Source: an uncultured Schlesneria sp.
GTDB taxonomy: Bacteria; Planctomycetota; Planctomycetia; Planctomycetales; Planctomycetaceae
NCBI GenBank assembly: GCA_903911795.1
Contig: CAIWEX010000802.1
Location: 1-35,968 of the forward strand
Reading direction: 5' to 3'
Length of the DNA stretch: 35,968 nt
Below, piece by piece: positions 1-35,968 of the stretch. Position 1 is the first letter of the stretch. Every line of letters starts with the position of its first letter. The position numbers were made by a program, and so were the translations under genes. A model generated the notes under the pieces. The model searched no databases, had not been told where the DNA came from, and saw only the letters and a list, made by a program, of their open reading frames with translations.

Positions 1-2
1 CC

Positions 3-1287
3 GGCAGGGCCAGCGCCCACTAAGTTGTTTTGCCGCATAGGACTTCGAGGAGGAAGTTATCGTTCCATCCGCAACTTCGTCTCTTCATGGCGATGCTTTG
101 CTTGCTGGGATGCTGTTTGAGGAGTGACAGCGTGAAGCGATTGAGCCAAGCATGAGTCTGGCGCAGATGATTCTCGCGGATGCGAGATTCGTCCTCTCGA
201 AAGGTGACGTCGAGGCACCAGTGGCAGGTGTTCTCGACCTTCCAGTGACTGCGAACGGCGTTCGCGAAGCATTTGACACCAACTGGCAAGCTGCTGATGT
301 AGTACCGCGACTCTGTCGATTCCTTGCCGTTGCAGACGCTCGTCCGAATCACCAGGCCGAGTGTCTTCAATCTGGCCCAGCGTTCCAGTTCGGGAAAGTC
401 ATTTGGCACTGGCATCTGAATGTACTGCCGGGTCTCTTCACGACCGTGGCTGGTTTCCTTTGTCACATGACGACGAGCACCGCAGTTGCGGAAGTCGCTT
501 TCCATCTGCCGGTTGATGTATGCAACCGTCGTCTGGTGCAACCCTTCCTGGTTCCCTTTGACGGCGAGTACATAGTCTGCCTTCCCCGCAACGATCTGTT
601 CGGCGATCGCGGTCTGTGTTCCCATCGCATCAATCGTGATGATCATCCCTTCCAAGCTGATCAGCTTCAAAAGCTCTGGAATTGCCGTGATTTCGTTCGA
701 GTGCTGATCGGTAGCAACCTGGCCCAGCGACAGGCCCATCTCGGTAGCCCATGCGCTGACAACATGCAGTGCACCCAATCCCTTCGACTGATCATGACTT
801 CGGCGAAGAGTCTTACCATCGATCGCCACAACAGGTTTATCCATGTCGCCTGCTTCCCGTAGCGAAGCAATCCATTGCATAAAGCACGCTTGGAAAACAT
901 CCGGCTTCAACGCTGCCAGAACACGGCGGAAGACATCCTTACGCGGGATGCCGTTCGGCAGGTCCAAGCACTTCAAAAGCAAGACTTCCTTCATCCCGGC
1001 CCAAACTGCGATTGCCGTTGGACCAGCAGCACCAGCCAGCGTGGCCATCAATGCGATCATCACAACACTGATCAACGGGTGCAAAAGATTGATCGACGAC
1101 CGCGGATCTTCCAACTCACCGAAGTACTCTGCGATCTCTTCCAGACTCAAACGCATCGCCTTGCTCATCGTCGTTCTCCCGCTCACGTCGTTTTCAACGA
1201 GACACGGAAAACGATGTACATGATTAGGTCGCAGAGCGCAAGTCGCCTATCTTACCAAGACGCCGCAGAGTGCGCGCTGGCCCTGCC
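3..1287 (-). mobile_element. ISAs1-family insertion sequence, essentially complete
   Basis: Near-perfect terminal inverted repeats bracket the transposase: ggcagggccagcgcccact at 3..21 and agtgcgcgctggccctgcc at 1269..1287 (18/19 complementary). The left flank is cut by the window edge, so the target duplication cannot be verified. Confidence 0.85.
20..1186 (-). CDS. ISAs1-family DDE transposase
   Basis: 388-aa ORF with ISAs1-type features: N-terminal 'FGELEDPRSSINLLHPLISVVMIALMATLAGA', 'VVAIDGKTLRRSHD', 'VVSAWATEMGLSLGQVATDQHSNEITAIPELL', 'ITIDAMGTQTAIAEQIVAGKADYVLAVKGNQ', 'WKVENTCHWCLDVTFREDESRIR'. Confidence 0.95.
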   Translation of the reverse strand: MSGRTTMSKAMRLSLEEIAEYFGELEDPRSSINLLHPLISVVMIALMATLAGAAGPTAIAVWAGMKEVLLLKCLDLPNGIPRKDVFRRVLAALKPDVFQACFMQWIASLREAGDMDKPVVAIDGKTLRRSHDQSKGLGALHVVSAWATEMGLSLGQVATDQHSNEITAIPELLKLISLEGMIITIDAMGTQTAIAEQIVAGKADYVLAVKGNQEGLHQTTVAYINRQMESDFRNCGARRHVTKETSHGREETRQYIQMPVPNDFPELERWARLKTLGLVIRTSVCNGKESTESRYYISSLPVGVKCFANAVRSHWKVENTCHWCLDVTFREDESRIRENHLRQTHAWLNRFTLSLLKQHPSKQSIAMKRRSCGWNDNFLLEVLCGKTT

Positions 1288-1369
1288 CCTTCCGGCCGTT
1301 CAGTTCGTTAAAACGCTTTCTCTCTGTTCACGAGCGTCCCTGTTTTAATCCAACACAAATAGTTCTGTA

Positions 1370-2326
1370 ATGAAAAACTCCTCATTTGAATGGCGAGTGA
1401 TCGCATCGGATCGAGATGGGCCAGGACCGCGTAGTCGACACGGTCTGATCTACGACCGCCAGACAAAAGCAATCGTGCTATTCGGAGGAATTGACTGGGA
1501 ATCCGATTCGCTGCAGTCCGACACTTGGGAACTTCGGCGCGGGCGATGGAGCAAGATTGAGATCCCGGTTGAACCGACACCTCGGCATCGAGGAGCCATG
1601 GTCTTCGATTCAGAGCGAGGATGTTCGGTGTTGTTTGGCGGTCAAACTCGTGGAATCGGAACGTGGCCATTTTTGGATGACACATGGCTTTATGAAGATC
1701 ATTGCTGGACAAAGCAATCGGGCTGGTTCTGGAAAAGCCCTTCGGCACGCTGTGGGCATGCCATGGCGTTTGATGAAGAATCCGGTCGAACGGTGTTGTT
1801 TGGCGGAATCAGCCCACAAGGCAATCCACTCGGAGATACCTGGACTTTCGATGGCCGTGTCTGGAGTCGCGTGAAGTGCGAGGGTCCACCTGCGCGGCGA
1901 TACGCCGCCTTCGCGTATCACCCAGTCCTGAAAGGCTGTGTGCTGCACGGGGGAGCCGTCGACGATGAGGGTCATTTTAAGTTCGGAGATACGTGGCTTT
2001 TTCGCGAAGGACAATGGTCCGCGCTGAGTGATGATTTTGATACCGACCTGCGTGATGATCATGGCATGGCTTTCCACTATGCCGCCGGAAGAATGGTGAT
2101 GCTCGATGGGCTGTTGCGAGACAGCAATGGAACGATCAAACGCGAGGTTCTTGTGATGACGAAGTTTGGCTGGAAAACAGTCGACGTTGATCCGCTCCAT
2201 CCGCGTCATCAGTGCTCGCCACTCGCCTACGACACTGTCCTGGGTGGCCTGGTCATGCATGGCGGAGAAGCGAGGCATGGCGGTCCGCAATTCGATGAAA
2301 CACTTCTGCTGCGCCTGAATGATTAG
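1370..2326 (+). CDS. Kelch-repeat / galactose-oxidase-like beta-propeller protein
   Basis: Repeated Kelch-type blades: 'PRSRHGLIYDRQTKAIVLFGG...DTWEL', 'PRHRGAMVFDSERGCSVLFGG...DDTWLY', 'ARCGHAMAFDEESGRTVLFGG...GDTWTF', 'ARRYAAFAYHPVLKGCVLHGG...GDTWLF'. Confidence 0.85.
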   Translation: MKNSSFEWRVIASDRDGPGPRSRHGLIYDRQTKAIVLFGGIDWESDSLQSDTWELRRGRWSKIEIPVEPTPRHRGAMVFDSERGCSVLFGGQTRGIGTWPFLDDTWLYEDHCWTKQSGWFWKSPSARCGHAMAFDEESGRTVLFGGISPQGNPLGDTWTFDGRVWSRVKCEGPPARRYAAFAYHPVLKGCVLHGGAVDDEGHFKFGDTWLFREGQWSALSDDFDTDLRDDHGMAFHYAAGRMVMLDGLLRDSNGTIKREVLVMTKFGWKTVDVDPLHPRHQCSPLAYDTVLGGLVMHGGEARHGGPQFDETLLLRLND

Positions 2327-2468
2327 TCTGGGCTGCAGTTTTCGGACATGCGGTGCTTCGGAGCGAGGATTTTCGACTGGCCCGGATACGCTGCAACTGT
2401 CTCAGACGCTATACTTCTTGGTACTCCGAATTTCGTATCTGGTAACCATTTCCCACGGAACATATTCC

Positions 2469-3977
2469 ATGCACACACGCCCCTGCATTCTGGCCCGTCT
2501 GGTCGGTACGTTGATGACCTTGGTGCTGTCATTCGGATTTGTGCTGGTGACTGCTTCGTACGCGGCTGCGAAAGTTGAAAAGTCCGATTCGTGGCAGGTG
2601 ATTTACTTGAGCGGTCAGCGGATTGGCTACGCACATTCGTCGACCGAGCCGTTTGAACAGGATGGTCAGGAAATGGTCCGGTCAACCACGGTCGCCAATA
2701 TGACAATCAAGCGATTTGGTCAGTCGCTCGTCATGAAAACGACGCTGATTACGGAAGAAACATTCGACGGCGAATTGCGGAAATTCAGCTATGAATCGGC
2801 AAACCCGCCCGCCAGTTCAACATCGACGATGGGAACAATTACAGGGGACGTCCTGAAGTTGAAGCAAACCGTCAACGGAAAGACCAAGGAATCCACGCAG
2901 GCCTGGCGTAAAGAGGTCAAGTCTCCTGCGTATCAGGATCGCCTGCTGAAAGAATCGCCGTTGAAGACAGGCGAATTGCGATCGTTTGAAGCGTTCATGC
3001 CAGAATTCAATAAGGTCGCGACCATCAAACTGCAGGCTGCCGCGGATCTGGAAGATGCGACCCTGCTGGAAGGAAAGATTCGTAAGCTGCTGAAAATCAA
3101 GATGACACAGTCGGTTCTTCCGGGGATGGTGATGAACGCGTTCGTTGACGACAAAGGGGAAGCGATCAAGACCGGGACCAGCATGCTGGGAACCGAGATG
3201 GCGTTTTATCTGGTGGACAAGGGTGAGGCTCTGAAAGTGATTTCTGGAGCGGAACTCGATCTGGCGGTCAGCACGCTGGTCAAGGTGAAGAAAATTCCGA
3301 ATGCTCACACGACAAAATCGGTGAAGTACCGTGTCACGACGAAGGGAAAAGACTCCGAAGGCTTTCTGCCATCGGGCGAAAGCCAGAAGGTGACGAAAGT
3401 TTCTGATGAAGTCTCGGAAGTCACCGTCATCGCGCTCCCCATCCCTGATAAGGCAGTGATCAAGGATGTCGGTGCTGAATTCCTGGCCGCAACGCAGTTT
3501 CTACAATCGGACGATGAACGAGTCAAAGATCACGCGAACAAGGCTGCCGGAGACGAAACTGATCCCGCGCAGATTGCCCGGCGGATGGAGAAATACGTTC
3601 ACCAGAAGCTGGACAAGAAAAACTTTTCCACTGCGATGGCTTCGGCAGGAGAAGTTGCCAGAACGCTCGAAGGAGACTGTACCGAGCATGCAGTACTGCT
3701 GGCGGGGATGTTGCGAGCGAAGGGAATTCCGTCGCGCGTTGTTGTCGGCCTGGTTTACGTCGACAGTCTCAGTGCGTTTGGGGGCCACATGTGGACCGAA
3801 GCGAATCTGGACGGACACTGGATTCCACTCGATGCGACTCTGGGGCGTGGTGGTATCGGCGGAGCTCACCTGAAACTGTCCGATTCCAGCCTGAATGACG
3901 ATGGCCCCAGTGCTCTGAGCAGCTTTGCTCCGTTGATGCTGGTCATCGGCCAGATGCAGATTGAAGTTCTCGAATAA
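2469..3977 (+). CDS. Secreted transglutaminase-like domain protein
   Basis: The listed ORF starts at 2319, but the in-frame ATG at 2469 begins a typical signal peptide (MHTRPCILARLVGTLMTLVLSFGFVLVTASYAAA). C-terminal transglutaminase core: 'EGDCTEHAVLLAGMLRAKGIPSRVVVGLVY...GGHMWTEANLDGHWIPLDAT'. Confidence 0.85.
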   Translation: MHTRPCILARLVGTLMTLVLSFGFVLVTASYAAAKVEKSDSWQVIYLSGQRIGYAHSSTEPFEQDGQEMVRSTTVANMTIKRFGQSLVMKTTLITEETFDGELRKFSYESANPPASSTSTMGTITGDVLKLKQTVNGKTKESTQAWRKEVKSPAYQDRLLKESPLKTGELRSFEAFMPEFNKVATIKLQAAADLEDATLLEGKIRKLLKIKMTQSVLPGMVMNAFVDDKGEAIKTGTSMLGTEMAFYLVDKGEALKVISGAELDLAVSTLVKVKKIPNAHTTKSVKYRVTTKGKDSEGFLPSGESQKVTKVSDEVSEVTVIALPIPDKAVIKDVGAEFLAATQFLQSDDERVKDHANKAAGDETDPAQIARRMEKYVHQKLDKKNFSTAMASAGEVARTLEGDCTEHAVLLAGMLRAKGIPSRVVVGLVYVDSLSAFGGHMWTEANLDGHWIPLDATLGRGGIGGAHLKLSDSSLNDDGPSALSSFAPLMLVIGQMQIEVLE

Positions 3978-4000
3978 GAAGTCCTGGAAGAACCCGACGT

Positions 4001-5047
4001 TTAGCGTTCTCGCCACAGTGTAAAGTCGCTGATTTGCAGTCGGACTTGTTCATCCGCGATCTCATCACGAAATCGCTTGGCATCGACAGGGTACCCCTGA
4101 GTTGGCTTCAAGCAAGGGATCTGTCGTTGCCAGAACTGATTGAACTGGTCCATGGCGACTTCGCGCAGATACTTTGCGGTCATTGAGGCCAAAGCCACGG
4201 GCCCGTGGGTTTCGGCACGTGGCTGAAACCGCAATTCTCCGTTGCCGACGCGATAGGCACTCAGGTCTGCACCTTCTTTCAGACACTCAACGGGCAAATT
4301 GAATGACTCAGCCAGCAGAGAATCATAACGATTTCTGCCGCCATGCTTGTCGGCAACGATCAGCGTTTCCTCACCTGTCGGGTCCCAGATGCCTCGCAGT
4401 AAAGTCATCGCCACCCGAGACGTTACCAGAGACTTATTGTCGAAGGACCTGATCAGTCGATTGAATCGGGCTGGTTCGACCACATCGGCGCGAATGGCCA
4501 CGAGTTCGATTCCGCGCTGTTCGCAGAGTGCCCGCCAGCGATCACAGAGACTGAAATCGATGGGCTCGATGGGTAGTTGGAAATCGTCTTCGTACCACGG
4601 CAACGGGTGCACGTCGTAAGGAATGGTGCCGGTGTTGATCGGAGACTTGGCGACAGAGAGTTCGTACGTGTCAAACAGCGACCCCTGTTGTTTCGTTGCG
4701 GTTTCTGGCGAACGAGCGTGCAACGGGAACTTTTGAATCAGCGGTAAAGAAATTTTGCGTCGCAGGGCCGGAAACGTCTGGGGTATGATTCCAGACAATT
4801 TCAGAGCGGACCAGGTCCCTCGTTCGAGTGGACCGAGTCCCTGATGTGGCTTGAAGACCTGTTTTGAATCCGCCACGAACAGACGCTGGTCCTGTTTTGT
4901 CGGAGTGTTTGTCAGCACCGATTTGAATTCCGACCAGAAATCGAAAGAGGCTGGGTCACCCGGCACTCTCCAGACCGTCGCCGCAACCACAAAAGGCCCC
5001 AGGTTTGGCCCCAAACCCGCTTCGTCCATGCCGATGAGCAATGCCAA
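4001..5047 (-). CDS. RNase HII-like protein, divergent and enlarged
   Basis: N-terminal 'LLIGMDEAGLGPNLGPFVVAATVW' resembles the RNase HII DEAGRGPLAGPVVAA motif, followed by 'LFVADSKQVF' (cf. DSK) and C-terminal 'GPVALASMTAKYLREVAMDQF' (cf. SIAAASIxAKVTRD). 348 aa versus about 200 for typical RNase HII. Confidence 0.65.
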   Translation of the reverse strand: MALLIGMDEAGLGPNLGPFVVAATVWRVPGDPASFDFWSEFKSVLTNTPTKQDQRLFVADSKQVFKPHQGLGPLERGTWSALKLSGIIPQTFPALRRKISLPLIQKFPLHARSPETATKQQGSLFDTYELSVAKSPINTGTIPYDVHPLPWYEDDFQLPIEPIDFSLCDRWRALCEQRGIELVAIRADVVEPARFNRLIRSFDNKSLVTSRVAMTLLRGIWDPTGEETLIVADKHGGRNRYDSLLAESFNLPVECLKEGADLSAYRVGNGELRFQPRAETHGPVALASMTAKYLREVAMDQFNQFWQRQIPCLKPTQGYPVDAKRFRDEIADEQVRLQISDFTLWRER

Positions 5048-5106
5048 TTTCTAATCCATTTCTGCAGACACCCGCGTCGTTCACGGGTCTCTTGCCCCGC
5101 CGCCCT

Positions 5107-5156
5107 TGTTCGGCGCGGGTCTCCCGACCCCTGTTCGGCGCGGGTCTCCTGACCCC
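5107..5156. repeat. Two tandem copies of a 25-bp unit, tgttcggcgcgggtctcc[c/t]gacccc
   Basis: Units at 5107..5131 and 5132..5156 differ by one base. Each contains a small hairpin, gggtc-tcc[c/t]-gaccc. Confidence 0.85.
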
Positions 5157-5207
5157 GCCGAAACCCACGACCGAAGGTCTCCTCTTCGATTCCGCCCGAA
5201 GACCATC

Positions 5208-6245
5208 TTACCGAGTCTTGAATTCTTTCGGCTGCCCACTGGTACCGACCTGAATCGTGTAGCTGGCCCCGTCTTTCGCAACGGACGCCTTGATCCAGTT
5301 ACCCTTGCAGTTCGTTGTCTCTTCCTGATTGGCGATGTTTTCAGGTGACGCCTGTTCGTTTTCTGCCAGCTTGACATTGCGATGCAACTGGTACATCGCC
5401 TGCAACGATTTCACGGTTTTCAAGGTCGCGATCGTTTCCGGGGCTCCCCCCTTGGTCGGGCCGTTACAGGTGACGGCCACGCGTGGGTCCAGAGCCAGGA
5501 CCATCACAGGATTATTGCTGACATTCAATCCGTGGTGAGTCACCATGAACAGATCAACTTGTCCGACAGGATTGTTCGGTGTCATCAGCTTTGCTTCGGT
5601 GTTCCAGGTCAAGTCACCGCAGGTCAAGAAGCGGAACTTGCCGAACGTGATAAGCATGCTGACGCTCTTGGCGTTGTCTGAGGTGTCTTCCGGTTGAGGT
5701 TTGTGCAGCGAGGCATGTGGGTTCGCTGGTCCTTCGTTGGGGATTACTTCACCACTGGCAGTCACGATCTTGATGTTGAGGGGTGTTTCTTTCGATTCCA
5801 GAGTAAACGTGTCTCCGGCTTTTACGGCTTTGCTCTGGTTCTGAGATGCTGCTCGGTAAAGAGCAATCCGTTCGCCGAACTTATTGTCTTCCTGCAGGGA
5901 CTCGGGAATGCCACGGTCCCAGAAGTTGTTGATCTTGATCTTATCTGCGAGTGCCGCATGGTTCCCGAAATGGTCCAGATGCCAATGCGATACCGCAATG
6001 TGATCGAGGTGATCGAGTTTCGCCACCTTTTGAATCACTGAAAGGATTCGGTCACGATCGCGTCCGCCATTGTCAGGATAGCCTGAGTCGATCAGCAGGG
6101 ATTCTCCAGCGGGAGTGACGATCAACGTCGCTGCACCACCTTCAACGTCAATAAAATAGATATCCAACCGACCATCGGCAGCACCAGCAAATAGACGGGC
6201 CGTCGAAAGCAGGCAAACACTGACTGCAAGCAAGAATCGATTCAT
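5208..6245 (-). CDS. Secreted ComEC/Rec2-like metallo-beta-lactamase-fold hydrolase
   Basis: Signal peptide 'MNRFLLAVSVCLLSTARLFA', then 'LDIYFIDVEGGAATLIVTPAGESLLIDSGYP' and the HxHxDH motif in 'AVSHWHLDHFGN'; later 'VDLFMVTHHGLNVSNN'. Confidence 0.88.
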   Translation of the reverse strand: MNRFLLAVSVCLLSTARLFAGAADGRLDIYFIDVEGGAATLIVTPAGESLLIDSGYPDNGGRDRDRILSVIQKVAKLDHLDHIAVSHWHLDHFGNHAALADKIKINNFWDRGIPESLQEDNKFGERIALYRAASQNQSKAVKAGDTFTLESKETPLNIKIVTASGEVIPNEGPANPHASLHKPQPEDTSDNAKSVSMLITFGKFRFLTCGDLTWNTEAKLMTPNNPVGQVDLFMVTHHGLNVSNNPVMVLALDPRVAVTCNGPTKGGAPETIATLKTVKSLQAMYQLHRNVKLAENEQASPENIANQEETTNCKGNWIKASVAKDGASYTIQVGTSGQPKEFKTR

Positions 6246-6327
6246 GGGGGAAGTCTCCGGGAATTTAAGAGGAATTCGATATTAAGATACCGAGTCTGGC
6301 TCTTTACCTTCAACGCTCCCCACAAAA

Positions 6328-7773
6328 TCACCCAATCAAAAGCTCCCGGACGACGTGTCCATGCACATCGGTCAGGCGCCGATTGGCTCCGTTGTGTTTC
6401 AGATTCAGTCGTTCGTGGTCGATCCCCATCAGATGCAGCACCGTGGCGTGGAAGTCGTAGTTTGTCGTGATATCCCGGACAGCGCGCCAGGCCCACGGAT
6501 CACTTTCGCCGTACGACGTTCCTCCTTTGACTCCCGCCCCGAGCATCCAGCCCACGAACGATCCTCCGTTGTGGTCTCGCCCCTGGCTTCCCTGGGAAAA
6601 TGGCATGCGGCCGAATTCTGTATTCCACAAGACGAGTGTGTCTTCGAGAAGTCCACGCTGCTTCAGGTCCGTCAGTAAGGCCGCAATCGGCTTGTCGGTC
6701 GACAGGCACATCGGAGCCAGTTCATTCACAATGCTGTTATGATTGTCCCAGTTGTTCGATGGCCCACCTGCGCCACTCCAGACCTGAACGAATCGGACAC
6801 CTCGCTCAATCAATCGTCGGGCGAGCAAACATCGTTTCCCAAAATCCTCGGTCGGCTTGTCTTGCAGACCGTACATCTGCTGAGTTTCCGCCGTTTCCTT
6901 GCTGACATCGAACGCTTCCGGAGCACTCAACTGCATCTTCGCAGCGAGTTCATAGGATTTGATCCTCGCCTCCAGCCGTGAATCGTGATCGTTGGCTTCC
7001 AAATGAGTTCGATTGAGTTGCTGTAAGAGAGCCAGGCCTTCTCGATCTGCTTCAGGCGTGATGAACTTTGCCGATGCGGGGGCTCTCAAATCCGCGATCG
7101 GTTCAGGGAGTGTCGTGTTGATGATCGTCCCCTGGTGAGTCACCGGCAGAAACCCCGATGTAAAATTCCCTTTCTGGTTATACGGCAGCCCCCGCGCGTC
7201 AGGCAGCACGACAAATGTCGGCAGATTGTCGGTCAGATTGCCAAGTCCATAGCTGATCCAGGCCCCCAGACAGGGAAAACCTGGCAAAAGAAACCCGGTG
7301 TTCATCAGGTAGCTGCCAGGTCCATGAACATTCGTTTTCGATTTCATGGCCATGAAAAAGGCCATCTGGTCGACGTGTCGTGCCAGATGTGGCAACTGAT
7401 CACTGATCCAGCGGCCGCATTCCCCGTGTTGGTGCAGTTCGAATGGAGGCTTCAAGACATTCCCAGGAGCACTGGTCGCTGCTTCGACCCGCTCACTGGT
7501 CCCTGGTTCAAACTTCTCACCGGCTCGCTTGAACAGTTCTGGCTTGTAGTCAAACAAGTCCATCTGGCTGGCCCCGCCATTCATAAAGAGCTGAATGACT
7601 CGTTTGACCTTGGCGGGATGATGCAGCCCTCCGTTCCATTCCGGTTTGGGGGCATCTGCCAGGACGGCTTTCTGTCCGAGCAGGCTCGTCAATGCAACCG
7701 AGCCGAAACCGCCCGCGATGGTTCCCAGCAACGCCCGGCGGGACTGTTCCATCATCGGAAATCGTGGGTTCAT
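6328..7773 (-). CDS. DUF1501 family protein (Planctomycete-type)
   Basis: In-frame ATG at 7773 gives MNPRFPMMEQSRRALLGTIAGGFGSVALTSLL. Family motifs: 'KRVIQLFMNGGASQMDLFDYKPEL', 'RGVRFVQVWSGAGGPSNNWDNH', 'TLVLWNTEFGRMPFSQGSQGRDHN', 'FHATVLHLMGIDHERL'. Confidence 0.92.
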   Translation of the reverse strand: MNPRFPMMEQSRRALLGTIAGGFGSVALTSLLGQKAVLADAPKPEWNGGLHHPAKVKRVIQLFMNGGASQMDLFDYKPELFKRAGEKFEPGTSERVEAATSAPGNVLKPPFELHQHGECGRWISDQLPHLARHVDQMAFFMAMKSKTNVHGPGSYLMNTGFLLPGFPCLGAWISYGLGNLTDNLPTFVVLPDARGLPYNQKGNFTSGFLPVTHQGTIINTTLPEPIADLRAPASAKFITPEADREGLALLQQLNRTHLEANDHDSRLEARIKSYELAAKMQLSAPEAFDVSKETAETQQMYGLQDKPTEDFGKRCLLARRLIERGVRFVQVWSGAGGPSNNWDNHNSIVNELAPMCLSTDKPIAALLTDLKQRGLLEDTLVLWNTEFGRMPFSQGSQGRDHNGGSFVGWMLGAGVKGGTSYGESDPWAWRAVRDITTNYDFHATVLHLMGIDHERLNLKHNGANRRLTDVHGHVVRELLIG

Positions 7774-7976
7774 CGGAGACTCCTGATCGGTGGCATATCT
7801 CGCAGCGAGATCAATCTTCGACAAATTGAGGTCCCGTCACAAGATTCGACTGGAAATCATTCAGACCCGCGCCTATAAAAAACCGACTGAATAGTATGTT
7901 TTCCAGGTTTCGTAGTCGGTGTGAGTCCGTTTTTTCGGTGCAACCTGTTTTTAAATAATGGTTTGTGACGATCATT

Positions 7977-8033
7977 CGGAACGCGCTAGCGTCCGGTTTA
8001 ATCCGAAAGCGAACCGGACGCTAGCGCGTTCCG
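7977..8033. repeat. Inverted repeat with 22-bp perfect arms and 13-nt loop
   Basis: cggaacgcgctagcgtccggtt (7977..7998) and aaccggacgctagcgcgttccg (8012..8033) are perfectly complementary. Confidence 0.95.
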
Positions 8034-8113
8034 GCTGATGCTGGGCGACTTATACGCGAGTTTGGATGCGTTGGCTGAAGCTCTGAAACGCGATGTTCCA
8101 CGAGGAGTAGCCG

Positions 8114-8722
8114 ATGTTGGCGACCGCTGATCTGCTGGATGCGGCAATTCGAGTTGTCAGTCGCGATGGCCTGGGGGCACTCACTCTGGATGGGGTGGCT
8201 CGGGAAGCGGGTGTCAGCAAGGGGGGATTGACGCACCACTTTGCGACCAAAGACGCACTCGTGACAGCCATGCTGGAACACTTCGCCCAGCGACTGATTC
8301 GCGAAGTCGACCGATTCGCCGCGGACGATCCTGAAGTGGCGGGTCGTCGGGTTCGTGCGATGATGAAGGTCGGACACCCGGAATTGCGTGGTGATGTGGC
8401 TCCAGCCGATTCAAAACAGGCGTCCGAAGTTCAACAACTATTTTATGCCGCCATCGCCGCTGCCGTTGTGAATCCCAAATTGCTTGAACCGCTCAAACAA
8501 CATGCGGACGGATTACGACAGCGGATGTTGCAGCAACCGTCGGACGGTCTCTGGCAAATCATCATCTGGCTGGCATTGGATGGCCTGATGCTCTGGAAGT
8601 TACTGGGATTGATCTCTCAGGATGATCCCATGCATGGCGAAGTCCTGCAATTTCTATACGGTCTCAGTTCCCGTCCACCGATGACGGAACCGGCCGAGGA
8701 GGTGGAATATGTCCGCAACTAA
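8114..8722 (+). CDS. TetR family transcriptional regulator
   Basis: N-terminal HTH 'LLDAAIRVVSRDGLGALTLDGVAREAGVSKGGLTHHFATKDALVTAMLEHF'. aggag lies just upstream of the ATG. Confidence 0.92.
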   Translation: MLATADLLDAAIRVVSRDGLGALTLDGVAREAGVSKGGLTHHFATKDALVTAMLEHFAQRLIREVDRFAADDPEVAGRRVRAMMKVGHPELRGDVAPADSKQASEVQQLFYAAIAAAVVNPKLLEPLKQHADGLRQRMLQQPSDGLWQIIIWLALDGLMLWKLLGLISQDDPMHGEVLQFLYGLSSRPPMTEPAEEVEYVRN

Positions 8723-9785
8723 GTGTTCGCGATCCAGCCGGATCATGGCGATACTTTTCGTGGTCGTCGCAGTCACGATCGGAGCGGGATTTGGAACGGG
8801 GATCATCGTTGTCCCCGGCGAATCTTCCGCCCAGGGACCTGCCCCCGTGGCCCACGAATTGAACCATATCGGTGCCTGGGGACGGTTGTCACCACGCGGA
8901 GAAGTCCGGGCTTTGGCTGCTCCTTCCACGATGGATGCCGTGCGAGTCGCTCGACTCAACGTCGTCGAAGGACAGCGCGTCGAGGAGAACGAATTGATCG
9001 CAGTTCTCGACGCGCACGAACGCCGTCAGACGGCCGTCAGCCATGCGGAAGCGATGCTGGCGCTGGCGGAAGCTCGCTTGGAACAGACGCGTGAGTCTGC
9101 CAAACCGTCAGACATCGTGGCTCAGGCAGCTTTGATTGCGAGTCAGCGGCAGGAATTGGCTCAGGCGGAAATCGACTTGACGCGCGAAGAGTCTCTGCGA
9201 GAACGAAAAGCGAGTTCACAGTCGACCCTTGAGCAGGCCAAGTTGAAACGTGATCAAGCGGTTCTGGATATCCGACAAAGTGAAGCAAAGCTCGAGTCAT
9301 TGAAGACCCCTCGAAAGACGGATGTGGTCGTCGCGGAACGCCAGGTTGACGAAGCCCGTGCGGCACTGCGACAGGCCGAAGCGGACCTGCGTCTGACAGA
9401 AATCCGGTCTCCGACCGCGGCAACCGTGCTGCGGATCCATGCCAGAACGGGTGAGCGGGTCGGTGAACGGGGTGTTGTCGAAATCGGTGACGTCGATCAG
9501 ATGTATGCGATCGCGGAAGTCTATGAAGCAGATTTGGCTCGAGTTCGCGTCGGCCAGCCAGCCCGGGTTCGCATTCCCACGTTAAAGCTGGAAGTGGCGG
9601 GTGAAGTTGAACGCCTGGGCTTTGTTGTTCAGCGAAAAGACATCTTCAATACAGACCCCGTGGCAGACACCGATGCACGCGTGGTGGAAGTCTGGGTTCG
9701 CCTGGGCGCCGATGCCCCACCTGCGGTCGCTCAGCTTTCCAATGCTCGAGTCGAAGTCATCATCAACGTGGGCGGAACCCGATAA
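8709..9785 (+). CDS. devB: HlyD/DevB-type periplasmic adaptor (membrane fusion protein)
   Basis: N-terminal TM, 'VARLNVVEGQRVEENELIAVLDAHERR', long coiled-coil hairpin, 'IRSPTAATVLRIHARTGERVGERGVVEIGDVDQMYAIAEVYEADLARVRVGQPARV'. Overlaps the TetR gene by 14 bp. The symbol reflects family likeness only. Confidence 0.85.
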   Translation: MSATKCSRSSRIMAILFVVVAVTIGAGFGTGIIVVPGESSAQGPAPVAHELNHIGAWGRLSPRGEVRALAAPSTMDAVRVARLNVVEGQRVEENELIAVLDAHERRQTAVSHAEAMLALAEARLEQTRESAKPSDIVAQAALIASQRQELAQAEIDLTREESLRERKASSQSTLEQAKLKRDQAVLDIRQSEAKLESLKTPRKTDVVVAERQVDEARAALRQAEADLRLTEIRSPTAATVLRIHARTGERVGERGVVEIGDVDQMYAIAEVYEADLARVRVGQPARVRIPTLKLEVAGEVERLGFVVQRKDIFNTDPVADTDARVVEVWVRLGADAPPAVAQLSNARVEVIINVGGTR

Positions 9786-10939
9786 TGTGGCGCGACCTGC
9801 CGATCGCGTGGCTACAGCTCACGCATTCGAAAGCCAAATTCACTGTCGCCGTGACCGGGGTTGTCGTTGCCGTGTTGCTGATGTGGATGCAACTCGGATT
9901 CCTCGACGCTCTCTATCGCAGTGCCACATCGGTGGCGAGGCACCTGCGCGGCGACCTGGTGCTGCTCAGTCCCAACACCAAAACCTTTATGCAGCTCGAA
10001 CCCTTCGCGAAGAGACATATCGCCCGTTCGCTGGGACACGAAGGGGTCGCCAATGTCTACGCGCTGTATGTCGGTATGGCGATGTGGAAGAATCCCTGGA
10101 ACGGTGAAAAGCGACGCCTGTTCGTCTTCGGGATGGAACCCGACTACGCAACCTTCGAAGCGGATGATCTGGAGGAGTTGCTCCCCACGACGCTGGCGCC
10201 CGATGTCGGGATCTTTGATGCGGCCTCGCGTCCAGAGTTTGGGCCCGTGGGGAAGACGATTCGAAACGGCGAACCCGTCGCGGCGGAAATTAACGGACGT
10301 CTGATTCGAATTGCCGGTGTCACAACGATTGGTGCAGGCTTTCAGGCCGATGGGAACTTTGTCACGAGTACCGCGAATTACTTGCGTATCATGAACGATC
10401 CTCGATCAAGCATCGTGCAAGTCGGCCTGATTCGACTGAAGCCTGGCGCCGACAGCAAGCAGGTCCAGCGTGATCTGGCAGCGATGTACGGGAACGAAAT
10501 GACCGTGATGACGACCGAGGAAGTGGTTGCACGTGAATATGATTTCCTGACGCGTACTGCACCGATCGGGTTCGTATTCACGCTGGGGACGATTGTCGGC
10601 TGCATTATTGGTTTCGCAATCGTGTATCAGGTCCTCTACACCGACATTTCGAATCATCTTCCCCAGTTCGCCACACTTAAGGCGATGGGATACACGGATC
10701 GGTACCTGGCGGCAGTGGTGGTGCAGGAGGCATTAATCCTGGCCGCAGCGGGATTCATTCCCGGTTCGATTCTGGGAATGGCTCTATTTGCCGTGGCAAA
10801 GGCGGCGACAATGTTGCCGATGTACGTCACCTGGGATCGGGCCATTGAAGTGTTTGTATTGACGTTCACGATGTGCACCGTTTCGGGGTTGCTGGCGATG
10901 CGTCGATTGCGAGCGGCAGATCCCGCAGAAATCTTCTAA
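9785..10939 (+). CDS. devC: DevC-type ABC transporter permease (FtsX/MacB fold)
   Basis: 'DLPIAWLQLTHSKAKFTVAVTGVVVAVLLMWMQLGFLDALYRSA', C-terminal 'YQVLYTDISNHLPQFATLKAMGYTDRYL' and four hydrophobic TM segments. Start overlaps the devB-like stop (TAATG). Confidence 0.88.
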   Translation: MWRDLPIAWLQLTHSKAKFTVAVTGVVVAVLLMWMQLGFLDALYRSATSVARHLRGDLVLLSPNTKTFMQLEPFAKRHIARSLGHEGVANVYALYVGMAMWKNPWNGEKRRLFVFGMEPDYATFEADDLEELLPTTLAPDVGIFDAASRPEFGPVGKTIRNGEPVAAEINGRLIRIAGVTTIGAGFQADGNFVTSTANYLRIMNDPRSSIVQVGLIRLKPGADSKQVQRDLAAMYGNEMTVMTTEEVVAREYDFLTRTAPIGFVFTLGTIVGCIIGFAIVYQVLYTDISNHLPQFATLKAMGYTDRYLAAVVVQEALILAAAGFIPGSILGMALFAVAKAATMLPMYVTWDRAIEVFVLTFTMCTVSGLLAMRRLRAADPAEIF

Positions 10940-11003
10940 AGTTCGTGCCCCAAAGTGAACGCGAATTCAGTGACAGAATGCAAACGTTGACGAGGACGAG
11001 GTC

Positions 11004-11732
11004 GTGACAACGATTCCCGACACTACTACGAAGCCCTCAACATCAACCTTCGGGTCTGATGGCCCTGCAATCCGTGTCCGGGGGCTGAATCACTTTTTTG
11101 GGGACGGCGAACTTCGCAAACAAATCCTATTCGATGTCGATTTTGACATTGCCGCCGGCGAAGTCGTGATCCTGACTGGCCCGTCGGGATGCGGCAAAAC
11201 AACGTTGTTGAGCCTGGTGGGCGGACTGCGACACATCATGGAAGGGAGCGTCCAGGTTCTGGGCCGTGAACTCTTCGGTGCATCGCGCGAAGAAATCATC
11301 GCCTCGCGACGGCAGACCGGATTTGTGTTTCAGCTTCACAATCTGCTCGACTTCTTGACCGCCCGACAGAACGTTGAGATGTCTGTGCAGCTCGACGCGG
11401 CAATCTCGGTTCGTGAACGGAAACACCGGGCAGAATCGATGCTCGCCAAAGTCGGCCTGTCAAATCGCCTGGACTACTACCCGACGGCTCTTTCCGGGGG
11501 CCAGCGGCAACGAGTTTCTATTGCCCGTGCTCTGGCGGGCGAACCACGATTGATCCTGGCCGACGAACCGACGGCCGCGCTCGACAGCCATTCAGGACGG
11601 CAGGCGGTCGAACTGGTTCAGGCCATGGCCCGGGAACAAGGGTGCACGGTCCTGATGGTGACACACGACACCCGAATTCTGGACATCGCCGATCGCGTCG
11701 TCCGCATGGAAGACGGACGAATGATACCTTGA
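11004..11732 (+). CDS. devA: DevA-type ABC transporter ATP-binding protein
   Basis: Walker A 'GPSGCGKTTLLSLVGG', signature 'LSGGQRQRVSIARALAGEPRLILADEPTAALD', H-loop 'VLMVTHD'. GTG start at 11004; third gene after adaptor and permease. Confidence 0.92.
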   Translation: MTTIPDTTTKPSTSTFGSDGPAIRVRGLNHFFGDGELRKQILFDVDFDIAAGEVVILTGPSGCGKTTLLSLVGGLRHIMEGSVQVLGRELFGASREEIIASRRQTGFVFQLHNLLDFLTARQNVEMSVQLDAAISVRERKHRAESMLAKVGLSNRLDYYPTALSGGQRQRVSIARALAGEPRLILADEPTAALDSHSGRQAVELVQAMAREQGCTVLMVTHDTRILDIADRVVRMEDGRMIP

Positions 11733-11792
11733 ACACGACACCCCTCGTTCGTTTCTCTTATTTCATCGCGACGCCCATCGCGCGGCGTTATC

Positions 11793-12521
11793 ATGATAAT
11801 CATGACACGCCCACTCATTGGTATCACCGTCGACAACGTTGACAGCAGCATTGCGACTGACAAGTACGAGAGCAACGCCGACTACAGCCGCGCTGTTGTC
11901 GCCGCTGGTGGACTGCCTCTTCTGATGGCGCAAGACTGCCAACTGGCTTCACATTACGTCGAAAGATGCGATGGGATCCTGCTGACAGGTGGAAGAGACA
12001 TCCGGTCAGAGTCGTTTGGGGTCCCGGCACATCCCCTTTCACGCTGTATGGACCCCGAACGACAGATGTTTGAACTGGCGCTGCTGGAGGCCTTGGCGGC
12101 TCAACCCCAGCGACCAGTCCTGGGAATCTGCCTGGGAATGCAATTGATGGCAATGCATGCAGGTGGGCGGATGAATCAACATCTCCCCGATACTCTGGCA
12201 AACGCGGCTGATACCCATCAGGACAATCATCCTCATCCGATTGTCATCGGGATTGAAGCATCGGTGCTGCTGGACGGTGTCCCGGTGACTCGAGATGCCA
12301 TCACTGCCGAGACTGTTGTCTCGTCGCACCATCAAGGGGTGGTTGACGCGGGACGCTTGCGAGTCGTCGCAACTTCTGCCGACGGAGTCATCGAAGCCAT
12401 TGATGATCCAACGCGAGCGTTTTATCTGGGGGTCCAGTGGCATCCGGAACGAAGCGACGGCTTGTTGAATCGCGATCTGATCAAGCGGTTTGTCCACGCA
12501 TGCATTTATCGACATGCGTAA
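11793..12521 (+). CDS. Class I glutamine amidotransferase, gamma-glutamyl-GABA hydrolase (peptidase C26, PuuD-like)
   Basis: 'PLIGITVDNV', 'CDGILLTGGRDI', nucleophile 'VLGICLGMQLMAMHAGG', 'SHHQGV', 'VQWHPERS'. ATG at 11793 or 11802. Confidence 0.9.
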   Translation: MIIMTRPLIGITVDNVDSSIATDKYESNADYSRAVVAAGGLPLLMAQDCQLASHYVERCDGILLTGGRDIRSESFGVPAHPLSRCMDPERQMFELALLEALAAQPQRPVLGICLGMQLMAMHAGGRMNQHLPDTLANAADTHQDNHPHPIVIGIEASVLLDGVPVTRDAITAETVVSSHHQGVVDAGRLRVVATSADGVIEAIDDPTRAFYLGVQWHPERSDGLLNRDLIKRFVHACIYRHA

Positions 12522-12693
12522 TTACCGTAACTTCCGGAATTGCGACGAGATCAGATAACGGGTTCATGGCCCATGCATGGTAGGATGCTCGCTGCGGTGA
12601 AATTGTTTACCGCGATGCTTCCGTTGCCACGCATTCGCCAGCGAACCAAGTATTCGCCAGCAAAAGCCGCGACATTGCGATTCTCCTGCGAAA

Positions 12694-13521
12694 GTGAGCG
12701 ACGCCATCTACATCAAAGTCGGTTACGAACTTGTCTACGATTGTCCGCAACCGACTCCCATGTTGTTGATGCTGAATATCCACTACAGCCACGCGTACGA
12801 GATCATCAGGCCGGATCTGCTGGTGACCAACCCTGCCGTGGTGATCACTCCTTATCGCGACAATTTTGGCAATTGGTGCAGCCGTATCGAAGCCCCTGCC
12901 GGCAGGACGACGATCTCCACGATGGCCCTGATCCGCTCATTAGGAAAGACGGACCCTGTCGTTCCAGATGCACGGCAGCATCCTGTCTGGGAACTGCCTG
13001 AAGAGACCTTGGCCTTTCTGCTGGGAAGCCGATACTGCGAAACAGATCTGCTGACCGATTTCGCCTGGAAGCAGTTTGGCTCAACGCCTCTGGGCTGGGC
13101 CCGGGTTCAGGCGATCTGCAATTTCGTGAATAACCACATCAAATTCGATTACACCAAGGCCCGAGCCACCAAGACCGCCGTCGAAGCCTTCAATGAGCGG
13201 GTCGGCGTTTGTCGCGACTACGCTCATCTGGCAATCACGTTGTGTCGGTGCTTAAACATTCCCGCGCGGTATTGCACCGGATATCTGGGTGACGCCGGGA
13301 CGATGCCACCCTACGGGCTGATGGATTTTGCCGGCTGGTTCGAAGCCTTCCTGGGAGGCCAATGGCATGTCTTCGATCCGCGTAACAACGTTCCCCGCAT
13401 CGGCCGCATCCTGATCGCCCGCGGCCGCGACGCAGTTGACGTCGCCATCAGCACCACCTTCGGCCCCAACACCCTGGTCAGCTTCAAAGTCATATGCGAC
13501 GAAGTACTGCCCCCCATCTGA
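12694..13521 (+). CDS. Transglutaminase-like family protein
   Basis: GTG start; 'VGVCRDYAHLAITLCRCLNIPARYCTGYLGDAG...GWFEAFLGGQWHVFDPRNN' contains the Cys/His/Asp transglutaminase core. Confidence 0.9.
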   Translation: MSDAIYIKVGYELVYDCPQPTPMLLMLNIHYSHAYEIIRPDLLVTNPAVVITPYRDNFGNWCSRIEAPAGRTTISTMALIRSLGKTDPVVPDARQHPVWELPEETLAFLLGSRYCETDLLTDFAWKQFGSTPLGWARVQAICNFVNNHIKFDYTKARATKTAVEAFNERVGVCRDYAHLAITLCRCLNIPARYCTGYLGDAGTMPPYGLMDFAGWFEAFLGGQWHVFDPRNNVPRIGRILIARGRDAVDVAISTTFGPNTLVSFKVICDEVLPPI

Positions 13522-13527
13522 AGAGGC

Positions 13528-13641
13528 TACCACGGAGGACACGGAGCAGCACAGAGAAATACACAGAGAATAAAAGCCAGTGACATCTGTAGTTCTTATC
13601 TCTGAATTTTGCCTCTGTGCCCCTCCGTGTCCTCCGTGGTA
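13528..13641. repeat. Inverted repeat, outward-facing 'taccacggaggacacggag' arms
   Basis: taccacggaggacacggag (13528..13546) is complementary to ctccgtgtcctccgtggta (13623..13641). Related sequence recurs at 29885..29979. Confidence 0.9.
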
Positions 13642-13658
13642 AAACCCATTCCAGAAGG

Positions 13659-15260
13659 TCAAGACCCTGAATTGAGTGACGATTCTTCCAGTTGAATCAA
13701 CTGCCGATAGCGTTCGACGATTTCTGGAGTGGCGACCTGCGGCAGATGTTTTCCTAACTGGATGGCTTCCAGAGTGCTGATCAGTCGACGAAATTTGACC
13801 TCGCGCAATTCGTGCTCTTCTGCTTTCTTTTCAGATTCGGCCGCTTGCTGCCGGCGCTGATCGTACCCCTTCCATGCGGGTAACTGCTTGAGATCCGCCA
13901 AGAGCTGTTCCTGATTGTCCGGTTTAAGCAACGGGGATTCTTCCCAATGCTTGGGATCTGCCAACTCCGGCCACTTCTCGGCAATTTCCTGAAGCAACTC
14001 TCGTCGCCCTGATCCTGCACGACGTCGGCCACCACCTGGCCTGGGGCCTCGCTTCTGGCTTTTACGGTGCAATTCATAGGCCGCAATGACCACTGAAACA
14101 TCGTCCTGCAACGAAAACCCGAGACCTTTGCTGAGGCCGGTCACGATGCGAGCCGAGACGGGACGTCCCTGATCAACGAACGACTGCAAGGTGCCGCCAA
14201 GTACTGGCGGCTTTGGTGGCGGTCGGTCGTCGGTCACGGCAGGTTTCGCCTCGGGCTCCGATTTCTTGTCGGGCTGCGAATTCGAGTCCACGGGAGCAGC
14301 AGGCTGCTTGATGTCAGCGAGGCTCATGCGGCTATAGGTTCGCAACAGGACATCGGATGTTCGCAGCGGAATATCAATCGTGTTTCCAGCAACAACCGCA
14401 TAAGCATACGCTTCGGCAAATGAGATGCTGCCGTCACCATCGATGTCGCATCCAGTTACGGGAACACCCGTCCGACTGCGACCGACGATGGCTCCCCAGA
14501 AATAACTGCTGAACTCTTCATCATTATGAATATCAGGCCGACAACCTGCAGCCGGAAGATCATGTCGCTGGGCAAAGAATCCCGCTCGCAACTGCGACGC
14601 CAAGCCTTTCTTTTCATCCAGTTCCTGAAAGATCGTGTGACCGAATCCACCGCAATAGCACTGAGCCATGACCATCACAACCGGGATCGTTGGCGGTAAC
14701 TCACTGAGCCATCTGGTGAACTCGCGAGCGGTAATTCTCTGTTCATTCCAGCAGTCAATCGTCGTGTTGAAGGGATCTGGCTTAGGTCCCTCGCTTCCGT
14801 GTGCGGTCACGTAGACAATCAGTCGATCACCCGGCTGAGCCTTTTTTGCGATGGCCTTCAGGCGTGAGTGAACCAGCGCTGGGTCAAGTCCCCCTGCGAT
14901 ATCAGGCACGCGGTGATTTCGATATTCGAGCTGCTCTTCTTCACGGCGGCGGTGGAGATTCTCCAGCAGTTCGATCACCGGATTCTGTCGAGGCTTGGTC
15001 GCCAGGACTTGCAGATCAGCGATGGGATCGTTGCCATCCGAGAAGAAGATATCGTGATTGCGGCTGCCGCGATGTTTTTCATCCAGGACCTGCTGGAAGA
15101 AGATCACATTGGCTTCGAGGGAAGCCTGGTTGCCGGTCGGGTTGTAACCACCGCCGATCGTCAGGAAGTAGTCGGCCGCCAACAGCATCGGACTGCATGT
15201 TGTCCAGATTGCAAAGACCATCACCAGGACTCGTGACGTCGGTCGCAGTTGAAGTACCAT
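13659..15260 (-). CDS. Secreted caspase/legumain-fold (clan CD) peptidase-like protein with EF-hand motif
   Basis: N-terminal hydrophobic signal, His motif 'RLIVYVTAHGSEG', Cys motif 'VVMVMAQCYCGGF', and canonical EF-hand loop 'DIDGDGSISFAE'. 533 aa with a basic linker and charged C-terminal extension. Confidence 0.72.
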   Translation of the reverse strand: MVLQLRPTSRVLVMVFAIWTTCSPMLLAADYFLTIGGGYNPTGNQASLEANVIFFQQVLDEKHRGSRNHDIFFSDGNDPIADLQVLATKPRQNPVIELLENLHRRREEEQLEYRNHRVPDIAGGLDPALVHSRLKAIAKKAQPGDRLIVYVTAHGSEGPKPDPFNTTIDCWNEQRITAREFTRWLSELPPTIPVVMVMAQCYCGGFGHTIFQELDEKKGLASQLRAGFFAQRHDLPAAGCRPDIHNDEEFSSYFWGAIVGRSRTGVPVTGCDIDGDGSISFAEAYAYAVVAGNTIDIPLRTSDVLLRTYSRMSLADIKQPAAPVDSNSQPDKKSEPEAKPAVTDDRPPPKPPVLGGTLQSFVDQGRPVSARIVTGLSKGLGFSLQDDVSVVIAAYELHRKSQKRGPRPGGGRRRAGSGRRELLQEIAEKWPELADPKHWEESPLLKPDNQEQLLADLKQLPAWKGYDQRRQQAAESEKKAEEHELREVKFRRLISTLEAIQLGKHLPQVATPEIVERYRQLIQLEESSLNSGS

Positions 15261-15613
15261 GAGTTCAAACTCAAATGTGTGGCGGATACAGAATTGATTC
15301 CACGTGAGAGTACAACGGAGCGAATCGACGATGCCACTTCTTCGGAGCCCTCAGAGAAGCAGAGCCAGGTGGCACGCAGGATCGATCGCGTCCCTCTCCT
15401 CACACTTTGAAGCATGACAAGAAGGACTTGCTCGACGTCCTGGCCAATTAACTTTCGATCGCTACGATACCACGATTTGCATTTGGCATGGAAGGTCCTT
15501 TGTTTGCCCTGCACCCCTGTCAGACAGGAGTTATGGCTTCCGCTGCGTTCGGGTCGAGTCTTCGAGGGGGCGTGACGCGACGAGTGAAACGAGGCTCGCG
15601 AGTTCACGATAGT

Positions 15614-15636
15614 CGTGGTTCGCTCCGCGAACCACG
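15614..15636. repeat. Short hairpin cgtggttcg-ctccg-cgaaccacg
   Basis: 9-bp perfect arms at 15614..15622 and 15628..15636, 5-nt loop. Confidence 0.8.
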
Positions 15637-15696
15637 CCGCATTTAGTTATGCCAGCCAAGCTATTCACCACGTCATCAGCGGTCTAGCTATCAACC

Positions 15697-15889
15697 AAGA
15701 AGCGTTGGTTCGCGGATAGGCTGTGAATTTATTCGGCGGGATGGCCCTGATAGTTTGAGCCTGCCCTCCGTTTCGGGGCCTTCCCGTTGGTCACTTCGCC
15801 ACTCCGCGAACCAACGTTTCTTAGGACACACTTCTGAAGTCGAGGCGAATCTGTAAGTTGCCATAGGAAATGCAGCGTTGGTTCGCGGA
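15697..15889. repeat. Three copies of cgttggttcgcgga in alternating orientation
   Basis: + copy 15703..15716, - copy 15803..15816, + copy 15876..15889. The first two extend to 20 bp with one mismatch (aagaa[g/a]cgttggttcgcgga; 15697..15716 and 15803..15822). Confidence 0.88.
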
Positions 15890-16042
15890 CATAAGGTTTC
15901 GTGATGAGGAACGCCCCTCGGCATGTCCGGCTCAATCGTCGGACCGCGCGACCGTGTGAAGATCTTGTAAAATTTCCCTGGCCGGATCAGCGAGAATTTC
16001 AACGTGACAGCACTTGGGGAGGGAGGTACGGGAGGGCGAGGC

Positions 16043-17697
16043 CTGAGTTTCAGGCGCATCTTTTATTCCTTTTGAGTTGGAGCTGATATCTGAGTGCCGC
16101 GGCTTTTGCGCCATCAATCATTAGCTGCAGTTTTTCCCACCCGCGCCACAGGACGATCCATCCCGGCTCCGGGCTGCTTTTCTTGCCGGGATGGCCTCCG
16201 AGGCGAGCCAAGGCCATGTAGAACTCGTGTACGGTCCAGTGAGGACAGCATTTTCGATGACGCCACAGCGATAACACTTCGATGTATTCTTCGTCGATGT
16301 CGTCACAGGCCAACCGATCGCGGGCCTGGGGGTTCCTTGCGCTGTCTCGTATGGCCAGCAGCGACAGCGCCAGGATACTCAAGATCGCGATAGCCGGTCG
16401 CAGACGCTCGACGTCATGGAACTGAAGGCTTTCGATGCTGCAACCGGTCTTCTTCGCTTTGTGAAATTCTTCGACGGTCCATCGCCATTCGTACCAGGTC
16501 TTGACCTGCAAGGCATCGTCCACCGAATTGACGGGGTGATTGGTCAACAGCAGCCACTCCAGAGCCTTTTCTCCCGCGGGGGGATTTGTTTCCCATACTC
16601 GGACGATCCAGACGGGAAGCGGAGTGTTGCCATGGTTTCCATTTTTACTGGTGGGAGCCATGATCTGGACGGGGCCGGCCGAGATGCTCAGGCGAGCTAT
16701 TCGCTGTGTTCGGATCGTCTTGGTCTTTTTGCCTTTGCGCTTGGGGCTGTTGACGATCACCTTTTGACTGACAGCCAGCTCCAGGGTACCAAGCTCTTTT
16801 AGAGTCCGGGCGTGCTGATGCAGATGTCGTTGCTCACCATCCGGGCAATGTCCGACCTGAGCATTCCGGTCATGGGATGAACGGATCACGAATGTCCGGC
16901 CACTGTGCATCTCATGCTCAAGGAACTCGAAGGTATCACCGCCGCGATCACACAGATCGACGACTTCGCGGCGGCTCGGGAGATCCTTCGTTCCCTTCAG
17001 CCACAGCAGACTTTCTCGCGATTCCCGCTTACGCCGTTGCGACTGTTTTTCCTTTTTTTTCACCTTCGGTCGCACATGCAGGATCTGATTGGCCAGTCCC
17101 ACAACTCTGTTCAACTTCGGATCAACAACTAGCGTATTCTGAACGAGATAACCCCGCTGTTTTCCATTCCCGATTTGTCCCAGATCCTCCACCAGCGTGG
17201 CGTGAGTGGTGTAGTCCAGTTCCGTCGCGTCATGGATCGCCAGAACAAAGTGGTCGGCTGTTTGCAAGTATTGCAAGGACCGGTCCCGATGCGGCTTCAT
17301 CACAGCCTCGTGCGTCACGTCGTCTGCGTCACAAAGGCGATAAAACGAATCCAAGTCCGCGCCTCTCGGCAATTTCTGCGGCAGTGTCCCACCCGGATGT
17401 CGATGCATCTCATTCACCAGCTTCGGCAGTCTTTCGTTACGCCGAGCGTCGCCCAAGTCGACTGCCTCAAAATGGATTTCCCCAAAGCTCTTACGAGGCT
17501 CCGCCATGATTCTTCGTTCCATCGCCGACGACAGGAACCCCTCCTGAAGGTTCGAGCCCATCATAACCTGGCACTACGCATCTAGCGGTCATCACGTGCC
17601 TCGATCTCGCATAACTGCAATCACAACTCGCAGTTGGCACAAAATACAATTCAGTGCCCAAAATCCTATGACAACAAAAAATATGCCGGAAACTCAG
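16043..17697 (-). mobile_element. IS4-like insertion sequence with readable ends (about 1655 bp)
   Basis: Ends ctgagtttcaggc... (16043 inward) and ...gccggaaactcag (inward from 17697) are inverted repeats (9 bp, 1 mismatch, 3 bp, then a degenerate T-rich stretch). Flanked by direct repeat ggcgaggc at 16035..16042 and 17698..17705 (10 bp, agggcgaggc, if the overlap with the ends is counted). Encloses the transposase ORF. Confidence 0.85.
16050..17507 (-). CDS. IS4-family (Tn5/IS50-like) transposase
   Basis: In-frame ATG at 17507 gives MAEPRKSFGEIHFEAVDLGDARRNERLPKLVNEM, a Tn5-type N-terminal domain. 'LAIHDATELDYTTH' contains the first catalytic D, 'VVDLCDRGGDTFEFLEH' the second, and 'WYEWRWTVEEFHKAKKTG' is the Y/W-R-E-K region. 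Confidence 0.93.
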   Translation of the reverse strand: MAEPRKSFGEIHFEAVDLGDARRNERLPKLVNEMHRHPGGTLPQKLPRGADLDSFYRLCDADDVTHEAVMKPHRDRSLQYLQTADHFVLAIHDATELDYTTHATLVEDLGQIGNGKQRGYLVQNTLVVDPKLNRVVGLANQILHVRPKVKKKEKQSQRRKRESRESLLWLKGTKDLPSRREVVDLCDRGGDTFEFLEHEMHSGRTFVIRSSHDRNAQVGHCPDGEQRHLHQHARTLKELGTLELAVSQKVIVNSPKRKGKKTKTIRTQRIARLSISAGPVQIMAPTSKNGNHGNTPLPVWIVRVWETNPPAGEKALEWLLLTNHPVNSVDDALQVKTWYEWRWTVEEFHKAKKTGCSIESLQFHDVERLRPAIAILSILALSLLAIRDSARNPQARDRLACDDIDEEYIEVLSLWRHRKCCPHWTVHEFYMALARLGGHPGKKSSPEPGWIVLWRGWEKLQLMIDGAKAAALRYQLQLKRNKRCA

Positions 17698-17784
17698 GGC
17701 GAGGCTCCCGCCGAGCCGGGATTGGGTTTAGGTGTCCATTCCAATTCCGGCTCGGCGGGAGCCTCGCCGCCTCGCCCTCCCGTA
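17698..17784. repeat. GC-rich palindromic element (28-bp arms, 15-nt loop, plus outer extension)
   Basis: ggcgaggctcccgccgagccgggattgg (17698..17725) pairs with ccaattccggctcggcgggagcctcgcc (17741..17768), one mismatch. The right side continues gcctcgccctcccgta (17769..17784), complementary to 16027..16042 across the IS4-like element. Confidence 0.93.
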
Positions 17785-18079
17785 ATTTGTCCGTCATTGG
17801 GGCTAAGATCTACCTTTTTCCGTGTGACCGGCAAGCGGCGGCGGGGCGGATTCTGAAGTGAAGCGAATGCCCCGCGAACGAACAGCGTCGTCATTGCAAA
17901 GATACCGGGCCTTCCGCTAAGCCTCCAGACCCGGCCACCCTGCCGCAATCATCCCACGGCCCCTCGCTTTTCTCCGTGCCTTTGCGACTCTGTGAGATCA
18001 TCAGTCCTATCTCGGCACGACGTGAACACCTCGGATACATCGCGTGGTTCTGAAGTCACCGACTGTCGGCTGCGAAGGA

Positions 18080-18610
18080 TTAAGGTCTCACTGGAGCCTT
18101 CCCCATTTCACCCAGCAATTCCATTCCCACAACCGTCAGGACAGCAACAGTCATGACGATGCCGATTCCTGTCTGTATGCCAGACTTGCCCTCCAGCTTC
18201 GTTTCACGAGACAGCGTCAGCCCCTGCCCGATCGCAGCACGGAATCCCATTCCCAACAGCGACGTATAAACGGCAATTATAATCCGCCCGATCGGAAAAC
18301 CGGCCAATAGCGCGCCAGGGATCAATGGCCTGCGCTGAAGAGCAAAAAGTATTCCGAGGCAACTCACGCCACTGACAATCCAGCCTGCATACGTGAAAGC
18401 AACTAACTCTGCCTTCGGGTCCGGCTTTCCTCGACCACGTTTCGACTTCTTCCGCCGTTCGCCAGTGGTAACGGATTCGCCATCATCACTCTCGTCTGAA
18501 TCAGGGAGTGACGACTTCTTGCCGCAGACGCGGCATGACACACGATCCCCTGCGCGATCGTCGGAATACTTTCGTTTCGTACCGCATTCCGGACAGACAA
18601 ACTGGATCAC
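18080..18610 (-). CDS. Small membrane protein with N-terminal zinc-ribbon-like CxxC...CxxC
   Basis: Likely GTG start at 18610: (M)IQFVCPECGTKRKYSDDRAGDRVSCRVCGKKSSLP, followed by a charged linker and hydrophobic segments. The listed ORF extends upstream to 18757 and would overlap the next gene. Confidence 0.7.
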   Translation of the reverse strand: MIQFVCPECGTKRKYSDDRAGDRVSCRVCGKKSSLPDSDESDDGESVTTGERRKKSKRGRGKPDPKAELVAFTYAGWIVSGVSCLGILFALQRRPLIPGALLAGFPIGRIIIAVYTSLLGMGFRAAIGQGLTLSRETKLEGKSGIQTGIGIVMTVAVLTVVGMELLGEMGKAPVRP

Positions 18611-18722
18611 GGAGCATCCCCACCAAGATGATTGTTTCCCGTCTATCGATGGCCGTCTGTTTATCGTTCGATTTGCGGCCCGCCAATAATAAGTGAAACT
18701 ATGATTGATACAGGGAATTATT

Positions 18723-21700
18723 TCAAGCGGGATGAGCGGACCTTGAAGATCCACCAAATATCTTCGAAATATCGAAGAAGACCATGTTAATAGCAGGAAC
18801 CACCACCAGCGTCAGCACCGTTGCGAAAATCAGACCCCACGTCAGCGTGATCGCCAGCGGAATCAGAAACTTTGCCTGGAAGCTGGTTTCGAACATCAGC
18901 GGTGTCATCCCTACGACTGCGGTGATGGTATTTAAAACGATGGCTCGCATCCGCAGCTTGCTACCCGCGACACTCGATTCAAAGTGGCTGGTTCCGCTGC
19001 GAACACGACTGTTGATAAAGTCGACCAAAACCAGTGAGTCGTTGACGACGATTCCATTGAGCGCGACCAGTCCAATGGCACTCATGATCGTCAGGTCGTA
19101 TCCCATAATCCAATGTCCGACGATCGCTCCTTGAACTCCGAATGGGACCGCGATCAGAACGACGATCGGTTGAATATACGAACGGAACAGTGCTGTCAGC
19201 AGGACATAGATGATCGCCAATGAAACGGGGAATGCGATCACCATGCTGTCCATGAATTTTTTGTTTTCCAACGTTTTTCCGCGCATTTCGACCCGGACAT
19301 CGGGATTCGATTTCCGCAGATCGGTGTCGATCCACTGCTGGACGTTGGCTGCGATTTCATTGTCATTGTGCAGATCATCGACATCGGCATAAATCGAGAT
19401 TGCCCGGCGATGCTCACTTCGCTGAATCGAATCGTGGGCGCGATCTTCTGTCAGTTCCGCGACTTCGCGGAGTGGTACCCAGCGATGTCGTCCCGTTGCC
19501 CCTGCGGGCGACGGAATCCACATCGTTTCCAGCATCGAATCGTCCTGACGGTAGATCTTCGGATAGCGGACCATGATCTTGACATCTTCGCGATTGCGCG
19601 AAATCCGGCGGGCTTCGCGTCCGAAGAATGCATTCCGAACTTCCTGGCCAAGAGTGGCAACGGTGATTCCGGTAGGCCGCGCCGTTTCATGCAGTCGTAA
19701 CTGCACTTCACGCAGACGCGCGTTGACGTTGTCGTCGATGTCGAACACGCCGTCATACGTTGCGAGCTTCTCTCGGACCGCTTTTGCGGCTGCAAGGCTA
19801 TCGTCAAATCGGTCGGCCGTTACCTTCAATTCCAACGCGCGACCAGCCGGGCCGCCGTTGAGCGATGACCATGTGACTGCATTAACACCGCTCAGTCGCT
19901 CCGCTTCCTGTCGCAATTCGATCAGAATCGCTTCGCTCGTGCGCGTTCGCTTGTGAGCCTCTTTCAATTCGACGATCAACTGGCCCAGATGTGAACCGAG
20001 ATTTTGTCCGACGGCTCCTTCACCGGCGATATCGACCTGAATTCCGACGTACATCTGGACGTTGACGACTTCCGGAAGACTCACCAGGTGATCGCTTAAT
20101 TGCTTCAGTCGACTCTTGGTCAGCTCCGCTGGGGTTCCAATCGACATTTCCAGCGATCCAACGAGCGTTTCGCTGTCCATCTTCGGAACGGGAACAAACG
20201 GAACAATTCCCCCCTGAACCAGTCCCACTGCGATGGACAACGTTGCCACAGCAGCGGCCAGCGTAACGTATCGCCAGGTCAGCATCAGGCGGATCAATCG
20301 ATCGTACCAGACATCCACTGCGGTACTCAGCACGGCATCCTTAGTAGAAACAACCCGCCCCCAGAGCTGGCGCCATCGCGACAAGGGTGCAACGGCTACG
20401 GACGCTGTTGTTGAATCTGAATCTTTGCTTCGGCGTGCTTTTGTCTTCAGATGGCCCAGGTGAGCGGGCAGGATCACGAGTGCTTCCAGCATGGACATGC
20501 TCATGGCCGCAATGCAGACCATTGGCAGTTCTTTCAAGAAGTCACCGAGTTGGCCTTTAATGAACAACAGGGGAACGAAGGCCCCAATCGTCGTGCCGGT
20601 CATCGTCACAATCGGCCACATCACTTCTTCTGACCCGGTGATGGCTGCTGCTTCGGAGGTGAGACCTTCTTCCATATGCCGACAAACGTTTTCCCCCATC
20701 ACGATCGCTTCGTCGACGTCGATGCTGAGGACGATAATCAAACCCATCAGACTGACGAGGTTCAGCGAGACACCCATCAGGGACATCATCAGAAACGTCC
20801 CGAGAAACGTGACCGGCAACCCCGTCGCGGCCCAGAAGGCAACTCGGTGGTCAAGGAATACGACCAGCGTCAGCAGGATCAGGAACAGCCCCTGAAGTCC
20901 GTTGTCGACCATCAGATCAATACGTCCCTCGACAAACCTCGCCAGATCCGTATGCAATGCGACGTTGAACTTGTGGTCAAACGGCTTCGACGAACTTTGC
21001 TGGTAGTAGTACTCGGGATCAGGATGCCCGATGGCCTTGTTGGCCAGCCGGGATGCGTGAGCCCAGATGATCGCGAAGGGACGCCAGTACCACACATGCA
21101 GACTGGCCGCCTCAAATCCGTGCGGATCGAATGGGAGACCTTTCTTGGCGAGGACGTAGGCCTTCACCAGTTGCGAAATCCGGATCGCATCCTGACCATT
21201 GTTCTGATAGACGACGCAGTTGATCCCCGGTTCACCGTTGAAGTAGCCTTCCTGATCGATGTCCACAAATGCATCTCTGACATCAGCAACGTCGGACAGA
21301 TAGACGGTACGGCCGTCCGGGAAACTGCGGACAATGATCTTGTTCAGATCGACCCCTCGTTGTTCTTCACCGAGAGTTCGAATGGAGAGCGAACTACGGC
21401 TGGCGTCGATCTGCCCCCCCGTCACATCCAGGTTCGCCTGTCGAATGGCAGCAGCGACCTCATCGAACGTGATGTCATATTCCATCAGCTTCGCGGGACG
21501 AATTTCGACGCTGATTTCGTCTTCTTTCGCTCCTGACATCACGACATCACTGACACCAGGCAGCAGCAGCAATTCATCGCGCAGGGCTCGGGCCGCTCGT
21601 TTACGATCGGCATCGCTGCCGGGGCCATAGATCGCAACGCCGATCACGGGAAGCTTCGGTTCGAGCTTTTTGACGGTCGTTTTCTCAGCATCGACCGGCA

Positions 21701-22055
21701 GATCTTCAATCGCGTCGATTTCCGCCTTCACTTCCTGCAGAACGCGATCGACATTCCTAATCCCCGGCAGCAGGCTCAGTCGCGTGGCGCTCATTCCTTC
21801 GATGACGGTGGAGTCGACTTTATCAACTCCTTCCGCATCGCGGACAGCCTCTTCGATCTTGATTGTCAGAACCTTTTCGATCTCCTGTGGTGAAACACCC
21901 GGATAGATCGTCGTGATCAACAATTTTTCAGGCCGAGACTCAGGAAACATTTCGCGAGTCAGCGTCAGGGCGCAAACCATTCCCGCGGCAATGATGACGA
22001 GCATCAGCAGATTGACGAGAACCGGATTTTGAACGCTGAATCGTGGAAGCGACAT
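18723..22055 (-). CDS. RND superfamily efflux permease
   Basis: 1110 aa; 'FSVQNPVLVNLLMLVIIAAGMVCALTLTREMFPE', 'IYPGVSPQEIEKVLTIKIEEAVRDAEGVDKVDST', TM4 region 'LMGLIIVLSIDVDEAIVMGENVCRHMEEG', C-terminal 'GLVALNGIVVNDSLVLVDFIN'. Confidence 0.95.
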   Translation of the reverse strand: MSLPRFSVQNPVLVNLLMLVIIAAGMVCALTLTREMFPESRPEKLLITTIYPGVSPQEIEKVLTIKIEEAVRDAEGVDKVDSTVIEGMSATRLSLLPGIRNVDRVLQEVKAEIDAIEDLPVDAEKTTVKKLEPKLPVIGVAIYGPGSDADRKRAARALRDELLLLPGVSDVVMSGAKEDEISVEIRPAKLMEYDITFDEVAAAIRQANLDVTGGQIDASRSSLSIRTLGEEQRGVDLNKIIVRSFPDGRTVYLSDVADVRDAFVDIDQEGYFNGEPGINCVVYQNNGQDAIRISQLVKAYVLAKKGLPFDPHGFEAASLHVWYWRPFAIIWAHASRLANKAIGHPDPEYYYQQSSSKPFDHKFNVALHTDLARFVEGRIDLMVDNGLQGLFLILLTLVVFLDHRVAFWAATGLPVTFLGTFLMMSLMGVSLNLVSLMGLIIVLSIDVDEAIVMGENVCRHMEEGLTSEAAAITGSEEVMWPIVTMTGTTIGAFVPLLFIKGQLGDFLKELPMVCIAAMSMSMLEALVILPAHLGHLKTKARRSKDSDSTTASVAVAPLSRWRQLWGRVVSTKDAVLSTAVDVWYDRLIRLMLTWRYVTLAAAVATLSIAVGLVQGGIVPFVPVPKMDSETLVGSLEMSIGTPAELTKSRLKQLSDHLVSLPEVVNVQMYVGIQVDIAGEGAVGQNLGSHLGQLIVELKEAHKRTRTSEAILIELRQEAERLSGVNAVTWSSLNGGPAGRALELKVTADRFDDSLAAAKAVREKLATYDGVFDIDDNVNARLREVQLRLHETARPTGITVATLGQEVRNAFFGREARRISRNREDVKIMVRYPKIYRQDDSMLETMWIPSPAGATGRHRWVPLREVAELTEDRAHDSIQRSEHRRAISIYADVDDLHNDNEIAANVQQWIDTDLRKSNPDVRVEMRGKTLENKKFMDSMVIAFPVSLAIIYVLLTALFRSYIQPIVVLIAVPFGVQGAIVGHWIMGYDLTIMSAIGLVALNGIVVNDSLVLVDFINSRVRSGTSHFESSVAGSKLRMRAIVLNTITAVVGMTPLMFETSFQAKFLIPLAITLTWGLIFATVLTLVVVPAINMVFFDISKIFGGSSRSAHPA

Positions 22056-22119
22056 ACTGTGTTACGACCTGACGCCTTTGAAGTACCGAACCCGTGTCCG
22101 TGATTCACAGGGCTGAGAA

Positions 22120-25100
22120 CTACTTCTTCAATGATTCAAGATACGCGAGAATCGCAGCAAGCTGGTCAACATTGAGTTTATCGACCATCCCCAGCGGCAT
22201 GACCGAGATCTCGCGCTTGCCGCGTTCTTCGATCTCGTCCTTTTTCAGGATAGCAGAGATTCCGGCGACGTTGCGAAACTCGACTTCTTCTCCGGATTCG
22301 CGGACGACAAAGCCTTCGTGGATCTTCCCGTCATTGGTGGCGAAGAACTGTGATTCGAATCCTTGAGCAATCTTGGCGCTCGGCTTGACGATCGATTCAA
22401 TCAATTCATGACGTTTGTAACGCTTGGTGATGTCTAACAGCAGCGGCCCCTTGAGAGGTTCCGTCGGCGAGACGGTATGGCAGGCAACGCAACCTTGTCG
22501 ACTGAACAGGCGCTGGCCATATTTTGCGTCCCCCTTCAGGGATTCCGTCAATTGGACAACGTCTTCAAACTTCATCGTGGCGATGAGAGGTCGTTTGGGA
22601 TCGAGCGGAGGTTCCTTGTCCAGTTCCAGCCGCGTGACAGCATATTGAGCCGCACGCTGAACTTCGGGGTTCTTCGATTTGATCTGCTGTTGAATCTGCA
22701 GGATTTGCGATTCCTGTTTGGATCGACCAATTGCTCGCAGCAGACTGATTGCAGCTTCCGGAGTCGACCAGGCGCGTTCGACTACTCGCATGGCAGCATC
22801 GCGAGCGTCCTTGGGAGCGGGTGCCGCTTCTGAGACGAAAACCAGCGTTGCATAGGCGAGTTCTCGCGTTACCGGGTCGGTGGATTCGGCCTGCTTCGAA
22901 AGAGAAGCGACTAGCTTGAACAGCTTTGGTTCGCGAACGAATTCGTTCCATGCCGCGCCGACTTCGCTCTGCTGGTCTTTCTCCGAAACGGCGGCAAAAC
23001 TGCGGAAGACAACGTCGAACAGCGCCGACTGATCGACTCGACGTTGAAGGCCTCGCAATGATTGAACTCGTACGGCCACATCACTGGGATCGATTGTCGC
23101 ACCAACTTCCAGCAAATGGGCAGCTTCCGTCGATAGTTGTGAGGAACCCGTTCCGATCAGATCGATGGCGACAGGGAAGAATGTCCGATCGTCCGCAGCC
23201 AACTTGACAATGCGTTCCTGCATCCTGGCAAGTTCGATCTTGTGTCGCCGCAATTGCGGCAGCAGGTGCTTCACAACCCCTGCGTCTCCCTCGGTCAGTT
23301 CCTGTCGCAGGGCAGCGCCAATCCGTTCCGTCTCTGACCAAGGGACATGCTTGTAATAGGGGCCGGTCGTGTCGGGCCGGGTCCCCCACCAGTCACCCGT
23401 GTAATCAGCTTCACGGAAATGCAGGCGGCAGAGCGCACCGAGGATCAACGAACGCGTCAATACATAGCTGATCACCTGACCTGTCGGTCCGGCAGGCTTT
23501 GGAGTCACCGGGCGTTTCAACCAGTCCAGCAATCCAGTCACAACCGCTGGATCATGCAGCCCTTGCAGTACTCGAATCGCCCCGACTCGTTCCTCCACGG
23601 GACCGGCATCCAAGGCTTCCAGACAGACCTTTCCAGCATTCAATCGTACGAGACTGTCGATCGCGATATGTGAAACCAGTGGATCACGATCGATTGTCAA
23701 CGAAACCAGTTTTGCGGAAGTGGTCTTCCGTTCTTCAGTGACTTTTGATTTTCCATCGGCTGGCCGAGTGAATCGGCCGATTCCACGTGCGGCCTGCAAT
23801 CGCACGCGTGGATTCGGATCTTTCAATGCAGAAACGAACGGTTCCACCGATGTTGCCGCCAACTGGGTCTCCCGGTCGGCAACTGCTCGCAGGATGTGTT
23901 CTCGCAGTGCTGGTTCAGAAGCAAGAGCGAGCAGACTCGCGTGAGATTTCTCGCCACGAAGCTGCTTGAGAGTGAAAATGGCAGCAACCCTCGAAGGCAG
24001 ACCCGCTGTTGACGCAGCAATCTTTTCAAGGCCACTGGCGATTTCAGGGCGATCACCTCGTCGCAGGATTTCACGCTGAGATTCCAATCGAAGCGTGTGA
24101 CTGGTTCCGGCGATTCCCTGGAGAAGTTCCGCATCGGAAGCGGTGTGAATGGGCTTCCTTGCGGTTGTCGTCCCCTTGGCTGGCGGCTTCACCTTCACAA
24201 CATAGCCGACATTGGGATTGCTGAAGTTGAATCCGCCATCCTTCCAACTGCTGATGTACATGTTGCCTGCAGCATCGATTTCCATGTCAGTCGGTCGCGG
24301 TAGTTCGATGAACGACTCTTGCTCAGCAGTAAATCCCGCACCGTTAGTGGTCAGGGGATGGCGATAGATGACACTGCGTCCCCAATCGCAGGTATAGAGC
24401 GAATGAGACAGTTCGTCGGGCAGCGCCGATTCGTCGACGAACAGTGAACCGCAGGGCGAACCACCTCCGTAGTCGGCCAATGGTTGAACGATATCTTCGG
24501 GGAAGTTAATAAACAACCAGGGGTAGCCCATCTGGGCTCCATGCGGCACGTAGCTGAGCCGCACGTTCCAGCCGCCGCCATCGTTCGTGTTGTCTCGAGT
24601 GAACAGATCCATCAGTGGGCTGACGGCGACATCGTAAATGTTGCGTTGTCCCCGTGAAACCAGTTCCAATTCGGAACCGTCAGGCCGGACACGAGCAATC
24701 CCGCCCCCCTTCATCTGGACTTCGCGACCGTCGCTTCCTGTCGCTTTGATAAAGCCATAGTCTCCAACCGCGACATAGATCCAGCCATCAATTCCAATTT
24801 GAATGCCATTTGTGGTGTGATCAGCACCGCGAAAATCGAGGTCAAACCCGATGTTTTTCACGAGGATTTCCGAGCGATCCGAGACACCGTCACCATTATC
24901 GTCGAAGTAGCGTGAGAGATGTGGCGGATGCAGCACGAACAGCGATGTCCCGGCGGTTCCACTGGCAGTCGCGGTGGTCGTGACAACGATCCCTCGGGGG
25001 CTATCGACCTTGGCGAAGTCGACGAATTCGTCCGCCTGACCATCGCCATCCGTGTCCTTGCACCGAACAATGCGGCCACGTCCCGGCTTCTTGTCGAGTG

Positions 25101-26490
25101 ATCCATTTTCATCGATACCGACGTAAACGATTCCATTGACGTCGCTCGCCAGACAAACGGGATAGCTGACATTCGGAGGTGCGGCAAACAGCGTCACTTC
25201 GAATCCGGCAGGGGCTTTGATACCTGCCAGCAACCCCGTTCCTTTGATGTTTCTTGGCTTGATGGAATCCCCTGCGCCGATGAGGCGTTCTTCCATCTTC
25301 GTTCCATGGACTTCAAATTCGAAAAAGCTTCCCCAACGGCCAGCGACCACTCCTGTGATCGAAAGTCGCACGTGCTGCAATTCGGTTTTGATGAACTTCA
25401 GTACCTGAGACTGCTCTTTCAAATCGGTCTTTGTCTGATCAGACAGCATGCGCCAGGTCGTTCCGTCGTTCGAACCTTCCACCTTGTAGCGGTAGTTGGT
25501 GTCGTCCATTTCCCACAGAATCCGGCAACCGGTGACTTCCTGCATCGATCCCAGATCGACTTGCCACGACTGTCCGGCAGAAGCGTCGGGGGAACACCAG
25601 CGAGTCTCTTCATTGCCATCAATCGCGTGTTCGGGCGGGTGTCCATCCTGCGATCCCGAAGCTGTCGCCTTCTTCCCGCGTGCCAGATTGACGGGTACCA
25701 ATTCCTTCTTGGGAACAGCAAATGGCTGCTGATATTCGGGGGTCAACCGATCGACGGACCAGAGCAGTCCGCGCGTGACGAGGTCCAGATAGCGGGGATC
25801 TCCCACGGTTTCATTGTTATGCCCCAGAGTTGTGCTGAAAACGCGTGCCTTACCGTATTGATTGGCCCAGGCAACGACTGCGTCATCCACTTTGTTGCCG
25901 ACATCCTGGCGACCGCGAGCCAGCGGAACGACGGTGTCAAACAGCTTCACATTGTTGTAGAGCTCTTCGTTAATCGTTGTCCAGTTCTCCAATCCCTTTG
26001 CCACAGGATGGGCACGGTCGAGGAACGTGATGTCGATCGGCTTCTGAGGCCCGTGGGATGTCGATTGAATGCCTACGAACTGGAACCAGTCGTCTTTTCC
26101 GGTCCGATAGCAATGCATGGCACAATGCAGATTGACAGCAGCCACACCAGCTTTATGAGCATTCAGGATATTGTCGACGTACGGCAATTCCTTAACGTCG
26201 GCGGAGCATTCGTCGTGAATGACGACGTCAAATCCCTTGGCCCAGTCGGGGTTGTCGTACATGTCGAAGCGAGCTTTGGTGCTTTTGTCGGATGAGTGCA
26301 CCAGTGTCACTTCCACCATGGCTCGAGATTCGATCCCTCGTTTCAGGAGTTCCTTCTGCTTTGCGTAATCATGGCAGCACCCACCGGTAATCAGCAGAGC
26401 CTTGATCGGTTTCGGGCGAGGCGTTTCCTGCGACCAGACAGCGTGACCGGAACAGATCAGAATCAAAACAGTCAGAATGACACGACTCAT
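22120..26490 (-). CDS. Giant multidomain protein: ThuA-like + discoidin (F5/8C) + sorbosone-dehydrogenase-like beta-propeller + HEAT repeats + PVC-type CxxCH cytochrome domain
   Basis: In-frame ATG at 26490 gives signal peptide MSRVILTVLILICSGHAVWS. ThuA-like 'KALLITGGCCHDYAKQKELLKRGIE...'; discoidin-like 'KKATASGSQDGHPPEHAIDGNEETRWCS...'; propeller 'VYVGIDENGSLDKKPGRGRIVRCKDTDGDGQADEF'; HEAT-like 'NPRVRLQAARGIGRF'; heme motif 'CVACH' at 22477..22491. Confidence 0.92.
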   Translation of the reverse strand: MSRVILTVLILICSGHAVWSQETPRPKPIKALLITGGCCHDYAKQKELLKRGIESRAMVEVTLVHSSDKSTKARFDMYDNPDWAKGFDVVIHDECSADVKELPYVDNILNAHKAGVAAVNLHCAMHCYRTGKDDWFQFVGIQSTSHGPQKPIDITFLDRAHPVAKGLENWTTINEELYNNVKLFDTVVPLARGRQDVGNKVDDAVVAWANQYGKARVFSTTLGHNNETVGDPRYLDLVTRGLLWSVDRLTPEYQQPFAVPKKELVPVNLARGKKATASGSQDGHPPEHAIDGNEETRWCSPDASAGQSWQVDLGSMQEVTGCRILWEMDDTNYRYKVEGSNDGTTWRMLSDQTKTDLKEQSQVLKFIKTELQHVRLSITGVVAGRWGSFFEFEVHGTKMEERLIGAGDSIKPRNIKGTGLLAGIKAPAGFEVTLFAAPPNVSYPVCLASDVNGIVYVGIDENGSLDKKPGRGRIVRCKDTDGDGQADEFVDFAKVDSPRGIVVTTTATASGTAGTSLFVLHPPHLSRYFDDNGDGVSDRSEILVKNIGFDLDFRGADHTTNGIQIGIDGWIYVAVGDYGFIKATGSDGREVQMKGGGIARVRPDGSELELVSRGQRNIYDVAVSPLMDLFTRDNTNDGGGWNVRLSYVPHGAQMGYPWLFINFPEDIVQPLADYGGGSPCGSLFVDESALPDELSHSLYTCDWGRSVIYRHPLTTNGAGFTAEQESFIELPRPTDMEIDAAGNMYISSWKDGGFNFSNPNVGYVVKVKPPAKGTTTARKPIHTASDAELLQGIAGTSHTLRLESQREILRRGDRPEIASGLEKIAASTAGLPSRVAAIFTLKQLRGEKSHASLLALASEPALREHILRAVADRETQLAATSVEPFVSALKDPNPRVRLQAARGIGRFTRPADGKSKVTEERKTTSAKLVSLTIDRDPLVSHIAIDSLVRLNAGKVCLEALDAGPVEERVGAIRVLQGLHDPAVVTGLLDWLKRPVTPKPAGPTGQVISYVLTRSLILGALCRLHFREADYTGDWWGTRPDTTGPYYKHVPWSETERIGAALRQELTEGDAGVVKHLLPQLRRHKIELARMQERIVKLAADDRTFFPVAIDLIGTGSSQLSTEAAHLLEVGATIDPSDVAVRVQSLRGLQRRVDQSALFDVVFRSFAAVSEKDQQSEVGAAWNEFVREPKLFKLVASLSKQAESTDPVTRELAYATLVFVSEAAPAPKDARDAAMRVVERAWSTPEAAISLLRAIGRSKQESQILQIQQQIKSKNPEVQRAAQYAVTRLELDKEPPLDPKRPLIATMKFEDVVQLTESLKGDAKYGQRLFSRQGCVACHTVSPTEPLKGPLLLDITKRYKRHELIESIVKPSAKIAQGFESQFFATNDGKIHEGFVVRESGEEVEFRNVAGISAILKKDEIEERGKREISVMPLGMVDKLNVDQLAAILAYLESLKK

Positions 26491-26736
26491 GGACAATCGA
26501 TCCTTGGGACAACTCAAAAACAGAAGGCATTCCAAAAACGTGGAAACCTAGTTGATACAACGGATTTCGCTGCGAATCAACAAGCCCTTTGGAAGATCCT
26601 GGAAGATCAGTCCATTGTGACAGGAAGGGTGTCGACTTGACCTTGCGACCTTGTTTTCGTACTCTTGGCACATCTGATTTTGAGTGATCAAAACTTTTTG
26701 TTGTCCCACACGACTTTCTATTGAGATCCATCAAAA

Positions 26737-27798
26737 ATGTGGTTTCGCCCTAAAAAAAATCGCCGAGCAGGATTCACTTTGATCGAACTGCTTGTTGTGA
26801 TTGCAGTTATCGCCATTTTGATGGCATTGCTCCTTCCCGCAGTCCAGCAGGCGCGCGAGGCGGCTCGTCGCACGCAATGCAAAAACAACCTCAAGCAGCT
26901 CGGACTGGCACTCCATAACTACCACGATGCTTATTCGGTGTTTCCTCCGGCGTATATCGGAAATCCGTATGTCTCCGGAACGAATAATGGGGTGACGTAT
27001 CCCGATGACAATGGAAACGGGGTATCTGGTTTTGCCTGGGGGACGCTGTTGTTGCCCGCCCTCGATCAGTCATCTCTCTACAACCAGTTCGACATCAACC
27101 AGCCTTGCTGGGCTTCTCGAAACGTCCCTTTGGCGAAAACGAAGCTGACTTTGTTTCTGTGCCCTACGGCAACCGGTGGAAGCGACGGATTTCAAGTGGA
27201 GCGTTACAACGGGTCACCCGCTTATGCTCCCAAGAATCCAACTCCCTTCAGTCCTGCGATCACGTTTGCACATTCTCACTACGTTACGAATGCAGGCATT
27301 CACCAGCCGTGGGGACGCGTGACGAACTATGACGATTTCTCGACACCGGAACCGATTCCAGCGAACGGAAATCAGCCAGCGATGATCGACGGGCCGTTCT
27401 ATCGGAATTCCCGGATCTCGTCATCGAGCGTGACAGACGGGTTATCGCAGACGATTTTTCTGGGCGAACACAGTTCGATACTGAGCAACAAGACCTGGGT
27501 GGGTGTCGTTCCATTTGGAGCGACGTGTCCCAAGGGTTCATTCCCCTCGGACTGTAATAGCGCTGGCTGCCTGGTGGGTGCTCACAGTGGTCCTGATACA
27601 CATGACCATCCACAGGTCGTTATTCACGCTCCGAACAACCCGTTTGGACATACCGATGAGATGTACTCCGAGCATGTCGGGGGCGCAAATATTCTGATGG
27701 GAGACGGATCTGTTCGATTTGTATCGCAGTTCATCGACCCGTTTGTCTGGGTCGGACTGTCCACGCGCGGTGGCAGCGAGATCGTCGGAGATTTCTAA
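26737..27798 (+). CDS. DUF1559 domain protein with type IV prepilin-like N-terminus
   Basis: '[63 protein letters not shown]' and C-terminal '[19 protein letters not shown]'. Confidence 0.96.
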
Positions 27799-27847
27799 AT
27801 TGTCACGGTCACCATCGAATCACCTGTTTCCAGGTTCATCAAAAGTC

Positions 27848-28207
27848 ATGCCCGTGCGAGCCATTTACCGAAGACTTACAGGGGGCGCATCTCTTCGACC
27901 GCAACAGATTCTATCGCTGCTGATGTTAGTGCTGATCGGCTGCGGACGTCCGGCGCAGATCGGAGCGAGCGAAGATGTCCTTGCCGCGGTTGACGCGTTG
28001 TACACAGCGGTTGCATCAAAGCGAATCGAACTTCTGGAAAAGAGCGCATTGAGGATCGAGGAGCTTCACAAGCAGGGCGAATTGCCTGAGCCCGCCTACC
28101 GACAACTAAAATCATTTGTCGAGGAAAGCCGGGCGGGCCAGTGGGATGGAGCGGTCCGCAAATTGCATGAATTCATCCGCGGTCAGCGCCGTCAGGGAAA
28201 GCTGTAA
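27848..28207 (+). CDS. Small lipoprotein-like hypothetical protein
   Basis: ATG at 27848 gives MPVRAIYRRLTGGASLRPQQILSLLMLVLIGCGRPAQIG (lipobox-like LIGC). Follows the DUF1559 gene on the same strand. Confidence 0.65.
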   Translation: MPVRAIYRRLTGGASLRPQQILSLLMLVLIGCGRPAQIGASEDVLAAVDALYTAVASKRIELLEKSALRIEELHKQGELPEPAYRQLKSFVEESRAGQWDGAVRKLHEFIRGQRRQGKL

Positions 28208-29713
28208 TCACGCCAGCATTTCGGGGACGATCTTTCCGTCATGCGTCAGCGGTACAGGGCGATTCAACTTGTCGGGTAAGGTTGAATAGGGGTTGATTCC
28301 GATCAAGTGATAGATGGTCGCCAGAATATCCTTGGCCGTCAGAGGTCGGTCTGCCACTGCGGCACCAATCGGATCTGTCTTGCCGATGATGTTCCCTCGC
28401 TTGATCCCCGCACCGGCGAAGAAGTTCGTGTAGGCGCGTCCCCAGTGCCCTCGCCCTTCCCCTTCAAACTTGGGAGTTCGTCCCATTTCGTTCATGACCA
28501 GCACAAGTGTGTCGTCCAGCATCCCGCGTGCTTCGAGATCCCTGATCAATGCCGAGAACGCGAAATCCAGCCCCGGTAACAGCTCGCCCTTCAAACGGTT
28601 GTAATGGTCGACGTGCGTATCCCAGCCTGCATTCAATTGTCCGAATTCATCCCAGACCACGGTGACGAATCGACAGCCGGCTTCCACCAGTCGTCTGGCT
28701 TGAAGAGTCGACTGCCCGAACAACGACATTCCATAGGCATCTCGCACGCTGGCAGATTCACGATCAAGATCGAACGCGTCGCGAATCGCTGGAGAATCCA
28801 GGAGAGTAAAAGCGAGATCCCGCTTCTGGTCATGACTGCCACGAGTTGCCTGCCGATCCATGACGACCCGCAACGTTTCGATCTGTTCGAGCAGCGAACG
28901 TCGTCGGTTCAGACGATCCACCGAAATATCAGCGGGCATGTCTGCTTCAGCGGCAATCAGGAACTTGCAGTCGCGTTCAATTCCCAGGTATGGATCGCGG
29001 ATTTCAGTCGCCGGACCATGGGAACGCCGGACGATGCTGCGAGTCGCCTCGCCGCGAAACTCGGTCCAGATCGGATCAAATCGACTTCCCAGGTAAGACG
29101 CAAACGGAGGCGTATAGCGTGCGGCAGGACGTCGAGTACTGAGCAGGAACGGCAGGATCAGATTGTCGGGAATCGAATTCGGTGGCTTGGGACCGCGCCG
29201 CAACTGATCGAAGTAATTGACAACTGAACCCAGAAACGGCTGATGCATGGGGTGCGTCAGCGTCTCTTCCAGCGGGACGCTCCCTTCCGGGGCTCCCGTA
29301 GTGGCATACTGCATTCCATGAAAATTCCAGGGATGGTTCAAAGACCTGACAACAGTGACTCGATCCATCACCTGCGACATACGTGGAAGATGTTCGCACA
29401 GATGCAGGCCCGGCAGCGTCGAATCGATGGATTGCAATTGCCCGCGGATTTCGACAGGAGCTTGCGGCTTCATGTCGAGCGTTTCCAGATGACTGGGGCC
29501 GCCGAACAGATAGAGAAGAATCACGTTCTTTGCCCGGCCGAACCCCGGCAATGTCTCATCCGAGGCAGGGTCCAGTGCGGCGAGTTCCGCTTGTGCTTGC
29601 TGAGTCAATAAAGCATTGCCGACACCGAGCAGTCCAAGTCCGCCTACCGAGAGCAGATCTCGTCGGGTGACTCCTGAACAAAGCCGTTTGGGCCCGCCGA
29701 GAACCTGAAACAT
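28208..29713 (-). CDS. DUF1501 family protein (second copy in window)
   Basis: 'KNVILLYLFGGPSHLETLDMKPQAPVEIRGQLQSIDSTLPGLHLCEHLPRM', 'DDTLVLVMNEMGRTPKFEGEGRGHWGRAYTNFFAGAGIKRG', 'DILATIYHLIGINPYSTLPDKLNRPVPLTHDGK'. Confidence 0.94.
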   Translation of the reverse strand: MFQVLGGPKRLCSGVTRRDLLSVGGLGLLGVGNALLTQQAQAELAALDPASDETLPGFGRAKNVILLYLFGGPSHLETLDMKPQAPVEIRGQLQSIDSTLPGLHLCEHLPRMSQVMDRVTVVRSLNHPWNFHGMQYATTGAPEGSVPLEETLTHPMHQPFLGSVVNYFDQLRRGPKPPNSIPDNLILPFLLSTRRPAARYTPPFASYLGSRFDPIWTEFRGEATRSIVRRSHGPATEIRDPYLGIERDCKFLIAAEADMPADISVDRLNRRRSLLEQIETLRVVMDRQATRGSHDQKRDLAFTLLDSPAIRDAFDLDRESASVRDAYGMSLFGQSTLQARRLVEAGCRFVTVVWDEFGQLNAGWDTHVDHYNRLKGELLPGLDFAFSALIRDLEARGMLDDTLVLVMNEMGRTPKFEGEGRGHWGRAYTNFFAGAGIKRGNIIGKTDPIGAAVADRPLTAKDILATIYHLIGINPYSTLPDKLNRPVPLTHDGKIVPEMLA

Positions 29714-29884
29714 CACAGCCTCCAAACCCTGGATTGTTCGAACGCTCTGTCAGTCTAATCGACGCATCAGCGCACGCCAATGCCGCATCCGAGGTTTGAG
29801 AGAAAATCGGCGAGTCAGATACGCAGCGCCTCGGCAACTGATTCGACGGCAAGAGGCTACGGGGATGCTCTTATCTGAATTACT

Positions 29885-29979
29885 CTCTGTGCCCCTCGGT
29901 GACCTCTGTGGTAAACCGCATTCACGCCAAGCTGGGACCGGGAGAAGATCTACCACGGAGGGCACGGAGAAATACAGAG
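29885..29979. repeat. Imperfect inverted repeat related to the 13528..13641 element, arms in reversed order
   Basis: ctctgtgcccctcggtgacctctgtggta (29885..29913) versus taccacggagggcacggagaaatacagag (29951..29979), imperfectly complementary. Confidence 0.75.
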
Positions 29980-30131
29980 GGAAACGCAAGTCAGTGAAAG
30001 CTGAAGAAAAGACAAAGGCGACCATCAAGTTTGGGTGAACTGAGCGTATTCGCGAAACCCCGGGGCTTCCCTTCGCAAAATGTCAGCCTAGCCCCGGCCA
30101 CTTAACGCCCTTCTTGATGTCCGAAAAAACA

Positions 30132-30551
30132 TCAGGCCTTCGTGGGGCGTGATCGCAACCAGTCTCGCAGCTCAACGAGGTTGGCACGTGCGGCGTTCAT
30201 CCGCTCTTCGTCTGTCCAGTCGCGTGGTGGATCTCCATCCCAGCGTGGCGCACCCATAATGTTCCATTCGCCGAGTGCTCGGCGAGCATTACGCATTTCG
30301 CGACAAAGGTCGATGAATCCACTCGCTTCCGGCGAAACACGGGCCGCACGCGTCTTTCGATCAGGTCGCGAGGGTGCTGTTGCGACAAGTTGCGGCGGGC
30401 TCTTCACGGCACCGGATCGCAGTTGATATCGAGTGATCCACGAACTAAGCCAGTTCAGGAGATCGGTCGGATTTGCGATCGGTCGTGGTGGCAACTCAAG
30501 GTTCGCGCCAACGCGACGAGGTTCCCAACCTGTGGGCAAATGAACAGTCAT
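30132..30551 (-). CDS. Hypothetical protein
   Basis: 139-aa ORF from ATG at 30551 with protein-like composition ('FIDLCREMRNARRALGEWNIMGAPRWDGDPPRDWTDEERMNAARANLVELRDWL'). No family recognised. Confidence 0.5.
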   Translation of the reverse strand: MTVHLPTGWEPRRVGANLELPPRPIANPTDLLNWLSSWITRYQLRSGAVKSPPQLVATAPSRPDRKTRAARVSPEASGFIDLCREMRNARRALGEWNIMGAPRWDGDPPRDWTDEERMNAARANLVELRDWLRSRPTKA

Positions 30552-30794
30552 CCCATCGGCTCCGTTAGAGAAGTCCAGCGGCCTTGTCCCGAAATCAACT
30601 CTGTGGCAAAAGTGGAACAGGCACCATGAAACCGATCATTGCCAATCACGTACTCTACCAGATTCGCCGTCATTGTGCGCTGGTGATGCTTGAAGTTCTC
30701 CCGGCAATCACCATTTCGAACCTGAAGAAATAGGATGGCAACCCGAATCAATCCGCTGTGAACGCGTCACAATTCGTGAAACATGATTCAGAAT

Positions 30795-32504
30795 TCAGTG
30801 TTCCATCTCGCCCAGTTCTCGACCGCGCGCATACCAACCGACACTGAAAAATGCCCCCGCCATCAGCAGGTAACCGATGGCAACATCCCACGAACGATAA
30901 ACAAGTGCACCTTGCGGATTGGTGGGCTGGGCGAAGATGAACAGAAAGTCCACCGTGTTACCGTCCAATTGGTAGGCGTGCGTCAATCCCACGAAGGCAA
31001 ACAAGGCTCCAACGATTGACCAGACTCCGGCGGTCACAAACTTGCGGTCGATCAGGAATGCCGAAATTGCTGCCAGAATCATGCAGGTGAAAATATACCC
31101 CTGCTGTAGGGACATCATTCCATGCAGAACGAAATCACTGACATTGGCTCGTGGATCAGCCTTCATCAGGTCGAACAAGGATTTTCCGTTCGCCTTGAAA
31201 AATGCCCCTTGCGTCACAGTGAAGCCCCAGGCAGCAATTGCGGGAAATAATCCCACGGCGACCGCAGGAGTATGTTCGCGAGGGACTGCCGCAAAGGCCT
31301 GGGCGGTAATGATGATGCCAATCCAGAGCACGATGGCGATACCAGACTCCATCGGAATCAGACTGTTAATCAGGCTGATTGCCCCCGTAAAGCAGATAAA
31401 TGTGACGACGATTCCGTTGAGAGTCGAATAGCCCGCTCTGGCACCGAGTCCCTTCCAACCGGGATGACCGATGTAAATCGTGGTAGGAAAGCAACTGCCG
31501 AATAATGCGGCAGAGATTGTCCCCAGACCGTTGGCAGCCAACGACGAACGGGTCGAAAACTTGTCGCCGCTCGCTTCTGCCGATTCAATGTTTTGAAGAC
31601 TCCCGATGAGGTTAAACAGTCCCATGGGAATGACCACGGTCAGCATCCCGAGCCAGTTTGACATGACCATCAACCGGGCGAAGACACGCGGACCAGCAAA
31701 TATCGGCAGATAAAAGCCAAGCTGTTCCGTCGCTTTGCTGATAGCCCCTGGATTCATGGCCGAGTCCTTCAGTTGCTGCGGAGCATCCGGCCAGGCTGAC
31801 ACCAGGCCCGTCAAGATCCAGGCAATCGCCGTCCCCAGTGCCACCGAAATCAATCCCCCCGGCAAGTGAAACGGAAAGGGGACTCGAGCAAAATACGTAA
31901 TCAGCACAATTGCCAGCGGCAGCATCGCGATCAATGGCTTTTGAAAAATCTGCAGTGCGAACGTCATCGAAATGAATCCGATCGCAATCCCGGCCAACGT
32001 CGATAGCAAGGCAGCTCTGGGAGTCTGCTTGCGAATCGCATCGGCGACGAATGCACCGAAGAACTCGATCAATCCGCTGCCGATACAGGCCAGCAGTCCC
32101 ATTTCCCAGGCCGCTTCGGCCGCGTCCACGGGAGCCAGCCCATCGTCAACCGCCTTCTTGAATGCGGGGGCCATCACAAAGAAGACGTAGACCAGCAGCG
32201 AGGGGGTGTTGATCCCGTAGGGGAGCGCGGTGACATCGCTGCGTCCGGTCGCCAGGGCGAGTTTTCGAGCCTGCCAGGCATAGAACAGGTTTCCAATCAG
32301 GATACTGACAGCAGCCCCCGGCAGGATATGTCGGTACAGCAGATAGGCGCTTTCCCCAGTCATCCCGCAGAGGTATGGACTGGAACACAGCGTCAGGATC
32401 AGCAAGAGCTGGATCAGGTTGTCGACGAACAGTCCAAAAAAACCATCCAGATCGCGACGAACGAAGTACGGATACAGATTGGCGGCGGGGGGCTGAGCAT
32501 TCAT
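30795..32504 (-). CDS. NCS2-like (xanthine/uracil permease-type) multi-pass membrane transporter
   Basis: ATG at 32504 gives [39 protein letters not shown]; '[25 protein letters not shown]'; many TM helices. The ORF-track start at 32870 is probably too far upstream. Confidence 0.78.
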
Positions 32505-32840
32505 GGAAAGCAGACTATCGGCGCAGGAAATCGATGTCCAGTGGAACGGATGCATAGCTCTTGCACGGAGTTCAGTCTCGACCTGAGTGCAGAACGACGC
32601 GGGACAGAACGATCTAATAAAGTCTTTTTCATTCTTCATCGTTCTGCCCTCCATCGTTCTGCCCACTGCTTTGCTTAGCCTGTGCCTGCAAAACACTGAT
32701 TTCAGATCGAGCGGCGTATAAGCATCGACGCGGGGTGGACTTGTAAATACACACATCTTTGACATCCCAACCGCAGCTCGTTGTAATCGAGGAAATTGCG
32801 GGCTCGTCCCGCGAAGGGAAAAATTCGAACGGAGTCTTGA

Positions 32841-34595
32841 ATGCATCGAATCTGGCGGATCGCGGGTCACGACGAACGGCTGGTGCGTGAACTGAGTTCA
32901 TCACTGCGCGTGCCACCGCTGCTGGCTCAAGTCATTGTCGCCAGAGGCTATCGGACACCTGAGGCCGCGACGGCTTTTCTGGCAAAGAAGCTTGTGGACC
33001 TGCACGAACCTGAAAAGCTTCCGGGAGTTTCGCTGGCCGCTGATCGCATCGTTGCCGCGGTCCAGGCCGGACGTCGGATCACTGTTTATGGTGATTACGA
33101 TGTCGACGGCGTCACTTCCACCAGTCTGCTCTGGCACTGTCTGCAACTGACCGGTGCCAAAGTAGACTACTACATTCCCAGCCGCCTCGAAGAAGGTTAC
33201 GGCCTGAATTGCGATGCAATCCGTCAATTGCATGCCGAAGATCCGAACCGACTGGTGGTCACCGTTGACTGCGGAATCACCAGCACCGTTGAAGCGGCAT
33301 TGGCTCGCGAACTCGGACTGGAATTGATCATTACAGATCATCATCAGTTCGCAGACAATCTTCCCGAAGAAACGGTTCTTGTACATCCGCGGCTACCGGG
33401 AGACTACCCGTTCGGCGAGCTTTGTGGAGTTGGTGTCGCGTTTAAGCTGGCCTGGGCGATCTGTGCCCGATTGGGAGATGGCAAACGTGCGTCACCAAAG
33501 ATGCGTGAATTCCTGTTAGGGGCCATCGGTCTGACGGCGATTGGAACCATCGCGGACGTCGTTCCTCTGATCGATGAAAATCGAATCCTCGTTCATTTCG
33601 GGCTAGCCAGTTTGATGGAACGTGCGACTCCAGGCCTGAAAGCCTTGATGCGTGTTGCCGGTCTTTCAGATCGCACTGCGCTGCAGGCCGAGGACATCGC
33701 GTTTGCGATCGCACCTCGAATCAATGCTGCTGGACGACTTGGCCAGGCGCGACTGGCAGTTGAGTTATTGACGACAGACGATACGGAACGCGCCGCCGCG
33801 CTGGCGTCCTATCTGGACGAATTGAACAAGAACAGGCAGACCGTTGAGCGGCGGATGCTGAAGCAGGCGAAGGAACTGGTTGCCGAACGACCGGAATGGC
33901 ATGACCAGCGTGCTCTGGTGCTGGCTCACGAAGAATGGCACCCAGGTGTGATTGGAATTGTCGCCAGTCGTGTGGCCGAACACTTTCAGCGGCCGGCAAT
34001 CATGATTTCGATTCATGGTGTCAATGGGTTGGCTCAGGGAAGTTGTCGTTCGTTCGCAGGATTCAATCTGCACGAAGGTTTGACCGCATGTCGACATCTG
34101 CTTGTCGGATTTGGTGGTCACCATGCGGCGGCGGGGTTGAAGATTCAACCGGGTGGAATCGATGATTTTCGAGTTGCCTTCGCCCAGTTCGTCGCTGAAC
34201 ATCACAATGTTCGACCGGGCGAATCCGAATTAAAAATCGATGCAGAAATTCGACTGGGGGACCTCAGCGTTCGTTCGATCACCGACCTGGAGCGCCTGGG
34301 TCCGTTTGGAGCGCACAATCCCAGGCCGGTGTTTGTGGCCAGCAATGTTCAACTCGCCAGTCCTCCCAAGAAGATGGGGGAAGGGGAACGTCATCTGTCG
34401 ATTCAGGTGCGCCAGTTCGGAGAAACCATGCGAGGAGTCGCATTTGGAAAAGGAGACTGGGCCGACGAAATGGCACAGGTAACTGGACCAATTTCCATTT
34501 GTTTTCAACCCACGATCAATCGATTTCAGGGACGCGAAAAGGTCGAGTTTCAACTTCTCGACTGGCACCAAGGTGAAGCAGGTGGATTGATCTGA
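32841..34595 (+). CDS. recJ: Single-stranded-DNA-specific exonuclease RecJ
   Basis: '[22 protein letters not shown]', '[30 protein letters not shown]', DHHA1 '[16 protein letters not shown]', plus C-terminal OB-like region. Confidence 0.95.
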
Positions 34596-34655
34596 TGAAA
34601 CGCCGGCCCGAATCTTTCACGGGTCGAAGTCATTCCAAATTGAGGAAACCAACAG

Positions 34656-35968
34656 ATGGCAAAGTCATCGCTTGATTCAATCTGGTCTCGCCGCAGTTTT
34701 TTTGGAATGATCGGCGGTCTGGGAGCCCTCGGGGCTGCGAGAGCGGTTCGCAGTCATGCAGCAGAAAATCTGGAGTCCCAACGAGACGGGCGACCGATGG
34801 TGACGCGTCCCCGCGCCACGTCAGGGGACAAAGCGAGCGAACCGAACTGGGACGAAAAGCTGACAATGTCCGTCGGCCCTAAAGACGCGGATCTTGTCGG
34901 AACATCTCAGAAGACGATTCAAGCGGCGGTTGACTATGTTTCACGACTCGGCGGTGGAACGGTCCATGTCAAAGCGGGAACCTACAACCTGCGCGGGGCG
35001 GTCCATCTGCGCAGCGGCGTAAGATTGGTGGGTGATGGCGATGAGACCATTCTGACGAAACCAGCCTCGGTCACAACAAAGTTGTCGCTCGATTCTGACT
35101 GGTACGACCAGGAAATCACCCTGCTGGATGCCAAGGGGTTTGAAGTCGGGGATAGCGTCTGCTTGCGGACCAAGAACCCGCACAATGGGGGGATGGAGGT
35201 TCTGAAACGAACCCTCGTGGCACGCTCAGGAAACCGATTCAAGCTCGATCGCCCCTTGCGGCAAAACTTCTGGACAACGGGTGATCCGACCTGTGCCACG
35301 TTATTTCCTCTGGTCACCAGTGAGGAAACCGATCACCTGATCATCGAAAACCTGACACTCGATGGGAATCGCGCCAACAACGAGAACCTGGACGGAAATT
35401 ATGGCGGGTGCATCTTCCTGCAGGATGTCAGCAATGTTTTAATTCGCAAGGTGACTGCGAGAAACAATAACGGCGATGGAATCAGTTGGCAGATCTGCCA
35501 CGACGTCACGGTCGAAGATTGCCATAGCCACGATCATGCGGGGCTGGCTCTTCATCCCGGATCGGGGTCGCAACGTCCTCTGATGCGCCGGAACACGTTG
35601 GAACGATGTCAAATCGGTATGTTTTTCTGCTGGGGAGTCAAGTTTGGCCTGGCAGAAGACAACACGATCCTTGACATCAAAGGACAGGGGATTTCTGTCG
35701 GCCACCGGGATACCGACAACATCGTTCGCAAGAACATTGTGCGAAACAGCGGCCAGACAGGCATCTTGTTTCGCCCGGAACGCGGCCCTGGCTTTTGTGG
35801 TCATCGCAACGTGATCGAACAAAACGTGGTCGAAAACAGTGGGCCTGAAAATGGAGTCGCCATCGACATCCAGGGTGGGACCGAACAGATTACTCTTCGG
35901 CAGAACAAGATTCAGGAAACGCGCGGGGCGGCTCAGCGGATTGGCATTCGCCTGGGCAAGGAGACACG
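34656..35968 (+). CDS. Secreted right-handed parallel beta-helix / pectate-lyase-like protein, truncated by window end
   Basis: My translation from ATG at 34656: MAKSSLDSIWSRRSFFGMIGGLGALGAARAV (Tat-like RR signal), 'TIQAAVDYVSRLGGGTVHVKAGTYNLRGAVHLRSGVRLVGDGDETIL', then repeated 'IENLTLDGN...', 'VLIRKVTARNNNGDGISW', 'NIVRKNIVRNSGQTGILF'. Open to 35968, so absent from the ORF track. Confidence 0.85.
   Translation, partial: MAKSSLDSIWSRRSFFGMIGGLGALGAARAVRSHAAENLESQRDGRPMVTRPRATSGDKASEPNWDEKLTMSVGPKDADLVGTSQKTIQAAVDYVSRLGGGTVHVKAGTYNLRGAVHLRSGVRLVGDGDETILTKPASVTTKLSLDSDWYDQEITLLDAKGFEVGDSVCLRTKNPHNGGMEVLKRTLVARSGNRFKLDRPLRQNFWTTGDPTCATLFPLVTSEETDHLIIENLTLDGNRANNENLDGNYGGCIFLQDVSNVLIRKVTARNNNGDGISWQICHDVTVEDCHSHDHAGLALHPGSGSQRPLMRRNTLERCQIGMFFCWGVKFGLAEDNTILDIKGQGISVGHRDTDNIVRKNIVRNSGQTGILFRPERGPGFCGHRNVIEQNVVENSGPENGVAIDIQGGTEQITLRQNKIQETRGAAQRIGIRLGKET

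Follow-up and report, generated by a model that had tools for sequence, protein, structure and literature searches.

An insertion sequence (IS) related to Tn5 splits one arm of a long palindrome in the 35,968-nucleotide stretch of DNA from an uncultured Schlesneria sp. that we analysed (hereafter the window). Comparisons within its genome and with relatives show that this IS targets an 8-mer of the palindrome, apparently the middle of a short dyad, and that insertion duplicates these 8 bp. The doubled 8-mers that are found empty in other palindrome arms are in turn likely to be scars, left after an element was excised and its flanks were rejoined.

The insertion sequence and the interrupted palindrome

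The IS, as delimited by its terminal inverted repeats, its flanks and homology, spans positions 16043 to 17697 (1,655 bp, minus strand). End comparison identified a left terminal inverted repeat, CTGAGTTTCAGGCGCAT (16043..16059, plus strand), and a right one that reads CTGAGTTTCCGGCATAT on the minus strand (17681..17697); these repeats are imperfect and start with CTGAGTTTC. A single ORF (16050..17564, minus strand) codes for an intact transposase of 504 residues, which scored 300.7 bits with the IS4 model NF033590 of NCBIfam (cut-off 160), matched Tnp_DNA_bind of Pfam and aligned with the Tn5 transposase 3ecp (residues 31-489, E=8e-48). The catalytic D, D and E residues and the Y-R-E-K signature are conserved. 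Elements of the IS4 family are defined by a DDE transposase with a Y-(2)-R-(3)-E-(6)-K signature, encoded in a single ORF without frameshift, and by target duplications of about 8-13 bp. The window protein harbours WYEWRWTVEEFHKAKKTG, with the invariant Y, R, E and K columns, and its catalytic regions align to those of Tn5, while the duplications are of 8 bp here, 8 bp in relatives and 8-10 bp in distant ones. Within that family, the IS50 subgroup is described as having ends of the form CW------Y---CA-A--W-, direct repeats of 8-9 bp and a length of 1350-1550 bp (PMC2266710). The CT end and the 8 bp of the window IS fit this description, whereas its 1,655 bp exceed that size range and CTGAGTTTCAGGCGCAT agrees with the end consensus only in part. 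The element belongs to the IS4 family, resembles IS50 and Tn5, and probably moves by cut-and-paste.

Both flanks of the IS read GGCGAGGC (16035..16042 and 17698..17705, plus strand), and, in view of the 8-bp duplications found in relatives, they are most likely the left and right copies of a target duplication. The interrupted arm is composed of an outer part, TACGGGAG (16027..16034, plus strand), followed by the left copy and, beyond the IS, of an inner part that begins with the right copy (17698..17725, plus strand). A loop without assigned strand (17726..17740) separates it from the uninterrupted arm (17741..17784, minus strand). The first-pass annotation had proposed that removing the IS restores arms of 44 bp, and this proved exact. 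Once 16043-17697 is deleted, 16027-16042 joined to 17698-17725 reads TACGGGAGGGCGAGGCGGCGAGGCTCCCGCCGAGCCGGGATTGG, which differs by one mismatch from the uninterrupted arm (17741-17784) once this is reverse-complemented, a match of 43/44. The uninterrupted arm harbours GCCTCGCC twice in tandem (17761..17776, minus strand), which we read as the probable scar of a past element on the grounds of the tandem surveys described below.

At other copies of the IS, contigs stop 107-121 bp into the element, so that the assembler had to pick a path through the window copy, and the junction might be a chimera uniting the flanks of two separate IS insertions. This is improbable, as the 43/44 match of the joined arm includes the TAC outside the common core; moreover, the general conclusions are independent of the window copy.

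An Rfam search of the window yielded no match. A repeat starting with AAGCGTTGGTTCGCGGATAGGCTGTGAATTTATTCGGCGGGATGGC adjoins the palindrome both in the window (15700-15820) and in another contig (C76, locus L005); in the window it comprises inverted and direct copies of GCGTTGGTTCGCGGA. A second transposase-like ORF, of 388 residues, is found at 20-1186 (minus strand), with a IAVDGKTLRRSHD motif that we take to resemble those of ISAs1-type elements.

A family of palindromic repeats

Approximately 35 copies of the palindrome were detected in this genome, and matches were found in 78 of the 171 genomes of the family, as opposed to 0-1 match per genome for a reversed control pattern. These copy numbers and the near absence of control matches show that the palindrome represents a genuine repeat family and not a chance occurrence. 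Some relatives harbour hundreds of copies (G013, G076, G130, G128 and G079, with up to 724 arms), partly in regularly spaced arrays. RAYT-associated REPs are defined as palindromes mobilised by a RAYT (Y1 transposase); the window palindrome has no obvious GTAG/CGTC tag, and the repeat of TBK1r described below reads GTAGCCGGAGGT.

Target choice in this genome and in relatives

The window represents contig C802 of a draft genome (G000, 8.39 Mb, 1,338 contigs, 92% complete), which was queried by sequence patterns. The relatives retrieved in our searches are planctomycetes, and the gene content of the window suggests the same affiliation. All ten ends of the IS or of IS-ended elements in this genome adjoin an 8-mer of the palindrome, GGYGAGGC or a sequence differing from it by one base, in either palindrome arm and in either orientation. 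Five are ends of the IS (two in C802, the others in C923, C585 and C1), and five belong to short elements (C515, C1186, C183, C1204 and C653). As the T variant of the 8-mer, GGTGAGGC, is present in both C1 and C923, these two ends probably represent the two sides of one insertion.

The five short elements (C515:5296, L044; C1186:1530, L046; C653:1216, L049; C1204:21456, L047; C183:98, L043) and a sixth sequence (C383:1-192, L072) are repeats of about 200-280 bp that have only the left terminal repeat in common with the IS. In three of them, GGCGAGGC (or GGCGAGGT; GGGAGGGCGAGGC/T) is fused directly to GGTGAGGC or GGTAAGGC, without the right terminal repeat. These junctions are suggestive, but only suggestive, of IS loss from between two different 8-mers. 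The short elements are possibly remnants of composite elements after such loss.

A search of 170 other genomes for the IS end next to the 8-mer returned only chance matches and no true insertion. Because the ends of the relatives have diverged, these were found by homology rather than by pattern; among the genome contigs the matches came from an alignment query, a single-protein query giving none. Two ISs with 70-75% DNA identity, in a genome of the same genus (G141) and in one of another genus (G106), are inserted at the same exact point of the palindrome, between GAGCCTCGCC and CTGACTTC (L107 and L093). An IS of Pirellulaceae (L186), with about 50% protein identity, is found in the palindrome family of the window, where one 8-mer, GCCTCGCC, has been duplicated in the ordinary way. 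On the complete TBK1r chromosome, all 13 detected copies of an IS with about 50% protein identity are located in one REP-like repeat, the insertion sites being mostly GTAGCCGGAGGTCA/GCGCAGCG/CCACCTCCGG, with perfect 8-bp duplications. Lastly, the copy of G133 lies in an arm of another palindrome, the other arm of which has a single 8-mer. The record of that copy (L201, G133 C322) is labelled Candidatus Kuenenia; as its palindrome site, GTTTAACCCGTGGCCGACAGGCCAGG, is also present in a genome of the window's family, this label may be wrong.

REP-targeting ISs are those with most or all copies in one palindromic repeat family, as are the ten of ten ends here and the 13 of 13 copies in TBK1r. Together with the other relatives, these data strongly support the earlier proposal that the IS targets the palindrome family, and the flanks of its copies, which the first-pass annotation had suggested to inspect, all show the same 8-mer. 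Since the ISs of the relatives follow the same rule, palindrome targeting is evidently older than the window genome.

The relevant target seems to be the small dyad present in each arm, CGGGAG-GGCGAGG-CTCCCG, rather than the whole 44-bp palindrome. The dyad of the window is predicted to form a 6-bp hairpin, with a modest z-score of -1.36. Thirteen sites had both ends and duplications that could be set. The duplicated bases tend toward the centre of a short dyad, and at ten of these sites, two of which are the same TBK1r REP, the stem surpasses the 5% level of the local controls; this scoring was chosen after some of the sites had been seen. A universal dyad centred on the target duplication was rejected, as three of the 13 sites have no stem beyond 5% of local controls.

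Doubled 8-mers in the palindrome arms

Searching with an arm pattern that leaves room for any insertion between GGGAGGG and the inner arm, we obtained 37 matches in this genome and about 4,139 in 77 others of the family. A tandem pattern with wildcards at the variable positions of the 8-mer hit 11 places in this genome, of which 10 were exact; of its three hits in the other genomes, only that of G075 is an exact tandem in a palindrome. The 54 arms tabulated from this genome include 12 exact tandems, one with three copies, plus a few decayed ones. Exact tandems are thus nearly restricted to this genome (12 of 54 arms, versus one in about 4,139 arms of the 77 others). As to whether arms contain one or two 8-mers, the question raised by the first-pass annotation, empty tandems do exist, but the single 8-mer prevails in most palindromes here and in nearly all elsewhere; the tandem is not ancestral.

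The 12 duplications inside palindrome arms have a period of 8, with none at 6, 7 or 9-13, and this period is not enriched outside the arms, in roughly 236 kb with some locus overlap. The tandems are homotypic, T arms harbouring GGTGAGGC twice and C arms GGCGAGGC twice, and the main loop subfamilies contain tandem and single-copy arms alike. Together with the three-copy arm, these features indicate that the doubled arms represent local, repeated events. Nevertheless, the arms of one genome are not independent, as C120 and C49 have both the tandem and its flanks in common and count as one event.

The palindromes are themselves dispersed repeats, and the shared tandem and flanks of C120 and C49 might reflect the spread of a founder palindrome that already had a tandem 8-mer. 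That such a founder explains the tandems in general is very unlikely, given that they occur in unrelated flanks, in several loop subfamilies beside single-copy members and in either arm, and that each has the variant of its own arm. Slippage during replication, or misreplication driven by a hairpin of the palindrome, would likewise yield homotypic tandem repeats, and the IS could then simply prefer the same hairpin, into which the target is predicted to fold. This explanation is also unlikely, although less so, because a single case was found in the approximately 4,139 arms of the 77 other genomes, and because several periods would be expected whereas only period 8 is present, which is the target duplication of the IS group.

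Origin of the doubled 8-mers

With a period equal to the target duplication, a position identical to the insertion point and near-confinement to the IS-bearing genome, the tandems are most simply accounted for by insertion followed by excision. The transposase evidently selects the 8-bp centre (GGYGAGGC) of the short dyad nested in each arm, and integration duplicates these 8 bp, as comparison with the relatives shows. In the interrupted arm of the window the IS is still present between its two duplicated 8-mers. In the uninterrupted arm and in about a dozen others of this genome, an element, either the IS or a shorter one with its end, would have been released by cleavage at both tips, and rejoining of the blunt flanks would have generated a tandem 8-mer. 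Tn5-type transposases cut the donor DNA flush, through hairpin ends, so that a tandem 8-mer is just what joining of the flanks would give. The RecA-independent route by which an IS is usually lost pairs the duplications and restores a single 8-mer, and would produce no tandem. A related possibility is abortive integration, in which the 8-nt staggered target cut would be filled in and sealed without the element. Scars of excision or of abortive transposition thus appear to be the best reading of the doubled 8-mers. Of the two earlier suggestions, a trace left by insertion and excision agrees best with the data, provided that the trace is placed in individual arms of this genome and not taken for a feature of the repeat family.

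The first-pass annotation had also considered that the IS inserted between two pre-existing tandem 8-mers without net duplication. The intact arm of the same palindrome does carry a tandem, and the joined arm matches it at 43/44 positions. Yet the relatives duplicate 8 bp at single-copy sites, including in the same palindrome family and in a palindrome with a single 8-mer in its other arm, and the paralogous empty sites of another insertion in this genome (C585) carry a single 8-mer, which is the common state here and nearly universal elsewhere. Furthermore, an 8-bp staggered insertion at a tandem should result in three copies, and only two are present. A pre-existing tandem is therefore highly improbable. 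Most likely, the interrupted arm of the window had a single 8-mer that was duplicated by the insertion, while the scar in the opposite arm is older; the seeming paradox of an insertion with no net duplication is thereby resolved. With ~22% of the arms of the genome carrying putative scars, the combination of an occupied arm and a scarred opposite arm is unsurprising.

A search of the genome, which is 92% complete, revealed no Ku homologue. The joining step would thus have proceeded without its usual enzyme, and classical Ku-dependent joining was rejected as the mechanism. A single draft genome, with contigs broken at other IS copies, supplies the evidence for scars. The roughly 50 empty REPs of TBK1r, which has 13 IS copies, are free of 8-bp tandems, and scars as a general property of the IS group are unsupported by that chromosome. 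Two TBK1r REPs (CP036432; G171:C1:8503354 and 5387619) are off by +5 and -5 bp, corresponding to a CAGCG unit, unlike the 8-bp putative scars of the window genome.

Comparison with known systems and significance

REP-targeting ISs are known in five families, with one IS4-family element among them, ISRm22 of Sinorhizobium meliloti, all copies of which are in REP elements (PMC1525189). The window IS resembles ISRm22 in belonging to the IS4 family and in inserting with very high specificity into a REP-type palindrome. ISRm22 is assigned to the subgroup IS4Sa in PMC2266710, whereas the transposase of the window IS matches Tn5/IS50, with CT ends and 8-bp duplications, and the accessible text on ISRm22 makes no mention of tandem-duplication scars. 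With IS50/Tn5, the window IS shares a transposase homologous over nearly its whole length and CT ends. The two likewise agree in their direct repeats, of 8-9 bp in IS50/Tn5 (PMC2266710), and in preferring palindromic, GC-ended targets (cited in PMC1525189). Unlike IS50/Tn5, the window IS has a near-absolute specificity for one repeat family and ends that partly deviate from the IS50 consensus. IS1397/ISKpn1 (IS3 family) and IS621, ISPpu9/10 and ISPa11 (IS110 family) likewise target repetitive extragenic palindromes, with different transposase families and chemistry. REP targeting by an IS is thus a known behaviour, of which the window IS is a new example, with a new target repeat and a wide distribution in planctomycetes. 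That transposons may leave target duplications behind as footprints has been stated in general terms (PMC3119063), and our partial literature search found no account of scars accumulating in a repeat family. The genome-wide scars look new.

Bacterial donor-site repair after cut-and-paste transposition is usually invisible, as random target sites offer no empty-site reference. Here the target is a repeat family whose unmodified form is known, and each doubled 8-mer thus represents a countable candidate scar. The chances are about even that a cut-and-paste IS with near-absolute target choice leaves joined 8-mer scars at many of its empty sites, so that a repeat family would record its whole history of visits, here in a genome without detectable Ku, the donor breaks then being sealed by another end-joining route. 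Countable candidate scars would make the frequency of excision and repair measurable from sequence, and a Tn5-like transposase with a strong natural target choice would be useful for understanding how such enzymes read DNA shape.
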